From assembly GCA_040881685.1 (NCBI GenBank), contig JBBECS010000036.1, positions 143,711 through 207,710 on the forward strand: a stretch of 64,000 bases of DNA, read 5' to 3'. Shown here piece after piece: positions 1 through 64,000 of this stretch. Numbering within the stretch: the stretch's first letter is position 1; the number at the start of each line of letters is the position of its first letter. Source of the DNA: Acidimicrobiia bacterium (GTDB lineage: Bacteria > Actinomycetota > Acidimicrobiia > IMCC26256 > PALSA-555). The notes below the pieces were generated by a model, which made no database searches, was not told where the DNA came from, and saw nothing but the letters and a program-made list of their open reading frames with translations. A program made the translations under genes and the position numbers.

Positions 1-1391
1 GGGAGCTTGTAGGCAGCCAGGCGGTCGCGTCCGAAGTCGCGCAATGCCTCGAGTGTGGGGAGCACGGTTGGGTCGCGCGGGACGACGAACACGACGCCGA
101 CCTCGCCCATGACACTGTCGGGTCGCGGGACGACCGCCGCCGCGGCGACTCCGGGGTGTGTCGAAAGCACGCCTTCCACCTCGACCGGGTACACGTTGTA
201 ACCACCGCGTACGTACATCTCCTTGCTCCGCCCGACGAGACGCAGACGCCCGCAATCATCCACCCAACCGAGATCGCCGGTGCGCACGTAGCCATCGGCA
301 GTGAATGCGGCGCTCGTCGCCTCGGGGTCACCCCAGTACCCCGTCATCGTGGCCGCGGACCGCAAGCAGACCGCGCCCACCTCCCCCTCCGCGACGGGCC
401 GGTCGTCTTCGTCGAAGACGCCGAGGTCAACCGCTGAGTGCGGTCGACCGACGCTGACGACCGCGTCCTCATCGGGGTCGTCAAACGCAGTGCCGAGTCC
501 GATGCCGGCCTCGGTACACGAGTAGCGCGTTGCCAGCCGGGCACCGAACCTGGCGCGGGCTTCCTGCGCGAGCCCGGGGGTCAGCGGCCCGCCGCCGGTC
601 GTGATCGTCGTCACGCTCTCGAGGTCGTAGTCGTCGAAGTCGGGTTGACGCAGCATGAGTGCGAGCTGCGTGGGCACACCGCCGACGCTGGTCATGTGCT
701 CGCGCTCGACGAGCTCGAGGGCACCGCGCGCGCTCCAGCGAGTCATGAGGAAGGTGAGCCCGCCCCGCCGGAGGTTGCCGGGGAGCTTCGTCATGAAGCC
801 CAGATGCGCGAACGACGTGCCGTTGAAGCTTCGTCCGCCACCTCCCCATGCTTCGCCGAGGTCGGTCTGCGTGATGAACGCCAGCTGACGGTTGCAATAC
901 AGCGCGCCCTTCGGCGTGCCGGTTGTGCCCGACGTGAAGATGATGGCGACGGGGCGATTCGGATCATCGGGCAACGACGGGGGACTGCCCTCGTGTCGGA
1001 GGGGCGCGAGGAGCGCGTCGAACGACGAGGCAGGCGGAACTTCGAGCGCGTCGTGGTCAGACGGGAGGAATCCGGGCGCGGCCAGGACCAGGCGGGGTCC
1101 GGCTCGCTCGAGCACGGCGTCGCGCTCGGCCGCGGTGAGGCGGTCGTTCACGCCGGCTGTAATCGCACCCACCTTGGCCGCCGCGAGATACGACACCAGG
1201 TACTCGGGGCCGGGCGGAAGGATCAGGCTGACGACATCGCCAGGCTCCAGTCCGCGGTGGGCGAACCCCGATGCGACTGCGTCGGACACCCGGTCGAGAT
1301 CGACGTACGAGAGCTCCCAGCCATGGGCGGTGATGTACGCGGGCGAGTCGCCGAAGCGTCGGGCGGCCTCGCGTAGGGTGGCGGCGAGCAT
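1..1391 (-). CDS. Acyl-CoA synthetase (AMP-forming), C-terminus cut off by window edge
   Basis: Read on the minus strand from an ATG at 1391 the frame stays open to position 1, giving the first 463 residues of an ANL-superfamily adenylating enzyme; these activate a carboxylic acid as an acyl-AMP and then an acyl-CoA thioester. The P-loop-like A3 motif TSGTTGTPKG is encoded around 913-945, and the TGDLG motif and the hinge stretch GRSKEMYVRGG lie further on. The last ~40-60 residues, which normally carry the catalytic lysine, are outside the window. It is divergent from the TetR gene at 1429 with a 37-bp gap, so both probably share a control region. Substrate unknown; neighbouring beta-oxidation genes suggest a fatty or branched acid. 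Confidence 0.9.
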   Translation of the reverse strand, partial: MLAATLREAARRFGDSPAYITAHGWELSYVDLDRVSDAVASGFAHRGLEPGDVVSLILPPGPEYLVSYLAAAKVGAITAGVNDRLTAAERDAVLERAGPRLVLAAPGFLPSDHDALEVPPASSFDALLAPLRHEGSPPSLPDDPNRPVAIIFTSGTTGTPKGALYCNRQLAFITQTDLGEAWGGGGRSFNGTSFAHLGFMTKLPGNLRRGGLTFLMTRWSARGALELVEREHMTSVGGVPTQLALMLRQPDFDDYDLESVTTITTGGGPLTPGLAQEARARFGARLATRYSCTEAGIGLGTAFDDPDEDAVVSVGRPHSAVDLGVFDEDDRPVAEGEVGAVCLRSAATMTGYWGDPEATSAAFTADGYVRTGDLGWVDDCGRLRLVGRSKEMYVRGGYNVYPVEVEGVLSTHPGVAAAAVVPRPDSVMGEVGVVFVVPRDPTVLPTLEALRDFGRDRLAAYKL

Positions 1392-1428
1392 GTCGGGCCT
1401 CGGCTCGTTCCCATAGGGAGGATGCGGG

Positions 1429-2079
1429 GTGGCCGCATCGTACAAGTCGTCGGCCGACGAGCCGGGCGGAACAACCGGCACGCCGGCGCGTCAACGCGAG
1501 CTCCGCGCGCAGGGCCGGCAGACCATGAACCGGCTCCTCGACGCGGGGCTTCGTGTGTTCGCAGAGCGCGGCTACCACGCGAGCCGGGTCGACGATGTCG
1601 TACGCGCCGCGAAGGCGTCGCACGGCACCTTCTACCTGTACTTCACGAACAAGGAAGACCTCCTTCGTGCGTTGGCGGTGGACTGCGCGCAGGAGCTCAC
1701 GAGGCTGGCCGAGACGATCGGGCCTGTGACGCCCGACGAAGCTGGTCGCGCCGAGCTGCGCGCGTTCCTCGGTCGCTTCCTCGACACGTATCGCCGGTAC
1801 GGACCGGTCATCCGCGCGTGGATGGAGGACCAGGTTGGTGATCGCGAGGTCGACCGCCTCGGCGTGAAGGCGTTCACCGCGATCGGCGACAACCTCGGTC
1901 AGCGGATGCGCGAGGCCGGTGTGGATGGTGAGGTGTCGGACGAGGCGGCGGTGGGCGCGCTGATGGCGATGCTGGAGCGATTCAGCTACGCCCTCGCCTC
2001 GCGGCGCGTCGCCATGGAAGACGGCGTCGTGCTCGGAACGCTGAGCACCATCGTGCACCGCGGTTTCTTCAACGGCTAG
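1429..2079 (+). CDS. TetR/AcrR family transcriptional regulator
   Basis: 216 residues from a GTG preceded by an AGGGAGG ribosome site at 1415-1422. After a ~28-residue polar N-terminus there is a typical TetR helix-turn-helix (residues ~30-75, with the RVFAERGYHASRVDDVV and GTFYLYFTNKEDLL stretches), then an all-helical ligand-binding domain ending in GTLSTIVHRGFFNG. Family members are usually repressors released by a small ligand, often an acyl-CoA in this context. It is divergent from the acyl-CoA synthetase and lies beside beta-oxidation genes, so it is a candidate for binding the similar palindromes at 5792 and 9611. That link is inference. Confidence 0.9.
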   Translation: MAASYKSSADEPGGTTGTPARQRELRAQGRQTMNRLLDAGLRVFAERGYHASRVDDVVRAAKASHGTFYLYFTNKEDLLRALAVDCAQELTRLAETIGPVTPDEAGRAELRAFLGRFLDTYRRYGPVIRAWMEDQVGDREVDRLGVKAFTAIGDNLGQRMREAGVDGEVSDEAAVGALMAMLERFSYALASRRVAMEDGVVLGTLSTIVHRGFFNG

Positions 2080-2103
2080 GTGCGCGCTGGCGAGCGCGCC
2101 TAG
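2076..2103. terminator. Bidirectional hairpin between convergent genes
   Basis: CTAGG (2076-2080) and CGCGCT (2083-2088) pair with AGCGCG (2093-2098) and CCTAG (2099-2103) around a four-base loop, with a two-base bulge. The stems contain the TAG stop codons of both convergent genes. No U-tract follows, so termination is probable rather than certain. Confidence 0.55.
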
Positions 2104-2813
2104 GAAGGCGTCGCGTTCGCAACGGGAACTGCGAACGCTCGGCACCAGATGAGCACGGTCCATTCGCCGGACTCGAGATCGGTGCCGGGGGGGACTGAGT
2201 AGTACTGCGTGCCCTGGTTCCCGCGCAGGCCGTCGAGGAACACGCCCTCGTCACCTGGACTCTCACGCCCCGCGCCGGGCACCACGTACACGCGGTAGTC
2301 AGGTCCGGGCTCCACGTCGATCCCCTCGAGGCCGACGAGGTAGGAACCGTCGGGTTGGCGGTAGACGACCGCTGCCCCCGATGCGTCATGGTCGATACCG
2401 CTGAGCGTGCCGGCCTGGAGGCGGACGGGCGCGGCGACTGTTGTCGTTACCGGGTCTCGACCCGCGCCAGGGGCGGTATTCGGCTTCGCAATCGCCGCCG
2501 GGATCGCCTCGACCACCTTCTTGTCGACGATGCTGGGAAGGATCAGCGCGATGACGAGCGCGACCGCGAGCGCGCTGAGCGCCCCGACTCGAATCCAACC
2601 GTTCCTGATGACGCGGGGGAGGACCAGTCGAGAGAGGACGAGCCAACCCGCCACGATGCCCATGGTCACCGCGATCGCCTGTGTCCCCGAGAACAGGTCG
2701 CGCACGGCGTTCGGGCGGATCGCCGCCATCACCCCGAAGGACGCGAGCAGCGCGGCCGGTGGGATCAGCTCGATCCACCGAGGGGGTTCGCGAGAATCGG
2801 CTGGGAGAGACAC
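2100..2813 (-). CDS. Membrane protein with C-terminal DM13 domain
   Basis: The frame is open upstream to 2951 but that would overlap the thiolase-like gene, so a GTG at 2813 is preferred (237 residues, 34 bp after the upstream gene). The N-terminal third has three hydrophobic segments: [16 protein letters not shown], a stretch around [16 protein letters not shown], and [15 protein letters not shown]. An extracellular-type region follows and ends in a DM13 signature: [15 protein letters not shown], then [22 protein letters not shown]13 domains are proposed to act in redox or electron transfer at surfaces; the WC motif is the recognised core. Function in this organism is unknown. Closely packed behind the catabolic genes, possibly by chance. 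Confidence 0.75.
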
Positions 2814-2847
2814 CTGGGACTCCGGAGTGGGGGCCTGTGTTGGATGC

Positions 2848-3999
2848 CTACCCGGCGCCGAGGAGCACGGTGCTCGCAGACGAGAACCAGCCGCCGGTGC
2901 CGTTGACGCACGCAATCTCGGCGCCGTCCACCTGCCGGGCGCCGGCCTCACACCGGAGCTGCTTCACCGCTTCGACGAGCAGGAACATGCCGCGCATCCC
3001 GGGGTGACAGGCCGACAGCCCGCCGCCATCGGTGTTGGTCGGCATCGCGCTGCCGACGCGCATCGTGCCGCCCTCGAGGAAGGCGCCACCTTCTCCCTTG
3101 GCGCAGAAGTCGAGCGCCTCGAAGGTGAGCAGCACCATCGGGGTAAACGCGTCGTAGAACTGGCAGACGTCCACGTCGGCTGGCGTGAGGCCGGCGCGGT
3201 CGAACGCGAGGCGCCCGGATCGTGCCGCCGGGGACTCGGTGAAGTCGCGCCATTCGCTCATCGTGGTGTGTGAGACCGTCTCACCGGTTCCGAGCACCCG
3301 CACCGGTGCCCTCCTGAGGTCACGAGCACGATCCGCGGAGGTGAGCACGACCGCGCCCCCGCCGTCGCTCCGGATGCAGCAATGAAGCTTGGTGAGCGGA
3401 TCCGCCATCATGCGCGACTTCTGCACGTCGTCGATCGTGATGGGCTCCCGGTAATACGCGTCAGGGTTGAGCGACGCGTTGTACCGGCTCGATACGGAGA
3501 TCTCGGCGAGCTGCTCGATGGTGGTCCCGAACTCGTGCATGTGACGTCGCGCCGTCATCGCGTACTTCGAGATCAGCGTGTGTCCGTACGGGACCTCGAA
3601 CTGGATCGGGCCGCGCACGCCGAACGACAGGTTGGCGGTTGCTCGCCGATGGGCCTTGAGGTCGGCGCGCGTGGTCGATCCGTACACGAGTACGACCACG
3701 TTGACATGCTCGGCCTGGATCGCCTCGCACGCGTGCTCGACCATGAACTCCCACGTACTGCCACCCACGCCGGTTCCGTCCACCCAGGTCGGCCGCAACC
3801 CGCAGTACTCCGCCACCTCGATGGGAGCGAGCAGTCCGGTGCCGCTCGAACCGAAGCCGTCGACATCGGCCTTGGTCAAGCCGGCATCAGCGAGCGCCCG
3901 ACTCGCCGCTTGGTAGTGGAGCTCGAACGGGGTCTTGACGTCGACGCGCCCGCAGTCCGAGAGCGCTGCGCCGACGATGGCGACGCCTGTGCCGCTCAG
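2848..3999 (-). CDS. Thiolase-like protein (SCP-x / lipid-transfer type)
   Basis: Homology of the thiolase fold ([13 protein letters not shown] at the N-terminus, [33 protein letters not shown] near the end) runs upstream of the first ATG/GTG/TTG-type codon, a TTG at 3879. The frame has no conventional start before a stop, so a CTG at 3999, overlapping the TGA of the preceding gene, is the best guess (383 residues, normal family length). The usual nucleophilic Cys position appears as Gly in GTGVGGSTW, so classical thiolysis is doubtful. It sits in one operon with an enoyl-CoA hydratase and an SDR, which fits beta-oxidation-like degradation of acyl-CoAs. Confidence 0.8.
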
Positions 4000-4823
4000 C
4001 GCAGCTTCCAGTCGATCCTCTTGCCGCTCGTGAACATCTCCTGGCCGGCGGCGATCGACTCCCAGTCAGTGCCGAGCGCCACGTAGGCGTAGGCCAACGC
4101 CACCGCCTGTCGGTTCGAGAACTCGCGGGCGGCCCAGATGGCGCGCACCGTGCCCTGGATCGCGAGCTGAGGTTGGGCGGCGATCGCATCGGCGGCCCAC
4201 GCGGTGGCGTCGTGCAGCTCCTCCTTGGGCACGACCTCGGAGACGAGGCCGGTCTCGAAGGCGCGCTGCGCGGAGAGGCGCTCGTAGTTGCCGAGCAGCG
4301 ACAAGCGCATGATCTCGCCGAAGGGCATGCGATCGTGCATGTGGATCGGCTCGAATGCGGCGGTCATGCCGTAGGTGACGTGCGGGTCAAAGAACGTGGC
4401 GTGCTCGGCGGCGATGATGAACTCCACCTCACCGAGCATGTAGAACGCGCCACCGCAAGCCATGCCGTTCACCGCGGCGATGACCGGCTTCCACATGTCG
4501 CTGCTCTTGGGCCCGATGTTGTCGCCGGGGTCGTTGAACATGAACGGCGTCGAACCCGAACCCACGACGTTGGGATCGGTCGACTCGTCGTGTTCGCCGC
4601 CCATCTGCTCCATGCGGTCGATGCCGGTGCAGAAGGCCTTCTCGCCGGCGCCCGTGAGCACGACGCATCGCACGTCGTCGTGACGCCGGAGCTTGCGCCA
4701 ACAATCGTGCAGCTCGCGCTGCATGAGCGAGTTGAACGCGTTCAGCCGCTCGGGCCGGTTCATCGTGACCCACGCGACGCCGTCCTTCTCCTCGTACAGC
4801 AGCGTCTCGTAGTCGGGAAACAT
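3996..4823 (-). CDS. Enoyl-CoA hydratase/isomerase family protein
   Basis: 275 residues from ATG at 4823, three bases after the stop of the upstream SDR gene. Crotonase fold: WVTMNRPERLNAFN at the N-terminus, the first oxyanion-hole region GEKAFCTGIDRM, and the second at AAVNGMACGGAFYMLGEVEF. Members hydrate or isomerise enoyl-CoAs, though some hydrolyse or cleave C-C bonds. The catalytic Glu pair of classical hydratases is not clear from the sequence: the segment after the GGA motif reads FFDPHVTYGM, without an obvious Glu. The exact reaction is therefore open. Its stop overlaps the presumed start of the thiolase-like gene. Confidence 0.85.
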   Translation of the reverse strand: MFPDYETLLYEEKDGVAWVTMNRPERLNAFNSLMQRELHDCWRKLRRHDDVRCVVLTGAGEKAFCTGIDRMEQMGGEHDESTDPNVVGSGSTPFMFNDPGDNIGPKSSDMWKPVIAAVNGMACGGAFYMLGEVEFIIAAEHATFFDPHVTYGMTAAFEPIHMHDRMPFGEIMRLSLLGNYERLSAQRAFETGLVSEVVPKEELHDATAWAADAIAAQPQLAIQGTVRAIWAAREFSNRQAVALAYAYVALGTDWESIAAGQEMFTSGKRIDWKLR

Positions 4824-4826
4824 GGC

Positions 4827-5762
4827 CTACCGCTGAATTCGCGCGATGCCGGGATTGACGGTGTTGAACACGTACTTGTTGAGCGTCGGCCCGATCTCGG
4901 TGGGGTCCCACTGCGTGGGGTTCCCTTCCTTGTCGGTGCTGAAGAACTGCTCACCGAGCTCCCATGGCTTGTACAGCGCGAGGTTGTTGCCGACAACGCG
5001 CAGTACCTGGCCCGTGATCGGGATCGAATCGTCCGAGGCCAGGAACACGACGCCGGGCGCCGAGTTACCGGGGTTCATGCCGTCGAACTCGGTGTACTCC
5101 TCCGGGTTCTTGACCTCGATCCCCTCCATCGCCTGGCCGACCATGCGGGTGAACCCGCCCGGGCCGATGCAGTTGGCGCGCACGCCGTAGCGCGACAGCT
5201 CGAGGCTGGCGATGATCGTCATCGCCGCAATGCCGGCCTTGGCCGCGCCGTAGTTCGACTGGCTTGCCTGGCCCTGGAGGCCGGCACTCGAAACGGTGTT
5301 CACGATCGACGCGCGAGGCTGGTTCCCGGCCTTGGACTGCTCACGCCAGTACTTCGACGCGTGGCTCATCGTGTTCCACGTGCCCTTCATGTGCACGCGC
5401 ACGACGGAGTCGAAGTCTTCCTCCGGCATCGTGAAGATCATCTTGTCGCGCAGGATGCCTGCGTTGTTCACGAGCACGTCCAGCCGACCGAACGCGTCGA
5501 CGGCCGACTTTACGAGGTTCGCGGCGCCCTGGTAATCCGAGATGTCGTCGTAGTTCGACGCAGCCTCGCCGCCCCGTGCCTTGATGACGTCGACGACCTC
5601 GTCGGCGGCACGCTGGTCGGCGCCTTCGCCGGTGACGGAGCCGCCGAGATCGTTCACGATGACCTTGGCGCCGTGGTCGGCGAGCATGACCGCTTCGCCG
5701 CGCCCGACGCCGCGTCCGGCTCCCGTGACGATCGCCACCTTGCGGTCCAACATCCCTGACAT
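4827..5762 (-). CDS. Short-chain dehydrogenase/reductase (hydroxyacyl-CoA dehydrogenase type)
   Basis: 311 residues from ATG at 5762, with a GGAGGA ribosome site eight bases upstream. Rossmann glycine motif TGAGRGVGRG near residue 14, VNDLGG after the second strand (the pattern of NAD-type dehydrogenase domains of multifunctional beta-oxidation enzymes), NNAG, the catalytic Ser in NTVSSAGLQGQ and YGAAK as the Tyr-x-x-x-Lys pair. A ~50-residue C-terminal extension beyond the SDR core ends in NPGIARIQR. Likely oxidises a 3-hydroxyacyl-CoA. First gene of the minus-strand operon reaching to 2848, divergent from the MaoC-like gene across a palindrome-bearing promoter region. Confidence 0.88.
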   Translation of the reverse strand: MSGMLDRKVAIVTGAGRGVGRGEAVMLADHGAKVIVNDLGGSVTGEGADQRAADEVVDVIKARGGEAASNYDDISDYQGAANLVKSAVDAFGRLDVLVNNAGILRDKMIFTMPEEDFDSVVRVHMKGTWNTMSHASKYWREQSKAGNQPRASIVNTVSSAGLQGQASQSNYGAAKAGIAAMTIIASLELSRYGVRANCIGPGGFTRMVGQAMEGIEVKNPEEYTEFDGMNPGNSAPGVVFLASDDSIPITGQVLRVVGNNLALYKPWELGEQFFSTDKEGNPTQWDPTEIGPTLNKYVFNTVNPGIARIQR

Positions 5763-5791
5763 TTGCGTGTTCCTCCGACTCCGTTGAAAAC

Positions 5792-5805
5792 TGACGCCGG
5801 CGTCA
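5792..5805. promoter_or_regulatory. Perfect 14-bp palindrome, probable TetR-type operator
   Basis: TGACGCCGGCGTCA is a perfect inverted repeat in the 110-bp gap between divergent SDR and MaoC-like genes. A TTGAAA -35-like hexamer (5784-5789) precedes it on the plus strand and TACCGC follows at 5809, so it would sit inside a promoter. A related site is at 9611-9624. Confidence 0.5.
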
Positions 5806-5872
5806 CGGTACCGCGGCGCCCGCAGCGGTCGTCAAACGCCGCGCCCTGGCGCGTCGGAAGGGAGAACTTTCG

Positions 5873-6367
5873 ATGGCGGTTGACAAGAGCTTGATCGGAC
5901 GGCCCACCAGTGCGAGCCGCGTGCGCATCGAGCGCGGACCCGTGTCGTTCTTCGCGAGCGCCCTCAAGGACCCCAACACGGTTTATTCCGACCCTGCCGC
6001 GGCGAAGGCGGCCGGCTTCGCCGATCTTCCCGCACCTCCGACCTTCAGCTTCGCGATGCAGCACATGGGCAAGGCGGGCGAAACCCAGCCGCCGGACCCG
6101 ACGAAGGGGAGCCATCCCATGAACGAGTTCATGGGCAAGCTCATGGCCGGCGGCGGGATCGTGCTGCACGGTGAGCAGGACTTCGTGTTCCACCGGCCGA
6201 TCGTGGTGGGCGACGTGCTCGTGAGCGAAGGCAAGATCGCCGACGTCTACGAGAAGGAGGCGAAGGGCAAGACGATGACCTTCATCGTCATGGAGACGAC
6301 GTGGCGCGACGAGACGTCGGGCGATCGGGTCGTCACCGAGACCTTCAATCTGATCCACCGAGCCTGA
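5873..6367 (+). CDS. MaoC-like dehydratase half-domain (N-terminal hot-dog type)
   Basis: 164 residues with a GGAAGGGAGAA ribosome region before the ATG. The segment VSFFASALKDPNTVYSD matches the N-terminal, FAS1-type half of double hot-dog MaoC hydratases; at the place where catalytic halves have D-x-N-P-x-H this protein has DPNTVYSD, lacking the His. Such halves are usually structural and bind the acyl chain while a partner hot-dog provides Asp and His. No catalytic half is visible elsewhere in the window. Its stop overlaps the ATG of the next SDR (TGATG), so the two are translationally coupled. Probable role: subunit of an enoyl-CoA hydratase. Confidence 0.8.
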   Translation: MAVDKSLIGRPTSASRVRIERGPVSFFASALKDPNTVYSDPAAAKAAGFADLPAPPTFSFAMQHMGKAGETQPPDPTKGSHPMNEFMGKLMAGGGIVLHGEQDFVFHRPIVVGDVLVSEGKIADVYEKEAKGKTMTFIVMETTWRDETSGDRVVTETFNLIHRA

Positions 6368-7155
6368 TGGCGCGCGGGGGAGGCCGACTCGAAGGCAAGG
6401 TCGCGATCATCACGGGCGCGGGCCAGGGCATCGGTCTCGGCTACGCCCAGCGGTTCCTCGACGAGGACGCCAAGGTGGTCGTCGCCGAGCTCGACGAGGA
6501 GCGCGGCAAGGCGGGCATGGACGCGATCAAGGGCAAGGGCGAGGCCATCTACGTGCGCACCGACATCGCCGACCCCGAGTCGGGGGAGGCCTGCGCCAGG
6601 GCGGCCGCCGACGCGTTCGGCACCGTCGACATCCTGATCAACAACGCCGCGCTCTACCACGACATCGACAACACCGACGTGAGCTATGAGTACCTGCAGA
6701 AGGTCACGAGCGTGAACCAGCACGGCGCGTGGCTCATGAGTCGCGCGGTCGCTCCGTACATGGTCAAGCAGAAGTGGGGCCGGATCGTCAACCAGTCTTC
6801 AGGTGCGGCCTACTCGTACATGTTCCCGCCGATGGACGAGTTCAGTGGGCTCGGCAACTTCAGTTACAGCATCACGAAGTGGGGCGTCATCGGGCTGACG
6901 AAGTTCATGGCGGCGCAGCTCGGTCAGTACGGGATCACCGTCAACTGCATCGCTCCCGGCATCACGATGACCGAGGCCACCAAGAAGGTGGTGCCCGAGA
7001 TGTTCCTCGAGGGGATGACCGGCATGACTGCGATGAAGCAGCGGCTCGAGCCCGAGGATCTCGCCGGTGCCGCGGTGTTCTTCGCCAGCGACGACGCCAA
7101 GTTCTGCACCGGCCAAACCCTCGTTGTCGACGGCGGCCTCGCCATGCCCGCCTAA
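6367..7155 (+). CDS. Short-chain dehydrogenase/reductase
   Basis: 262 residues. The frame extends upstream to 6301, but ATG at 6367 overlaps the previous stop and gives the usual SDR length. Motifs: TGAGQGIGLG, an acidic VAELDEE after strand 2 (NAD preference), NNAA, the Ser in NQSSGAA, and the Tyr-x-x-x-Lys pair as YSITK. The C-terminus FCTGQTLVVDGGLAMPA is typical of FabG-like enzymes. Likely 3-hydroxyacyl-CoA or alcohol oxidation within the acyl-CoA pathway. Followed by a strong hairpin that ends this two-gene operon. Confidence 0.88.
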   Translation: MARGGGRLEGKVAIITGAGQGIGLGYAQRFLDEDAKVVVAELDEERGKAGMDAIKGKGEAIYVRTDIADPESGEACARAAADAFGTVDILINNAALYHDIDNTDVSYEYLQKVTSVNQHGAWLMSRAVAPYMVKQKWGRIVNQSSGAAYSYMFPPMDEFSGLGNFSYSITKWGVIGLTKFMAAQLGQYGITVNCIAPGITMTEATKKVVPEMFLEGMTGMTAMKQRLEPEDLAGAAVFFASDDAKFCTGQTLVVDGGLAMPA

Positions 7156-7166
7156 AGCGAGCACTC

Positions 7167-7207
7167 TTGCGTCGCTGCACCGGGATAGTTCCGGAGCAGC
7201 GACGCAA
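7167..7207. terminator. Strong hairpin between convergent genes
   Basis: TTGCGTCGCTGC (7167-7178) pairs perfectly with GCAGCGACGCAA (7196-7207); inside, CCGG pairs with CCGG around a seven-base loop, with a single A-A mismatch between the two stems. It lies between convergent SDR and CoA-transferase genes and probably stops both. It has no long U-tract, which is common in high-GC actinobacteria. Confidence 0.75.
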
Positions 7208-7214
7208 ATGCGCG

Positions 7215-9563
7215 CTACTCGACGGCGCCCTCGGACAGGAGCCGCTCTTGCTCCTCGCGGGAGAGGCCGAGGAGCTCGCCGAGCACCCAGTCGTTGTCCT
7301 GGCCCATGGTCGGGCCGGCGCGGTCGTAGCCGCTCGGCGCGTCGGCGATGCGGAAGCCGTTGCGCTCGTAGAGACCGGGACCCATGAACGGGTGCTCAAG
7401 CGCGACGAAATGGTTGCGCGATGCGAGCTGCGGGTCGTCGTGCACGTCACCGAAGTCCTGGACCGGCACGGCCTCGATGCCGCGCGCCTGGAGCTCGTTC
7501 GCTATCGTCTCGCGGCTGCGTGAGCTCGTCCACGCGCTCACGGCCGCCTCGACCTCGTCGATCCGCTCTTGGCGGGCCTCGAGCGTCGAGAGCGACGCAT
7601 CGTCCACGCCGATGATCTTCGCCAGCGCGGCCCACTCCTCGTCGGACCAGCAGGCGATCGCGACCCACCGATCGGACACGTCGCCCTCGTCGACACACGG
7701 AAACGCGGCATGGGGCACGGCTCGGCGCGAGCGATTGCCGTCGCGTGCGCCGACCACGCCGTCGAGCTGGTACTCGAGCAACCAGGGTGTGAGGGTCCAG
7801 ATCCCGCTCTCCACCTGGGCGAGGTCGAGGTAGCAGCCCTTCCCGGTGCGGCGCCGATAGTGCAAACCCGCAGCGAGCGCGGTGGACACGTACCGCGGCG
7901 CGAGGGAGTCGGTGATCGTGCCCATCGGGCCGACCGGCTCACGGTCTGGCCAGCCCGTGAGCCAGTTGTACCCCGAGAGCGCGGAACCCTGACCGCCGAA
8001 CCCGGGGTAGTCCTTGTGCGGGCCGGTCTGGCCGTTGAGGCACGCGCTGATCATCACGAGGTCGGGCTTGATCGCCGACAACGTGTCGTAGTCGAGACCG
8101 AAGTTCCGCATCGCGCGCGGCGCGTAGTTCTCCGCGATCGCGTCGGCCCACTCCACGACGAGTCGTTTCACGAGCGCGACCGATTCGGGGTGCTTGAGGT
8201 TGAGTGTCACGTTCTTCTTGCCCACGTTCAGGCCGTCGTACATCTCGGATCCCTCGACCCCGTGGGGATTCCGTGGGCCGATGGCCATCATCCGCAGGAA
8301 GTCGGGGCGTGCACGCGACTCCACCCGGATCACGGTCGCGCCGTGCTCGACGAAGTAGCGGGTCGCGATCGGACCCGCCGCGCCCGACCCGAACTCGAGG
8401 ATCTTCACGCCGTGCCACGCGGACGTACCAGGCTTCCATGCAGCGTTTGCGGGCAACGCGTGTGCCGGGCCCCACGAGACCTGGGGGCCGCCGCCGAGCT
8501 CGGGGGCGGGGGAGCGCGGCGTGACCCGGTCAACCTCGCCGTCGGCCGCGCGCACCTGCACGAACGAGACCGGGAACTGCTTGGCGTCACCGAGCGGTGC
8601 GAAGAACCCGCGCGCGTCGAGCTGCTTGCTCGCGAGGATCTGCTTCGGTGAGTTCGCCGGCGCCAGCATGAGGTTGGTCTCGCACGCGAGTTCGTACAGC
8701 TCCTGCATTGTGTGGCGCGAGAAGTACTCGCCGACCGCCCGCTCGACCGCGCGCAACGTCTCCTCGGGCACCTCCTCGATGGCCCAGGTCGACCAGTCCT
8801 GCGCGAGCAGCACCGACGCGTCGACGCCGTCCTCCTCGCTCACGACCTTGGTGATGATCTGGAGACTCGGGATGCGCGCCTTCCCCCCGCGGAGGCCGAA
8901 CGACACCCAGCCATCCTTCACGGGCCAGATCTCACGGGAGCGACCGATGTTCGCTCCGAGTCGAGTGCCCCGGTAGCCCGACCGTGCGTAGCGCGCCGGC
9001 TGCGCCATGTTGGCGATGTCGGTGCACTCGACCATCGAGAGGTCGACGCGCTGCGGTGCACCGGTCCAGAGCGCGGTGAGCACGGCGAACGCCGCCTCGC
9101 CGCCGCTGTGGTTGTAGCCGGAAGGCTCGGTGCAGCGGACCGGCGGTCGGTCGGGGTTCCCCGTCGCGTACATGTTCCCGCTCGCGGCGAGCACGCCGAG
9201 GTCGGACGCGCGCCAGCCTTCTCGGGGGCCGGTCGTGCCGAAGGGCGTGACGCTCACCCACACGGCGTGTGGGGCGCGGCCGGGATCGATCGTCAGCGCG
9301 TCGGGCGCGCCGGGAGTGTCGATGACCACTTCGGCGGTGGCGAGCAGCTCGTCGAGGGCGGGGTCGTCGGGACCCGTGACCTCCACGCTCCCCTTGCCCG
9401 CAGCCCAGGCCCGGAACCGGTTCGGTTGGCCCCGCAGCGGGGCGCCGCCCGGGGGCTCGACCACCACCACGTCGGCGCCGAGGTCACCGAGGACCCGCCC
9501 CGCGATCGCGGCCGCCTCGCCGGCCAGGTCCAGGACGCGGAGGCCCTCCAGCAGTGTTGCCAT
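7215..9563 (-). CDS. Fused double-domain CaiB/BaiF CoA-transferase (family III)
   Basis: 782 residues from ATG at 9563; the frame runs on to 9731 but would cover the divergent promoter. Two tandem family III domains: residues ~1-370 (RVLDLAGEAAAIAGRVLGDL, then QRVDLSMVE) and ~395-782 (ILEFGSGAAGPIATRYFVEHG, then GCYLDLAQVES). Each half keeps an Asp at the position of the catalytic aspartate that forms the acyl anhydride. Family III enzymes move CoA between acids, here probably loading the pathway substrate. Single-domain members are ~400 residues and work as interlocked dimers; a fusion could form the same pair in one chain. Divergent from the amidohydrolase gene. Confidence 0.88.
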   Translation of the reverse strand: MATLLEGLRVLDLAGEAAAIAGRVLGDLGADVVVVEPPGGAPLRGQPNRFRAWAAGKGSVEVTGPDDPALDELLATAEVVIDTPGAPDALTIDPGRAPHAVWVSVTPFGTTGPREGWRASDLGVLAASGNMYATGNPDRPPVRCTEPSGYNHSGGEAAFAVLTALWTGAPQRVDLSMVECTDIANMAQPARYARSGYRGTRLGANIGRSREIWPVKDGWVSFGLRGGKARIPSLQIITKVVSEEDGVDASVLLAQDWSTWAIEEVPEETLRAVERAVGEYFSRHTMQELYELACETNLMLAPANSPKQILASKQLDARGFFAPLGDAKQFPVSFVQVRAADGEVDRVTPRSPAPELGGGPQVSWGPAHALPANAAWKPGTSAWHGVKILEFGSGAAGPIATRYFVEHGATVIRVESRARPDFLRMMAIGPRNPHGVEGSEMYDGLNVGKKNVTLNLKHPESVALVKRLVVEWADAIAENYAPRAMRNFGLDYDTLSAIKPDLVMISACLNGQTGPHKDYPGFGGQGSALSGYNWLTGWPDREPVGPMGTITDSLAPRYVSTALAAGLHYRRRTGKGCYLDLAQVESGIWTLTPWLLEYQLDGVVGARDGNRSRRAVPHAAFPCVDEGDVSDRWVAIACWSDEEWAALAKIIGVDDASLSTLEARQERIDEVEAAVSAWTSSRSRETIANELQARGIEAVPVQDFGDVHDDPQLASRNHFVALEHPFMGPGLYERNGFRIADAPSGYDRAGPTMGQDNDWVLGELLGLSREEQERLLSEGAVE

Positions 9564-9605
9564 GGACTCTCCTGCTCGTGCGCTCGCGGGGCGCTCCCGA
9601 AGTTG

Positions 9606-9633
9606 TTGCCTGACGCTCGTGTCAGCGTACTCT
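9606..9633 (+). promoter_or_regulatory. Promoter of amidohydrolase gene with operator-like dyad in spacer
   Basis: TTGCCT (9606-9611), 16-bp spacer and TACTCT (9628-9633) form a plausible promoter. The spacer contains TGACGCTCGTGTCA (9611-9624), an imperfect palindrome sharing 11 of 14 bases with the site at 5792. A repressor bound here would block RNA polymerase. Confidence 0.5.
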
Positions 9634-9682
9634 TGAGCCGCGCGGCCACCCTGGGGCCGCCGCAGCCGACCAAGGGGAGAAT

Positions 9683-10852
9683 ATGCGCGACCTTCGCGTC
9701 GTCGACGCCGATTGCCACATCCTCGAGCCACCCGACATCTGGAAGAACTGGCTGCCGGAGAAGTACCAGGAGAAGGCGCCCAAGCTCGTGAAGGACCACG
9801 AGGGTGGCGACGCGTGGCTGCACGCCGGCGGCACCCCCGACCCGATCGGTCTCGTGTCGACGCCGGGCAAGCCGTTCGACGACTTCAAGTGGTACGGCGT
9901 CACCTACGACGAGGCGCGTGCCGGTTGCTACAACGGTGCCGAGCGTCTCAAGGACATGGACATCGACGGTGTGTGGGCCGAGCTGCTCTTCCCTCCGCAG
10001 CGAACAGTCGGCCACTTCCTCGGTGACGACGACGACGACTTCGTCCTCGCTGGCATCGAGGCCTACAACAACTTCGTGTTCGAAGAGTTCTGCGCCCCCG
10101 ACCCCTCGCGCCTCATCGGCCTCGCGCAAATGCCGTCCATCGGCATCGACACCGCCGTCGACGCGCTCCGCAAGGCCAAGGCCCGCGGCGCGAAGGGTGT
10201 GATCATCTCGTGCTGGCCGTCGGGCGATGAGAGCGTGTCACGCGACGATGACCCGTTCTGGGCGGCGGCGTGCGACGAGGGCATGCCGGTGTCGATCCAC
10301 ATCAACATCATCAGCCGGAAGCAGCGCGCCGCGCAGCGCAAGGCGGCGGCGAAGGCGGGATCCGGGGCCGGGCTCTACGACATGTCGAGCGAGGCCACGC
10401 GGGCCAAGGCGATCGGCGGGATGAGCAACGTGTTCTCGGCGACTGCAGGCGCGATCACCCAGATGATCTTCACCGGCGTGTTCGAGCGGTACCCCGAGCT
10501 TCAGGTCTGCTGGATCGAGAGCGGTGTGGGCTGGATCCCGCATTTCATCGAGGCAGTGGACGACCGGTACTGGCGCAACCGCGTGTGGGGCGATCTCCCG
10601 ATCAAGCACCCGCCGTCGTTCTACTGGTACCGCAACAACGCGGCGACGTTCATCACCGACCGGTCTGGCATCGCGCTCCGGCACGCTGCGGGTCTCGACA
10701 ACATCATGTGGTCGAGCGATTACCCGCACCACGGCAACGACTGGCCGTACTCGCGCAAGGTGATCGAAGACACGATGGGGCACATCCCGAACGAGGAGAA
10801 GGCGCAGATCACGGGCGGCAATGCCGCGCGCATCTGGCACCTCGACGACTGA
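9683..10852 (+). CDS. Amidohydrolase family 2 metal-dependent hydrolase
   Basis: 389 residues, ATG preceded by AGGGGAGA. It starts with the metal-binding DADCHI motif (Asp-x-Asp-x-His variant near residue 8), includes SIHIN around residue 210, the conserved CWIESGVGWIPHF and the terminal SSDYPHHGNDWP that supplies the metal-binding Asp. This is the ACMSD-like amidohydrolase 2 group, which decarboxylates or hydrolyses aromatic or beta-keto acids and is common in actinobacterial steroid and aromatic catabolic clusters. Substrate not determinable. A palindrome sits in its promoter spacer, so it is probably co-regulated with the CoA-transferase. Confidence 0.85.
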   Translation: MRDLRVVDADCHILEPPDIWKNWLPEKYQEKAPKLVKDHEGGDAWLHAGGTPDPIGLVSTPGKPFDDFKWYGVTYDEARAGCYNGAERLKDMDIDGVWAELLFPPQRTVGHFLGDDDDDFVLAGIEAYNNFVFEEFCAPDPSRLIGLAQMPSIGIDTAVDALRKAKARGAKGVIISCWPSGDESVSRDDDPFWAAACDEGMPVSIHINIISRKQRAAQRKAAAKAGSGAGLYDMSSEATRAKAIGGMSNVFSATAGAITQMIFTGVFERYPELQVCWIESGVGWIPHFIEAVDDRYWRNRVWGDLPIKHPPSFYWYRNNAATFITDRSGIALRHAAGLDNIMWSSDYPHHGNDWPYSRKVIEDTMGHIPNEEKAQITGGNAARIWHLDD

Positions 10853-10962
10853 CGCACCCGGAGCGGACAGGCGGGGCACCGGACCTCGTCGAGCCCTTGG
10901 GGCCAGCTCACGGCGTGCACCCATGCCCCCACTCCTCGTGACGGCACTCTTCGCCGAGTGGC

Positions 10963-10991
10963 TTGACAGCCCTGGTCCGACCACTTAAAGT
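10963..10991 (+). promoter_or_regulatory. Sigma-70-type promoter for the surface-protein gene
   Basis: Consensus TTGACA (10963-10968), a 17-bp spacer, then TAAAGT (10986-10991). A transcript would start near 10998, leaving a leader of about 170 bases before the GTG at 11169. Just downstream, CCCAC and GTGGG arms (about 10998-11022) form a small dyad that could be an operator. Confidence 0.65.
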
Positions 10992-11039
10992 GATGTTCCC
11001 ACCACCTGTAGTGGTAGTGGGAGTCAAGTTCGGCAGGAA

Positions 11040-11116
11040 GAAATGGGAGCGTTGAGGCCCGACCCGTAAGCGGTCACCTTGGGTTGGGTGGAGCAGCGGT
11101 GAGACCGGCCCATTTC
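11040..11116 (+). other. Candidate structured 5' leader RNA
   Basis: Within the 170-base leader, GAAATGGG (11040-11047) is fully complementary to CCCATTTC (11109-11116), closing a 61-base interior. Inside are CGGT/ACCG (11097-11107, GAG loop) and GACC/GGTC (11061-11075), giving a multibranched fold just upstream of the ribosome site. I do not recognise it as a known riboswitch class. It may control translation or stability of the surface protein. The 316-bp stretch 10853-11168 holds only this leader and its promoter, with no gene seen. Confidence 0.4.
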
Positions 11117-11168
11117 CTTATGACCGGGCGCGCGAGTGCGTGCTCGGAACAAGGAAAAGGGGACCGGA

Positions 11169-14100
11169 GTGCTGGGCTCATTGTCGTCGTTCCGTGCACG
11201 CTGTGCTGCATCCGAGGGGCGCGTCCGCCTGACGGCCGTCTTGACCGTCGTCGCCGTCATTGGCGCGTACCTCGCGCTCAACATCGGCATCGCGTTCGCG
11301 CACCATCCCGTGCTCAGCGGCACGACCACGTGCAACACGGATGGCTCGTGGAACGTGAGCTGGATCGTCTCGAACTCCGAGAGCGCGAGCTACAAGTGGA
11401 TGCGGCTCACTGCCGCGTCGGTGAACAACGGCCAGACCGTCACCGGGCTCACGATCAACAACGACACGAGCACAAACGTGCCCGAGTCGTCGCCGAACGT
11501 CCCGCCCGCGGGTCAGGGCTCGGTCCCGGCACAGACCGCGAACATCCCGAACAGCCTCTCGTCGGTGCAGCTCACGGTGAGCGGCTTCTGGAAGTGGCCC
11601 GCAGGTCAGGGTCACAGCGCCGGACAGTCCGGTCCGTCGTCGACCAGCTTCACCGTCCAGCGTCCGAGCAATTGCAACGCGCCGCCCGGCAGTCTCCAGG
11701 TCACGAAGGTCCAGGTCGGTGACCCGGGCCCGGGCCAGGGCTACCCGTTCACGGTGTCGGTCAACTGCGTGAAGAGCGGCTCGAACGTGGCCGGTTTCCC
11801 GCAGTCGCACCAGTTCCTCGCGGCGGCAAACAGCGCCTCGAACCCGTGGACGCTCACCAACGTCCCTGCAGGCGCGGTGTGCAGCGCGACCGAGGCCGAC
11901 AGCAAGGGCGCGGTGAAATCGATCAGCGGCTCCGTGACAATCGTCACCAACGAGACGAAGGCGATCACCGTCACGAACACGTACACGCCGGGCAGCCTCC
12001 AGGTCACGAAGGTGCAGGAAGGCGCGCCCGGCCCGGGCCAGGGCTACCCGTTCACCGTCTCGGTGACCTGCACGCTCAACGGCCAGAACGTTCCGGGCTT
12101 CCCCCAGTCGCACGACTTCCTCGCGCCCGCGACCAGCGCGTCGAACCCCTGGACGATCAGCGGCATCCCGAACGGCTCCTCCTGCTCGGCGAGTGAGGCC
12201 GACAGCAAGGGGGCGACGAAGACGATCAGCCCGACCTCCGTCACGATCGCGTCGAGCCAGACGAAGTCGATCCAGGTCAAGAACAAGTACGCAGACGGCG
12301 GCAAGGTCAAGATCACGAAGGTCCAGGTCGGCAACCCCGGCCCTGGTCAGGGATACCCGTTCACGGTCGACGTGACCTGCACGAAGAACGGCCAGACGCT
12401 GCCGGGCTTCCCCCAGTCGCACGAGTTCCTCGCGGCAGCGAGCAGCGCGTCGAACCCGTGGACGATCGAGAAGATCGCCGAAGGCGCGGTCTGTAGCGCC
12501 AGCGAGCCCAACAGCAAGGGCGCGATCGTCTCGATCACCGGTGGCGTCACGATCGTGACGAACGTGACGAAGGAGATCACCGTCACGAACACGTACACGC
12601 CGGGCAGCCTCCAGGTGACCAAGGTCATCGTGGGCACGCCGGGCCCGGGGGAGGGCTACCCCTTCACCGTCGATGTCACGTGCACGCTCAACGGCCAGAC
12701 GGTGCCGGCCTTCCCGCAGTCGCACGACTTCACCGCAGCCGCGCCGAGCGCGTCGAACCCGTGGACGGTCAACAACATCCCGTCGGGCTCGTCGTGCAGC
12801 GCGACGGAGACGAACAGCAAGGGCGCGGTCAAGAGCATCACCGGCCCGGTGACGATCACGTCGAGCCAGACGTCGTCGATCACCGTCACGAACACCTACA
12901 CGCCGGGCAGTCTCCAGGTGACGAAGTCGGTCACCGGTGTACCCGGGCCGGATGAGGGTTTCCCCTTCACCGTGTCCGTGACCTGCACCCTGAACGGTCA
13001 GACGGTCTCGGACTTCCCGAAGAACCACAACTTCACGACCGGCGACCCCGGGCCATGGGTGATCACGGCCATCCCGGCGGGATCGTCGTGCACCGCGACC
13101 GAGACCGACACCGGTGACGCCGATCAGGTGAACATCACCGGCAGCCCGACGACGATCGTCGCTGGCCAGCAGGCACTGATCGCCGTGGAGAACGTCTTCA
13201 TCGTCGGCAGCTTGCAGGTGACCAAGTCGGTAACGGGCACGCCCGGCCCGAACGAGGGCTATCCCTTCACGGTCGACGTGACGTGCACGCTCAACGGTCA
13301 GATCGTGGCCAGCTTCCCCAAGTCTCACGACTTCACGGCCGCGGCGCCGAGCGCGTCGAACCCGTGGAACATCTCGAACATCCCGTCGGGGGCGTCGTGC
13401 ACCGCGGGCGAGACGGACGACGGTGGCGCGGATTCGGTGAACATCACCGGGAGTCCGGCGGTCATCGTCGCCGACCAGACGAAGAGCATCGGTGTCGAGA
13501 ACGTGTTCACGGTTGGGAGCGCGGAGCTGACGAAGCTGGTCACGGGCACGCCCGGGCCGGGTGAGGGCTACCCGTTCACGGTCTCGCTGACCTGCACGCA
13601 GAACGGCGAGACGGTGCCGGGCTTTCCGCAGAACCACCAGTTCGACGCGGCGGCGCCGAGTGGGACCAACCCGTGGACCGTGAACGGCATCCCGTCGGGG
13701 GCGTCGTGCACCGCGGACGAGACGGACGACGGTGGCGCGGACTCGGTGAACATCACCGGGAGTCCGGCGGCCATCGTCGCCGACCAGACGAAGAGCATCG
13801 GCGTCGAGAACGTGTTCGGCGTGGGTGCGCTCGAGGTGACGAAGACGGTGCACGGCGAGCCAGCCATCGGCCAGGGCTACCCGTTCACGGTCGACGTGAC
13901 GTGCACGCTCAACGGTCAGACGGTGCCCGGCTTCCCGAAGACGCACGACTTCACGACGGCCAACCCCGGGCCTTGGACGATCACCGACATCCCTGCCGAC
14001 GCGCTGTGCACCGCGACCGAGCCCGACAGCAAGGGTGCGACGACGGTGATCGACCCGGATGCAGGCGTCACGATCGTGTCCGAGCAGACCCGCGAGATCG

Positions 14101-14606
14101 CGGTCAGCAACATCTACCCCAGTGGTGAGGCGGTCGGCTCCGTGCAGGTGCAGAAGGCGGTCGACGGCACGGGGAAGCCCGGCGTCGGCTCGAACGTGAC
14201 GTACACGGTCAACGTGAGCTGCACCGACGGCACCAACGTCGACCTGACCTTCGACGCCACCGGTGGCGTCAAGCAAGTCACCGGCATCGACATCGACCTC
14301 AACACCGGCACGAACTGCACGGTGAGCGAGCCCGAGACGGGCGGAGCGACCTCGGTGTCGTTCTCGCCGCAGAACGACGGCAAGTTCACGCTCACCGTGA
14401 ACAGCCCGGCCCACGACATCGTGGTGACCAACCTCTTCGACCCGCAGGTCGCGGGAATCAGCGTGACCCGAGCACTGCCCTTCACGGGATCGAGCTCGGA
14501 GCTGCTCTGGAAGTCGGGTGCCTGGCTGCTCGTTATCGGCGGGTTGCTCCTGCTGATCACGCGCCGTCGACGTAAGGCTGCAACGCAGGGGCTGGCAGCC
14601 GCGTAA
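11169..14606 (+). CDS. Large repeat-containing cell-surface protein (DUF5979 repeats, LPxTG-type anchor)
   Basis: 1145 residues from GTG at 11169, chosen because AAGGAAAAGGGG lies six bases upstream; a GTG at 11136 lacks such a site. N-terminal signal peptide: basic region, hydrophobic LTAVLTVVAVIGAYLALNI, likely cleavage after AFA. Then a ~140-residue unique domain, eight DUF5979-type repeats of ~100 residues (each with QVTK...GYPFTVDVTC and a Cys pair) and a divergent ninth. The C-terminus has LPFTG (14475-14489), a hydrophobic helix and an RRRRK tail, the classic sortase signal. Repeats probably form an Ig-like stalk. No sortase gene is in the window, so a remote one must anchor it. Ligand unknown. 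Confidence 0.85.
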   Translation: MLGSLSSFRARCAASEGRVRLTAVLTVVAVIGAYLALNIGIAFAHHPVLSGTTTCNTDGSWNVSWIVSNSESASYKWMRLTAASVNNGQTVTGLTINNDTSTNVPESSPNVPPAGQGSVPAQTANIPNSLSSVQLTVSGFWKWPAGQGHSAGQSGPSSTSFTVQRPSNCNAPPGSLQVTKVQVGDPGPGQGYPFTVSVNCVKSGSNVAGFPQSHQFLAAANSASNPWTLTNVPAGAVCSATEADSKGAVKSISGSVTIVTNETKAITVTNTYTPGSLQVTKVQEGAPGPGQGYPFTVSVTCTLNGQNVPGFPQSHDFLAPATSASNPWTISGIPNGSSCSASEADSKGATKTISPTSVTIASSQTKSIQVKNKYADGGKVKITKVQVGNPGPGQGYPFTVDVTCTKNGQTLPGFPQSHEFLAAASSASNPWTIEKIAEGAVCSASEPNSKGAIVSITGGVTIVTNVTKEITVTNTYTPGSLQVTKVIVGTPGPGEGYPFTVDVTCTLNGQTVPAFPQSHDFTAAAPSASNPWTVNNIPSGSSCSATETNSKGAVKSITGPVTITSSQTSSITVTNTYTPGSLQVTKSVTGVPGPDEGFPFTVSVTCTLNGQTVSDFPKNHNFTTGDPGPWVITAIPAGSSCTATETDTGDADQVNITGSPTTIVAGQQALIAVENVFIVGSLQVTKSVTGTPGPNEGYPFTVDVTCTLNGQIVASFPKSHDFTAAAPSASNPWNISNIPSGASCTAGETDDGGADSVNITGSPAVIVADQTKSIGVENVFTVGSAELTKLVTGTPGPGEGYPFTVSLTCTQNGETVPGFPQNHQFDAAAPSGTNPWTVNGIPSGASCTADETDDGGADSVNITGSPAAIVADQTKSIGVENVFGVGALEVTKTVHGEPAIGQGYPFTVDVTCTLNGQTVPGFPKTHDFTTANPGPWTITDIPADALCTATEPDSKGATTVIDPDAGVTIVSEQTREIAVSNIYPSGEAVGSVQVQKAVDGTGKPGVGSNVTYTVNVSCTDGTNVDLTFDATGGVKQVTGIDIDLNTGTNCTVSEPETGGATSVSFSPQNDGKFTLTVNSPAHDIVVTNLFDPQVAGISVTRALPFTGSSSELLWKSGAWLLVIGGLLLLITRRRRKAATQGLAAA
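11688..14135 (+). repeat. Eight tandem ~100-residue DUF5979 coding repeats
   Basis: Units start at 11688, 11991, 12300, 12603, 12906, 13206, 13515 and 13824, so periods are 300-312 bp; a divergent ninth unit starts at 14136. Units are recognisable in DNA as well as protein. The 130-bp ends of units six and seven (13379-13508 and 13688-13817) differ at only four positions, which points to recent duplication or gene conversion. Confidence 0.85.
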
Positions 14607-14622
14607 CCACGCGGCGCGGAGG

Positions 14623-14651
14623 AACGGTCCCGGGCTTGGCTCGGGGCCGTT
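14623..14651. terminator. Rho-independent-like hairpin after surface-protein gene
   Basis: AACGGTCCCG (14623-14632) pairs with CGGGGCCGTT (14642-14651) with one G-U pair and a nine-base loop, followed by a short T-rich stretch. It lies between convergent genes ending at 14606 and 14658 and could serve both. Confidence 0.7.
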
Positions 14652-14657
14652 TCGCGT

Positions 14658-15431
14658 TCAGGTGTCGGTGACCGGCGACTCGTCCGCGGGATCGGGGAGT
14701 GCATCGTGCTCGATGGCGCCAAGGGTGAGGCGTTGGATCGTGCGGTGGTGGAGGTAGTCCACCAGGCGGCGGGCTCGGGGGAGGATCTCGGTGGCGGCGT
14801 TGGCAGCGTCGTCCTGGAAGCGGACGAGGTCGTCGTCCGGCCAGGGCAACGAGCCGCCGGTGGTGAAGAGGTCGACGACCTCGCGCTGGGTGGCTTCGAT
14901 GCCGTCGGCGTAGATCCGGCCGAGCTCGACGAGCGCATGCGCGGGCAGCCCGAGCTGATGGAGCTCGGCCATCGTGCGCAGAAGGTCCAGGTCGTCGCCG
15001 TCGTAGGCGTCGCGGCCGTATTCGGCGGGGTCCCGCAGCAGCCCGGACGTCCGGAGCGCCGCCGCGAGGTCGGGGTCGATGCCGGCGCGCTCGATGAGCT
15101 CCTGGAGCGTGTACGTGGCGCCACCGCGGTCGGCGAAGATGCCCTCCACGAGGCCCTCACGCCGCTCGGCCAGCAGCGCCTTGATCGCGGCGAGCGAAAA
15201 CCGGCGCGCCTGCAGCTCCTTGATGCGAGCGAGGCGATCGAGGTGCTCCGCGCCGTAGACGTTCGTGCGGCCACAACGCTCGCCGGGCGGCAGGAGCCCC
15301 TCACGCTGGTAGTACCGGATCGTGTCGACCGTGAGCCCGGCCTGGTGGGCCAGGTCGTCGATGCGCATGCCGTCCGGGGCCGGCGGGGCCGGGGAGGGCG
15401 GGGCCGGGGAGGTCTCCGTGGTGTCGGTCAT
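14658..15431 (-). CDS. MerR family transcriptional regulator
   Basis: 257 residues. After a 21-residue Pro/Ala-rich N-terminus, MRIDDLAHQAGLTVDTIRYY begins a standard MerR winged helix, with the wing at YGAEHLDRLARIKELQ. The ~180-residue C-terminal part is long and helical, has no cysteine pattern for metals, and includes LLRDPAEYGRDAYDGDD. The gene may start at the internal ATG encoding MRIDD. It is divergent from a 41-residue protein gene, and the shared 131-bp region carries an 11-bp-arm dyad between -35 and -10 elements, the usual MerR arrangement. Effector unknown. Confidence 0.88.
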   Translation of the reverse strand: MTDTTETSPAPPSPAPPAPDGMRIDDLAHQAGLTVDTIRYYQREGLLPPGERCGRTNVYGAEHLDRLARIKELQARRFSLAAIKALLAERREGLVEGIFADRGGATYTLQELIERAGIDPDLAAALRTSGLLRDPAEYGRDAYDGDDLDLLRTMAELHQLGLPAHALVELGRIYADGIEATQREVVDLFTTGGSLPWPDDDLVRFQDDAANAATEILPRARRLVDYLHHRTIQRLTLGAIEHDALPDPADESPVTDT

Positions 15432-15482
15432 GGTCTCCGGTGCAACGCCGGGCGGGGCCGGGTGTGACGTCCGTCACTAAAC

Positions 15483-15523
15483 TTGACAGCATCTACACTA
15501 TGAGTAGATACTCTCAGTGTCAA
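15483..15523 (+). promoter_or_regulatory. Promoter with MerR-type dyad upstream of 41-residue gene
   Basis: TTGACA (15483-15488) is followed after 18 bp by GATACT (15507-15512), a long spacer typical of MerR-controlled promoters. The dyad ACACTATGAGT (15495-15505) / ACTCTCAGTGT (15510-15520) is symmetrical at 9 of 11 positions around AGAT. A further small palindrome TGACGTCCGTCA lies just before, near 15465-15476, towards the merR gene. Confidence 0.65.
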
Positions 15524-15562
15524 TACACCGGTCATGCACCGCCAACAGACGAAGGAGGAACC

Positions 15563-15688
15563 ATGGCGACCAAGACTCAAGAGCGCGACAAGGCGCTGGC
15601 GTGGATCGCCCGGCAGCTGCGCTGGGAGCGCACCCTTGCCGACCTCCGCACGGAGTCCGAGCCGGAGGCCGAGCGCAAGGCCGCCTGA
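15563..15688 (+). CDS. Small charged protein, 41 residues, MerR-linked
   Basis: ATG at 15563 with an excellent GAAGGAGGA ribosome site; the product begins MATKTQERDKALAWIARQ and ends EPEAERKAA. It is one amphipathic, strongly charged helix (Lys/Arg/Glu with a Trp-Ile-Leu-Trp face: ALAWIARQLRWERTLADL) with no membrane segment or cysteine. It has its own promoter, a MerR-type operator and a perfect terminator hairpin, so it is a discrete transcription unit and not a chance frame. I do not recognise a family. It could be a small regulator or partner protein controlled by the adjacent MerR. Confidence 0.7.
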   Translation: MATKTQERDKALAWIARQLRWERTLADLRTESEPEAERKAA

Positions 15689-15755
15689 GCCAACAGAACT
15701 ACGCCGGTGGCGCGGCGGGTCTCCCCCCGTCCCGCCGTCATCGGTGTACCGATGG

Positions 15756-15779
15756 AGCCCGGTCCGTACGGACCGGGCT
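15756..15779. terminator. Perfect bidirectional terminator hairpin
   Basis: AGCCCGGTCC (15756-15765) and GGACCGGGCT (15770-15779) form a perfect 10-bp stem with a GTAC loop, followed by TTCGTCATAT. It separates the 41-residue gene from the convergent DUF35 gene. Confidence 0.8.
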
Positions 15780-15798
15780 TCGTCATATCTCCCGCTCG

Positions 15799-16236
15799 TC
15801 AGGCGCGTACCCAGCGGGGGAGCGTGACGTCGTCGACCGCTTGGTAGACCACGCGCACCGGCTCGCCGATCTGAATCGTCTCGGGGTCGATCTCGTTGAT
15901 CGCGCCGTCGGGTGACGCGAGGAGGTTGCCGACCATGCGGATCGTCGGGTCCTCGTCGAGCGCGACCACGATCACGTTGTAGGGCGCGAGCTCCCCGTAC
16001 GCGGGGAGCAACGGTGGATGCGGGACCACGAATCCCCAGATGGTCGCGGTGCCGGCGGCGGGCTCCCACCTCGTGGCGGTGGAGCGGCAGTGCGGGCACA
16101 TGGGTCGCGGCGGGAATCGCCATTTTCCGCACTCGCCGCAGGCTTGTACGAGCAGCTCGCCGCGCGCGGTGCCGGCCCAGAACGGCGCGCCGTCTTCGTT
16201 CTCGACATCAGGAAGGAGGAATCCAGTTGCAGTCAT
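15799..16236 (-). CDS. DUF35 zinc-ribbon/OB-fold protein, partner of thiolase-like enzyme
   Basis: 145 residues. Rubredoxin-like zinc ribbon CGECGKWRFPPRPMCPHC at residues ~33-50 (two CxxC pairs), then an OB-fold with TIWGFVV, VALDEDPTIRMVGNL and IGEPVRVVYQ. Proteins of this family bind thiolase-fold enzymes; in mycobacterial cholesterol breakdown the DUF35 part of ChsH2 is needed by the aldolase Ltp2. Here it is a stand-alone DUF35 protein directly behind such a thiolase-like gene, with one base between stop and ATG, so a fixed complex is likely. OB-fold may cover the CoA-binding site. Confidence 0.85.
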   Translation of the reverse strand: MTATGFLLPDVENEDGAPFWAGTARGELLVQACGECGKWRFPPRPMCPHCRSTATRWEPAAGTATIWGFVVPHPPLLPAYGELAPYNVIVVALDEDPTIRMVGNLLASPDGAINEIDPETIQIGEPVRVVYQAVDDVTLPRWVRA

Positions 16237-16237
16237 G

Positions 16238-17392
16238 TCAGCTCCTCAAGAGCAACGCGCTCGTCGGGACGCCCTCACCGCTGGTGACCAAGCAGCTGTC
16301 GGCCCCGTCCACCTGACTTGTCGACGTGCCGCGCATCTGTCGCACGCCTTCGAGCACGAGGTTGAAGCCGTGTACGTACGCCTCCGACATCCCGCCGCCG
16401 GCGGTGTTCGTCGGCAACCGTCCGTCCGGCCATTCGAGGGCACCATCATTGGTGAACTCGCCGCCCTCACCGCGCTTGCAGAAGCCGTACCCCTCGAGCG
16501 AGAGCGGCACGAGCGGGCTGAACGCGTCGTAGATCTGCGCGCACTTCACGTCCGCGGGCTTGAAGTCGGACTCGCGCCACAGTTGCCCGGCCGCGGCCCA
16601 GGATGGCCCCAAGAGAGGGTCGTCGTTGAAGTAGTTGATCATCGTCTGGTGCTGGGGCGGCAGCCCCTGCGCGGCGGAGTGCACGTACGCCGGCTTCTGC
16701 GGGAGGTCCTTCGCGCGTTCGGAAGAGACCAGTACGACCGCGAGCGCGCCGTCGGTCTCGAGGCAGTTGTCGAAGAGGCACAGCGGCTCGGAGATCCAGC
16801 GCGCCTCCATGTACTGCTCGCGAGTGAGCGGGCGGTCGTGCATCGTGGCCGCGGGGTTTCGGTTCGCATGCTTGCGGAATGCGATGGCCACGTTGGCGAG
16901 GTGCTCGCGCGTGCCGCCGTGCTCGTGCATGTACCGCCGCGTGAGCATCGCGACTTCGTCGACCGGTCGGAGCAGTCCCCACGGTCGGCTCCACTGCCAG
17001 TGGTCCTCGAGTCGCTGGGGCACTTGCGCCCACGGCCGACTCGACTTGGCCGCGCGCTTGCGCGCCCGCCAGGCGACCGCCACCCGACATTGCCCGGTGG
17101 CCACAGCCATCGCCGCGTGCAGGATCGTGCCGCAACCCGCGCCGCCGCCGTAGCCGACCTGGGAGAAGTAGGTCAGGTCGCCGAAGCCGACGTTGCGAGC
17201 GACGTCTACTTCGCGGTTGAGCTCCATCGTGAACGACGCCGTGCCGTCCACCTCGGACGGCGCGATCCCGCAGTCGTCGAGCGCCATCGAGATCGCTTGG
17301 CACCCGAGGGAGAGCTCGGAATCCTCGAGCCCCTTGCCGAACGCCGTCTGACCGATGCCGACGATCGCGACCTGGTCCTTGATCCCGCTCAT
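16238..17392 (-). CDS. Thiolase-fold protein, probable Ltp2-like acyl-CoA retro-aldolase
   Basis: 384 residues from ATG at 17392 (MSGIKDQVAIVGIGQTAFGK). The usual thiolase Cys site reads GGGAGCG, with Ala at the nucleophile position, so thiolysis is unlikely. Tyr288 in IYDAF and Tyr339 in SEAYVHG match in context and spacing the two tyrosines reported as catalytic in Ltp2 (Tyr294, Tyr344), which cleaves the 17-hydroxy steroid side chain. With the adjacent DUF35 protein it looks like an aldolase complex. Upstream enoyl-CoA hydratase would supply the hydroxyacyl-CoA. The steroid link is inference; other branched substrates are possible. Confidence 0.82.
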   Translation of the reverse strand: MSGIKDQVAIVGIGQTAFGKGLEDSELSLGCQAISMALDDCGIAPSEVDGTASFTMELNREVDVARNVGFGDLTYFSQVGYGGGAGCGTILHAAMAVATGQCRVAVAWRARKRAAKSSRPWAQVPQRLEDHWQWSRPWGLLRPVDEVAMLTRRYMHEHGGTREHLANVAIAFRKHANRNPAATMHDRPLTREQYMEARWISEPLCLFDNCLETDGALAVVLVSSERAKDLPQKPAYVHSAAQGLPPQHQTMINYFNDDPLLGPSWAAAGQLWRESDFKPADVKCAQIYDAFSPLVPLSLEGYGFCKRGEGGEFTNDGALEWPDGRLPTNTAGGGMSEAYVHGFNLVLEGVRQMRGTSTSQVDGADSCLVTSGEGVPTSALLLRS

Positions 17393-17548
17393 GGCGCTAC
17401 GCGGCCTTGCCTGGTCGCCGTCGCGAGCGACGGCTCCTGCTCCAGCGGTCGGCAAAGCCGCCGCTTCCGCGGGGCCGCTCGGGCCACGGCTCGGGCGGCG
17501 CAGGGTACCTGCGCCGCTGATCCTCGCCTCTGGATCCCGCTCAACCGC

Positions 17549-18385
17549 TCACCAGCCCTTGAACTCGGCAGGGCGGCGCTCGATGAAGCTGTCCCTCCCC
17601 TCGGTGCAATCCTCCGTTGCCGTCACCAGCTCGACCAAGAGCGCCTCCTCTTCGAACAGCGTGGCGCGGTCGGCGTCGAGCGACCGGTTCAGCAGGCGCT
17701 TGGCGAATCCGAGCGTCCTCGTCGGTCCGGAGGCGAGCCGCTCCGCCCACTCCTTCGCGGTCGCGCGGAGCTCGCTCTGGGACACGACCTTGTTGTACAG
17801 CCCGAGCCGCTCGGCCTCCTCGGCATTTACGTCGTCGCCGAAGAACACGAGCTCTTTGGCCTTCTTCATGCCGACGACGCGGGGGAGCAGGTATGCGCCA
17901 CCACCGTCGGGGATGAGCCCGCGGCGGACGAACACCTGGATCAGTCGCGCGTTGTCGGCAGCCACGGCAAGGTCGCAGGCCATGACGATCTGCGCGCCAC
18001 CACCCGCCGCGGTGCCGTTTACCGCGGCGATCACGGGCTTCTCGCAGTCGAGGATCCCGGCGATGAGGCGCTGGATGCCACCGCGGATCATGCGGGCCGC
18101 GTCACCTGGGATCCGATCGGGTGAGCCCTCGGGGCGCGGCGGCGGCTCGGCCCGCCCCGCCCGCAGGTCGGCACCGGTGCAGAAGTGCTTCTCGCCGCTG
18201 GCGGTGATGACCACCGCGCGCACATCGAAGGAGTCGTTCGCCTCGGCAAGATGTTCGATGACCCGGTTCCGGACATCGGGCGTGATCGCGTTCCCTGCGT
18301 CGGGCCGGTTGATCGTCAGCCAGAGCACCTGCTCCTCGACCGACGCCAGGAGCTCTTCGTCCACAGTCACTTCGTTCCACCTCAT
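17549..18385 (-). CDS. Enoyl-CoA hydratase/isomerase family protein
   Basis: 278 residues. WLTINRPDAGNAIT opens the crotonase fold; oxyanion-hole motifs are GEKHFCTGADLR and AAVNGTAAGGGAQIVMACDL, and the catalytic region reads VRRGLIPDGGGAYLLPR, a layout typical of isomerase-like members with one acidic residue. A 150-bp gap to the thiolase-like gene contains the palindrome GCAGGGTACCTGC (17500-17512) and a CGGCAAAGCC repeat. On the minus strand the palindrome includes a TACCCT -10-like box, so the thiolase pair may have its own promoter. Divergent from the FAD oxidoreductase gene. Confidence 0.87.
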   Translation of the reverse strand: MRWNEVTVDEELLASVEEQVLWLTINRPDAGNAITPDVRNRVIEHLAEANDSFDVRAVVITASGEKHFCTGADLRAGRAEPPPRPEGSPDRIPGDAARMIRGGIQRLIAGILDCEKPVIAAVNGTAAGGGAQIVMACDLAVAADNARLIQVFVRRGLIPDGGGAYLLPRVVGMKKAKELVFFGDDVNAEEAERLGLYNKVVSQSELRATAKEWAERLASGPTRTLGFAKRLLNRSLDADRATLFEEEALLVELVTATEDCTEGRDSFIERRPAEFKGW

Positions 18386-18421
18386 TCGGAATCAGCGGCT
18401 CGGGCGGAAGGATGGCACGGG

Positions 18422-18427
18422 TAGGGT
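18422..18427 (+). promoter_or_regulatory. -10 box close to start codon (leaderless type)
   Basis: TAGGGT ends nine bases before the ATG at 18437, so the mRNA would begin at or within about three bases of the start codon. Confidence 0.4.
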
Positions 18428-18436
18428 CGCCGGGTC

Positions 18437-19645
18437 ATGCCGGCAACGACGTTCGTGGTGGTCGGCGCGTCCCTTGCCGGGTTGCGCGCGGTCGAAGAGC
18501 TGCGCAGGCTCGGCTTCGATGGACGCATCGTCCTGGTCGGCGCCGAGACGCACCTTCCCTACGACCGACCGCCGCTGTCGAAGGACCTGCTCGCGGGGGA
18601 GGCCCAGGTCGACGACATCGCCCTGCGCCGTCAGCCGTACGACGATCTCGACATCGACTGGCGTCTCGGTCGGCGCGCCGAGGCTCTCGACGTCGCCGGC
18701 CACGTCGTGACGCTCGATGGCGGGGAGCACATCCACTTCAGCGGATGTGTGATCGCGACCGGTGCACAGCCGCGTGAGCTTCCCGGCACGCCACCGCTCG
18801 CCGGCATCCACGTGCTGCGCACGCTCGACGACTGCCTGGCCATTCGAGCCGAGCTCGAACATGCGCCGCGCGTCGTGGTGGTAGGAGCGGGCTTCATCGG
18901 CGCGGAGGTCGCGGCAACGTGCCGCCATCGACGTCTCGACGTGACCGTGCTCGAGGCGCTGCCGACGCCGATGGTCCGTGGCCTCGGCCCGGCGCTCGGC
19001 GATGTCTTGGCACGCCTGCACCGCAGTCATGGTGTGGACCTGCGCACCGGCGTCGGGGTGGCCGGGTTCGATGGCACCGACCGCGTGGAGCGGGTGCGGC
19101 TGGACGACGGAACGTCGATCGACGCCGACGTCGTCGTGGTAGGTGTCGGCGTCGAGCCCGCGACCGGGTGGCTGGAAAGTTCCGGCCTCAAGCTCGACAA
19201 CGGCGTGGTGTGCGACGCGACGCTCGCCGCCGCACCGGGGGTGGTGAGCGCAGGCGATGTGTGCCGGTGGCCGAACCCGCTCTTCGATGGCGAGCTGATG
19301 CGACTCGAGCACTGGACGAACGCGGCCGAGCAGGGTGTGGCGGCCGCGCAGCGACTGCTCACGACTCCCGAGACGGCGCAGCCCTTCGCGCCGGTGCCAT
19401 TCGTGTGGTCCGACCAGTACGACCTGAAGATCCAAGTGGCTGGTCATGTGCGCGGGGACGACATGATCGAGGTGGTCGACGGAGCGCTCGACGAGTTCCG
19501 ATTCGTCGCCGCGGTCGGCCGGGCCGGTCGACTGGTCGGTGCGGTGGGGTTCAGCCGCCCACGGGTGTTGATGAAGTACCGCCGTCTGGTGTCGGAGCGA
19601 GCCAGCTTCGACGACGCCGTGTCCGCGGCGCAGCAGGAGGGGTGA
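18437..19645 (+). CDS. FAD-dependent pyridine nucleotide oxidoreductase (ferredoxin reductase type)
   Basis: 402 residues. N-terminal FAD-binding VVVGASLAGLRAVEEL, the LPYDRPPLSKDLL segment characteristic of Rhodococcus/Pseudomonas-type ferredoxin reductases, ATGAQPREL, the NAD-binding VVVGAGFIGAEVAATC at residues ~150-165, and GDVCRWPNP as the second FAD motif. The C-terminal reductase domain includes WSDQYDLKIQVAGH. It transfers electrons from NAD(P)H to a [2Fe-2S] ferredoxin serving an oxygenase such as a P450; neither partner is in the window. Followed two bases later by an enoyl-CoA hydratase gene. Confidence 0.88.
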   Translation: MPATTFVVVGASLAGLRAVEELRRLGFDGRIVLVGAETHLPYDRPPLSKDLLAGEAQVDDIALRRQPYDDLDIDWRLGRRAEALDVAGHVVTLDGGEHIHFSGCVIATGAQPRELPGTPPLAGIHVLRTLDDCLAIRAELEHAPRVVVVGAGFIGAEVAATCRHRRLDVTVLEALPTPMVRGLGPALGDVLARLHRSHGVDLRTGVGVAGFDGTDRVERVRLDDGTSIDADVVVVGVGVEPATGWLESSGLKLDNGVVCDATLAAAPGVVSAGDVCRWPNPLFDGELMRLEHWTNAAEQGVAAAQRLLTTPETAQPFAPVPFVWSDQYDLKIQVAGHVRGDDMIEVVDGALDEFRFVAAVGRAGRLVGAVGFSRPRVLMKYRRLVSERASFDDAVSAAQQEG

Positions 19646-19647
19646 CC

Positions 19648-20313
19648 ATGTCGCTCGTCACTGTTGAGGGACCCGATGACGCCGGCATCGCGAGCCTGAC
19701 GCTGAACCGCCCGGACAAGCGAAACGCGCTCTCGATCGCAGTGCGCGACGAGATGAGCGACGCACTCGACGCGTTCGCGGCAGACGAGAGATGCCGTGTG
19801 GTCGTCGTGACCGGCGCGGGTGACGTGTTCAGTGCAGGCTTCGATCTCGGCGAGTTCGCCGATGCCGATCTCGTCGACAAGCTCTGGGCGTCCAGCGATC
19901 GCTGGCACCGCACGATCATCGAGTTCCCATTGCCGACGGTGGCCGCAGTCAACGGATCCGCCTACGGCGGCGGCTTCGACCTCGCCGTCATGTGCGACGT
20001 GCGCATCGCGGCCGACGGCGCGCAGTTCGGGCATCCCGAGCACTCGTTCACACAGGTTGTGTACGGGCCGCTGCACGACCTGGTTGGTGGTGCCGTCGCG
20101 CGTGACCTCACGCTCACCGGTCGACGCATCGACGCGGCGGAGGCGCACTCGCTCGGTTTGGTGAGTCGGGTGGTGCAGAAGGATCAGGTGGTTGAAACAG
20201 CAGTCGCGGTGGCAACGGAGATCGCTGCCGCCCCCCGGGATGTGCTCGCGCAGATGAAGGCGAAGATCCTCCGGCGTGCCGGGATCGAGCCTGGCGCGAC
20301 GCTGGATCTTTGA
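19648..20313 (+). CDS. Enoyl-CoA hydratase/isomerase family protein
   Basis: 221 residues from ATG at 19648, with AGGAGGGG upstream; the longer frame from 18919 only reads through the FAD gene in another frame. Short for the crotonase family (usually ~255), with the C-terminal trimerisation helices reduced: the protein ends AGIEPGATLDL. SLTLNRPDKRNALS, GDVFSAGFDLGEF and AAVNGSAYGGGFDLAVMCD give the two oxyanion-hole regions. GHPEHSFTQVVYGPLHDL has Glu near one catalytic position. Same operon as the ferredoxin reductase; the following MFS gene overlaps its stop. Confidence 0.85.
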   Translation: MSLVTVEGPDDAGIASLTLNRPDKRNALSIAVRDEMSDALDAFAADERCRVVVVTGAGDVFSAGFDLGEFADADLVDKLWASSDRWHRTIIEFPLPTVAAVNGSAYGGGFDLAVMCDVRIAADGAQFGHPEHSFTQVVYGPLHDLVGGAVARDLTLTGRRIDAAEAHSLGLVSRVVQKDQVVETAVAVATEIAAAPRDVLAQMKAKILRRAGIEPGATLDL

Positions 20314-21512
20314 GCACGGCGCCGCCCACGCGGCTCATCACGGCGCGCTTCGTGCTCGTCGTGGCTTCGGGCCTGGCCTACTTCATGGCCCTCGGCGTGG
20401 TGCTGCCGGTCGTGCCGCAGTACGTCAAGCACCACCTTGGTGGTGGCAGCGTGTCGGTGGGCATCGCCGTCGGCTCGCTGTTTGTCGGCGCGGTGCTGCT
20501 GCGTCCCTACGCCGGACGGCTCGGCGACCGCTTCGGGCGTCGGATCCTCATCGTCAGCGGCGCGCTCGTTGTGGCCCTCTCGGTGCTGGCGTACGGCGCG
20601 GTCGACTCCCTTGCGTTCCTCGTGGGCGCCCGCGTCCTCACCGGTCTCGGTGAGGCAGCGTTCTTCGTGGGCGCGGCGACGATGATCGCCGACCTCGCGC
20701 CGCCGGCACGCCGCGGTGAGGCCTTCAGCTACTGGTCGGTGGCGGTCTACGGCGGCCTCGCCTTCGGGCCGGCGCTCGGTGAGGCGTTGCTCGACCGCGG
20801 CGGCACCAAGACGGTGTGGATGGTCAGCTGCGGCCTCGGTCTCCTGGCCGCCGGCCTCGGAACCTTCACGCGCGAGGTCCCTCGGCCCGAGGGTGTGCCG
20901 ATCGACTCGCGGATCATCAATCGCGCCGCGGTTGGGCCAGGGGCCGTCCTCTTCTCAGGGCTCATCGCGCTGGCTGCGTTCACCGCGTTCGTCCCGCTCT
21001 ACGTGGACGACGTCGGTCTTGGCAGCGCGGAGACGGTCTTCCTCGTCTATGGCGGGCTCGTGCTCGTCGTCCGTGTCGTCGGTGCGCGCCTCCCCGACGC
21101 GCTCGGTGCTCGCACCGCGGGGATGCTCGCACTGACATTTTCCACGATCGGCATGGCGATCATGGCGGCCTGGGGGACCACGGCCGGGCTCATCGCCGGC
21201 ACCGTGATGTTCGCGGGTGGTGCATCGCTGCTCTATCCCGCGTTGTTGCTCTTGGCGCTCGGCGGGGCGCCCGACACGGAGCGGGCGTCGGTGGTCGGAA
21301 CGTTCAGCAGTTTCTTCGACCTGTCACAAGGGCTCGGATCGCTGATCGTGGGTGGTGTCGCGTCCTTCGCGGGCTACCGCGGCGCCTTCGCTGCCGGCGC
21401 GGTGTCGGCGGCGATCGGGGTGGTCGCGTTGCGCATGCGTGCCATGCAACGGGCCCGCGCGGTGGCGCTGGGCGAGGCGGGCGCGCTCGCGGCCGAGCAC
21501 CCAGGGCCATGA
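20310..21512 (+). CDS. Major facilitator superfamily transporter
   Basis: 400 residues from a TTG overlapping the previous stop. About twelve hydrophobic helices; the conserved MFS loop 2-3 motif is seen as YAGRLGDRFGRRILI, and the sequence has the drug/proton antiporter look in its N-terminal half (GARVLTGLGEAAFFVGA). Substrate unknown. Lying between acyl-CoA genes and the mannosyltransferase gene, which overlaps its stop, it could export a metabolite or simply share a transcript. Confidence 0.87.
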   Translation: MSTAPPTRLITARFVLVVASGLAYFMALGVVLPVVPQYVKHHLGGGSVSVGIAVGSLFVGAVLLRPYAGRLGDRFGRRILIVSGALVVALSVLAYGAVDSLAFLVGARVLTGLGEAAFFVGAATMIADLAPPARRGEAFSYWSVAVYGGLAFGPALGEALLDRGGTKTVWMVSCGLGLLAAGLGTFTREVPRPEGVPIDSRIINRAAVGPGAVLFSGLIALAAFTAFVPLYVDDVGLGSAETVFLVYGGLVLVVRVVGARLPDALGARTAGMLALTFSTIGMAIMAAWGTTAGLIAGTVMFAGGASLLYPALLLLALGGAPDTERASVVGTFSSFFDLSQGLGSLIVGGVASFAGYRGAFAAGAVSAAIGVVALRMRAMQRARAVALGEAGALAAEHPGP

Positions 21513-22639
21513 CCTCGGTCCTCGCGACCAACGACTTCCCGCCGAAGGTCGGTGGGATCCAGTCGTACCTGTACGAGCTCTGGAGTCGCCTGCCGGCGGC
21601 GGAGACCACGGTCTTCACCACCCGTCATCCAGACGCCGCCACCTGGGACGCGCGGCAGACCTTCCGGATCGAACGCGCGGACGCCGGTTTCCTGCTCCCG
21701 ACACGGGGCGTCCGGCGTCGCGTCGATGCGCTCGCTCGCGAGGTCGAGGCTTCGGTGGTCTTCGTCGATCCGATGGTTCCTCTCGGGGCGATCGGGCCTC
21801 GCTTGTCCGCAGCGCCATACGTGGTGGTCGCACACGGTGCCGAGGTGACGGTGTACGGGCAGTTACCGGTGACCGGGACGATCGGTCGTCGCGTCCTCCG
21901 CGGGGCCGCCGGGGTGATCGTGGCCGGCGCCTACACCTCGTCGGTCGTCAACCGTGTGGCCGGCAGGGCGGTGCCGACACTCGTCGTGTCACCAGGTGTC
22001 GACCCAGCGCGCTTTCGTCCGCTCGACGCTGACGAACGCGCGTTGGCGCGCGCACGATTCGGTATCCCACCAGATGTGCCGCTCGTGGTGGGCGTCAGTC
22101 GGTTGGTGCCTCGCAAGGGCTTCGATGTGGTGATCGAGGCCGTCACGGGACTCGACGGTGTGCACGTCGCGATCGGTGGAACCGGCCGCGACCGAAGTCG
22201 ACTCGAGCGGCGGGCCCGGCGTCTCGGCGAGCGGTGCCATTTCCTCGGGCGCGTGGATGACGCCGACCTTCCCGCGCTCTACGCGAGCGCTGACGTGTTC
22301 GCGATGGTCTGTCGCGAACGGTGGGGTGGCCTCGAGGCGGAGGGCTTCGGAATCGTGTTCCTCGAGGCAGCCGCGTGTGGCTTACCCGTCGTCGCCGGTC
22401 GGAGTGGTGGATCACCCGAGGCCGTGTCCGATGGCGAGACGGGATACGTCGTAGAACCGCGCGACGTGAGGGCGGTTCGCGATGCGCTCGCGCGACTGCT
22501 CGGCGATGCCGAGCTGCGGAATGCGATCGGCGCCGCCGCGCGCCAACGCGCCGTGAGGCAGCACTCACACGATGTGATCGCCCGTCGCCTTGCCCCGCTG
22601 GCCGCCGGCGATCTCAGCGTGCTCGAGCTCCCTGGTTAG
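21509..22639 (+). CDS. pimB: GT4 glycosyltransferase, PimB-like (phosphatidylinositol mannoside synthesis)
   Basis: 376 residues from ATG at 21509, overlapping the MFS stop (ATGA). VLATNDFPPKVGGIQSYLYE at the N-terminus, SRLVPRKGFDVVIEA in the hinge, and GFGIVFLEAAACGLPVV with the GT4 Glu-x7-Glu pattern closely match the mycobacterial PimB mannosyltransferase (Rv2188c) as I recall it. That enzyme adds the second mannose, from GDP-mannose, to phosphatidylinositol monomannoside on the inner membrane face. The product here would be a PIM-type glycolipid, supporting an actinobacterial envelope. Exact donor and acceptor cannot be read from sequence. Confidence 0.78.
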   Translation: MTSVLATNDFPPKVGGIQSYLYELWSRLPAAETTVFTTRHPDAATWDARQTFRIERADAGFLLPTRGVRRRVDALAREVEASVVFVDPMVPLGAIGPRLSAAPYVVVAHGAEVTVYGQLPVTGTIGRRVLRGAAGVIVAGAYTSSVVNRVAGRAVPTLVVSPGVDPARFRPLDADERALARARFGIPPDVPLVVGVSRLVPRKGFDVVIEAVTGLDGVHVAIGGTGRDRSRLERRARRLGERCHFLGRVDDADLPALYASADVFAMVCRERWGGLEAEGFGIVFLEAAACGLPVVAGRSGGSPEAVSDGETGYVVEPRDVRAVRDALARLLGDAELRNAIGAAARQRAVRQHSHDVIARRLAPLAAGDLSVLELPG

Positions 22640-22642
22640 CGT
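22637..22642 (+). promoter_or_regulatory. -10 box close to start codon (leaderless type)
   Basis: TAGCGT, beginning with the TAG stop of the previous gene, ends six bases before the ATG at 22649. Confidence 0.4.
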
Positions 22643-22648
22643 GATGCA

Positions 22649-23068
22649 ATGCAGGGACGGCGGATCATCGTCGCGTCATGGATCTCAGATGCGCTCTTCG
22701 CGCTGACGGCGGTTCCGCACGCGCTCGGAGTGGACGGCTTCGAGGGTCCCTCGATCGGAATGGCGTTCACGCTGTTCGGCGTGTCGCTCGTGGTGTGGCC
22801 GTGGGTGTTCGCCGTGGCGTTCGTGCGCAGTTCGCAGGGAGACGATCTCGTCGTGGCGAGCATCTTCCTCACGGTCGGCGACGCGCCGACCGAGGTCCGG
22901 CGTCAGCTCTTCACTGCGCTGGGTGTGTCCGTCGCCCTCTGCGCCGCTACCGCGGTGGCGAACCCCTTCGGCGTGCTGGTGCCGATGCTGCCACTGGGTC
23001 TCGTTGGTCTCTGGGCCGTTCGGCACGGCGCGTTCCCACCGCGATCGGATGCGCCTCGGGGCCGATGA
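22649..23068 (+). CDS. Conserved small membrane protein
   Basis: 139 residues. Four hydrophobic segments can be seen: around WISDALFALTAVPHALG, GMAFTLFGVSLVVWPWVFAVAF, LGVSVALCAATAVA and VLVPMLPLGLVGLWAV. Loops are short and the C-terminus is Arg/Pro-rich. No enzyme motif. It sits between the PimB-like gene and an SRPBCC gene; a membrane protein in this place is also part of the related mycobacterial region (Rv2181-Rv2188c area), so a role near envelope lipid metabolism is possible but not shown. Confidence 0.72.
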   Translation: MQGRRIIVASWISDALFALTAVPHALGVDGFEGPSIGMAFTLFGVSLVVWPWVFAVAFVRSSQGDDLVVASIFLTVGDAPTEVRRQLFTALGVSVALCAATAVANPFGVLVPMLPLGLVGLWAVRHGAFPPRSDAPRGR

Positions 23069-23113
23069 CCTTCAGGTTGCGCCCGCCCATCTGCCTTGCT
23101 TCGATGGACCTCG

Positions 23114-23935
23114 ATGGCTGACGAGGCACACGAGCAGATCTCGGTTGCGGCACCGCCCGATCGCTCCTGGGCCGTCGCGACGGACTACGAGCGGTACCCC
23201 GAGTGGGCCAAGGACGTGAAGTACGCCGCGGTCCTTGAGCGTGACTCGCAAGGACGTGGCAAGCTCGTCGAGTACCGCGTCGCCGGACTCGGGCGGAGCA
23301 TTCGCTACGTGCTCGCATACGACTACGACGAGGAACCCGCTGCGTTCTCCTGGGCGCTCGTGGAAGGCGACGTGCTGCGCCGGCTCGACGGGCGGTATGG
23401 CTTCGAGGCTGAGGGTCCCGGTACGCGGGTCAGCTATGACCTCGTGGTCGATGTCGCGATCCCGCTTCCCGGGCTTATCAAACGCCGGGCTGCGGGCATG
23501 ATCGTGGGTACCGCGCTGCGGGAGCTGAAGAAAGAGGCCGAATCGATGAGCGAACCTCTTCATGACCTGCACGACAACACCGAATCGGAGAGTGAGCCGA
23601 TGACCGAGCCCTTGCGTGACGTCAGCGACAACACCTCCCCGGCTGCCGAGGCGTCGGGCGAGGTCGGGAACGAGTCCGAACCCGGACTGCCGCCGCCGAG
23701 CGCGATCGAGTCGCTCGTGAGCGCCCTGCTCGAGGCGGCGCCCGAAGTCGCCGAGCACGTCGTCCGGGCCGCGCAGGAGCTCTTGCTCGCCGCGCAATGC
23801 GTGGTCGATGCCGCGGGCAAGGCGGTCCATGAGCAACAGGACGCTCGCCGCGACGACGCAGACGACGATGACGCGGAGGCCGACGACGAGCAGGCCGGAG
23901 GGGACGCGCCCCGGCATCTCGACCTCGCCGAGTGA
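23114..23935 (+). CDS. SRPBCC (START-like) cyclase/dehydrase-type protein with acidic tail
   Basis: 273 residues from ATG at 23114 (MADEAHEQISVAAPPDRSW). Residues ~1-145 form the SRPBCC helix-grip fold of the polyketide cyclase/dehydrase group, with YPEWAKDVKYAAVLERD and a terminal LKKEAES helix. The rest (~150-273) is low-complexity, acidic and helical, with two SEPL/TEPL-type repeats and a DDADDDDAEADDE tract. The fold binds a hydrophobic ligand. In actinobacteria such proteins are often next to a ROK glucokinase gene, as here (overlapping GTGA). Ligand unknown. Confidence 0.8.
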   Translation: MADEAHEQISVAAPPDRSWAVATDYERYPEWAKDVKYAAVLERDSQGRGKLVEYRVAGLGRSIRYVLAYDYDEEPAAFSWALVEGDVLRRLDGRYGFEAEGPGTRVSYDLVVDVAIPLPGLIKRRAAGMIVGTALRELKKEAESMSEPLHDLHDNTESESEPMTEPLRDVSDNTSPAAEASGEVGNESEPGLPPPSAIESLVSALLEAAPEVAEHVVRAAQELLLAAQCVVDAAGKAVHEQQDARRDDADDDDAEADDEQAGGDAPRHLDLAE

Positions 23936-24897
23936 CCAGCGGCGTCGACTCGTCGGTTCCGCCGACGATCGGCGTCGATCTCGGCGGCACCAACCTGCGC
24001 GTCGCACTCGTCTCGGGCGATGGTGAGGTGCTGGCTGACGAGCACGAGCCGACGGGCGGTGACTTCGACAGCCTCGTCTCCCTGATCGCCGGCCACGCCC
24101 GGGCACTCGCGAGCCGCGGGGGAGCCCGGGCCGTCGGTGTCGGGGCAGCAGGCCTCGTCGACTTTGAAGGAACCGTTCACTACGCGCCGAACCTGCCGAT
24201 GCTGCGACACGCGCCACTCGGCGCCGCACTCAGCGAAGCGCTCGACCTCCCCGTCGTGGTCGACAATGACGCCAACGTCGCGGCCTGGGGGGAGGTGTGC
24301 CACGGCGCGGCGCAAGGGTGTCGCCACGCGCTCGTGATCACGCTCGGCACCGGGATCGGCGGTGGGATCATCTTGGACGGCCGGGTGTACCGCGGCGGCC
24401 ACGGGTTTGCTGGCGAGGTCGGTCATTGGCAGCTCGACCCCGCGGGGGAGCGCTGCGCATGCGGCGAGCCGGGGCATTGGGAGGCCGCGGCCTCGGGGAC
24501 CGCGCTTGGGCAGCTTGCGCGCGCACACGCGGCCGACGGCCGCGCGCCGAATGTGCTCGCCCGCGCGGGGGGTGACCCGGCGAACGTCGACGGTCACGAG
24601 GTCGGCGACTCGGCGAGCGCGGGCGAACCCGACGGTGTGGCGCTCCTCGCTGACTACGCACGACGGGTCGCGCTCGGCTTCGTCGGTCTCGCGAACATCC
24701 TCGATCCTGAGATCATCGTGGTGTCGGGTGGCCTCGTCGAGCTTGGTGACCTGTTGCTCGCGCCGTTACGCACCGCGTTCGACCACCACCTCGAAGGGGC
24801 CGAGTTCCGCCCGAGCGTGCCGGTGGTGCCCGCCGAGCTCGGGGCGCAGGCAGGGGTCGTCGGCGCCGCCGCTCTCGCACGCGAGCTGACCGAGTGA
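23932..24897 (+). CDS. ROK family glucokinase
   Basis: 321 residues from a GTG overlapping the previous stop. GVDLGGTNLRVALV is the ATP phosphate loop; DNDANVAAWGE carries the catalytic Asp; GTGIGGGIILDG and GHGFAGEVGHWQ are ROK signatures, the latter with a His zinc ligand. The zinc motif normally C-x-C-G-x-x-G-C-x-E reads CACGEPGHWE, with His in place of the third Cys. Phosphorylates glucose using ATP (or polyphosphate in some actinobacteria). An insert of ~25 residues rich in Asp/Gly (around GRAPNVLARAGGDPANVDGH) follows. Related to the GlkA/SRPBCC neighbourhood of Streptomyces. Confidence 0.88.
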   Translation: MTSGVDSSVPPTIGVDLGGTNLRVALVSGDGEVLADEHEPTGGDFDSLVSLIAGHARALASRGGARAVGVGAAGLVDFEGTVHYAPNLPMLRHAPLGAALSEALDLPVVVDNDANVAAWGEVCHGAAQGCRHALVITLGTGIGGGIILDGRVYRGGHGFAGEVGHWQLDPAGERCACGEPGHWEAAASGTALGQLARAHAADGRAPNVLARAGGDPANVDGHEVGDSASAGEPDGVALLADYARRVALGFVGLANILDPEIIVVSGGLVELGDLLLAPLRTAFDHHLEGAEFRPSVPVVPAELGAQAGVVGAAALARELTE

Positions 24898-25715
24898 GCT
24901 CCCGGGTCCGCATCGGGATCACGCTCCCGTCCTTCGTCGAAGACCCGGAGATCGCACTTGCGGTCGCGCGCGCGGCCGACGCAACCGGCGTCGACGGTGT
25001 GTTCGTCTACGACCACCTGTTCCGACTCGCACGCGACGGCAAGCGGCGTCCGGCACTCGAAGCGGGAGCGCTGCTCGGAGCGGTCGCGTCTGAGACGACG
25101 CGAGTGACCATCGGGACGCTGGTGCTGCGTGCCTCGCTCCGCCCGCCTGCGAGCACGGCGGCGATCGTCTCCACCGCGGCGCGCTTGGCTCCGGGTCGTG
25201 TGGTCATCGGTGTGGGTGCAGGTGATTCCGAGAGCAAGGAGGAGAACGAGGCGTTTGGGCTCGGCTTCGATTCGATGGGCGCGCGAGTGACGACCCTGGA
25301 ACACACGGTGCGCGAGGTTCGCGATCGCGGAGCACCCGTGTGGGTGGGCGGGGTTGCCCGAGCCGTGCGAAGCGTCGCCGCACAGGAGGCCGATGGTTGG
25401 AATGTCTGGGGGCTCGATCCGGAGCGTTTCGCACGACACGCCAATGAGGTGAGTGCCACAGCTGTTCGCGAACCCTTCGAATGCAGCTGGAGCGGGCTCG
25501 TCGTGCTCGATGAATCGGATGCCGCGGCACGAGATCGCGCAGCGTCGCTCGGTGTCGCGGCCGCCACGCTGGTCGGCGGGCCGGTCAACGTCGCTGCTGC
25601 GGTCGACGGGCTGGCGGCGGCAGGCGCAGCCTGGGTGATCTTCGGCGCGGTCGATGCAGCCGACCCGCGCACTGCGCGTCTGCTCGGAGAACGCGTGCGC
25701 GAGGCGCTGGCTTAG
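24894..25715 (+). CDS. LLM-class (F420-type) oxidoreductase
   Basis: 273 residues from GTG overlapping the previous stop. Luciferase-like TIM barrel: RIGITLPSF, GVDGVFVYDHLF, the RVTIGTLVLRA strand and LAPGRVVIGVGAGDSESKEE as the flavin phosphate region; ends with AAGAAWVIFGAVD. Somewhat short for the family (often ~300). In actinobacteria such proteins use coenzyme F420 or FMN to oxidise or reduce organic substrates. Fourth in a chain of overlapping genes starting with the SRPBCC gene, so it is probably co-expressed with the glucokinase; no functional link is obvious. Confidence 0.82.
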   Translation: MSSRVRIGITLPSFVEDPEIALAVARAADATGVDGVFVYDHLFRLARDGKRRPALEAGALLGAVASETTRVTIGTLVLRASLRPPASTAAIVSTAARLAPGRVVIGVGAGDSESKEENEAFGLGFDSMGARVTTLEHTVREVRDRGAPVWVGGVARAVRSVAAQEADGWNVWGLDPERFARHANEVSATAVREPFECSWSGLVVLDESDAAARDRAASLGVAAATLVGGPVNVAAAVDGLAAAGAAWVIFGAVDAADPRTARLLGERVREALA

Positions 25716-25721
25716 AGCGAG

Positions 25722-26396
25722 TCAGGGAAGAGGATCGGTGGGCTCGGGACTCGCGGGTCGGTCACCGAAGTACTCGAGCGCGCGTGCCGCACCGATGTTC
25801 ACGAAGATCCCCTCGGCCTCGGCGGTGACGGTGTCACCGTCGAGCAACCGCCCGGCAGTGTGCACGCGACGTCCTTCGATCTTGTGCACCCCGGCTTCGA
25901 GCACGAGGTCGACATGGAGCGGAGTGGGGCGCCGGTAGCGAATCGTCAGCCGCGCCGTCATGCCTGCGTGTCCTGACGCGACGTTGGCGATGCCGAGCGC
26001 CTCGTCGAACGCGAGTGCCACCCAGCCGCCGTGCACATACCCGGGGGGCCCTTCGTGGGCCGGACCGAAGATCCCGTGAGCGCGCAGTCGGCCTTCGATC
26101 ATCTCCCAGTGGAACGGCGGTGAGACGACGTTGAGCTCGCCGACGAGCGGGCTGCGCGGCAGGTAGTCGTCGTGGCGGCGCTCAGGTGGTCGGCCGTGCG
26201 CCTCAGGTTCCGGCATCGAACCTTCGAGCGTGGCGACCATCCGCTCGAGCTCGGTCGCGGCCGCAGTGAGCTCGGACTCTTCGGCCGGCACGGTGAGGAT
26301 CGTGTCGACGAAGCGCCTCGTCACGGACGCAAGATGAAGGCGCGCGGGCGTGGTGAACGCCGTGGCATCGGGATACCAGCCGGTGCGTCCGGCCAC
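25722..26396 (-). CDS. PaaI-type hot-dog thioesterase
   Basis: 224 residues if started at GTG 26396, whose first base overlaps the TAG of the preceding hydratase gene; the longer frame to 26576 lies within that gene. The C-terminal ~130 residues form a hot-dog: SPPFHWEMIEGRLRAHG, YVHGGWVALAFDEALG (HGG-type active-site loop) and TARLTIRYRRPTPL. The N-terminal ~85 residues are mostly helical and carry a variable linker. Such enzymes hydrolyse acyl-CoAs to release CoA. It forms a two-gene operon with the upstream enoyl-CoA hydratase. Confidence 0.82.
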   Translation of the reverse strand: MAGRTGWYPDATAFTTPARLHLASVTRRFVDTILTVPAEESELTAAATELERMVATLEGSMPEPEAHGRPPERRHDDYLPRSPLVGELNVVSPPFHWEMIEGRLRAHGIFGPAHEGPPGYVHGGWVALAFDEALGIANVASGHAGMTARLTIRYRRPTPLHVDLVLEAGVHKIEGRRVHTAGRLLDGDTVTAEAEGIFVNIGAARALEYFGDRPASPEPTDPLP

Positions 26397-27205
26397 TACT
26401 TGCCCTTGAAGACCGGCTTGCGCTTCTCGGCGAACGCGAGCGGGCCCTCCTTCGCGTCTTCGCTCGCGAACACCTCCCAGCCGATCTTGTCCTGGTGCTG
26501 CATCGCCTCGCGGTCCGACAGGTGCTCGGTCTCGCGCCAAGCGCGGAGGATGGCCTTGGTGGACAGCGGCCCGCACTCGGCAACCTGGTTGGCGACAGCG
26601 AGCGCGACCGGGAGAGCCTGTCCGTCGGGTACGACCCGCCCAATGAGCCCGATGGCCTGGGCTTCGTGCGCGCTCACTGCTCGCGCGGACAAGAGGATGT
26701 CCATCGCGACGGTGTACGGGATCTGGCGGGGGAGCCGGCAGGCCGAACCACCCAGTGGGAACAGCGCGCGCCGGGCTTCCCAGACACCGAAGATCGCGCC
26801 TTCGCCGGCGATTCGGATGTCGGTGCCCTGGAGCATCTCGGTGCCACCCGCCACCGCGTGGCCCTCGACGGCGGCGATCATGGGCTTGGAACAGCGGTAG
26901 TCGCGCAGCAAGCCTTTCCAGTGCAGGTTGGGTTCGTCGGTCATGCGCTTCTCGACGTACTCGCTACGGGGCTGGTTCATCGATGTGAGATCCATCCCTG
27001 ACGAGAACGCACCACCCGCGCCGGTGAGCACGGCCGCGCGCACATCGACGGTGTCGTCGACGTACGTGTACGCATCGGCCAACCCGACGAGCATCGCCGG
27101 GCTCAACGCGTTCTTCTTCTCGGGTCGGTTCATCGTGATGATCACGACGGGCCCGGAGCGCTCGACCGTGCAGTGCTCGGTCGAGATGGAGAGGGTCTCG
27201 GGCAT
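26396..27205 (-). CDS. Enoyl-CoA hydratase/isomerase family protein
   Basis: 269 residues from ATG at 27205; a GTG one codon earlier is equally possible. [28 protein letters not shown] and [20 protein letters not shown] give the crotonase core; [20 protein letters not shown] has the Glu expected at one catalytic position. The C-terminus [11 protein letters not shown] matches members annotated as crotonase or EchA proteins. A TACCCT -10-like box on the minus strand (27243-27248) sits 38 bases upstream in the GCAGGGTACCTGC palindrome. The stop overlaps the thioesterase start. Confidence 0.87.
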
Positions 27206-27410
27206 CACTCACTCCACTTCATGGGTCGGCTCGTTGCGTCGCAGGGTACCTGCACGTCTGGTCGACTACGCAGGCTCCGTGTCCACCGAGCTGCGCGCGG
27301 CAAAGCCACCCGCAGTTCTGCGCCGCGAACACGCGCCTCTGAACGCAATCGAATGGGGCGGCGATCCTACGGCGAGCATCAACACTGGTGGTGCTATTGC
27401 TTGCTCCTGG

Positions 27411-27416
27411 TACCGT
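27411..27416 (+). promoter_or_regulatory. -10 box close to start codon (leaderless type)
   Basis: TACCGT ends six bases before the GTG at 27423; the same hexamer and spacing occur before 44136. The 217-bp gap before it holds repeat fragments but no gene. Confidence 0.45.
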
Positions 27417-27422
27417 CGTGCC

Positions 27423-28598
27423 GTGGAGTTCCGCCGCATCGATGCGTTGCCCCCGTACGTGTTCGCCACCATCGACGCGTTGAAGATGGAGGGTCGGCGC
27501 GCCGGCGAGGACATCGTGGACCTCGGCTTCGGCAATCCCGACCTGCCTTCTCCAACGGTTGCCGTCGACAAGCTCTGCGAGGCGGTGCGCAACCCGCGCA
27601 ACCATCGATACTCCGCGAGTCGCGGAATTCCGAAGCTTCGACTCGCGATCACCGACCTCTATCGGCGCCGGTTTGGCGTCGAGCTCGATCCCGAAACGCA
27701 AGCGTGCACGACGATCGGGGCCAAAGAGGGTTTTTCGCACCTGATGTGGGTGCTCCTCGGCCCGGGTGATGCCGCGCTGGTTCCCAGCCCGTCGTACCCG
27801 ATCCACATCTGGGGACCGCTCTTCGCTGGTGCCGACGTGCGCCACGTGCGGCTCGGCCCCGATGAGGACTTCTTCGCCAACCTGATCGAGGCCTGGGAAG
27901 ACTCGTGGCCCCGGCCGCGCGTGATCGTGCTCTCGTTCCCGCACAACCCGACCACGACGTGTGTCGACCTCTCCTTCATGCAGCAGATGGTCGACTTCGC
28001 CCGTGAGCGTGATGTGTTGCTGGTGCATGACAACGCGTACGCCGACCTCGGCTTCGACGGGCATGACCCGCCGTCCATCCTTCAGGTGCCAGGCGCGGAC
28101 GAGGTGGCGGTCGAGCTGTACACGCTCACGAAGTCGTTCTCGATGGCCGGATGGCGCATGGGGTTCCTGCTCGGGAACGCCGCGGTCGTCGCGGCACTGG
28201 CGAAGATCAAGAGCTACCTCGACTACGGGACGTTCCAGCCCATCCAGATCGCGGCGACGGTGGCGATGAACGAGGAGCCCGACTTCCCGAAGCAGGTGAA
28301 CGAGGTGTACCGCAGCCGTCGCGACGCTCTGATCGACGGGTTGTCGCGCATCGGGTGGGAGATCGAGAAGCCCAAGGGCACGATGTTCGTATGGGCGAAG
28401 ATCCCTGAACCGTACGAAGAGCTCGGGAGCCTCGATTTCGCCAAGCTCCTCGTACGCGACGCGAAGGTCGCGGTTGCGCCGGGAATGGGGTTCGGTCCGG
28501 GTGGAGAGGGCTTCGTCCGCTTCGCCCTCGTGGAGAACGAGCAACGCATCGGCCAGGGCGTCCGCGGCATGAGGCGTGCGCTCGAGAAGCTGGGCTGA
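27423..28598 (+). CDS. alaC: Class I/II aminotransferase, AlaC-type (alanine/glutamate-pyruvate)
   Basis: 391 residues from GTG at 27423. The N-terminus [18 protein letters not shown], then [46 protein letters not shown] and [15 protein letters not shown] run almost in step with E. coli AlaC as I recall it; the Schiff-base lysine is about residue 237. It makes alanine from pyruvate and glutamate with PLP. A longer frame upstream is open but non-homologous. It lies alone between a divergent hydratase operon and the acyltransferase gene. Confidence 0.86.
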
Positions 28599-28658
28599 AG
28601 TTACCGGCGCGTACCTGCTGGTCCCCGGTCTCCCTTCGTCACCCGGACCGTTCGCCCG

Positions 28659-28664
28659 TAGTCT
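28659..28664 (+). promoter_or_regulatory. -10 box close to start codon (leaderless type)
   Basis: TAGTCT ends eight bases before the ATG at 28673, with no ribosome site between. Confidence 0.4.
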
Positions 28665-28672
28665 GAACTCGG

Positions 28673-29383
28673 ATGCTCTACTGGATCATGAAAGGCGTGC
28701 TCACGCCGCTGCTGCGCGGGCTGTATCGGGTCCGGGTCGTGGGTCGGTCCAACGTGCCCTCCGATGGTCCTGTGATCCTGGCCGCGAACCACCGCTCGTT
28801 CCTGGACTCGCTGTTCCTGCCCCTGGTCGTCGGTCGTCGGGTCACGTTCGTGGCCAAGGCCGAGTACTTCGACTCGAAGAAGACCGCATGGTTCTTTCGT
28901 GGAGTGGGGCAGATCCCGATCCGACGTGAAGGCGGCAGCGCCAGCGAGGGCGCTCTGGCTGCGGCCACCGACGTGCTCGAGCGCGGGGGTGTGTTCGGGA
29001 TCTACCCCGAAGGCACCCGCACGCGCGACGGCTTCACACACCGCGGGCACACCGGTGTCGCCCGGTTGGCGCTGGGCACCGGCGCGCCGATCGTCCCGGT
29101 CGGCCTCGTCGGTACCGAGGAGTGCCAACCGATCAACCGCAAGCTCCCGCGCCTGTTCCGAAGAGTGGAGATCCGATTCGGCGCACCGATCCACGCCGAC
29201 CGATACGCCGAAGATACCGAAGGACTCGCGCTTCGTCAGCTGACCGACGAGCTGATGTTCGAGATCGTCGAGCTCTGTGATCGCTACGAGTACCGCGACA
29301 CGTACGCCACGAAGCGAGCCGAAGACGTGCCGACCGACCTCGCACGCATCGCTCCGCTCACTCCCGTCACGCACGCGGCTTGA
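28673..29383 (+). CDS. 1-acyl-glycerol-3-phosphate acyltransferase (PlsC family)
   Basis: 236 residues. Acyltransferase motif I as NHRSFLDS (His-x4-Asp), motif II near GQIPIRRE, motif III as YPEGTRTRDG and motif IV as APIVPVGLVG. An N-terminal hydrophobic stretch (MLYWIMKGVLTPLLRGLY) anchors it to the membrane. It transfers an acyl group to lysophosphatidic acid in phospholipid synthesis. Closest to the Rv2182c/SCO2123-type actinobacterial group, which lies near pimB and glk genes in other actinobacteria. Followed by a palindromic repeat element that may also terminate transcription. Confidence 0.85.
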   Translation: MLYWIMKGVLTPLLRGLYRVRVVGRSNVPSDGPVILAANHRSFLDSLFLPLVVGRRVTFVAKAEYFDSKKTAWFFRGVGQIPIRREGGSASEGALAAATDVLERGGVFGIYPEGTRTRDGFTHRGHTGVARLALGTGAPIVPVGLVGTEECQPINRKLPRLFRRVEIRFGAPIHADRYAEDTEGLALRQLTDELMFEIVELCDRYEYRDTYATKRAEDVPTDLARIAPLTPVTHAA

Positions 29384-29387
29384 CGAG

Positions 29388-29487
29388 GACGGGGAGGGCA
29401 GGCCCTCCCCGTCAGCCCCTCCAGACGCGACCGCTTTCGCGGCGAGGTAGTTGATGGCGAGCCAAGCCGGCCATCGGGCGCGCCAGC
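29388..29487 (+). repeat. Dispersed ~100-bp palindrome-headed intergenic element, copy 1
   Basis: Starts with GACGGGGAGGGC (29388-29399) perfectly paired to GCCCTCCCCGTC (29402-29413) across two bases, goes on with AGCCCCTCC and ends TCGGGCGCGCCAGC (29474-29487). A second copy lies at 44982-45080, also a few bases after a stop codon and in the same orientation. Likely a REP- or MITE-like element with terminator ability. Confidence 0.6.
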
Positions 29488-29506
29488 CGATGCTGGGTGG
29501 ATTACG

Positions 29507-31009
29507 TCAATCATTCGCCGCTTCCCTGGCCCACCCTCGGGCGCGGTCGAGTCCTCTACGCCACTCGTCGTGGCGCCGGGTGACTTCCTGGGCCGCCATC
29601 GCGGGGGCGTACGACATCTCTTCTTGCCACGATGCCGCGGCGTCCGCCGCGCTCGACCACACGCCTTCCGCGATGCCCGCTAGGTACGCGGCGCCGAGGG
29701 CGGTGGTCTCCTTGACGACCGGGCGACGCACGGTCACGTCGAGCACATCGGCTTGGAACTGGCAGAGCACGTCCATGACGCTTGCTCCACCGTCCACGCG
29801 GAGCTCCGTGAGGGCACGACCGGATGCCGCGGTCATCGCATCGATGACATCTCGCGTCTGCCAGGCCATGGCTTCGACCACGGCGCGCGCGAAGTGTGCG
29901 CGGTTGGTGCCACGTGTGATCCCCAACACCGCGCCGCGCGCATAGGGATCCCACCACGGTGAGCCGAGCCCGGTGAGCGCGGGCACCATGACCACGCCGC
30001 GGGCATCGGGGACGCTCGCCGCGAGCGGGCCGGCCTCCGCGGCGTCATGGATGAGGCCGAGCCCGTCGCGGAGCCATTGGATGGCCGCTCCGGTCACGAA
30101 GATCGCACCTTCCAGGGCGTAGGCAACCTCGTCGGGCCCGGTCCACGCGACCGTGGTGAGCAGACCGTCGACAGGATCGGGGCGCGTCGCGCCGACGTTC
30201 ATGAGCACGAACGAGCCGGTGCCGTACGTGTTCTTCGTCATGCCGGGCTCAAAGCACGCTTGACCGAACAGTGCAGATTGCTGGTCACCGGCGATGCCGC
30301 TCACTGGCACGCGCAAGCCTGCAGCACACGACGCGTCGGTGACTCCGAATCGACCACGACTCGGCCGGACCTCGGGCAAGCACGCGCGGGGGATGGCAAA
30401 GAGCGCGAGCAGGTCATCGGACCAATCCAGCGTGTCGAGGTCGAACAAGAGCGTGCGGCTGGCGTTCGTGGCGTCGGTCGCGTGTACCCCGCGGTCGTTG
30501 CCGCCGGTCAGCCGGTAGAGCAACCACGAGTCGACGGTGCCGAAGGCGAGGTTCGCGTCGGCTTCCACTCCGCCTTCGGAGAGCAGCCACTCGAGCTTCG
30601 TGGCCGAGAAGTACGGGTCGAGCACGAGCCCGGTGCGCGCTCGCACGAGTGCTTCGTGGCCGCCGATGCGCAGCTCGTCGCAGCGACCCGCAGTGCGGCG
30701 GTCTTGCCAGACGATCGCGCGGTGACGCGGCGCGCCGGTGGCGCGGTCCCACACGACGGTCGTCTCTCGTTGGTTCGTGATTCCGATCGCCGCGACCGAC
30801 TGCTGTTTCCGTTCGAGTGTTGCGGCGACCTCGGCCAGCGTTGCCAGGGTGGCGGCCCAGATGTCCTCGGGATCGTGCTCGACCCACCCCGGTTGCGGGA
30901 AGTGTTGCGGGAACTCGCGATACGCCCACGCTCCGGGCCGCCCGTGCTCGTCGACGGCGAACGTGCGAACGCCGGTCGTCCCCGCGTCGATCGAGAGGAC
31001 GACCGTCAT
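29507..31009 (-). CDS. glpK: Glycerol kinase
   Basis: 500 residues. FGGY carbohydrate kinase: LSIDAGTTGVRTF (phosphate loop), QTNQ-like ITNQRETTVVWD, AIVWQDRRT, the SGIAGDQQSALFGQ segment with the catalytic Asp, NTYGTGSFVLMN, and GLGSPWWDPYARGAVLGITRGT. Length and motifs fit GlpK, which phosphorylates glycerol with ATP to glycerol-3-phosphate, feeding the acyltransferase next door and glycolysis via triose phosphates. No glpF or glpD gene is adjacent. Confidence 0.93.
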   Translation of the reverse strand: MTVVLSIDAGTTGVRTFAVDEHGRPGAWAYREFPQHFPQPGWVEHDPEDIWAATLATLAEVAATLERKQQSVAAIGITNQRETTVVWDRATGAPRHRAIVWQDRRTAGRCDELRIGGHEALVRARTGLVLDPYFSATKLEWLLSEGGVEADANLAFGTVDSWLLYRLTGGNDRGVHATDATNASRTLLFDLDTLDWSDDLLALFAIPRACLPEVRPSRGRFGVTDASCAAGLRVPVSGIAGDQQSALFGQACFEPGMTKNTYGTGSFVLMNVGATRPDPVDGLLTTVAWTGPDEVAYALEGAIFVTGAAIQWLRDGLGLIHDAAEAGPLAASVPDARGVVMVPALTGLGSPWWDPYARGAVLGITRGTNRAHFARAVVEAMAWQTRDVIDAMTAASGRALTELRVDGGASVMDVLCQFQADVLDVTVRRPVVKETTALGAAYLAGIAEGVWSSAADAAASWQEEMSYAPAMAAQEVTRRHDEWRRGLDRARGWAREAAND

Positions 31010-31048
31010 GTGTGCGCCGAGCGCACGATCAGCGCGTCCGGCGCGCCG

Positions 31049-31528
31049 TCACTGTGAACCCCAGAAGCCCGAGTCGTCGGACTCGGGCTCCTGTGGGGAT
31101 GGCACGGAGTCCTGCGTCGAGTCAGGCTCGGCTGGGGTGGCGCGAGGCGGGGGAGTCAAGCGAGCGATGAGCTCACCGGCGAGCTCGCGCTCGCCGCGGC
31201 GGAACTCGAAGACCAGCCGGTTCCCACTCGACGCTTGCAGCGAGACCTGGACCAGCGGGCGGCGTCGCTTCACGCGCTCGAGCGTGAACGTCTCGTACCG
31301 CTTCCCGATGACGAGGTCGGGTGCGTCGGGCCCGCCCCGTCGGCGGGCGAACACGAGGACGCGCCGATCCGTGAGTGCCATCACGTACTGGCGTCGGGCG
31401 AGCAGGAGCAAGGGAACTCGGGGGCGTGCTTGCACGGCCCAGCATCGGCCTGTCGACGAGACCCGCTCACCCTCGGTGAGGACGGCGCGAGCGGCGTCTT
31501 CCACCCGCTGTTTGGGAGCGCGAGCCAC
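31049..31528 (-). CDS. Hypothetical protein, possible PH-like fold
   Basis: 159 residues. Central part (about 30-120) has beta-rich character: YVMALTDRRVLVFARRR, LVIGKRYETFTLERVKRR, VSLQASSGNRLVFEFRRGE, the layout of bacterial PH-domain proteins. The C-terminal 35 residues are acidic, Pro/Ser-rich and disordered, ending SGFWGSQ. No signal peptide or enzyme motif. 39 bp upstream of glpK on the same strand. Function not recognised. Confidence 0.65.
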   Translation of the reverse strand: MARAPKQRVEDAARAVLTEGERVSSTGRCWAVQARPRVPLLLLARRQYVMALTDRRVLVFARRRGGPDAPDLVIGKRYETFTLERVKRRRPLVQVSLQASSGNRLVFEFRRGERELAGELIARLTPPPRATPAEPDSTQDSVPSPQEPESDDSGFWGSQ

Positions 31529-31635
31529 GCGGCGAGACTACCGGTGCCACTCAACGACCACATGATCCTCCACTCGTCGGCTCTGGCAGGTCGGTTGAGG
31601 CAGGATGGACGAGGCGCGCGATACGAAGGGATCCG

Positions 31636-32664
31636 ATGCGCATCGGCCTGCTTACTGGTGGAGGGGACTGCCCTGGCCTCAACGCGGTGATCCGCGCCGT
31701 TGTGCGCAAGGGTGAGAGCGTCTACGGCGATGAGCTCGTCGGGTTCCGGCACGGATGGCGCGGCGTGGTCGAGGACGAGACGATGGAGCTCACCACAGAT
31801 CGCACCCGGGGGTTGCTCCACCGTGGGGGAACGATCCTGGGTACGTCGCGCACGAACCCGTTCAAAGACCCCGCGCACGTGGCTGCTGTGCTGAGCACGA
31901 TCGAACGCGAGCGCGTCGACGCCTTGGTGGCAATCGGGGGAGAGGACACGTTGGGGGTTGCGTGTCGCCTCGGCGACCATGGTCTCAACGTGGTTGGCGT
32001 GCCCAAGACCATCGACAACGACCTGTCTGGCACCGACGTCACGTTCGGGTTCGACACCGCGGTACAAATCGCTACCGACGCTATCGACCGTCTGCACACG
32101 ACGGCTGAGAGTCATGACCGCGTCATGGTCGTGGAGGTGATGGGACGCCATGCCGGGTGGATCGCGTTCCACGCGGCGCTCGCGGGCGGAGCCGACGTCG
32201 TGCTGGTGCCCGAGGAGCCGTTCGACGTGGTGCAGGTCTGCGAGCGGCTTCGTGAGCGCCACTCACGCGGCGCGGGCTTCTCGATCGTCGTCGTCGCCGA
32301 GGGCGCGGTGCCCAAGGAAGGCACGATGGCCATCCAGGAGGCCGGCGTCGACGAGTTCGGACACGTCCGTCTCGGCGGTATCGGGAACCTGCTCGCGCCG
32401 GAGATCGAGCAGCGCACCGGATTCGAGACGCGCGTCACGATCCTGGGTCACATCCTGCGCGGTGGCACGCCGACTGCGTTCGACCGCATCCTGGCGACGC
32501 GATTCGGGCTCGAAGCGGCTGACGCCGCTCACCAGCACGACTTCGGGAAGATGGTGGCGTTGCGCGGGACCGACATCGTGCGCGTCCCGATTGCCGATGC
32601 GATCGAGCAGCTGAAGACCGTGCCTCGCTCATTGCTCGAGCACGCGGAGGTCTTCCTCGGATGA
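31636..32664 (+). CDS. pfp: 6-phosphofructokinase, pyrophosphate-dependent type
   Basis: 342 residues, ribosome site GAAGGGA before ATG. TGGGDCPGLNAVIR binds the phosphate donor; the two positions that decide donor use are Asp104 in GGEDT and Lys124 in PKTIDND. ATP-enzymes have Gly104, either with Gly124 or (Streptomyces group) Lys124; Asp104/Lys124 is the PPi signature, as in Amycolatopsis methanolica. Catalytic Asp is in TIDND; MGRHAGWIA and GHILRGGTPTAFDR bind the sugar phosphate. It converts fructose 6-phosphate and fructose 1,6-bisphosphate reversibly, so it can serve glycolysis and gluconeogenesis. Confidence 0.9.
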   Translation: MRIGLLTGGGDCPGLNAVIRAVVRKGESVYGDELVGFRHGWRGVVEDETMELTTDRTRGLLHRGGTILGTSRTNPFKDPAHVAAVLSTIERERVDALVAIGGEDTLGVACRLGDHGLNVVGVPKTIDNDLSGTDVTFGFDTAVQIATDAIDRLHTTAESHDRVMVVEVMGRHAGWIAFHAALAGGADVVLVPEEPFDVVQVCERLRERHSRGAGFSIVVVAEGAVPKEGTMAIQEAGVDEFGHVRLGGIGNLLAPEIEQRTGFETRVTILGHILRGGTPTAFDRILATRFGLEAADAAHQHDFGKMVALRGTDIVRVPIADAIEQLKTVPRSLLEHAEVFLG

Positions 32665-32683
32665 GCAAGAGGAAGCACCGCTG

Positions 32684-33559
32684 ATGGGATCGCCGCTCGA
32701 CGATCTGCTGGATCTCCTCCAGCTCGAGACGCTCGAGGAGAACCTCTTCCGCGGCGTCAGTCCCGACGAGGATCGTCAGCGCATCTTCGGTGGCCAGGTG
32801 GCCGCCCAGGCGCTCGTGGCGGCGGGGCGGACGGTCAGCGACGACCGACCGGTGCACTCGTTGCACTCGTACTTCCTCCGACCCGGTGATCCGAACATCC
32901 CGGTGATCTACGAAGTCGACCGCATCCGCGACGGAAAGTCGTTCACGACACGGCGTGTCGTCGCGATCCAACATGGGAAGGCCATCTTCAACCTCGCCGC
33001 CTCGTTCCAGGTCATGGAGGAAGGTCCCGACCACTCGATGGAGATGCCGGTCGTACCGGCGCCCGATCAGCTGCCCACGTTCCGTGAGCGGCTCGAGCCG
33101 TACTTGGATCGACTCGGCGAGAGCATGGTCGAGTGGCTCGTTCGTGAGCGGCCCATCGACTCGCGCCCCGTGCAGGACCCACACTGGCTCGAACCCGCGC
33201 CGCGTCAACCGACGCAGGACGTCTGGATCAAGACAAACGGCGAGCTCCCTGACGATCCGCTGCTGCACGCGTGTGTCGTTGCCTACGCGTCTGATCTCAC
33301 GCTCCTCGACACCGCGACCCTTCCGCACGCGATCGGGTACGACGGGCGGTTCATGATGGCCAGCCTCGATCACGCCATGTGGTTCCACCGGCCGTTCCGC
33401 GCCGATGAATGGATGCTGTACCACCAGCTCAGCCCGTCAGCCTCGAACGCGCGCGGCCTCGCGCTCGGGCACGTGTTCCGCTCCGATGGGCACGTTGCCA
33501 TCACCGTCATGCAGGAGGGACTTCTGCGACCGATGCACGGTACGGGAGGGGGGCCTTGA
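32684..33559 (+). CDS. tesB: Acyl-CoA thioesterase II (TesB)
   Basis: 291 residues; AAGAGGAAG upstream of ATG. Double hot-dog: first domain with [19 protein letters not shown] and [13 protein letters not shown], second with [15 protein letters not shown] and [20 protein letters not shown], whose Asp is one of the catalytic residues with a Thr/Gln pair. Hydrolyses medium- and long-chain acyl-CoAs. Ends in a GTGGGP tail; its stop overlaps the TTG start of the threonine aldolase gene. Confidence 0.92.
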
Positions 33560-34596
33560 GCAGCGGATCGGATCGCGGGTGGGTCGATCTGCGCTCGGAC
33601 ACCGTGACCACGCCGACGCCCGCGATGCGGCGCGCGATGGCCGATGCCGAGGTTGGCGACGACGCGTACGGCGAGGATCCGACGGTGAACCGACTCGAAG
33701 CGAGAGCCGCTGAGCTCCTCGGCAAGGACCTGGCGCTCTTCGTGCCATCGGGCACGATGGGCAACCAGCTCGCGCTGCGGCTGCTAGCGCGACCCGGCTC
33801 CGAGGTCGTATGTGCCGAGCGTGCTCACGTGTACCGCTACGAGGGCGCAGCTGCGGCTCGCAACGCGGGTGTCCAGCTGCGGCCGCTTGCTGACCCTGAC
33901 GGCGTGCTCGATCCCGCCCAGCTCGACGACGTCGCTGCGAACCAGGACCATCACCTTCCCCCGATCTCGGCGGTTGCGATCGAGAACACCCACATGCCGG
34001 CCAGCGGGCGGCCCTGGCGAGTCGACGAGCTCGACGCGTTGGCCAAGGTCGCCCGCCGTCACCAGGTGGGTATCCACTGCGACGGCGCACGGATCTGGAA
34101 CGCCGCGGCCGCTGTCGGCGCGACGCCGGCGCAGCTCGCGACCCATTGCGACACGGTGATGTTCTGCTTGTCGAAGGGGCTCGGCGCGCCGGTTGGCTCG
34201 CTGCTCTGCGGTTCGCTCACCGTCATGACATCGGCGCGCGAGGAGCGCGCTCGCCTCGGCGGTGGGATGCGTCAAGCGGGCGTCATCGCCGCGGCTGGTC
34301 TGGTCGCGCTCGACGAGATGGTCGAGCGCCTCCCGGAAGACCATGCGCGTGCGCGGCGTCTCGCGGACGCGCTGGCCGACCGCTATCCGGGCAGCATCGA
34401 TCCCGAAACGGTCAAGACCAACATCGTGTGTGCCCCCCTCGATCGCCTGCCCGACAAGATCGTCGGCCGGCTCGAGGAGCACGGCGTCCGCTGCGGCACG
34501 ATCGATGCCAAGACTGCCCGCTTCGTCACGCACAAGGATGTCGACGACGACGGTATCGACCGAGCGATCACCGCGTTCGACGCGCTCACGCGATGA
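33556..34596 (+). CDS. ltaE: L-threonine/L-allo-threonine aldolase
   Basis: 346 residues from TTG at 33556, whose last bases overlap the TesB stop; the longer frame to 33409 is inside tes[21 protein letters not shown] is the family's N-terminal hallmark, [11 protein letters not shown] follows, [11 protein letters not shown] holds the PLP-binding Asp and [11 protein letters not shown] the Schiff-base lysine (about residue 207). It cleaves threonine to glycine and acetaldehyde with PLP. The next gene overlaps its stop by four bases. Confidence 0.9.
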
Positions 34597-35309
34597 CCCT
34601 GATTGCCGACCCGCCGGGACGCGCCCTCGCGGTGTACGCGCACCCCGACGACCCGGAGATCTCTGCGGGAGGCACCCTCGCTCGATGGGCGGATGCCGGC
34701 GCCGAGGTCTGGGTGCTCATCACGACTCGTGGCGAGAAGGGGACGATCGATCCCGACGCCGATCTGGATGCGCTCGCGCGCGTCCGCGTCGAGGAGACGG
34801 CGGCGGCGTCGGCGAAGCTCGGCTTCGCCGGACACCTCCATCTCGACTACGGCGACGGAGAGATCGCCGACAATCGCGACCTCGTCGGATCGATCGTGCG
34901 CTGCGTGCGTGAGGTGCGACCTGAGATCGTTGTCTGCCCGGATCCGACCGCCGTGTTCTTCGGCGACGGGTACTTCAACCACCGTGATCACCGCGTCACC
35001 GGTTGGGCCACGCTTGATGCCGTTGCCCCTGCGGCCGGAAACCCGCACTACTTCCCCGAGCATCGGGCCGAAGGGCTCGAAGTCCACCATGTTGGTGCCG
35101 TGTACCTCACCGGAACCCTCGAGCCGAACTGCTGGGTCGACATCACCGACACGCTCGAGCGCAAGATCGATGCCCTCTTCTGCCACGCGAGCCAGCTGAC
35201 CGAGACCGGCGAGTGGTTCCGGGAGTTCCTACGCAACAGCGCCGAGGAGGCTGGTCTCGCTGCCGGCGTCGCCTACGCGGAGGGCTTTCGAAGAATTCGA
35301 TTGGGGTAG
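34593..35309 (+). CDS. LmbE/PIG-L family zinc deacetylase (MshB/Mca-like)
   Basis: 238 residues from ATG at 34593 (ATGA overlap). VYAHPDDPEISAGGTLARW carries the AHPDDxE zinc motif and NHRDHR the HxxH zinc ligands; HLDYGDGEIADN is also typical. The family removes N-acetyl groups from GlcNAc-inositol (MshB, mycothiol synthesis) or cleaves mycothiol conjugates (Mca). Which reaction applies is not settled by sequence alone. End of an operon starting with the phosphofructokinase. Confidence 0.83.
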   Translation: MTLIADPPGRALAVYAHPDDPEISAGGTLARWADAGAEVWVLITTRGEKGTIDPDADLDALARVRVEETAAASAKLGFAGHLHLDYGDGEIADNRDLVGSIVRCVREVRPEIVVCPDPTAVFFGDGYFNHRDHRVTGWATLDAVAPAAGNPHYFPEHRAEGLEVHHVGAVYLTGTLEPNCWVDITDTLERKIDALFCHASQLTETGEWFREFLRNSAEEAGLAAGVAYAEGFRRIRLG

Positions 35310-35337
35310 ATGCGGTGCCGGAGGCACTCGCCGAGTA

Positions 35338-35607
35338 TTACGGAGCCTTCTTGCCGCGGCGCCACTCAGCCATCGCGCGCAGTACGAGGACCGCGACGAT
35401 TCCTACACCGGCTGCGCCGATGACGGCCCCGATGACGGTTGCCAGCAGGCGCGACCCCGCGCAGCTGCGCGTGCAATCGATGTCGGCGATGCCGTAGCCG
35501 ATCACGCCACCGAAGAACCCGGCCACGACCACGCTCACGAAGGCGAGGAGGAACGCGCTTCGCGACGGCATCGTCGGCGGGGCATCGCGCCCGATCGGCT
35601 CCTGCAT
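35338..35607 (-). CDS. Small two-helix membrane protein
   Basis: 89 residues. Two hydrophobic helices (FLLAFVSVVVAGFFGGVIGYGIA and a second around LLATVIGAVIGAAGVGIVAVLVL) joined by a short loop with Cys-Thr-Arg-Ser-Cys (DIDCTRSCAGS), a possible extracytoplasmic disulfide. Basic C-terminus WRRGKKAP. No family recognised. Transcribed against its neighbours; a 200-bp gap to the NUDIX gene holds the TGGTCGACTCCGCAGGCTCC repeat fragment (35644-35663). Confidence 0.6.
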   Translation of the reverse strand: MQEPIGRDAPPTMPSRSAFLLAFVSVVVAGFFGGVIGYGIADIDCTRSCAGSRLLATVIGAVIGAAGVGIVAVLVLRAMAEWRRGKKAP

Positions 35608-35794
35608 CTTGCTTCGCTCTCTGCGGGGCGGGGCCCACTTTGATGGTCGACTCCGCAGGCTCCACCCGCGGGCGTTCGCTCACTGAATTGAGCGTTGCCG
35701 CTGATCGTACGGCCACGGATCGGGTCGCCCTGGTGGTCGCGCTCGCTCGGCACCGGGGTACCCGGTACCGCCCTGCGGGCCGCTCGGCTGCTCC

Positions 35795-35800
35795 TATCCT
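35795..35800 (+). promoter_or_regulatory. -10 box close to start codon (leaderless type)
   Basis: TATCCT ends five bases before GTG 35806 and eight before ATG 35809. Confidence 0.45.
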
Positions 35801-35808
35801 GAGCGGTG

Positions 35809-36309
35809 ATGCGGGAGTGGCTCGTTGCCGGCGCGCTCGTCGAGGCACCGACGGGTGTGCTGCTCGTGCGCAACGTGCGCCGCGGCGGGCGCTCCGACTG
35901 GAGCACGCCGGGCGGCGTCATCGACGCGGAGGACGGCTCGCTGCTGGAAGGGCTCACGCGCGAGGTGGAAGAGGAGACCGGCCTGCACGTGACCCAGTGG
36001 GAAGGTCCTCTGTACGAGGTGGTCTGCGAAGCGGTCGATCTCGGGTGGACACTGCGCGCGGAGATCCATCGCGCGCTCGAGTACGAAGGAGAGCTTCGGG
36101 TCGAGGACCCGGACGGCATCGTCGTCGAGGCTGAGTTCCTACCGGTCCACGAGTGTGTCGAACGACTGGCACCAGGTGCGCGCTGGGTCCACGAGCCCCT
36201 CTGCGAGTGGTTGTCGGAGCGATGGGGACCAACGGCCGCGCGCGGCTATCGCTACGCGGTTCACGGCACGAGCCACGAGGCCCTCTCGGTGCGCCGCGCC
36301 ACGACGTGA
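35809..36309 (+). CDS. NUDIX hydrolase
   Basis: 166 residues from ATG 35809 (GTG 35806 adds one residue). The Nudix box is seen as GGVIDAEDGSLLEGLTREVEEETGL split over residues ~32-56, with one or two extra residues between the glycine part and REVEEETG compared with the standard box. Asp/Glu in place of the first Glu may weaken metal binding. Cleaves nucleoside diphosphate derivatives; substrate unknown. The DNA polymerase IV gene overlaps its stop, which would suit a nucleotide-pool cleaning role. Confidence 0.83.
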   Translation: MREWLVAGALVEAPTGVLLVRNVRRGGRSDWSTPGGVIDAEDGSLLEGLTREVEEETGLHVTQWEGPLYEVVCEAVDLGWTLRAEIHRALEYEGELRVEDPDGIVVEAEFLPVHECVERLAPGARWVHEPLCEWLSERWGPTAARGYRYAVHGTSHEALSVRRATT

Positions 36310-37523
36310 CCGACGATGCGCAGCCGACGATCCTGCATGTCGACCTCGACGCGTTCTATGCATCGGTGGAGCAGGTCGACGACCCGGGTCTGACCGATCG
36401 GCCGGTGATCGTCGGAGGGCTCGGACCGCGCGGCGTGGTCGCTGCGGCCAGCTATGAGGCTCGGCAGTTCGGTGTGCAGTCGGCGATGCCCATGGGTCGC
36501 GCTCGACGGGCGTGTCCGGACGGAGTGTTCCTGGCCCCACGCTTCGAGCGGTACGAGTCGGCGAGCCGTGAGGTCATCGCGATCCTGCGGTCGTTCACCC
36601 CGCTGGTGGAGCCGCTCTCGCTCGACGAGGCGTTTCTCGATGTCGCGGGTGCGCGCCGGCTCCACGGCCCTGCGCCCGCGATTGCCGAGTCGATCCGCGC
36701 CAGCGTGCACACGAATACCGGGCTCACGGCATCGGTCGGGGTCGCGACCACGAAGTTCCTGGCCAAGATTGCGAGCGATGTGTCGAAGCCGGACGGCTTG
36801 CTGGTAGTCGAGCCAGGGACGGAGCTCGAGTTCCTGCACCCGTTGCCGGTCGAGCGGCTGTGGGGGGTGGGACCGGCGACGAGCAAGAAGCTGGCTCGAT
36901 TCGGCGTGCGGACGATCGGTGATCTGGCCGCGCTTCCCGAAGAGACGATCACGGGAGCCGTCGGTGTAGCCCGTGGCCATCACTTGCACGCGCTCGCGTG
37001 GAACCACGACGAGCGCGACGTGGAGCCCGAGCAACGGACCAAGTCGATCGGTCACGAAGAGACGTTCCCCAAGGATGTCCTCGATCGAGCGATGCTCGAG
37101 CGCGAGGTCCTGCGTTTCGCGGATCGCGTTGCGTCTCGACTGCGGGGCGCGGGACTCGTTGGCCGGACCGTGCAGCTCAAGATCCGCTACTCCGACTTCC
37201 AGACCATCACGCGCTCGCGAACCCTCGCCGAGCCCACCGACCTTGCTGGTGACCTGGCGCGTACGGGTGCCGCGTTGCTCACCGCCGTTGACCTGGGGAG
37301 CGGCGTCCGGTTGTTGGGTCTGTCGGTGCAACAGCTCGACACCGCTGGCGCGATCCAGGAGGCGCTCCTGCTGGATGACGATGCGAGCCCGACCGAGAGT
37401 GCAGCCGCGCATCGGCAACGCAGTGACTTCGAACGCAGCGTCGACCGCGTGCGGGCTCGATACGGCGACGATGCGGTCGCGCCGGCTCGCCTCATGCCCG
37501 ACCGAGAGAAGCGCGGATCATGA
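36306..37523 (+). CDS. dinB: DNA polymerase IV (Y-family)
   Basis: 405 residues from GTG at 36306, overlapping the NUDIX stop (GTGA); the frame open to 36153 is inside that gene. HVDLDAFYASVEQ (Asp13, Asp15) and SLDEAFLDV are the metal-binding carboxylates; ASYEARQFGV, VGVATTKFLAKIAS and WGVGPATSKKLARFG (helix-hairpin-helix thumb) follow, with the little-finger domain after ~240. The tail has no clear beta-clamp motif at the very end. Translesion synthesis enzyme. Its stop overlaps the following oxidoreductase gene. Confidence 0.93.
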   Translation: MTDDAQPTILHVDLDAFYASVEQVDDPGLTDRPVIVGGLGPRGVVAAASYEARQFGVQSAMPMGRARRACPDGVFLAPRFERYESASREVIAILRSFTPLVEPLSLDEAFLDVAGARRLHGPAPAIAESIRASVHTNTGLTASVGVATTKFLAKIASDVSKPDGLLVVEPGTELEFLHPLPVERLWGVGPATSKKLARFGVRTIGDLAALPEETITGAVGVARGHHLHALAWNHDERDVEPEQRTKSIGHEETFPKDVLDRAMLEREVLRFADRVASRLRGAGLVGRTVQLKIRYSDFQTITRSRTLAEPTDLAGDLARTGAALLTAVDLGSGVRLLGLSVQQLDTAGAIQEALLLDDDASPTESAAAHRQRSDFERSVDRVRARYGDDAVAPARLMPDREKRGS

Positions 37524-38578
37524 CCGTACGCGTCGGCATCGTTGGTTGTGGCTTTATCGGGACCGTGCACTCGTTCGCACTCGCGGCGCTGGTCAAGGCC
37601 GGCCTCGTCGATGCCGTCGTGACCGCAACCTGCGATGTCGATGCCGAGCGTGCGGCCCGCTTGGCCGAGCCGCACGGTGCGCGTCGCTGTACCGAGGTCA
37701 CCAAGCTGATCGACGCGGTCGATGCGGTCTGGGTGTGCACCTGGACCGTGGACCATCGAGCGGTCGTCGCCGCGGCAGTTGAGCGCGGTCTCGCGGTGTT
37801 CTGCGAGAAGCCGCTTGCTCCGACGATGGCCGAGTGCGAGGAGGTGGCGGTGCTGCTCGAGCGGGTGCCCCATCAGGTCGGGCTCGTGCTGCGCCATGCG
37901 CCGGTGTTCGCCGCGGCTGCTGCCGACATCTCCTCCGGGCGCCACGGTCGGCCGTTGGCCGTGCTCATGCGGGACGATCAGTTCTTCCCGATCCAGGGTC
38001 ACTACTCGTCGGAGTGGCGGTCGGACGTCGCCAAGGCCGGTGGCGGCACGCTGCTCGAGCATTCCATCCACGACGTGGATGTGCTCGCGTGGATCCTGGG
38101 TGCACCCGTGTGGGTCCGGGCGGAGGTGGCCTCACGGTTTGGACATGCCGGCATTGACGACGTTGCCGCGCTCACGCTCGGCTACGACGACGGGTCGCAC
38201 GCGACGTTGCTCAGCGTCTGGCACCAGGTGCTGAGCCGGACCTCGAACCGGCGACTCGAGGTGTTCTGCGAAGACGGTTTCCTCTGGGCCGATGACGACT
38301 ACTTGGGGCCGCTGCACGTGGAGACGAGCGCGGGCACGTCGGTGATCCAGGGTGAGCTCCCGGACTGGGCCTCGCGCCTCGACGTGCCCGTGGAGTTCCT
38401 GGCCCCGATCGCGCAGTACGCGCAGCCCACGAAGGCGTTTCTCGACGCGGTGGCGACCGGTGGTTCCACAGCGACCGGGTGGCCCGACGCATCCACGGCG
38501 CTGGCCGCGCACCGCATCGTCGACGCGGCATACCGCTCGGCCGCGGCGGGGGGAGCGGTGAATCGCATCGGTGGCTGA
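37520..38578 (+). CDS. Gfo/Idh/MocA family oxidoreductase
   Basis: 352 residues from ATG overlapping dinB's stop. VGIVGCGFIGTVHS is the Rossmann glycine motif; VFCEKPLAPTM has the E-K-P motif with the catalytic lysine; GGTLLEHSIHDVDVLAWILG supplies the conserved His. The family oxidises or reduces sugars and inositols with NAD(P). In-operon placement with dinB and a NUDIX gene gives no substrate hint. Confidence 0.88.
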   Translation: MTVRVGIVGCGFIGTVHSFALAALVKAGLVDAVVTATCDVDAERAARLAEPHGARRCTEVTKLIDAVDAVWVCTWTVDHRAVVAAAVERGLAVFCEKPLAPTMAECEEVAVLLERVPHQVGLVLRHAPVFAAAAADISSGRHGRPLAVLMRDDQFFPIQGHYSSEWRSDVAKAGGGTLLEHSIHDVDVLAWILGAPVWVRAEVASRFGHAGIDDVAALTLGYDDGSHATLLSVWHQVLSRTSNRRLEVFCEDGFLWADDDYLGPLHVETSAGTSVIQGELPDWASRLDVPVEFLAPIAQYAQPTKAFLDAVATGGSTATGWPDASTALAAHRIVDAAYRSAAAGGAVNRIGG

Positions 38579-38688
38579 CCGCCGGTCTCCGAGCGGCGGT
38601 TGCTCGCGTTGAGGGGGCGTCGCGGCTGCGCGACAATGTCCCGCCGGGTCACCTGACCCGATCTCGCGAGGCGAACGAGCACACACGC

Positions 38689-39069
38689 ATGCCACTTTCC
38701 GAGGACGAGCAGCGCATCCTTCGGGAGATCGAGGCCAATCTCTCGGTCACCGACCCGAAGCTGGTGCAGCAAGTCTCGGACACGACGCTGTACCGACACT
38801 CGGCCCGGATGATCAAGTGGGCGGCGCTCGGGCTCGTGGCTGGGCTGGCGCTGCTCGTGATGACGTTCACGAGCGTGCTGCCGCTCGCGGTCGGCGGCTT
38901 CCTCATCATGTTGTTCTGCCTGCTCGTGATCGAGCACCACGTCCGCAAGATGGGGCGCGCCGGACTGGAGAGCCTGACGGCTGCGCGTGGCGGTGCGTTC
39001 AAGGGGATGTTCGGGAACGCGGGCAAGCGCTGGCGCGATCGCTGGCAGCGCGACGACGACGCCGGCTAA
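38689..39069 (+). CDS. DUF3040 membrane protein
   Basis: 126 residues from ATG at 38689 (MPLSEDEQRILREIEANL). The N-terminal motif L-S-E-x-E-Q-R-x-L-x-E-I-E is the DUF3040 signature, followed by a pair of hydrophobic helices (WAALGLVAGLALLVMTF and VLPLAVGGFLIMLFCLLVI) and a basic, Gly-rich C-terminus. Widespread in actinobacteria, usually with division or cell wall genes; function unknown. Only a weak ribosome site is visible. Confidence 0.85.
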   Translation: MPLSEDEQRILREIEANLSVTDPKLVQQVSDTTLYRHSARMIKWAALGLVAGLALLVMTFTSVLPLAVGGFLIMLFCLLVIEHHVRKMGRAGLESLTAARGGAFKGMFGNAGKRWRDRWQRDDDAG

Positions 39070-39082
39070 CGCTCGCGCGCTT

Positions 39083-39526
39083 GTGACCTATACGGCGTTG
39101 CAGGCGGCACGGCTCGCCGGGTGCACGCCGGCGCAGCTCGAGTACTGGGAGCGCTGCGGTCTGGTCGTTCCCGGCGCGGCTTCGCCCGGCCCGTACTCGT
39201 TCCGCGATCTCGTGGCGTTGCGGATGGTGCGGTCGCTCCTCGAGGCCGGCTTGCCTCTCGCACGCATCCGGCGGGCCGTGAACGAGCTGCTGAGCGCGGG
39301 TGAGGACATTGCCGGCCTCAGGATGGTCACCGACGGCGATCGAGTGTGGGCGTGCCGTGACGACGGGCAGATCCTGGATGCGCTCCGGCACGGGCAGTTG
39401 GCTCTCTTCGTGGCCGTCGATCGCATCGCGGCCGACGTGGAAGCCGACGTCCGGGAGTTCTCCCGGGACCGTCAGTCGTTCGTGGAAGGGCTCCGCGGTT
39501 TCGACCATCCGGCGGGCTCCGGCTGA
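39083..39526 (+). CDS. MerR-like DNA-binding protein
   Basis: 147 residues from GTG at 39083, inferred from YTALQAARLAGCTPAQLEYW, a winged HTH start resembling MerR proteins that bind a DNA recognition helix then YSFRDLVALRMVRSLLEAG. The second half forms helices without an effector motif (DVEADVREFSRDRQSFVEGL). Tail overlaps the convergent transglutaminase gene by 55 bp. Effector unknown; similar proteins are common after DUF3040 genes only as far as I recall loosely. Confidence 0.75.
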   Translation: MTYTALQAARLAGCTPAQLEYWERCGLVVPGAASPGPYSFRDLVALRMVRSLLEAGLPLARIRRAVNELLSAGEDIAGLRMVTDGDRVWACRDDGQILDALRHGQLALFVAVDRIAADVEADVREFSRDRQSFVEGLRGFDHPAGSG

Positions 39527-41847
39527 GCCGAGGAATCGCGCCGCGCTTCTCCTCGCGGCGTCGGAGGCGGTCGCCGAAGTGGAGAGGAGCGGCCCGGCGC
39601 CTCTGGCGCCGAGAGCGGGAAGTGCTGAGCGGCAGCTGCCGCGCGCTGGCGCAACGTGGTGGGGTCGAGACGGGCACGGAGGCGGCGCACTACCCCGCTC
39701 GAAGCGTCGAGCGCGCCGCGCAGGGCGTCGACGTGACGCCATGCGTCGCGCGCGGCCTCGGGTTCCGGACGATGGGCTCCGTACTGCACGGCGCCGTACG
39801 CGTGGGCCAGGGCGCGGAGCGGTTCCTCGGTGGCTGCTCCGGCAACCGTGGGCACGCGGCGCGCGACTTCGAGGGGTGTGGCCGACGCGGGCCACGTGAG
39901 GCGCCGGTCCGCGAGGTCGTCGACCGCTTCGGACCACGCGCCGCTGATCGCGGCGGCCGGGTCGGGCCGTGATCGGCGGCGGGAGCGTCGACCCGCCTTC
40001 AACCCGACGATGATCACGAGGGGTGCCACAACGAGCAGGACGACCGCGAGCACGAGCGCGAGTAGCCACGATGTGCTGTTCCCGGTGTCGTCCGCGGCGG
40101 TTGGGTCGGGGTCGACGGTGACGCCGCTCCCGGGTCCGGTCACCGGCGTGGTCGGGGGAGCGACCGTCGGCGTGGTCACCCCGGTCTGATCGGGCGTTTC
40201 CGATGTCGCCGGTGTCGTCGGCGGCGTGACGGCGTCCTCCTCGCCGGGGAGGTCGCTACCGCCAGGATCGGTGCTCGGCGGCGTGGGGTCGAACGCGTGG
40301 GTCCATCCGATCGACTCGCCGAGCCACACCTCGGGCCACGCGTGCGCGTCGAGGTTCGTCACGCGGTACACGCCGTCGACGAGCTCACCGGGCGTGAATC
40401 CCACCGCGACTCGAGCGGGGATCCCCGCGGCACGCGCCATCGTTGCGTACGCGCTCGCGAACTGGACGCAGAACCCCTTGCGCTCCTCGAGGAATCGTGC
40501 GATGACGTCTTCGCTGTCGCCGAGATCCGTGTTCGGGTTGTAGACGAACGCACCCTCGGCACGGAAGAAGTCGCGCAACGCGGACGCCTTCTCGTACGGC
40601 GTCACCAGCCCATCGGTCAGGCGTTGCGCCTCGGCGATCACCGTGAGGGGGAAGTCGTCGGGCAGCTCGGTGAAGCGCTCGAGCTCGGCCGGTACGGGGT
40701 CAGTCGTCGCGTCGGCGTCGCCGGGCGCGATCTGCGGATCGGGCGCGTCGGACACAACCGTGTACCGGAGGCCCGTGACGGTCCGATCCAGGGTCACGAG
40801 TGTCGTCGAGGACCGAACCACGAGGACGTCCTTCTGGCTCACGCTGACCGGTTCGTACGCGGCCGGCATCCAGCGCTCGCCGAGATCCCTGATTCGATAC
40901 TCCTGGGGCAACGGCGCCTGCGCGTCGGACTCGTCGAGCCCCTCGGCCACGGCCGCGTCGCCTTCGGCGGTCAGCGTCCACTGGCCTCCGCCGATCGATC
41001 GGTAGTCATCGAGTGCGACGATCCGCCAATAGTCGGCGCGCGGTGCCTTCACCGTGAACAGGATTTGCCGTTCGCCCTGCTTGAGCTTGTCGCCGACGTC
41101 GAGCAGCGGCGGGATGCTCGTGCGGTAGCTGTCGTTCGACTGGTCGCGGCCGAGGCCAGAGGTCTCGAACAGCGGCTCGTCGCCCCCTGGGAGGGCGGGC
41201 GCGGCGGCGACGCCGACCGTCACCGCGATCACGCCGACGAGCGCGCCGGCGATCAGCAACCGCGGCGCATCGACCAATCCTTGGGGTCCAAGCCGTGTGC
41301 GCCGATGTTCGAGCAGCGCTTGGTGCTGGAGCGCGAGGAAGAGGCTGCCGCACGCGCCGAACACCCCGACCACGAGCCATTGCCCGTCATCGACGCCGAG
41401 GGCAGCAACCCAGATCAGCACCATCAAGCCCGGCGCGAGCGCACCAAGGGAGACCTGGCGGCGGAACGCGAGGTCGTCGGCGACGGTCGCCGCCACCCAC
41501 ACGATGATCACCGCGAACAGCACCGCCCCCGGCGTGCTCGGAATCGGGACGGCATCGTTCGTGATGACGTGCCACCCGCCGGAGAGACGGGCACCGAGGT
41601 TCGAGACCCCGATCCCGGGAGCTGCGAGGAGCGCATAGAGCACGAGGCCCGCGGTCGAGCCACCCCAGGTGATCAGGTCGCTCGCTCGTCTCCACCGGGC
41701 GACCGCGCCGATCGCGTGGGGGAGCAGCGCCGCGCCGACCAGCGCGAACACGTAGGCGCCCGACTCGAAGACCCGCCCGAAGGCAAGCACGAGCGTGGCG
41801 CTGAGGGCGCCGAGCGCTACGACGAGAGGGAGCTGGCGCGGTTCCAT
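39472..41847 (-). CDS. Transglutaminase-like membrane protein (DUF3488/TGM core)
   Basis: 791 residues from ATG at 41847; a TTG at 41880 would add 11. N-terminal block of about six to seven membrane helices, an extracytoplasmic transglutaminase core with Cys in KGFCVQFASAYATMARAAG, His in VTNLDAHAWPEVW and Asp in WTHAFDPTPPS, a Pro/Thr-rich linker, another membrane helix (SWLLALVLAVVLLVVAPLV) and a cytoplasmic tail with DUF4129-like character. It is the third gene after MoxR and DUF58, a standard trio. Probable protease or cross-linking role at the membrane, substrate unknown. Confidence 0.85.
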   Translation of the reverse strand: MEPRQLPLVVALGALSATLVLAFGRVFESGAYVFALVGAALLPHAIGAVARWRRASDLITWGGSTAGLVLYALLAAPGIGVSNLGARLSGGWHVITNDAVPIPSTPGAVLFAVIIVWVAATVADDLAFRRQVSLGALAPGLMVLIWVAALGVDDGQWLVVGVFGACGSLFLALQHQALLEHRRTRLGPQGLVDAPRLLIAGALVGVIAVTVGVAAAPALPGGDEPLFETSGLGRDQSNDSYRTSIPPLLDVGDKLKQGERQILFTVKAPRADYWRIVALDDYRSIGGGQWTLTAEGDAAVAEGLDESDAQAPLPQEYRIRDLGERWMPAAYEPVSVSQKDVLVVRSSTTLVTLDRTVTGLRYTVVSDAPDPQIAPGDADATTDPVPAELERFTELPDDFPLTVIAEAQRLTDGLVTPYEKASALRDFFRAEGAFVYNPNTDLGDSEDVIARFLEERKGFCVQFASAYATMARAAGIPARVAVGFTPGELVDGVYRVTNLDAHAWPEVWLGESIGWTHAFDPTPPSTDPGGSDLPGEEDAVTPPTTPATSETPDQTGVTTPTVAPPTTPVTGPGSGVTVDPDPTAADDTGNSTSWLLALVLAVVLLVVAPLVIIVGLKAGRRSRRRSRPDPAAAISGAWSEAVDDLADRRLTWPASATPLEVARRVPTVAGAATEEPLRALAHAYGAVQYGAHRPEPEAARDAWRHVDALRGALDASSGVVRRLRARLDPTTLRQRAAAAAQHFPLSAPEAPGRSSPLRRPPPTPRGEARRDSSAQPEPAGWSKPRSPSTND

Positions 41848-43028
41848 CGCCTCGAATTGCGGGAGCTGAACGCGTTCCAAGCCGCAGCGAAGTCGGTCGA
41901 CGCATCGATCACCGGCAGCACCGACGCGATCGGGTCAGAGCTCTTGCCCGTCGCGATCGTGGTGACGAGGCACCGCGGCCGCAGCAACGCCAGCGCATCG
42001 GCAAGAGCAGCGTCGAGGTATCCCGTCGCGGTGACGACCGCACCGATCCCGAGTCGGTCGCGCAGGCCGGCGACGACCTGCACCAAGTAGTCGGGTTCGC
42101 TCACCTCGACCACCGCAAGCCGCTCGAGAAGGATCTCCACCGAGCCGGGGCCGGGGCGACCGAGCACGTCACCTCGAGTCGTGAGCGCTTCGAAGGGCGC
42201 ATGCGCGCGTCGGAGACTCACTGCCAGCGATGCGATCGCTTCGACCGCAGCCTCGAACGTTACGTCGTCGTGCACCTCGGGGCGCGTGTCGAGCACGAGC
42301 ACCACCCGTCCCGGCGATGCGGCCTCGTCCTGGCGCACGAGCAGTTCGCCGCGGCGGGCACTCAACCGCCAGTGCACTCGCCGAGGATCGTCACCTGGCT
42401 CGTAGTCGCGCATGGCGAGAAACTCGCCGAGGGGCTCGAGCGCGGGCGCACGTGCACCCTCGGCGTGGGCCGCCGGCTCTCCGCCACCACCCCGACGCGG
42501 CGCGACCGCGGCGTGGATGCGCGGGCAGATCACGACGTCGGTGGCCTCGGCGATGACGAACGTGCGTCGCACGATGCCGAAGGGATCGGTGAGCGAGCCC
42601 ACGAGCGGTCCCACGACGTGCCGACCTCGCCGTTGGGTGGGGATTCGGTAGACGGCCCGCACCGGCGCGTCCGGCTCGCTCGGCGGGAGGAGGAACCGCG
42701 CGGCGCGGCGACCGTCGTCGACGCGGTCGGTGAGCGTGAGCAGTGGGGTCTTGGTCGTGGTGAAGCCTTCGAGGACGACCCGGCCCTCGGTGCCGACGTG
42801 AAGACGAGCGGGCCGTACCGAGCGCCCGATGCGCAGCGACGGTCGCCGCACGCGGACCCAGACGAGCGCGACTCCGATGAGGAGAGCGGCGCCGATCCCG
42901 AGTCCGGCCAGCGGGCCGGCACCTAGCACGCGGCTCCCGAGCACCAGGCCGCCGGCGGTGCCGGTGAACGTCCAACCCCGGCGCGTGAGGCTGATGGATG
43001 GCTCCGCGGGTTGGTTGTTCGCCGCCAT
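41817..43028 (-). CDS. DUF58 membrane protein
   Basis: 403 residues. Two N-terminal hydrophobic stretches (GGLVLGSRVLGAGPLAGLGI and GAALLIGVALVWV), a beta-rich middle and the DUF58 signature MRDYEPGDDPRRVHWRLSAR, then RVVLVLDTRPEVHDDV starting a von Willebrand A-like domain. In operons with MoxR it is thought to be the membrane substrate or partner that MoxR acts on. Its end overlaps the transglutaminase start by 31 bp, so they are co-translated. Confidence 0.88.
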   Translation of the reverse strand: MAANNQPAEPSISLTRRGWTFTGTAGGLVLGSRVLGAGPLAGLGIGAALLIGVALVWVRVRRPSLRIGRSVRPARLHVGTEGRVVLEGFTTTKTPLLTLTDRVDDGRRAARFLLPPSEPDAPVRAVYRIPTQRRGRHVVGPLVGSLTDPFGIVRRTFVIAEATDVVICPRIHAAVAPRRGGGGEPAAHAEGARAPALEPLGEFLAMRDYEPGDDPRRVHWRLSARRGELLVRQDEAASPGRVVLVLDTRPEVHDDVTFEAAVEAIASLAVSLRRAHAPFEALTTRGDVLGRPGPGSVEILLERLAVVEVSEPDYLVQVVAGLRDRLGIGAVVTATGYLDAALADALALLRPRCLVTTIATGKSSDPIASVLPVIDASTDFAAAWNAFSSRNSRRWNRASSLSS

Positions 43029-43033
43029 CGGGT

Positions 43034-44005
43034 TCAGCCCGACGCGCCGGGCACCGGTACCGACGCGAGGACGGCGCGCACGACCTCGTTGGTCGTGATG
43101 CCACGCAGCTCGGCCTCGGGTCCGAGGAGCACGCGGTGCTCGAGGACGGCCGGCGCGAGCGTCTTGATGTCATCGGGGATGACGTACTCGCGGCCTGTGC
43201 TCGCAGCGAGCGCCCGCGCCGCGCGTTGGAGCGCGAGCGCGCCGCGTGGCGAGACGCCGAGGACGAGGTCGGAGTGTCGACGCGTCGCCTCTGCGAGATC
43301 GACGATGTACGCCTGGAGTGCCGTCGCGACGTGCACGGCGACGATGGCGTCAGCCGCCGCGGCGACTTCGGCCGCTGACGCAACCGGCTCGAGCTGGTCA
43401 ACCCGCGTGCGTGCCGCGCCCTGGGTCTCGAGGATCGCGACCTCGGCGTCTCGACTCGGGTATCCCATCGGCAAGCGCATGAGGAAGCGGTCGAGCTGTG
43501 CCTCGGGCAGCGGGTAGGTGCCTTCGAGCTCCACCGGGTTCTGCGTGGCGATGACCAAGAACGGCCGAGGCAGCGCGTACGTGCGGGAGTCGACCGTCAC
43601 CTGGTGCTCCTGCATGGACTCGAGTAGGGCCGACTGCGTCTTCGGCGACGCCCGGTTGATCTCGTCGGCGAGCACCACGTGCGCGAACACCGCGCCCGGC
43701 CGGAACTCGAACTCGTTGGTCGAGCGGTTCCACACCGACACGCCCACGACATCGGAGGGAAGGAGGTCGGGCGTGAACTGGATGCGGTTGGCAGTCGCGG
43801 CGATCGAACGGGCCAGTGCCTTGGCCAAGGACGTCTTGCCAACGCCAGGCACATCCTCGATGAGGAGGTGGCCCTCGGCGAACAGGCACACGAGCGCCAG
43901 CCGAATCTGGTCTCGCTTGCCCTGGATGACCTGCTCGACGTTGCGCAGCAGCGCATCGAACAGCGCCGCGACGTCGACGCCGCGGGCGGTTGCAGGTTGC
44001 GCCAC
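43034..44005 (-). CDS. MoxR-type AAA+ ATPase
   Basis: 323 residues from GTG at 44005; an AGGAGA ribosome site is six bases upstream, which decides against the open frame to 44038. Walker A EDVPGVGKTSLAKALA, Walker B VLADEINRASPKTQSALLE, sensor ATQNPVELEGTYPLPEAQLDRF and an AAA lid with GVSPRGALALQRAARALA. Chaperone-like ATPase working with the DUF58 and transglutaminase proteins downstream. On the minus strand a TACCCT box (44111-44116, plus AGGGTA) lies ~106 bp upstream. Confidence 0.9.
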   Translation of the reverse strand: MAQPATARGVDVAALFDALLRNVEQVIQGKRDQIRLALVCLFAEGHLLIEDVPGVGKTSLAKALARSIAATANRIQFTPDLLPSDVVGVSVWNRSTNEFEFRPGAVFAHVVLADEINRASPKTQSALLESMQEHQVTVDSRTYALPRPFLVIATQNPVELEGTYPLPEAQLDRFLMRLPMGYPSRDAEVAILETQGAARTRVDQLEPVASAAEVAAAADAIVAVHVATALQAYIVDLAEATRRHSDLVLGVSPRGALALQRAARALAASTGREYVIPDDIKTLAPAVLEHRVLLGPEAELRGITTNEVVRAVLASVPVPGASG

Positions 44006-44123
44006 GTCCACTCTCCTCGTTCCCGCTCTTGGCGCCACGGCGCCGGGCCGCTCGGCCCCGGCTCAGCGGGCGCTCGCCGCTGGTCCGCGTTCGGCTGTGG
44101 GCTGCACGCAGGGTACCGGGGCG

Positions 44124-44129
44124 TACCGT
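44124..44129 (+). promoter_or_regulatory. -10 box close to start codon (leaderless type)
   Basis: TACCGT ends six bases before GTG 44136, the same layout as at 27411. Confidence 0.4.
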
Positions 44130-44135
44130 TGGGAC

Positions 44136-44426
44136 GTGCGCAGCACGGGGTCACGTCGATCGTGGGCGCGCGCCGTAGCGGCGGTCGTGGCCCGGCCACC
44201 GTTGTGGCCGACGGCCCTCCGGCAGCTGGTGCGGGCGAGTCGGCCGCGGTGGTGGACCCGGCCTCCATTTCTGCCCCAGCCCGACCGCGCCTACCTGCGA
44301 TTTCGGTTCGAGACCCAGTACGGCAGCGACGGCGCGCCCGCGCCGGGCGACCTCGTGACGTATCTCGAGTGGTGCCGCGGGGAGGAACGGGCGAACACCT
44401 CCAGGGCGCGCGCGGCACACCGGTAG
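44136..44426 (+). CDS. Conserved hypothetical actinobacterial protein
   Basis: 96 residues. Basic and Trp/Pro-rich: VRSTGSRRSWARAVAAVV, then PPLWPTALRQLVRASRPRWW, FLPQPDRAYLRFRFETQYG and DLVTYLEWCRGEE. I have a general memory of short actinobacterial proteins with this LWPTALRQ..PDxAYLRFR pattern, usually unnamed. No membrane segment. The 130-bp upstream region lies opposite the MoxR start. Function unknown. Confidence 0.6.
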   Translation: MRSTGSRRSWARAVAAVVARPPLWPTALRQLVRASRPRWWTRPPFLPQPDRAYLRFRFETQYGSDGAPAPGDLVTYLEWCRGEERANTSRARAAHR

Positions 44427-44464
44427 ACTCCTCGCCAGTCGGGTTCCAGAGGAGGTTCCTCGAG

Positions 44465-44977
44465 TTGGGGAGAGCGCTGTTGCTCAACGCCAGCTTCGAG
44501 CCGCTCTGTGTGGTCTCGGCTCGCCGGGCGGTCGTGCTCGTCCTGAAAGAGAAGGCCGAGATCCTCGAGCGCAACGGCGCGGAGTTCCGCTCCGAGCGGG
44601 CGGTGGTGCCGGCGCCTTCGGTGATCCGCCTCGTCCACTTCGTACGAGTCCCGTTCCGCACCCGGGTGCCGCTCTCGCGCCGAGCCGTGTTCGCCCGTGA
44701 CAGCCACCGCTGCCAGTACTGCAACCGCGGCGCCGAGAACATCGACCATGTCGTGCCTCGGTCCCGCGGCGGCACGCACTCGTGGGAGAACGTCGTCGCG
44801 TCATGTCGCGGCTGCAACGCGCGCAAGGAAGACCGCTTCGTGCACGAAGCCGGCCTCCGCCTCCGCCGCGCCCCCCAGGCCCCACACGCCGCCCTCTGGC
44901 TGATCGCCACCGTCGGCTCCCTCGACCCCGCCTGGCACGCCTACCTCCCCGAACCCCGCCAGGCCGTCCCGGCGTAA
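44465..44977 (+). CDS. HNH endonuclease
   Basis: 170 residues from TTG at 44465, with AGAGGAGG (44448-44455) nine bases upstream; a TAGACT -10-like box at 44423-44428 overlaps the previous stop. HNH core: FARDSHRCQYCNRG, IDHVVPRSRGGTHSWENVV, and SCRGCNARKED: two CxxC zinc pairs plus the His in DHV and the Asn in WENV. Nonspecific or sequence-specific nuclease; actinobacterial members of this small type are often near the division cluster and of unproven role. Followed by repeat copy 2. Confidence 0.85.
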   Translation: MGRALLLNASFEPLCVVSARRAVVLVLKEKAEILERNGAEFRSERAVVPAPSVIRLVHFVRVPFRTRVPLSRRAVFARDSHRCQYCNRGAENIDHVVPRSRGGTHSWENVVASCRGCNARKEDRFVHEAGLRLRRAPQAPHAALWLIATVGSLDPAWHAYLPEPRQAVPA

Positions 44978-44981
44978 ACGG

Positions 44982-45080
44982 GACGTGGAGGGCAGGCCCT
45001 CCCCGTCAGCCCCTCCCACGCGAAGTGTTCCGTGCGGATGGAGTCGAGCGGCGGCAAAGCCACCGCTCGGGCGCGCCAGC
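44982..45080 (+). repeat. Dispersed ~100-bp palindrome-headed intergenic element, copy 2
   Basis: GACGTGGAGGGC (44982-44993) pairs with GCCCTCCCCGTC (44996-45007) with one mismatch; then AGCCCCTCC, CGGCAAAGCCACCGC and TCGGGCGCGCCAGC (45067-45080). Length and ends match copy 1 at 29388-29487; the interior has diverged. It fills the first third of the 330-bp gap before mraZ. Confidence 0.6.
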
Positions 45081-45168
45081 TGAACCCGCGTCGCTCGTGC
45101 GGCTGCATCGAGGCGGAGCGCGGGTTCCCGCACCCCCGCAGCCGGGAGACCCGGGGAACGCGGGGGAC

Positions 45169-45266
45169 TGGGGTGGCTCGTGGGAACGGATGGGGGACGT
45201 GTGGTGGATGGGGGGTTGACCGTGGGGGAAAGTGGTCCTAATGTGCCCTGAAATGGTGGAAAGTGG
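45169..45266. promoter_or_regulatory. Candidate MraZ box region
   Basis: TGGGG (45169), TGGGA (45181) and TGGGG (45191) recur on one face, the last two exactly 10 bp apart, as in TGGGA-N5 boxes bound by E. coli MraZ. A second set, GGAAAGTGG at 45227-45235 and 45258-45266, is spaced 31 bp and overlaps the promoter. MraZ typically represses its own operon, so autoregulation is likely; which set is bound is unknown. Confidence 0.45.
45216..45244 (+). promoter_or_regulatory. Promoter of the mraZ-division cluster
   Basis: TTGACC (45216-45221), 17-bp spacer, TAATGT (45239-45244). Start of transcription near 45251, about 57 bases before the mraZ GTG. The best sigma-70-like promoter at the head of the cluster. 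Confidence 0.65.
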
Positions 45267-45307
45267 AGGAAGGCCTCTCGCGGGGGCCCCACTTCCACGA
45301 GGGGACC

Positions 45308-45742
45308 GTGGACGCATTCTTCGGAGAGTTCTCACACTCTCTCGACGACAAGGGACGGCTGATCCTCCCGGCCAAGTTCCGTCCTGCCCTGGAGGGTGGG
45401 GCGATGCTGGCTGCCGGGCAGGCGAAGTGTCTCGCCGTCTACACCCACGGCGAGTGGGAAGGCGTCGCCACCCGGACCAAGGAGCTGGCGCGCGAGGGCG
45501 GCGAGAAGATGAAGGTCGCCCGATTCATCTTCTCCCGAGCTAGCAGCGTCACCCCCGACACGCAGGGGCGCGTGTTGATTCCGCCCCCGCTTCGTGAGTA
45601 CGCGGGCCTCGAGCGCGACGTCTACGTGATCGGCAACGCGACACACATCGAGATCTGGGACGCCGAGCTGTGGCGCGAGCAGTGCGCAGAGGGATCCGCG
45701 CTGCTTGCAAGCGACAGCACGCTGCCCGGGATCCTGGTCTGA
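45308..45742 (+). CDS. mraZ: Transcriptional regulator MraZ
   Basis: 144 residues from GTG at 45308 (VDAFFGEFSHSLDDKGRLIL); the frame to 45263 adds an unlikely tail across the boxes. Two AbrB/SpoVT-like halves: DDKGRLILPAKFR in the first and DTQGRVLIPPPLREYAGL in the second, each carrying the DxxGRxxxP DNA-binding signature. It forms ring oligomers that bind repeats upstream of its own operon and can repress it; in some species it also limits MraW activity. First gene of the division cluster. Confidence 0.93.
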   Translation: MDAFFGEFSHSLDDKGRLILPAKFRPALEGGAMLAAGQAKCLAVYTHGEWEGVATRTKELAREGGEKMKVARFIFSRASSVTPDTQGRVLIPPPLREYAGLERDVYVIGNATHIEIWDAELWREQCAEGSALLASDSTLPGILV

Positions 45743-45804
45743 CGAGCAACGACAGCCAACCGAAAGGAGCACTCGCGAGCGAGCGCAGCCAACAACGACC
45801 CGTA

Positions 45805-45927
45805 CGGGTCTGCTACCAGCCCCCTGGTCGGCGCGGTGAAGCCCCTACTCCGCCCGCTTCCACCGAAGTCGATTCGGGGAGAAATCCGAACGGCACTCGT
45901 CCGTCCGGGGGGCTGGTAGCAGACCTG
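45805..45927 (+). ncRNA. mraW-type structured leader RNA upstream of rsmH
   Basis: GGTCTGCTACCAGCCCCC (45807-45824) is the exact complement of GGGGGCTGGTAGCAGACC (45908-45925), extended on both sides by wobble and canonical pairs to 45805-45827/45905-45927. The 83-base interior contains further pairing, for example near TTCGGGGAGAAATCCGAAC. The mraW RNA motif is known in actinobacteria at exactly this place, upstream of mraW (rsmH). I match it by position and architecture; a covariance search is needed. It would be transcribed from the mraZ promoter and may control the downstream wall genes. Confidence 0.65.
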
Positions 45928-45980
45928 GCGGGTTCCGAGGCGACAGCCCCGCAGCGTCGGTCGGTGGCAGAGGACACGTC

Positions 45981-46922
45981 ATGGGTCATTTCGCACACAC
46001 ATCGGTGATGACCCGAGAGGTGATCGAGCTCCTCGAGCCGGTGCCCGCAGGGTTGGTCGTGGACGCGACCGTCGGGGGCGGCGGACATGCACGAGCCCTC
46101 CTGACAGCACGACCCGACCTCCGCCTCCTCGGCCTCGACCGTGACCTCGATGCCGTCACTGCCGCAACCGCGGCGCTGGCGGAGTTCGGGGAGCGGGCCC
46201 GGGTGGTGCACGGCGGCTTCGAGAACCTGGCAACGATCGCAAGCGAGGCGAGCGAGGGGATGGTCATGGGAATCCTGTTTGATCTGGGTGTCAGCAGCCC
46301 GCAGCTCGATTGGCCCGAACGCGGCTTCTCGTACTGGGGCGAGGCGCCCCTGGACATGAGGATGGACGCCGCACAAGAGCTGACCGCGGCGATGGTGGTC
46401 AACGAGTACGCCGAGGCGGATCTTGTCGCGGTGCTCGAGCGGTACGGTGAGGAGAAGTTCGCCCGCCGAATCGCCGCGCAGATCGTGGCGCGGCGGCCGC
46501 TCGAGACCACTGCCGACCTCGTTGCGGCGGTGAAGGACGGGATCCCGGCGCGGGCGCGTCGACGCGGTCCTCACCCCGCACGTCGCACATTTCAGGCGTT
46601 GCGCATGGAGGTGAACCAGGAGCTGCCGAACCTCGCGTCCGGCCTCGACGAGTCGGTGCACCTCCTCGCGCCTGGCGGCCGCATCCTCGTGCTGGCGTAT
46701 CACTCGCTCGAGGACCGCATGGTCAAGGAGCGCTTCGCGCGTTGGACAGGTGCGAGCGAGCAGCCTCGCGGGTTCCCGGTCGAGCCGACCCGCAACGCGC
46801 TCGTGCGGCTGTTGACGCGCCGACCGCTTCGGCCCGGCCCTGACGAGGTGGCTGCCAACCCGCGCTCGGAGAGCGCACGGCTGCGCGCGGCGGAGAAGGT
46901 CGCCGCGACGGTCGAGTCATGA
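45981..46922 (+). CDS. rsmH: 16S rRNA m4C1402 methyltransferase RsmH (MraW)
   Basis: 313 residues. HTSVMTREVIELL opens the family; DATVGGGGHARALL is the SAM-binding motif I, DLGVSSPQLDWPERGFSY and APLDMRMD are diagnostic, then QALRMEVNQEL and AYHSLEDRMVKERF. It methylates N4 of C1402 in 16S rRNA. AGAGGAC precedes the ATG. The 238-bp gap to mraZ carries the mraW-type RNA. ftsL starts at an overlapping ATGA. Confidence 0.95.
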   Translation: MGHFAHTSVMTREVIELLEPVPAGLVVDATVGGGGHARALLTARPDLRLLGLDRDLDAVTAATAALAEFGERARVVHGGFENLATIASEASEGMVMGILFDLGVSSPQLDWPERGFSYWGEAPLDMRMDAAQELTAAMVVNEYAEADLVAVLERYGEEKFARRIAAQIVARRPLETTADLVAAVKDGIPARARRRGPHPARRTFQALRMEVNQELPNLASGLDESVHLLAPGGRILVLAYHSLEDRMVKERFARWTGASEQPRGFPVEPTRNALVRLLTRRPLRPGPDEVAANPRSESARLRAAEKVAATVES

Positions 46923-47428
46923 CGGCAACCGCAGTCCTCACACGTCCGGCGACCACCCGCGCCCGCAGCGGCGACCGATCGCAGCGCGCGGCCACGGCGG
47001 TCGCGTTCCCTTCGACGTGGGGGCCGTGGCGCGCGCCTGCGCCGCGACCGCAGCTGCACGTCGTCCCGGCACGGACACATGCGCGCCGGCGTCGGCGCAC
47101 GATCGTCGGCGCGTGGGCGGTGGTGCTCACGCTGCTCACGGTCGTCGGATTCCACGCGTTGCTCGCGCAGAGCCAGATCGCCCTCGCCCGCTTGGAAGAG
47201 CGCACTGCGGCGGCCGAGCGTCGATACGAGAACGCACGATGGAAGTACGCCCAGGCCGCGTCTCCGGCACAGATCACCGCCCGCGCTCGCGAGCTCGGGA
47301 TGTTGTCGCCTGGAGGCCCGCCGACCCCGGTCCTGATCGCGGGAGAGGTCCCCGAGGCACCGGACGCGCCCACGACGACGCTGAACGGCTGGACCGACGT
47401 GAAGCCGACGCTCGGCGCCAACGGGTGA
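46919..47428 (+). CDS. ftsL: FtsL-like cell division protein
   Basis: 169 residues, overlapping the rsmH stop. Long basic, Pro/Arg-rich cytoplasmic region (~1-62), one membrane helix (TIVGAWAVVLTLLTVVGFHALL), a coiled coil (LARLEERTAAAERRYENAR) and a short tail with SPAQITARARELGM, the septum formation initiator signature. Position between rsmH and ftsI fits FtsL, which joins FtsB and FtsQ to recruit FtsW/FtsI. The long cytoplasmic part is typical of actinobacteria. Confidence 0.82.
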   Translation: MTATAVLTRPATTRARSGDRSQRAATAVAFPSTWGPWRAPAPRPQLHVVPARTHARRRRRTIVGAWAVVLTLLTVVGFHALLAQSQIALARLEERTAAAERRYENARWKYAQAASPAQITARARELGMLSPGGPPTPVLIAGEVPEAPDAPTTTLNGWTDVKPTLGANG

Positions 47429-47438
47429 GCCCAGGACC

Positions 47439-49259
47439 TTGACGACGCTCCTGCCCGATCGTCGCACTCTCCCTCCGGCACGACCCCCCGTGCCCACGAG
47501 GCGGACGCCGGCGGCGCCGGCGGCCGCTCCGCGCGCGCACTCGGCGCGCGAGAGCCGGGCCCGACACCGTGCCGGACGCGCGCGGCGACCGCCTTCGCCG
47601 CGTCGGCGACTCCAATGGTTGTTCGTCGCGATGCTGATGATCTTCTCGCTCATCGGTGTGCGCCTGGTGGACCTCCAGGCGCACGACGGCCAGCACTATC
47701 AGCAGCTCGGTCTCGACCAGCGTGTTCACAGTGTGACGCTGGCGGCGGAGCGAGGCAGCATCTTCGACCGCAACGGGAACGACCTCGCGCTGTCGGTCTC
47801 TCGCTCGAGCATCTGGGCCGACCCTCGCATGATCGACGACGCGCCGGGCTACGCGGCGCGGCTCGCCCCGTTGGTCGGCGTGGACGCCGCGACCCTCGAG
47901 GGGCGCTTTGTGCAGAAGAACCTCGGGTTCGTGTACATCGCCCGTCAAGTGGAGCCGGAGGTGGAGCGTCAGGTGCGTGCGCTCGACCTGCCCGGGGTCG
48001 GCTTCGTGCCCGAATCCAAGCGCTACTACCCGGCTTCGCCGCTGGCGGCGCCGCTGCTCGGATGGGTGGGGATCGACAACAACGGCCTCGGCGGGCTCGA
48101 GGTCGGAGCCGAGTCGGTGCTGGCCGGGAAGGCCGGGCACATGAGGGTCGAGCAGGACGCTCGCGGGCGCAACCTGCCTGATGGCGAGCGCCGAGTACGT
48201 CCGGCTGAGCGTGGGTCCGACCTCGTGCTCACCATCGACGAGTCGTTGCAATTCGAAGCCGAGCGCGTGCTCACCGAAGAGGTCGATCTCGCGCGGGCCA
48301 AGGGTGGCACGGTCGTCATCGCAGACGTGCGCACCGGCGACATCCTTGCGATGGCATCGGTCGACGGTGCGATCACCGACGTGCCGGCACATCCCGCGTA
48401 CGCGGGTTCGAACAACCGTCCGCTCACCGACGTGTTCGAGCCGGGGTCGACGGCCAAGGTCGTCACGATCGCCGCGGCGCTCGAAGCCGGGCTGATCAGC
48501 CCGAGCACCGTGCTCGAGGTGCCTTCTCGGATCGAGGTCGATGGCGAGGAGTACGCCGACGTGAAGAGCCATCCGACCGCGATGACCGTCGCCGACATCG
48601 TGCGCGAGTCGTCGAACGTGGGGACGATCCTCATCGCACGCACCCTCGGCGAGGAGCGCTTCGACGCCGCGCTGCGGTCCTTCGGCTTCGGCTCGTCGAC
48701 TGGTCTCGGGTTCCCTGGCGAAGCGTCGGGGATCTTGCTGCCGCTCGACGAATACAACGCGACGAGTCTGGCGTCGATGCCGATCGGCAGCGGCATCGCC
48801 GTGACCGCGATGCAGATGCTCGATGTGTACCTGACGATCGCCAACGACGGTGTGGCGCGCACCCCGCGCCTGATCGCGGCCGCCATCGACGCGGACGGCG
48901 AGCGGCACGAGGCGAAGCTCGGTGACACCCGCCGCGTGGTCTCGGTGGAGACCGCACGGGCCATGCAGGTGCTGCTCGAAGCGGTCGTCGCTGGGGGGAC
49001 CGGCACCAAGGCCCAGATCGTCGGATACAAGGTGGCGGGCAAGACGGGGACGGCGCGCAAGCCGCCCTATGACACACCGCCGTACAAGTACGTCGCTTCG
49101 TTCGCCGGATTCGCGCCCGCCGACTCACCGCACCTCGCGGCCATCGTCGTCCTCGACGAGCCGAGCAACAACTACAGCGGTGGTCAGGTCGCGGCGCCGG
49201 TGTTCGCACGAATCATGCAGCACGCGCTCGCGGTCGAGCATGTGCCGGCGTCGGCCTGA
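47439..49259 (+). CDS. ftsI: Penicillin-binding protein (FtsI/PBP3), septal transpeptidase
   Basis: 606 residues from TTG. Basic N-terminus (~1-58), membrane helix at ~59-78 (LQWLFVAMLMIFSLIGVRLV), PBP dimer domain with RGSIFDRNGNDLALS, then the transpeptidase: Ser337-Thr-Ala-Lys340, SSN 391-393 and KTGT 535-538. All three catalytic motifs are intact. It cross-links septal peptidoglycan with FtsW. A C-terminal PASTA domain is absent. Ten bases after ftsL. Confidence 0.94.
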   Translation: MTTLLPDRRTLPPARPPVPTRRTPAAPAAAPRAHSARESRARHRAGRARRPPSPRRRLQWLFVAMLMIFSLIGVRLVDLQAHDGQHYQQLGLDQRVHSVTLAAERGSIFDRNGNDLALSVSRSSIWADPRMIDDAPGYAARLAPLVGVDAATLEGRFVQKNLGFVYIARQVEPEVERQVRALDLPGVGFVPESKRYYPASPLAAPLLGWVGIDNNGLGGLEVGAESVLAGKAGHMRVEQDARGRNLPDGERRVRPAERGSDLVLTIDESLQFEAERVLTEEVDLARAKGGTVVIADVRTGDILAMASVDGAITDVPAHPAYAGSNNRPLTDVFEPGSTAKVVTIAAALEAGLISPSTVLEVPSRIEVDGEEYADVKSHPTAMTVADIVRESSNVGTILIARTLGEERFDAALRSFGFGSSTGLGFPGEASGILLPLDEYNATSLASMPIGSGIAVTAMQMLDVYLTIANDGVARTPRLIAAAIDADGERHEAKLGDTRRVVSVETARAMQVLLEAVVAGGTGTKAQIVGYKVAGKTGTARKPPYDTPPYKYVASFAGFAPADSPHLAAIVVLDEPSNNYSGGQVAAPVFARIMQHALAVEHVPASA

Positions 49260-49290
49260 TGACCGTGGGGGGGCGTGAGAGGTGGGCCGG

Positions 49291-49296
49291 TACCCT
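49291..49296 (+). promoter_or_regulatory. Probable internal promoter before murE
   Basis: TACCCT preceded by GG, an extended -10-like element; transcripts would begin near 49303, ~33 bases before the murE GTG. No clear -35. Confidence 0.35.
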
Positions 49297-49335
49297 GACC
49301 TCGGTTGCGGACGCAAGGGGGAAAGGACCGCGCGC

Positions 49336-50811
49336 GTGCACCTGAAGGAGCTCCTGGACGGCGTCGAGGTGCTCGCGCTGCGAGGTGATCCGGGCGTGGA
49401 CGTCCACTCGCTCACGCACGACAGTCGCCAGGTTCGCCCCGGCGCATGCTTCGCGTGCGTGATCGGAGCGACGACGGACGGCCACGCGCATGCCCCGGCG
49501 GCGGTCGCAGCCGGCGCGGTGGCCTTGCTGGTCGAGCGCGAGCTCGACCTGGGCGTCGCTGAGGCCGAGGTTCCCAACGTGCGGCGAGCGCTCGGTCCTG
49601 CCGCGGCGCGCTTGCACGGGTTCCCGTCGCAGGCGATGCGCTGCTTGGGTGTCACCGGCACGAACGGCAAGACGACGACGACGTATCTGCTGGAGGCGAT
49701 CGCCCGTGCCTCCGGTGAACGGGTCGGCCTGGTCGGTACGACCGGCGCCCGAGTGGATGGCACGTCCGTGCCGCTCGCGCACACCACTCCGGAGGCGACG
49801 GAGCTCCAAGAGCTGCTCGGTCAGATGCGTGATGCGGGCGTGACCACCGTGGCGATGGAGGTGTCGTCGCATGCGCTCGATCAGCACCGCATCGACGGCA
49901 CTTGGTTCGCCGCGGTTGGCTTCACGAACCTGACGCACGAGCACCTCGACTACCACGGCACACTCGAGGCGTACTTCGAAGCCAAGGCCAGCCTGTTCCG
50001 GCGCGATCACGCCGCGGCCGCGGCCGTCGGCCTGGACGACCCGCACGGTCGTGATCTCTTGGAGCGCGTACGCGCTGAAGAACTACCCGTCGTCACGTTC
50101 GCGCTCGATGCGACGGATGCCGACCTCACTGCCGAGGCAATCGAGCCCGATGGCGCGCGCGTTCGATTCCTGCTGCGCGACCGGCGATCCGACGAGGCCG
50201 TGCCGATCGATCTCCCGCTACTCGCGCGCTTCAACATCGCCAACGCCCTCGCGGCCGCGGCAGTGGCGCGCGCCGGGGGGTTCGAGCTCGCAAGCGTTGC
50301 CCAGGGTCTCTCGACCGACATCGTCGTACCCGGGCGGTTCGAGCAGGTGGATGTCGGCCAGCCCTTCCGCGTGCTGGTCGACTATGCCCACACGCCCGAC
50401 GCGCTCACGACCGCGCTCGCGGCAGGCCGGTCGCTTGCCGGCTCCAATCGAGTGATTGTGGTCTTCGGGTGCGGCGGCGACCGGGACCGCGACAAGCGGC
50501 CGCTCATGGGACACGTCGCAGCTGCCGGCGCGGACCTCGCCGTGCTCACGTCGGACAATCCGCGCGGGGAAGACCCGGCCGCGATCGCTGACGATGTGCT
50601 CGAAGGTCTCCGAGTCGGCCCCGCCGACGTGCGTGTCGAGCTCGACCGCGGGGTTGCGATCAACCTCGCGCTTCACTCCGCCGAGGCCGGCGACGTCGTG
50701 GTGGTCGCAGGCAAAGGCCACGAGGCCGAGCAGACGGCCGCGGGTGTGGCGACGCCGTTCGACGATCGCGCTGTGGTCCGTCACGAGCTCGAGGCAATGT
50801 CGTGGACCTGA
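49336..50811 (+). CDS. murE: UDP-MurNAc-tripeptide synthetase MurE (meso-DAP adding)
   Basis: 491 residues from GTG at 49336 with AAGGGGGAAAGGA upstream; the frame open to 49282 has no such site. Mur ligase loop GVTGTNGKTTTT (~107-114), carbamylated-lysine region, and near the end DNPRGEDPAAIADD, where DNPR is the signature of meso-diaminopimelate rather than lysine addition. The cell wall should thus contain meso-DAP. Its end overlaps murF by ten bases. Confidence 0.95.
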   Translation: MHLKELLDGVEVLALRGDPGVDVHSLTHDSRQVRPGACFACVIGATTDGHAHAPAAVAAGAVALLVERELDLGVAEAEVPNVRRALGPAAARLHGFPSQAMRCLGVTGTNGKTTTTYLLEAIARASGERVGLVGTTGARVDGTSVPLAHTTPEATELQELLGQMRDAGVTTVAMEVSSHALDQHRIDGTWFAAVGFTNLTHEHLDYHGTLEAYFEAKASLFRRDHAAAAAVGLDDPHGRDLLERVRAEELPVVTFALDATDADLTAEAIEPDGARVRFLLRDRRSDEAVPIDLPLLARFNIANALAAAAVARAGGFELASVAQGLSTDIVVPGRFEQVDVGQPFRVLVDYAHTPDALTTALAAGRSLAGSNRVIVVFGCGGDRDRDKRPLMGHVAAAGADLAVLTSDNPRGEDPAAIADDVLEGLRVGPADVRVELDRGVAINLALHSAEAGDVVVVAGKGHEAEQTAAGVATPFDDRAVVRHELEAMSWT

Positions 50812-52181
50812 CCGCGCACGAGCTCGCGGCGGCAACCGGCGGCGAGATCGTGGCCGGCTCGGCCGACGCCACGGTGACGTCGGTGACGATCGACTCGCGC
50901 CGATTGAGTCCAGGAGCCCTCTTCGTCGCACTCAAAGACGCGCGCGACGGCCATGAGTTCCTCGACGCCGCCTTCGCGGGCGGTGCGACCGTCGCGCTGG
51001 TCGATCGTGACGTCCGGGTGTCCGCGGGCGCGACCGTCGTCAAGGTCGACGACACGATGGTCGGTTTGACCGCCCTTGCCGGTGCGGCCCGCGCTCGGAT
51101 CCCCGACGCGGTCGTGGTCGGAATCACGGGTTCGGCGGGCAAGACGGCCACGAAAGATCTCACCGCCGCAGCGCTCGCTAGTTCTCATCGCGTCCATGCG
51201 AGTCCGGCGTCGTTCAACAACGAGGCCGGCGTGCCGCTGACACTGCTTGGTGCACCGCCGGACGTCGAAGTTGTGGTCACAGAGATGGGAGCTCGGTTCC
51301 CCGGCAACATCGAGCACCTGGCCGCGATGGCGCAGCCGCAAGTCGGCGTGATCACGCACATCGGACTGGCACACGCCGAGCATCTCGACGGGAGAGCCGG
51401 CATCGCCGAAGTCAAAGGCGAGCTGTTGGATGCCTTGCCGGTCGATGGCTTCGCCGTCCTGAACGCCGACTGCGATGCCAGCGTCGCGTTGGCCCGGCGC
51501 ACGCAGGCCCGCGTCGTGCGCGTTGGGCGCGCACCAGCGAGCGATGTGCGCATCACGTCGGTTCAGCTCGACGACGAGCTCCGCCCCCGATTCTCCCTCG
51601 AAACGGGCTGGGGCACCGCTGACGTGATGCTCGCGCTGCGCGGCGAGCACCAGGTCGAGAACGCGGCGCAAGCCGCCACGGTCGCGCTCGAGCTCGGAGC
51701 GCCCCTGGAAGCCGTCGTGTCGGGGCTCGCCGGAGCGCAGACGGTGAACCAGCGCATGGAGCTGGTGCGCACGAGTCAGGGCGTGCTCGTCATCAACGAC
51801 GCGTACAACTCGAGTCCGACGTCGGCCGCGGCCGCGGTGCGCTCGCTCGCAGCTCTCGACGTGCCCGGTCGGCGCGTGGCGGTGCTCGGCGAGATGCTCG
51901 AGCTCGGCACCGAATCCGACCACGAGCACATGGCCCTCGGCGCGCTTGCCGCCGAGATGGGGATCGATGCGGTCGTCGCCGTCGGCCGCCCGGCCCCGCA
52001 GATTGCTGCCGGAGCGCGGGGTGGTCGGGTCATCGTGACGACCGTCGCCGATCCCGTCGAAGCGTCTGCATTCGTGGCAGGCGAGGTGCACGCAGGTGAC
52101 GCAGTGCTCGTCAAGGCGAGCCGGGCGATCGGGCTCGAGCGCGTCGCCGACGACCTCGTGCACGGCGAGCGCGTCCGATGA
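50802..52181 (+). CDS. murF: UDP-MurNAc-pentapeptide synthetase MurF
   Basis: 459 residues from GTG. VTIDSRRLSPGALFVAL is the N-terminal substrate domain; GITGSAGKTATKDL the ATP loop; VTEMGARFPGNIEHL, NDAYNSSPTSAAAAV and RVAVLGEMLELG the later family motifs. Adds D-Ala-D-Ala to the tripeptide, the last cytoplasmic step before mraY. Overlaps murE at its start and mraY at its end by four bases. Confidence 0.95.
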   Translation: MDLTAHELAAATGGEIVAGSADATVTSVTIDSRRLSPGALFVALKDARDGHEFLDAAFAGGATVALVDRDVRVSAGATVVKVDDTMVGLTALAGAARARIPDAVVVGITGSAGKTATKDLTAAALASSHRVHASPASFNNEAGVPLTLLGAPPDVEVVVTEMGARFPGNIEHLAAMAQPQVGVITHIGLAHAEHLDGRAGIAEVKGELLDALPVDGFAVLNADCDASVALARRTQARVVRVGRAPASDVRITSVQLDDELRPRFSLETGWGTADVMLALRGEHQVENAAQAATVALELGAPLEAVVSGLAGAQTVNQRMELVRTSQGVLVINDAYNSSPTSAAAAVRSLAALDVPGRRVAVLGEMLELGTESDHEHMALGALAAEMGIDAVVAVGRPAPQIAAGARGGRVIVTTVADPVEASAFVAGEVHAGDAVLVKASRAIGLERVADDLVHGERVR

Positions 52182-53224
52182 TCGCCCTCCTCATCGCAGT
52201 CGGTGTCTCGTTCGGTACCGCGGTGTTCGGAACGCCAATGCTCATCCGAGTGCTGCGCAGTCGCGGGATCGGTCAGCTCATCCGTGACGATGGCCCGTTC
52301 ACGCATCCGCACGCGGGCAAGGCCGGCACCCCCACGATGGGCGGCATCGCGATCGTCGTCGGGGCGTTGTTCGGCTACGCGGCCGCCCACATCCGTGGCG
52401 AGGAGCTGAAGTTCGCGCGCACCGGCCTGACGCTGATGGGTCTGGTCGTTGGCATCGCGCTCGTCGGGTTCGTCGACGACTACCTCGCCGTGCGTAGGGG
52501 CCGGAACCTCGGCTTGCGAAAGAGCGGCAAGACGGCTGGCGAGCTGCTCGTCGCCAGCGGCTTCTCGCTGCTCGCTCTCAACTGGGTGATGGCGTCCACG
52601 AACCTCTCGTTCACGCGCCCGATCGATCTCAACCTGGGCTCGACCGCTTGGTTCTTCTTCGCGGTGTTCGTCATCGTCAGCACGTGCAATGCCGTGAACC
52701 TGACCGACGGACTCGACGGACTGGCAGCCGGCGCCGCGACGCTCACGTTCGGCGCGTTCATGATCATCTGCTTCTGGCAGTTCCGCCACGTCGGCATCTA
52801 CAACGTCGAGCGCGCGTCCACGATCGACATCGCGGTGGTCGCGGCCGCGCTTACGGGTGCGTGCGGCGGCTTTCTGTGGTGGAACGCCGCGCCGGCGCGC
52901 ATCTTCATGGGCGACACCGGCTCGCTCGCGATCGGCGGTGGGATAGCTGGTCTCGCTCTGCTGTCGAACGTCGTCTTGCTCTTGCCGATCCTGGGTGGCC
53001 TCTACGTGATCGAGACCCTGAGCGTGATCGCCCAGGTGATCTCGTTCCGCGGTTTCCACAAGCGCGTGCTGCGGATGGCACCGATCCACCATCACTTCGA
53101 AGTCGTTGGTTGGCCCGAGTTCACCGTGATCGTGCGCTTTTGGTTGTTCGCCGGCGTGTGCGTGGCGCTCGCCCTCGGCCTGTTCTACGCCGACTTCATC
53201 AACATTCCGGGAGCGATCGACTGA
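52178..53224 (+). CDS. mraY: Phospho-MurNAc-pentapeptide transferase MraY
   Basis: 348 residues, about ten membrane helices. KAGTPTMGGIAI, GFVDDYLAVRRG (Asp-Asp metal site), AVNLTDGLDGLAAG and the APIHHHFE His-rich loop are the invariant motifs. It makes lipid I from undecaprenyl phosphate. The stop TGA shares its A with an ATG (53224) that reads in frame into murD, giving a possible longer murD. Confidence 0.95.
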   Translation: MIALLIAVGVSFGTAVFGTPMLIRVLRSRGIGQLIRDDGPFTHPHAGKAGTPTMGGIAIVVGALFGYAAAHIRGEELKFARTGLTLMGLVVGIALVGFVDDYLAVRRGRNLGLRKSGKTAGELLVASGFSLLALNWVMASTNLSFTRPIDLNLGSTAWFFFAVFVIVSTCNAVNLTDGLDGLAAGAATLTFGAFMIICFWQFRHVGIYNVERASTIDIAVVAAALTGACGGFLWWNAAPARIFMGDTGSLAIGGGIAGLALLSNVVLLLPILGGLYVIETLSVIAQVISFRGFHKRVLRMAPIHHHFEVVGWPEFTVIVRFWLFAGVCVALALGLFYADFINIPGAID

Positions 53225-53346
53225 TGGAGATGCAGCGCAGGCGTAGCCGAGGAACGGAGCGAAGTCGTGCTCGGACGAGCGGGACGGCGCAGTGGAGCGA
53301 CCCACAAGGCCGAGCCGGGACGCCGGAGCGGAATCGACCCGAGGGG

Positions 53347-54717
53347 ATGGCCGAGGTAGTGGTTGTCGGGCTTGCGGTGACGGGGGATGCGCTCGTGCGC
53401 TTCCTGACCGGGCGTGGCGACGAAGTCACCGTGATCGAGGACTCGCCCGGGTCGGGACCGGAGTACGCAGCACGGGTACAGCAGGCGCGGTCCATGGGTG
53501 CCGACGTCGTGGAGCGTCCCGGCGCGGCGCGGACCAGCGCCCTCGCGGCCTCGGTCGATCTCGTGGTGCCGAGCCCTGGGGTACCGGATCGCCATCCCGC
53601 GGTGGTCGGCGCGCGGCGTGGCGGCGTGGCGGTTCGCTCGGAGATCGATCTCGCGGCTGAGGTCGCGGCGGGGCGCGGCGGCCCGGATCTCGTGGCCGTC
53701 ACGGGAACGAACGGCAAGACGACCGTCACGACGCTGACGGCATCGATGCTCGCGGCGGCCGGCGTGCGTGCGGCCGCGGCAGGCAACATCGGCCGACCTC
53801 TGCTGGAGGCGGTCATGGACGACGTCGACGTGGTCGTGGCCGAGGTGTCGTCCTTCCAGCTCGCGTTCACCACGCCGGTCTTTCGGCCGCGCGCCGCGAC
53901 CTTGCTGAACCTGGGTGCGGATCACCTCGACTGGCACCGCACGTTCGATGCCTATGCGCACGCCAAGCTCAACGTGTTCGTGCATCAAGGCGACGACGAC
54001 CTCCTTGTCTTCAACGCCGATGACCCGGTGGTAGCCGGGCTCGCCTCGGGCGCGCGAGGCCGACGGGTGCCGTTCTCCGTCGCGTCCGGAGCCGCGACCG
54101 GTTACCGGGTCATTGACACCGCGGACGGCTCGATGCTCGTGACCGATCGAGATGATGAGCTGATCGCGCTCGAAGCGCTTCCTCGGCGTTCGTTGCCCGA
54201 CGTGGCCAACGCACTCGCCGCCGCCGCGCTCGCGCTCGATCTCGGTGTCTCGATCGAAGCCGTCCGAGGCACGCTCACGACGTTCAACGGCCTCGCACAC
54301 CGCATGCAGCCGGTGACCGAGCATGCGGGTGTCCGATACATCGATGACTCGAAGGCGACGAACGTTCACGCGACGCTCGCCGCCGTCCGTGACCTCGACC
54401 GGGTCATCCTCCTCGCGGGCGGGCGCAACAAGGGCCTCGACCTCGGTGAGCTGCGCGCGCTCGCGCCGCGGCTTCGCGCAGTGGTCGCGATCGGGGAAGC
54501 GGCACCGGAGGTGGCAGAAGCGTTTGCGGATGCCGTGCAGGTGGTCGTGGCGGACTCGATGCGCGATGCCGTGCGGGCCGCGCGTGACCTGGCCGAGTCG
54601 GGGGACACGGTGTTGCTCTCTCCTGCGTGCGCGTCGTTCGACTGGTATTCCTCGTACTCGGCTCGCGGCGACGACTTCGCCCGTGAGGTGCGAGGCCTCG
54701 TGGAGGTGGACGGATGA
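53347..54717 (+). CDS. murD: UDP-MurNAc-L-alanine:D-glutamate ligase MurD
   Basis: 456 residues from ATG at 53347 (MAEVVVVGLAVTGDAL), where homology starts; GAGGGG is the ribosome region. An in-frame ATG at 53224, overlapping the mraY stop, would add a 41-residue Arg-rich segment of low complexity. AVTGTNGKTTVT ATP loop, DDSKATNVHATLAA and LLAGGRNKGLDL are the family motifs. Adds D-Glu to UDP-MurNAc-Ala. The 122-bp spacer is odd in an otherwise overlapping cluster. Confidence 0.93.
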   Translation: MAEVVVVGLAVTGDALVRFLTGRGDEVTVIEDSPGSGPEYAARVQQARSMGADVVERPGAARTSALAASVDLVVPSPGVPDRHPAVVGARRGGVAVRSEIDLAAEVAAGRGGPDLVAVTGTNGKTTVTTLTASMLAAAGVRAAAAGNIGRPLLEAVMDDVDVVVAEVSSFQLAFTTPVFRPRAATLLNLGADHLDWHRTFDAYAHAKLNVFVHQGDDDLLVFNADDPVVAGLASGARGRRVPFSVASGAATGYRVIDTADGSMLVTDRDDELIALEALPRRSLPDVANALAAAALALDLGVSIEAVRGTLTTFNGLAHRMQPVTEHAGVRYIDDSKATNVHATLAAVRDLDRVILLAGGRNKGLDLGELRALAPRLRAVVAIGEAAPEVAEAFADAVQVVVADSMRDAVRAARDLAESGDTVLLSPACASFDWYSSYSARGDDFAREVRGLVEVDG

Positions 54718-55823
54718 CGGCTCCCCGCACCGCCGCCCGTCCGGGCACGTACGTGATGCTCGTGGCGACGATCGCCGTCCTGAACGTCGTCGGCGTCGTC
54801 ATGGTGCTGTCCGCGTCCTCCGTGTTCTCGCTCGAGAGCCATGGCTCGGCCTGGTACACGTTCACGCGCCAGGTCGCGTGGACGTTGCTGGGCGTGATCG
54901 GCTTCGCCGTCACTCTGCGGATCGACTACCGGCGCTGGCGTCGGGTGGTCGAGCCGCTGCTCGTCGTCACGGGCGTAATGCTCGTACTGGTCCTCGTGCC
55001 GCCGTTCGGTCTCGAGGTGGCCGGCGCGCGCCGCTGGTTGGGTGTCGCGGGGTGGAGCGTGCAGCCCAGCGAGCTCGCCAAGCTCGCCCTCGTGCTGTTC
55101 GCGGCCGAAATCCTCACGCGTCGCGAGCACGAGGTGCTCGAGTGGCGGCGAGTGCTCCGACCGGTGCTGTTCGTGCTCGGCGGCTTCGCCGTGCTGGTAT
55201 GCATGGAGCCCGACCTGGACTCGGCGCTCCTCATCGCCCTCATCGTGGGGACCGTTCTGATGGTGGGTGGCGTCCGAATCGCGCACCTGGCTGCGGTGGG
55301 CGGCACCGGCGCCGCTGCCGCGGCGGTCTTCACGCTGTCGACCGGTTACCGACGCGACCGCCTCCTCACCTTCCTGAACCCCGCGGCCGACGCGGCCAAC
55401 ACCGGGTACCAGGCCACCCAGAGCTTCATCGCACTGGGCAGCGGGGGAATCAGCGGGGTGGGGCTCGGGGCCGGGCGCGCCAAGTGGCTCTTCCTTCCCA
55501 ACGCGCACACCGACTTCATCTTTGCCGTCATCGGTGAAGAGCTGGGGTTGATTGGCACCTTCATCGTGCTCGTGCTGTTCATCGCCTTCGTCATGCTCGG
55601 AACAATCACTGCGATGCGGGCGCCCGATCGGTTCGGGACGCTCCTTGCCGCAGGGATCACGGTGTGGATCGGCGCGCAAGCCGCGGTGAACATGGGCGGG
55701 GTCGTCGGCTTGATGCCCGCATCGAGCGTGCCGCTGCCCTTCGTGTCCTTCGGTGGTTCGGCGCTCGTCGTGACGATGGTGGGCGCGGGGATCCTGGCCA
55801 ACGTGGCTCGGCAATCGCGATGA
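54714..55823 (+). CDS. ftsW: Septal peptidoglycan glycosyltransferase FtsW
   Basis: 369 residues, overlapping murD (ATGA). SEDS family with about ten helices; ASSVFSLESHGSAWYTF, GARRWLGVAGWSVQPSELAKL and the cytoplasmic GLGAGRAKWLFLPNAHTDFIFAVIGEELG are diagnostic, the last with the catalytic Asp region before. Polymerises lipid II at the septum with FtsI. Next gene overlaps by four bases. Confidence 0.94.
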   Translation: MTAPRTAARPGTYVMLVATIAVLNVVGVVMVLSASSVFSLESHGSAWYTFTRQVAWTLLGVIGFAVTLRIDYRRWRRVVEPLLVVTGVMLVLVLVPPFGLEVAGARRWLGVAGWSVQPSELAKLALVLFAAEILTRREHEVLEWRRVLRPVLFVLGGFAVLVCMEPDLDSALLIALIVGTVLMVGGVRIAHLAAVGGTGAAAAAVFTLSTGYRRDRLLTFLNPAADAANTGYQATQSFIALGSGGISGVGLGAGRAKWLFLPNAHTDFIFAVIGEELGLIGTFIVLVLFIAFVMLGTITAMRAPDRFGTLLAAGITVWIGAQAAVNMGGVVGLMPASSVPLPFVSFGGSALVVTMVGAGILANVARQSR

Positions 55824-56929
55824 CCACGAAGGATGCACCCGTGTTCGCGCTCGTGACCGGCGGTGGCACCGGTGGTCACGTGTACCCGGCGATCGCGGTG
55901 GCGCAGGAGCTTGTTCGGCGCGGCCACCCGAAAGAGAGCGTCTACTTCGTCGGCGCGCAACGGGGCCTGGAGGCCACCGCGGTGCCTGCCGCCGGCTTCA
56001 CGATCGATCTTCTCCCCGGTCGCGGCATCCGACGCAGCCTGCGTCCTGCTGCGCTGCGGGACAACGTGAGTGCCCTCTTCGGCGCGTGCCGGGCGTTCAC
56101 GAAGGCGTTCCGGCTCGTGGGTCGGGTACGACCGCGGGTCGTCTTCGGCGTCGGCGGCTTCGCATCCCTGCCCTGTGTGGTCGCGGCGCGATTGCGACGG
56201 GTCCCGGCGGTGGTGCACGAGCAGAACGCAGCACCCGGCCTCGCGAACAGGATCGGCGTTCGTCTCGGCGCGCGCCCTGCGGTTTCGATTCCGGGGACGC
56301 GCTTGCGGGGAGCGGTCGTCACCGGCAATCCGATTCGACCGGAGATCTCCGCCGTCACCCGAGCGCTGGCTGCGCCACCGCTGGTCGCGGTGTTCGGCGG
56401 CAGCCTCGGCGCGCAGCGGCTCAACGACTCGGCCGTGGCCCTCGCTGCCCTCTGGCGTGACCGCGATGACATCGAGGTGCTGCTCGTCACAGGGCGGCGC
56501 GATCATGAGCGGTCCTCGGCGCGGCTCCGCGCGGTCCGTGGCCCGGAGGACCGCCTGCCCTTCCAGGTCGTGGCGTACGAAGAGCACATGGAGGGCGTGT
56601 ACGCACGCTCGGCATTGGTCGTGAGTCGGGCCGGTGCGGTCACGGTCGCGGAGCTGGCAGCCACCGGCACGCCGGCGCTGCTGGTGCCGTTGCCCGGCGC
56701 GCCCCACGACCATCAGACGCGAAATGCCGAGACCCTGGTCGCGGCAGGGGCCGCGGTGCTGGTGCCCGACGGCGAGCTCGACGGTGTTCGCCTCGCGGCA
56801 GCGGTCGACGAGCTGCTCGTCGACCAGGGACAGCTCGCTGCGATGTCGTCGGCCGCGCGATCGCTCGCGCGCCCTGATGCTGCGCAGAGAGTCGCTGATC
56901 TCGTGGAAGAAGTCGCCCGTGCCGCCTGA
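55820..56929 (+). CDS. murG: UDP-GlcNAc:lipid I transferase MurG
   Basis: 369 residues from ATG at 55820 (the frame open to 55664 is inside ftsW). TGGGTGGHVYPAIAVA and the FGGSLGAQRLND donor motif (GGSxGA), HEQNAAPGLANR and SRAGAVTVAELAATG are intact. Adds GlcNAc to lipid I to form lipid II on the inner membrane face. Its last 11 bases overlap murC. Confidence 0.95.
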   Translation: MTTKDAPVFALVTGGGTGGHVYPAIAVAQELVRRGHPKESVYFVGAQRGLEATAVPAAGFTIDLLPGRGIRRSLRPAALRDNVSALFGACRAFTKAFRLVGRVRPRVVFGVGGFASLPCVVAARLRRVPAVVHEQNAAPGLANRIGVRLGARPAVSIPGTRLRGAVVTGNPIRPEISAVTRALAAPPLVAVFGGSLGAQRLNDSAVALAALWRDRDDIEVLLVTGRRDHERSSARLRAVRGPEDRLPFQVVAYEEHMEGVYARSALVVSRAGAVTVAELAATGTPALLVPLPGAPHDHQTRNAETLVAAGAAVLVPDGELDGVRLAAAVDELLVDQGQLAAMSSAARSLARPDAAQRVADLVEEVARAA

Positions 56930-58304
56930 CCTCGACCTCTCGAATGCGCGTGCCCTCCACATCATCGGAGTTGGTGGCGCCGGCATGAGCGCGATCGCCG
57001 CTGTCCTTGCGCGCATGGGGCACCGCGTGAGCGGGTCCGACCTCAAGGAGTCCGCGCGCACCGAGCGGTTGCGCGCGATGGGCGTCGATGTCGCTCTCGG
57101 CCACGACGGTTCGAACCTTCCCGCGGCGCTCGACGCCGTCGTGGTCTCGACCGCAGTGCCGCCGACGAATCCCGAAGTCGTCGCCGCGCTGGAGCGTGAG
57201 ATCCCGGTCCTCCGACGGGCCCAGGCGCTGGGGGCGATCGTCGCAACTCGGCGAGGCATCGCGGTCGCCGGTAGCCACGGAAAGACCACGACATCGTCGA
57301 TGCTGACCCTGTGCCTGCGCGCCGCCGGTTGGCACCCGAGCTTCCTCATCGGGGGAGACCTCAACGAGGTCGGGACGAACGCGGCGTACGACACGGGTGA
57401 GTGGCTCGTGGTCGAGGCCGATGAGAGCGACGGCACGTTCCTCGAGCTCGAACCGGAGGCGGGCATCATCACGAACGTCGAGGCCGACCACCTCGACCAT
57501 TACGGCGACTTCCCGCACCTCGTCGCTGCGTTCGCGAGCTTCCTCGAGCGAGTGCCGGGTCCGCGGGTGGTGTCGGCCGACGATGCGGTAGCCCGCGACA
57601 TCGGTTCTGCGCATCCGGGCGTCCTCACCTTCGGGACGGCCGAAGACGCTGACTACCGCATCCAGCGTTACGTGGGGGAGCGTGCCGGCAGCACGTTCGA
57701 TCTTGCGCGGGACGGCCACGTGATCGGCACGATCGAGTTGCCGGTGCCCGGTGCCCACAACGCGTCCAACGCGACGGCGGCCGCAGCGCTGGCGTTGGAG
57801 GTAGGGGTTCCGTTTGACGCGGTGCGTTCCGCGCTCGCGGGCTTCGGTGGCGTCGCCCGTCGTTTCCAGTTCCGTGGCGAGGTCGCCGGCGTCACGCTCG
57901 TCGATGACTATGCGCACATCCCCGGCGAGGTGACCGCGATGGTGCGAGCCGCCCGCGAGGGCGACTGGAAACGAGTTGTCGTGATCTTCCAGCCTCACCG
58001 GTTCACTCGCACTGCGCGTCTGTGGCGCGACTTCGCCGACGCGTTCGTGAACGCCGACGCCGTGGTGCTCACCGACGTGTACGGGGCCGGCGAGGTACCG
58101 CAGCCCGGTGTGTCGGGTCGGCTGCTCGTTCGCTCGGTCCTCGACGCGCACCCAGAGCTCCCGGTCACATACCTGCCCCGCCACGCGGATGTCGTCAAGC
58201 ACGCACTTCACCTCGCGCGTCCTGGTGACGTGTTGCTCACGCTCGGCGCGGGAGACATCACGACCGTCCTCGACGAATGGCTGGGCTCCGAGGTGGTGTC
58301 GTGA
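56919..58304 (+). CDS. murC: UDP-MurNAc:L-alanine ligase MurC
   Basis: 461 residues from GTG at 56919, the start consistent with homology (HIIGVGGAGMSAIAAVLARM). GSHGKTTTSSM is the ATP loop, EADESDGTFLELEP and VVIFQPHRFTRT the typical later motifs. First committed amino acid addition to UDP-MurNAc. Overlaps murG by 11 bases and murB by four (GTGA). Confidence 0.94.
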   Translation: MPPDLDLSNARALHIIGVGGAGMSAIAAVLARMGHRVSGSDLKESARTERLRAMGVDVALGHDGSNLPAALDAVVVSTAVPPTNPEVVAALEREIPVLRRAQALGAIVATRRGIAVAGSHGKTTTSSMLTLCLRAAGWHPSFLIGGDLNEVGTNAAYDTGEWLVVEADESDGTFLELEPEAGIITNVEADHLDHYGDFPHLVAAFASFLERVPGPRVVSADDAVARDIGSAHPGVLTFGTAEDADYRIQRYVGERAGSTFDLARDGHVIGTIELPVPGAHNASNATAAAALALEVGVPFDAVRSALAGFGGVARRFQFRGEVAGVTLVDDYAHIPGEVTAMVRAAREGDWKRVVVIFQPHRFTRTARLWRDFADAFVNADAVVLTDVYGAGEVPQPGVSGRLLVRSVLDAHPELPVTYLPRHADVVKHALHLARPGDVLLTLGAGDITTVLDEWLGSEVVS

Positions 58305-59248
58305 CGCTCGCGGAGATCGCGGATGCGCTCGAGGCGCGCGTGCCCGGCGGCGTCACCCGCGACGCGCGCATTGCCGAGTTCACCACGTACCGAGTGGGCG
58401 GCCCGGCCGCGGTGCTCGTCCGGGTGGCGAACGAGGCCGCCCTGCGGGAGGTAGCGGCCGTGCTTGCATGCCCGCAGCCGCCGGTGCTCATCATCGGGCG
58501 CGGCTCGAACCTGTTGGTCGCAGAGGCCGGGTTCCCCGGTGTCGGGTTGGTGCTCGATGGGGCGTTCGAGGAGGTCAACGTCGACGCCCAGTCGGGACTC
58601 GTGCGCGCCGGGGGAGCAACCGCGCTGCCCGTGCTCGCTCGCCGGGCCGCTGCGGCGGGTGTGGGCGGCCTGGAGTTCTTCGTCGGCATCCCCGGCTCGG
58701 TCGGGGGCGCGGTGAAGATGAACGCAGGCGGCCACGGCCGCGAGACGAGCGACGTGCTCGTGCGCGTCTGGCTCTTCGACGTGTTCGGTGCTCCCGACGC
58801 ACCGATCGGTGAGCGAGCCGCGAGCGACCTTGCCCTGGCATACCGGCATTCGAACGTTGGGCCCGCCCACGTCGTGGTGAGTGCCGAGGTCGTCGGTGAG
58901 CCTGATGACGTCGCGAGCTGCGAGGCGCGCATCGCCGAGATCGTCCGCTGGCGGCGTGAGCACCAACCGGGTGGGTCGAACGCCGGATCGATCTTCCAGA
59001 ACCCACCGAACGACTCCGCCGGGCGGCTGATCGACGCCGCCGGCCTCAAGGGGCTACGCGTCGGCGGTGCCTTCGTGTCGCCGAAGCACGCCAACTTCTT
59101 CCAAGCCGAGCCGGGAGCGACGGCCGACGACGTGGCTCAGCTGGTGGAGACCGTGCGCGAACGCGTGGCCGCGACCATGGGCGTCGCGCTCGTCCCCGAG
59201 CTGCGGATGGTCGGGTTCCCTCACCGAGACCAGGAGGACGACGGATGA
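58301..59248 (+). CDS. murB: UDP-N-acetylenolpyruvoylglucosamine reductase MurB
   Basis: 315 residues from GTG at 58301, overlapping the murC stop; ATG at 58277 would add eight residues. FTTYRVGGPAAVLVRV, GRGSNLLVAEAGFPG and FFVGIPGSVGGAVKMNAGG bind FAD; AGSIFQNPPNDSAGRLIDAAG and SPKHANFF hold the Ser/Glu-type catalytic region. Type II-like length without the E. coli insertion. Reduces the enolpyruvyl ether to UDP-MurNAc. Next gene overlaps (ATGA). Confidence 0.94.
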   Translation: MTLAEIADALEARVPGGVTRDARIAEFTTYRVGGPAAVLVRVANEAALREVAAVLACPQPPVLIIGRGSNLLVAEAGFPGVGLVLDGAFEEVNVDAQSGLVRAGGATALPVLARRAAAAGVGGLEFFVGIPGSVGGAVKMNAGGHGRETSDVLVRVWLFDVFGAPDAPIGERAASDLALAYRHSNVGPAHVVVSAEVVGEPDDVASCEARIAEIVRWRREHQPGGSNAGSIFQNPPNDSAGRLIDAAGLKGLRVGGAFVSPKHANFFQAEPGATADDVAQLVETVRERVAATMGVALVPELRMVGFPHRDQEDDG

Positions 59249-60057
59249 CCACCAACGCACCACCGCGACCGCGCAGGATGCCGCGTCGGACCGCGCCGCC
59301 GCGCTCCCGACCCCATCCGCGCCCGAGACCACGGCCGCGTCCAGCGATGGAGCCGCGACTTCGGGACAGACGTGTCGCTGTGATCCGTGAGGCGGGCCGA
59401 AGGCGCCTGCGTCGACTCCTCTGGGTGCTCGGCGCGGTGGCCGTTGCTGCCGCGGCAACCGGCGCGGTGCTGTCGCCGATCCTCGATGTCAACCAGATTG
59501 CAGTCGTGGGGGTCGACGGCGCCCACGGCCCCGAAGTCCGCGCCGCGGCCGGGGTCGCGCGCGGCGCACCGTTGATGCTCGTCGATACCGGAGCCGCCAC
59601 TGAGCGCATCGAGAACTTGGCCTGGGTCGACGAGGCTCGGGTGAGCCGTCAGCTGCCCGGCACGTTGCGGGTCGAGATCACGCCGCGGTTCCCCGTCGCG
59701 TGGCGACCCGGCGATCCCGGCGAGGTGGAGCTGATCGATCGGCGGGGTGTCGCGGTCACGACCGCGCCGGCGCCTCCGGCCGGGCTGCCCCAGCTGCAGG
59801 CCGAGGGGCCTGACGTGCCGATCGGCGCACGCATCGCGAGCGCACTCGGCAGCGCGCTGGCGCCCCAGGTGGCGACCCTCGTGGTCGCCGGTGGCCACGG
59901 GCGGCTGCTCCTCGTCACCGGACCCGAGGTGCGTCTGGGCGAGGCCAGCGACCTCGCGGGGAAGGTGCGGGCCGCGGCCGCCGTCCTCGACGCTCTGAAC
60001 GGCTTGAACGTCAACTACATCGATGTGCGGGTGCCCAGCGCGCCCGCCACCGGCTGA
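59245..60057 (+). CDS. ftsQ: Cell division protein FtsQ/DivIB
   Basis: 270 residues, overlapping murB. Basic Pro/Arg-rich N-terminus (~1-55), one membrane helix (LLWVLGAVAVAAAATGAVL), a POTRA domain beginning DVNQIAVVGVDGAHG, then the FtsQ beta domain (LPGTLRVEITPRFPVAW and SDLAGKVRAAAAVLDAL). Links early and late division proteins. Followed by a 283-bp gap before the ftsZ ATG. Confidence 0.88.
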   Translation: MTTNAPPRPRRMPRRTAPPRSRPHPRPRPRPRPAMEPRLRDRRVAVIREAGRRRLRRLLWVLGAVAVAAAATGAVLSPILDVNQIAVVGVDGAHGPEVRAAAGVARGAPLMLVDTGAATERIENLAWVDEARVSRQLPGTLRVEITPRFPVAWRPGDPGEVELIDRRGVAVTTAPAPPAGLPQLQAEGPDVPIGARIASALGSALAPQVATLVVAGGHGRLLLVTGPEVRLGEASDLAGKVRAAAAVLDALNGLNVNYIDVRVPSAPATG

Positions 60058-60340
60058 AGGACAGGGAAGCGTGGAGACCATGGAACCCGACGGGGCTAAG
60101 GTGGAAGCCGGCTCGACGCCGGTGCCGCACCCCGTGGCCGCCGACTCGGAGCCAACGGATCGCCCTCCCCCTGCCCTCGCGGCCGCCCCGGGCCCGGAGG
60201 CTCCCGAGCCCGAGATCCCTCGGATCGAGGCGCCGGGCGGCGACAATGGTGGAGTCGGCTCTCCGGGGGCGCAGAGCGGCTCACCGGCCCACCCCGCACC
60301 GCGGGGTGGTACCCCGAGTGAAAGCGGAAGGACGACCGAG
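60058..60340 (+). other. ftsQ-ftsZ spacer, in frame with ftsZ
   Basis: 283 bp without a recognised gene. It is one open frame continuous with ftsZ: GTG 60071 and ATG 60080 follow an AGGACAGGGAAG ribosome-like stretch, and would add ~87-90 Pro/Ala/Glu/Gly-rich residues. A TAAGGT -10-like box is at 60097-60102. It may be a transcribed leader, a promoter region or a disordered FtsZ extension. Confidence 0.4.
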
Positions 60341-61429
60341 ATGCTGGGGGAACCGCAGAACTACCTGGCGGTCATCAAGGTCGTCGGTGTCGGCGGCGGC
60401 GGCGGGAACGCGGTCAACCGGATGATCGACGCCGGCCTCAAGGGTGTCGAGTTCGTCGCGGTGAACACGGACGCGCAGTCCCTGCTCATCAGCGACGCTG
60501 ACGTCAAGCTCGACATCGGCCGCCAGCTGACCCGTGGGCTCGGCGCGGGCTCGGATCCCGAGCTCGGGCGTCAGGCCGCCACCGACCACCGCGACGAGAT
60601 CGAGGAAGTCCTCAAAGGCGCCGACATGGTGTTCGTCACCGCTGGGGAAGGCGGCGGCACGGGCACCGGTGGCGCTCCGGTCGTTGCCGAGGTCGCGCGC
60701 TCGCTCGGTTCGCTCACGATCGCGATCGTGACGCGACCCTTCAGCTTCGAAGGCCGCCGGCGATCGGTGCAGGCGGATGGCGGCATCCAACGACTGCGCG
60801 CGGTTGTCGACACGATGATCGTCGTTCCCAACGATCGGCTGCTCGAAGTGGCCGATGAGAAGTCGTCGTTGCTCACCGCGTTCAAGATGGCCGACGACGT
60901 GCTGCTCCAGGGTGTACAGGGCATCGCCGACCTGATCACCACGCCAGGCCTCATCAACACCGACTTCGCCGACGTGCGCGCGGTGATGAAGGACGCGGGG
61001 AACGCGCTCATGGGCATCGGCACCGCCTCCGGCGAAGGTCGCGCGCTTTCAGCAGCACGCTCGGCGATCTCGAGCGTGCTGCTCGAAGCCAGCATCGAGG
61101 GCGCACGCGGCCTCTTGCTCAACGTGGCGGGCCCGTCCGACCTCGGTCTCTTCGAGGTGAACGAGGCGGCTGAGGTGGTCAAGGAGACGGCCCACCCGGA
61201 TGCCAACATCATCTTCGGTGCCACGATCGACGATTCACTCGGCGACGAGGTCCGCATCACGGTGATCGCGGCGGGATTCGACCGTGCGGGCGAGAGCCGT
61301 GAGATCACCCGCCGCACGGAGCCGACCTTGGGGCTCGCCGACGGGCCCGCCCGCGCCGGGTTCGACGACGAGGAAGACGGCAGCAGCGACGACGACGACG
61401 ACTTCGACGTGCCCGAGTTCCTCCGCTGA
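60341..61429 (+). CDS. ftsZ: Cell division GTPase FtsZ
   Basis: 362 residues from ATG at 60341, supported by GGAAGGA (60326-60332) eight bases upstream and by homology beginning MLGEPQNYLAVIKVVGVGG. GEGGGTGTGGAP is the tubulin G-box (Glu instead of the usual Met after GTAG), NTDFADVR the T7 loop. An acidic linker leads to the C-terminal DFDVPEFLR that binds SepF. Polymerises to the Z-ring. No ftsA is present, as usual in actinobacteria. Confidence 0.95.
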   Translation: MLGEPQNYLAVIKVVGVGGGGGNAVNRMIDAGLKGVEFVAVNTDAQSLLISDADVKLDIGRQLTRGLGAGSDPELGRQAATDHRDEIEEVLKGADMVFVTAGEGGGTGTGGAPVVAEVARSLGSLTIAIVTRPFSFEGRRRSVQADGGIQRLRAVVDTMIVVPNDRLLEVADEKSSLLTAFKMADDVLLQGVQGIADLITTPGLINTDFADVRAVMKDAGNALMGIGTASGEGRALSAARSAISSVLLEASIEGARGLLLNVAGPSDLGLFEVNEAAEVVKETAHPDANIIFGATIDDSLGDEVRITVIAAGFDRAGESREITRRTEPTLGLADGPARAGFDDEEDGSSDDDDDFDVPEFLR

Positions 61430-61474
61430 TCAGGGGCCACCGCACCCTCTGCTGAGGCACCGGTCGGAGCTTCG

Positions 61475-62191
61475 ATGATCGAGCTCGTCTTGGGGCGCGC
61501 ACGCGCCGTCTGGACTGACCGGCGCGGCGGAGTCTCGGAGCCGCCGTACGATCGTGCCAACCTGTCGTTGCGGTGCGGCGACGACACGGCTGCTGTTCTG
61601 GAGAACCGCGGGCGTGTGGCCGACGCGCTGCGCGTCGAACCGCCCGAGCAGTGGTGGTGGCTCGACCAGGAGCACGGCCGGACGGCCGTGGTGGCAGCTG
61701 GCCCGCCGCCACGCGAAGGCGTCGTGGCTGACGCGGCAGTGACGACCCAGACCGGCGTGCCGCTTGTCGTGCTCACGGCTGACTGCGCGCCGATCGCGCT
61801 GGCGTGTGATGACGCGGCCGGCGTGGTGCATGCCGGTTGGCAGGGCTTGCTGGCCGGCGTCATCGAAGAGGCGGTGGCGACCCTGCGGGCGATCGGGAGC
61901 GGTGAGGTGCAGGCTGCGCTCGGACCGTGCATCCATCCGGCGCGATACGAGTTCGGTCCTGCTGAGCTCGATCGTGTGATCGCACGGCTCGGACCGAGCG
62001 TGGAGGCGCGCGCGGCGAGCGGTTCGCCGGCGCTCGATCTTCCCGCTGCGGTCCGGCTCGCGCTCGAACGCGCCGGGGTCACTGCGTTCACGGATGTGGA
62101 TGTGTGCACGTCGACTTCGAGCAACCACTTCTCCCATCGCCGCGACGGTGAGACCGGGCGCCAGGGTCTCGTGGTTGTCCTCGACCCGTGA
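61475..62191 (+). CDS. pgeF: Peptidoglycan editing factor PgeF (laccase-domain, YfiH/YlmD family)
   Basis: 238 residues. LTADCAPIALA, HAGWQGLLAGVIEEAV and ALGPCIHPARYEFG are the family's His-Cys-His metal site. E. coli YfiH removes wrongly placed L-Ser from the peptidoglycan precursor; other members are purine nucleosidases. Standard place after ftsZ. Overlaps yggS by four bases (GTGA). Confidence 0.9.
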   Translation: MIELVLGRARAVWTDRRGGVSEPPYDRANLSLRCGDDTAAVLENRGRVADALRVEPPEQWWWLDQEHGRTAVVAAGPPPREGVVADAAVTTQTGVPLVVLTADCAPIALACDDAAGVVHAGWQGLLAGVIEEAVATLRAIGSGEVQAALGPCIHPARYEFGPAELDRVIARLGPSVEARAASGSPALDLPAAVRLALERAGVTAFTDVDVCTSTSSNHFSHRRDGETGRQGLVVVLDP

Positions 62192-62853
62192 GCGGAGCGG
62201 CGGCGTCGGTTGAGGCGAACGTCGCATCGGTGCGAGCGCGGATCGCCGACGCGGCGCGCCGCTCAGGGCGTGATCCCGCTGAGGTGACGCTGGTCGCCGC
62301 GACCAAGACCGTTCCGGTCGAGGTGCTGGCCGCCTTGGTTGCCGCCGGGGTCGACGACCTCGGTGAGAACCGGGCCCAGGAGCTGCTCGCGAAGGCGTCG
62401 GTGCTCGCTGACGAGTCGGTTCGACCACGCTGGCACTTCATCGGGGCGTTGCAGCGCAACAAGGTGCGAGCGTTGGCTCCGTGGGTCGACCTGTGGCAAT
62501 CGGTCGATCGGGAGCTCGTCGGGATTGCCGTCGCGCGTCAAGCCCCAGGTGCCCATGCGCTCGTCGAGGTGAACCTCGGAGACGAACCCACGAAGGCCGG
62601 TTGCGCGCGCGGTGAGGTCCCCCGGCTGGTTGACGTGCTGCGCGAGCTCGGCCTGAGCGTGGATGGCCTCATGACGGTGCCACCCGCGGGGTCCGACCCG
62701 CGCCGTTGGTTCGCGTCGTTGGCCGACCTTGCCGCGCGCGTTGAAGTCCCCGATCTTTCGATGGGGATGAGCGAGGACTTCGAGGTCGCCGTGGAGGAAG
62801 GCGCCACGATCGTGCGTGTCGGTCGCGCCCTTTTCGGACCGCGAGCCGTCTGA
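62188..62853 (+). CDS. yggS: PLP-binding protein YggS/PROSC (PLP homeostasis)
   Basis: 221 residues from GTG overlapping pgeF. ATKTVPVEVLAALVAAG holds the PLP lysine (TLVAATKT), GENRAQELLAK, WHFIGALQRNKVR, LSMGMSEDFEVAVEEGATIVRVG and ALFGPR the later family motifs. Single-domain TIM barrel binding PLP without known catalysis; keeps PLP balance. Conserved at this place in Gram-positives. Confidence 0.93.
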   Translation: MSGAAASVEANVASVRARIADAARRSGRDPAEVTLVAATKTVPVEVLAALVAAGVDDLGENRAQELLAKASVLADESVRPRWHFIGALQRNKVRALAPWVDLWQSVDRELVGIAVARQAPGAHALVEVNLGDEPTKAGCARGEVPRLVDVLRELGLSVDGLMTVPPAGSDPRRWFASLADLAARVEVPDLSMGMSEDFEVAVEEGATIVRVGRALFGPRAV

Positions 62854-62884
62854 CCAGCGCCGCAGGATCGTCGCGGAGCGGGGG

Positions 62885-62890
62885 TACTCT
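62885..62890 (+). promoter_or_regulatory. Probable promoter box before sepF
   Basis: TACTCT after GG, an extended -10-like element; a transcript would begin near 62897, ~33 bases before the chosen sepF GTG. Confidence 0.35.
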
Positions 62891-62929
62891 GGCCACACGG
62901 AGGGCGTGCAACTGCCTGCACGCGATGGT

Positions 62930-63553
62930 GTGGCTTCCTTGTGGCGCCGTGCGATGGTCTATCTGGGCCTTCAAGACGATGAGGACTATTCGTACGACCA
63001 GTACGGGTACGCCGCGCACGACGAAGACCCGTATGCCGGCGACGACCCGTACACCGGCGATGCGCGCCCGCCCGGGCAGGGTGGTGGCCCCGACTACGCA
63101 GAGGTCGGTGCGCGCGGCTTCCCCGAGACCCGCGACGTGCGCCCAGTCCGAGAGGCGCCGGCGTCGCCCGCGCGTGAGTACGGCGAGCCCGCGGTGCGCC
63201 CGCTCTCGCGTGACGAGCCGCCGTCGGGGGTGACCGTCACCAAGCCGGCGGTGGTGCGAGCCGTGCCGACGTCGGCGGCGCGGGTGCACGTGGTCGAACC
63301 TCACGGGTTCAACGACGCGCCGGAGATCGGCGACCGGGTCAAGGACAACCAGGCGGTGATCCTGAACCTCCAGGATGTGCCCCGCGAGCTTCAGCGCCGT
63401 CTGATCGACTTCAGCAGCGGTCTCGCGTACGCGGTCGGTGGCTCGATGTCACGAGTTGCCGATGCCGTGTTCCTCGTCACCCCTCTGAACGTTCACCTCT
63501 CCGAGGAGGAGAAGGAGAAGCTCAGGGGCCGCGGCCTGTATCGCCGCGACTAG
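62930..63553 (+). CDS. sepF: Cell division protein SepF
   Basis: 207 residues from GTG at 62930 (VASLWRRAMVYLGLQDDEDY), aligning with the amphipathic membrane anchor of mycobacterial SepF; GTG 62906 is an alternative. A ~110-residue acidic, Tyr/Pro-rich disordered linker precedes the SepF core: GDRVKDNQAVILNLQDVP, LIDFSSGLAYAVGGSMSRVA and NVHLSEEEKEKL. Ties FtsZ's C-terminus to the membrane in place of FtsA. A probable TACTCT promoter box is at 62885. Confidence 0.9.
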   Translation: MASLWRRAMVYLGLQDDEDYSYDQYGYAAHDEDPYAGDDPYTGDARPPGQGGGPDYAEVGARGFPETRDVRPVREAPASPAREYGEPAVRPLSRDEPPSGVTVTKPAVVRAVPTSAARVHVVEPHGFNDAPEIGDRVKDNQAVILNLQDVPRELQRRLIDFSSGLAYAVGGSMSRVADAVFLVTPLNVHLSEEEKEKLRGRGLYRRD

Positions 63554-63578
63554 CGCGAGACAAGGGCGGGTGCTCTGA

Positions 63579-63821
63579 GTGCAAGAGGTCCTCTGCAACG
63601 TCATCACGGTCTTCATCGTGCTGCTGTTCGTGCGGGCGGTGCTGTCGTGGTTCCCCGTCGAGCCGGGGTCGTTCCTGGCCCAGTTGAACGAAGTGCTGAT
63701 CCTCCTCACCGACTGGGCCGTTCGCCCGCTGCGCCGCATCATCCCCCCGGTCGGGATGCTCGACATGTCGTTCCTCGTGCTGACGTTCGGGTTGTTCATC
63801 CTCAGGGGTGCGATCTGCTGA
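63579..63821 (+). CDS. yggT: YggT family membrane protein
   Basis: 80 residues from GTG. Two hydrophobic regions (VITVFIVLLFVRAVLSWF and MSFLVLTFGLFILRGAI) around LNEVLILLTDWAVRPLRRIIPPVGMLD, where PLRRxIPP is the family's core motif. Half the length of E. coli YggT, normal for actinobacteria. Found between sepF and divIVA in many Gram-positives; role in division or osmotic stress is uncertain. Weak ribosome site. Confidence 0.9.
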   Translation: MQEVLCNVITVFIVLLFVRAVLSWFPVEPGSFLAQLNEVLILLTDWAVRPLRRIIPPVGMLDMSFLVLTFGLFILRGAIC

Positions 63822-63900
63822 GACGGCGACCGCTGCAGTCCCGAGAATCGTTGCAGTAGCGGAGCGAACAGCCTCTTCGAACCGACTCGCCCGCTGTCAC

Positions 63901-63906
63901 TAGCAT
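63901..63906 (+). promoter_or_regulatory. -10 box close to divIVA start codon
   Basis: TAGCAT ends eight bases before the ATG at 63915, the same layout as the other leaderless candidates. Confidence 0.4.
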
Positions 63907-63914
63907 TGTTGGCC

Positions 63915-64000
63915 ATGGCAACCATGGACATCACGCCGCAAGAGCTCCGCGACATCGAGATCCGCGAAGCTTGGCGCGGGTACCACCGCGACGACGTCGA
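63915..64000 (+). CDS. divIVA: DivIVA/Wag31-type protein, N-terminus only
   Basis: ATG at 63915 and an open frame to the window end encode MATMDITPQELRDIEIREAW and then RGYHRDDVD. The pattern Ile-x-x-x-Glu ... RGY-x-x-x-x-V-D is the DivIVA N-terminal membrane-binding and lipid-binding domain. Only ~28 residues are present. DivIVA marks cell poles and curved membranes and directs growth; its place after sepF-yggT is standard. Call rests on the N-terminus and position. Confidence 0.8.
   Translation, partial: MATMDITPQELRDIEIREAWRGYHRDDV

Follow-up and report, generated by a model that had tools for sequence, protein, structure and literature searches.

A structured RNA conserved between mraZ and rsmH across Acidimicrobiia, a candidate translational leader of rsmH

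Ribosomal proteins can control their own synthesis through leader RNAs in which the protein's binding site on rRNA is mimicked. At the head of the division and cell wall (dcw) cluster, the closest described RNA is the mraW RNA motif of Actinomycetales, which was reported as a probable RNA and a probable cis-regulator, with an uncertain standing as a riboswitch (Weinberg et al. 2010, PMC2864571). In Corynebacterium diphtheriae, mapping of the mraW transcription start places it downstream of the motif (PMC5784534), and coordinates for Corynebacterium glutamicum suggest the same arrangement (PMC3890552), so even the known mraW RNA is only a presumed leader. UpsM of Rhodobacter sphaeroides is likewise a structured leader in the dcw cluster, but it is found upstream of mraZ, with a terminator, and in Rhodobacteraceae only (PMC5089854). 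The element described here shares with mraW RNA its place in the mraZ-rsmH (mraW) interval, a long GC-rich stem, a conserved C-rich loop and a presumed cis-regulatory role. It differs in its loop (ACUCCGCCC rather than ACUUCCCC), in forming a three-way junction with a hairpin P3 in the order instead of one long hairpin, in being confined to Acidimicrobiia, and in that its basal stem, P1, includes the rsmH start codon in some families.

We analyzed a 64-kb stretch of DNA, referred to as the window. The genes on either side of the element, both on the plus strand, were identified by curated models scoring above their cut-offs as mraZ (45263 to 45742; TIGR00242, 112 bits) and rsmH (45981 to 46922; TIGR00006, 317 bits), bearing out the position between these genes given in a preliminary description of the stem. 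TIGR00006 defines the rsmH product as the 16S rRNA (cytosine(1402)-N(4))-methyltransferase. The genes that follow rsmH encode an FtsL-like protein (score under the model cut-off) and a penicillin-binding protein. The end of mraZ is separated from P1 by 62 nt, and P1 from the rsmH start codon by 53 nt, with a Shine-Dalgarno (SD)-like GAGG at about 45970. No intrinsic terminator or sigma-70 promoter was found in the window. Upstream of mraZ, at 45180 to 45230 and distinct from the RNA element, are direct TGGG repeats (GTGGGAACGGATGGGGGACGTGTGGTGGATGGGGGGTTGACCGTGGGGGA) as expected for MraZ operator boxes. Elsewhere in the window, a c-di-GMP-II-GAG riboswitch (RF03169, 58.6 bits, above cut-off) occupies 11037 to 11119, just 5' of an open reading frame (11136 to 14606) for a 1,156-amino-acid protein that has tandem repeats of about 80 to 100 residues and whose C terminus is LPFTG-like and includes a hydrophobic stretch. 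The gene for a putative surface protein rich in repeats thus carries a cyclic-dinucleotide switch.

The preliminary description had reported an 18-bp perfect stem enclosing an 83-base structured loop, and both parts of that statement were confirmed. The arms GGTCTGCTACCAGCCCCC (45807 to 45824) and GGGGGCTGGTAGCAGACC (45908 to 45925) are fully complementary across an 83-nt spacer and form the sole 18-bp perfect inverted repeat in the window at spacers of up to 150 nt; all 15-bp perfect repeats within the same limit are part of it. With wobbles included, P1 extends to 45805 to 45831 paired with 45901 to 45927 (plus strand, 26 pairs), and its 3' arm carries GGGGGG-CUG, a site that in divergent families is SD-like, with the rsmH start codon 6 nt further on. 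The 241-nt region from 45740 to 45980 has a folding energy of −125.7 kcal/mol (z = −5.3), which none of 200 shuffled sequences equaled. The 83-base loop consists of the top of P1 and two hairpins on the same strand. P2, whose 11 pairs are based on the alignment described below, has its 5' strand at 45834 to 45842 and its 3' strand at 45856 to 45865, flanking a loop with a nearly invariant core (CCCUACUCCGCCC, 45843 to 45855). P3 (GUCGAUUCGG-GGAGAAAU-CCGAACGGC, 45868 to 45894) was defined from the 42-sequence alignment and divergent loci; its loop, GGAGAAAU, is conserved within the order, and the whole hairpin is missing from some other families of the class. A possible competing hairpin, P0 (GACCCGUACGGGUC, 45797 to 45810, plus strand), would use the 5' foot of P1 as its 3' strand. 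At 15 of 41 loci, compared to 2 expected, the upstream 28 nt and the P1 foot gave a fold surpassing 95% of shuffles; in the window's own copy, the fold was not significant (z 0.4). Alternative hairpins downstream, using the P1 3' arm, showed no enrichment (5 of 41 loci).

We then assessed covariation in 42 copies aligned with MAFFT, blind to structure, using a model of 26 P1, 11 P2 and 9 P3 pairs. Overall, 92.6% of cells were paired compared to 81.5% in shuffles, and sliding the partner columns by 1 to 3 positions lowered pairing to 31 to 51%. Changes on both sides were seen in 32 of 46 pairs (20.1 in shuffles), and the covariation score was 0.406 (0.202 in shuffles); not one of 500 shuffles reached the observed pairing, double-change count or covariation score. 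Covariation in the arms, the absence of which the preliminary description had named as a refuting sign, was strong: in P1 alone, 93.9% of cells were paired and 23 of 26 pairs had changed on both sides. P2 alone was paired in 91.3% of cells. RNAalifold, run unaided, recovered P1 as modeled and the greater part of P2, with double changes supporting 27 of 37 pairs. G-U exceeded A-C by 184 to 41 cells (P = 4e−23; the cells are not independent, yet the excess is present in each stem), which places selection for the structure on the strand that carries mraZ and rsmH. A coding origin of the conserved stretch was rejected, as P2 and the junctions differ in length by single bases among sequences. The element is a conserved structured RNA.

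A BLASTN search with the 241-nt query detected the element in 44 of 61 related genomes at 70 to 90% identity, always in the mraZ-rsmH interval (at one locus, the contig breaks off short of mraZ). A covariance model of the element matched 51 of 58 genomes of the order. Among 397 genomes sampled from the phylum, 20 were positive in a reduced first-pass search that probably missed some, and all 20 belonged to the same class; outside the order, 17 further members of the class carry the element, and no match was obtained in about 359 genomes from other classes. All copies whose neighborhood was checked, divergent ones included, sit in the mraZ-rsmH interval. By covariance-model sampling, the element is class-wide in Acidimicrobiia and found only there. 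When 84,980 species were scanned for the exact 21-base loop pattern, 60 loci were returned, and all 60 have rsmH and/or mraZ next to them at the distance expected. The BLASTN, covariance-model and loop-pattern searches agreed on one copy per genome, at rsmH only. In L136, L137, L139 to L141 and L143 (L numbers denote loci), the element was lost along with the mraZ-rsmH gap. Several bins labeled Bifidobacterium breve or Acidobacteria (L206, L218, L220, L236, L209, L215 and L237) have an Acidimicrobiia-type element beside mraZ/rsmH, and these labels look wrong. A TTGACA hexamer, often as TTGACAGGYG, lies mostly 18 to 26 nt 5' of the P1 foot (e.g., L009, L018 and L031) in 24 loci, none of which has a recognizable −10 box; the window's own copy lacks the hexamer.

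The element is not the Rfam mraW RNA. Of the preliminary identification as mraW RNA, what stands is a structured RNA on the rsmH strand, at the mraW RNA position and with covarying arms; what does not stand is the family match. A search with the RF01746 covariance model, for which the membership threshold is 50 bits, gave no match at E ≤ 10, even over 321 bases (45700 to 46020). The identification was to be abandoned if the score fell below threshold and the arms lacked covariation; the score was below threshold, the covariation was overwhelming, and in that sense it was not refuted. None of 41 related genomes had RF01746 above cut-off, with the Corynebacterium glutamicum control detected, and eight divergent relatives gave no Rfam match at E ≤ 0.5. 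The only sizable RF01746 match in relatives (35 bits, L021) was rejected, as the hairpin resembles a terminator and follows a gene for an acyl-CoA ligase. Across the phylum, 13 of 297 genomes were above cut-off, none of them in Acidimicrobiia. Members of RF01746 (L255 to L272) carry ACUUCCCC loops, with a single ACCUUCCCC in L265. In L269, an mraW RNA locus from another class, the mraW RNA hairpin is duplicated: one long stem encloses a tandem pair of hairpins, both with the loop ACUUCCCC.

The best-surviving alternative is one of identity: the element may be a divergent form of RF01746, the two making up one rsmH-leader superfamily that would be read by the same factor through the C-rich loop. 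We regard this as a serious contender, if short of probable. The two RNAs share their place and a long GC-rich stem, their loops (ACUUCCCC and ACUCCGCCC) have intermediate forms, CUUCCGCCC in L148 and ACUUCGCCC in L149, and the tandem hairpins within one stem in L269 recall P2 and P3. Against it stand the missing RF01746 matches in the window and in the eight divergent members, and the behavior of R1, the covariance model of the element, which scored 12 to 30 bits on mraW RNA loci, no better than random hairpins scored in that search. No lineage with both RNAs, or otherwise a clear bridge, was found. A common origin, suggested by the same place and a similar C-rich loop, is possible. This alternative is compatible with the mechanism that we favor below and rivals it on identity only.

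The part of the element that changes least is the P2 loop. The sequence CTCCGCCCGCT is present in all 42 aligned copies. Class-wide, P1 pairing and the C-run/G-run are kept, P3 is missing in L096, L100 to L102 and L104, and CCGCCC in the P2 loop persists in divergent members with rare single changes, also where P3 is missing. The loop reads ACUCCGCCCG in most of these, CUACCGCCCG in L104, AAACCGCCCG in L147, CUUCCGCCCG in L148, ACUUCGCCCG in L149, CCUCCACCCG in L095 and CCUCCGCCCU in L097 to L099. Being single-stranded and nearly invariant while the stems change freely, it looks like a candidate binding site. Two intramolecular roles were considered and set aside. Pairing of the loop with GGGCGG (glycine codons) in the rsmH coding sequence was possible in 8 of 54 early stretches compared to 12 of 54 control stretches, and was also absent from low-GC genomes. 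A kissing interaction between CUCC in the P2 loop and GGAG in the P3 loop is possible in many copies but not supported as essential, since P3 is missing in several families in which the P2 loop is kept; in GAGAG-type P3 loops, the fourth CUCC-GGAG pair is lost.

In several divergent families, P1 includes the start of rsmH. The predicted P1 of L096, L102, L104 and L147 holds a G-run, six bases and then the rsmH AUG, and in L096, L102 and L104 the 5' arm holds the matching CAU (in L104, CAUGGUCAGCCCUCCGGA with UCCGGAGGGCUGACCAUG). The only or nearest in-frame rsmH start also falls within P1 in L092, L100, L101, L103, L235, L241, L246, L250 and L251. P1 is thereby predicted to cover the initiation region at about 13 loci in several families. 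This does not apply to the window genome, where the start lies 53 nt past P1; any control in that lineage would have to act from a distance or via flanking sequence, and the position of the start outside P1 in the window's own lineage counts against a translational role. On balance, the element probably controls rsmH translation.

The P2 loop also resembles the site on which RsmH acts. Within UACUCCGCCCGCU, ACxCCGCCCG matches 9 of 10 bases of the 16S rRNA stretch ACACCGCCCG, which we take to be E. coli positions 1396 to 1405, and cytidine 45853 is the counterpart of the RsmH target C1402; the genome's own 16S rRNA reads UACACACCGCCCGUCACAC at this site. A profile built from 20 divergent P2 loops scored the C1402 site highest in the genome's own 16S rRNA (10.5 bits; next position, 2.4), and the best position in the 23S locus, at 8.8 bits, was below it. 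Of 127,978 windows on both strands of the GC-rich 64-kb window, 24 scored at least as high, which gives a chance of about 2 in 10,000 for one named site before allowing for an idea formed post hoc. On the other side, composition alone yields such a match at times, as 78 of 1,000 shuffled 16S sequences had some position as good. As the comparison was conceived after the loop had been seen, we treat the likeness as a good lead, not a finding, that may well turn out to be fortuitous. The mraW RNA loop ACUUCCCC matches the C1402 site less closely, which counts against rRNA mimicry, and the place of mraW RNA ahead of the mapped mraW start in Corynebacterium counts against the leader model by analogy. 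Two properties of the enzymes count against RsmH as a ligand: E. coli RsmH methylates 30S subunits and not protein-free 16S rRNA (PMC5053481), and in human METTL15, binding to h44 RNA (about 1 μM) runs via the backbone, with no sequence specificity (PMC10828496).

The explanation we favor, though as a whole we rate it somewhat short of an even chance, is a cis-acting rsmH leader at the head of the dcw cluster that controls rsmH initiation, with RsmH as the likeliest factor. Closed P1 would lower rsmH translation, and the P2 loop would be the putative binding site of a factor that stabilizes the closed form. Two observations make RsmH the best candidate: the P2 loop copies 9 of the 10 bases around C1402, and the element occurs only at rsmH. 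As the ligand of the loop, RsmH is plausible rather than probable. Free RsmH that outnumbers unmethylated 30S subunits would in this case repress its own mRNA, in the manner of ribosomal proteins. The further proposal that the leader serves as a decoy for the 16S decoding site, which RsmH would bind and perhaps methylate at the C1402-equivalent cytidine, seems rather unlikely. Like autogenous ribosomal-protein leaders, the element precedes a gene for an rRNA-acting protein, has a loop that may mimic the rRNA site of that protein and, in several families, is predicted to enclose the initiation region. Unlike them, it concerns an rRNA methyltransferase as a putative binder, and the likeness is a short single-stranded stretch with no shared fold.

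Binding of another ligand by the P2 loop (another RNA-binding protein, a small RNA or, as in a riboswitch, a metabolite) is unlikely. A junction of two hairpins whose loops are both conserved within the order would suit it, as would competition from P0 in part of the loci. Of the features by which a riboswitch is judged, the conserved core is present and a P0/P1 alternative is possible (15 of 41 loci), but the window has no terminator-like site, and the element, single copy and at rsmH only, is unlike a general regulator or a metabolite sensor, for which sites at other genes too are to be expected. Still less likely is a role in which RNase III cuts the mraZ-rsmH transcript, or ribosomes finishing mraZ open a coupling hairpin. 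P1, at 26 pairs, is long enough for RNase III, and in families like that of L147, mraZ ends a few nucleotides before P1; neither process requires an invariant 11-nt loop, however, and mraZ in the window stops 62 nt before P1.

A stem at the start site could also read the methylation state of the ribosome and not RsmH itself, such that rsmH would be translated well only by ribosomes carrying m4Cm1402. A 2026 preprint on Bacillus subtilis provides the precedent, in that start-hiding stem-loops of cmpA and isp are reported to make translation MraW dependent and stronger stems to block it (PMC13317604). In several families, P1 conceals the start of rsmH in a similar way, with the same tie to C1402 methylation; the cmpA and isp stems, in turn, are weaker, have no reported conserved loop and are not at rsmH. 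As the explanation of the element we consider this improbable: it accounts for P1 but not for the nearly invariant P2 loop, which is conserved even where rsmH starts about 50 nt downstream, its feedback would be positive and not negative, and the 18-bp GC stem would be far stronger than those tested in B. subtilis. A start stem linked to C1402 methylation could nonetheless be a second route for RsmH self-regulation. A DNA element, either promoter or operator of rsmH, is very improbable. In its favor, 24 of 44 loci have TTGACA a short way 5' of the P1 foot. Against it, no −10 box stands at the right distance, the window has no promoter-like site, and free variation of P1 with pairing kept and a G-U to A-C ratio of 184:41 are unlike a DNA site.

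If the decoy proposal is correct, an rRNA methyltransferase would gauge its unmethylated substrate and set its own level accordingly, tying ribosome maturation to the division and cell wall operon. In many bacteria, rsmH sits near the head of the division and cell wall cluster, and the favored leader, through control of RsmH dosage by its substrate, would offer a testable reason for this. It may also provide a handle on the mraW RNA, a puzzle open since 2010, by asking whether a C-rich loop read by RsmH is the feature that the two RNAs have in common.
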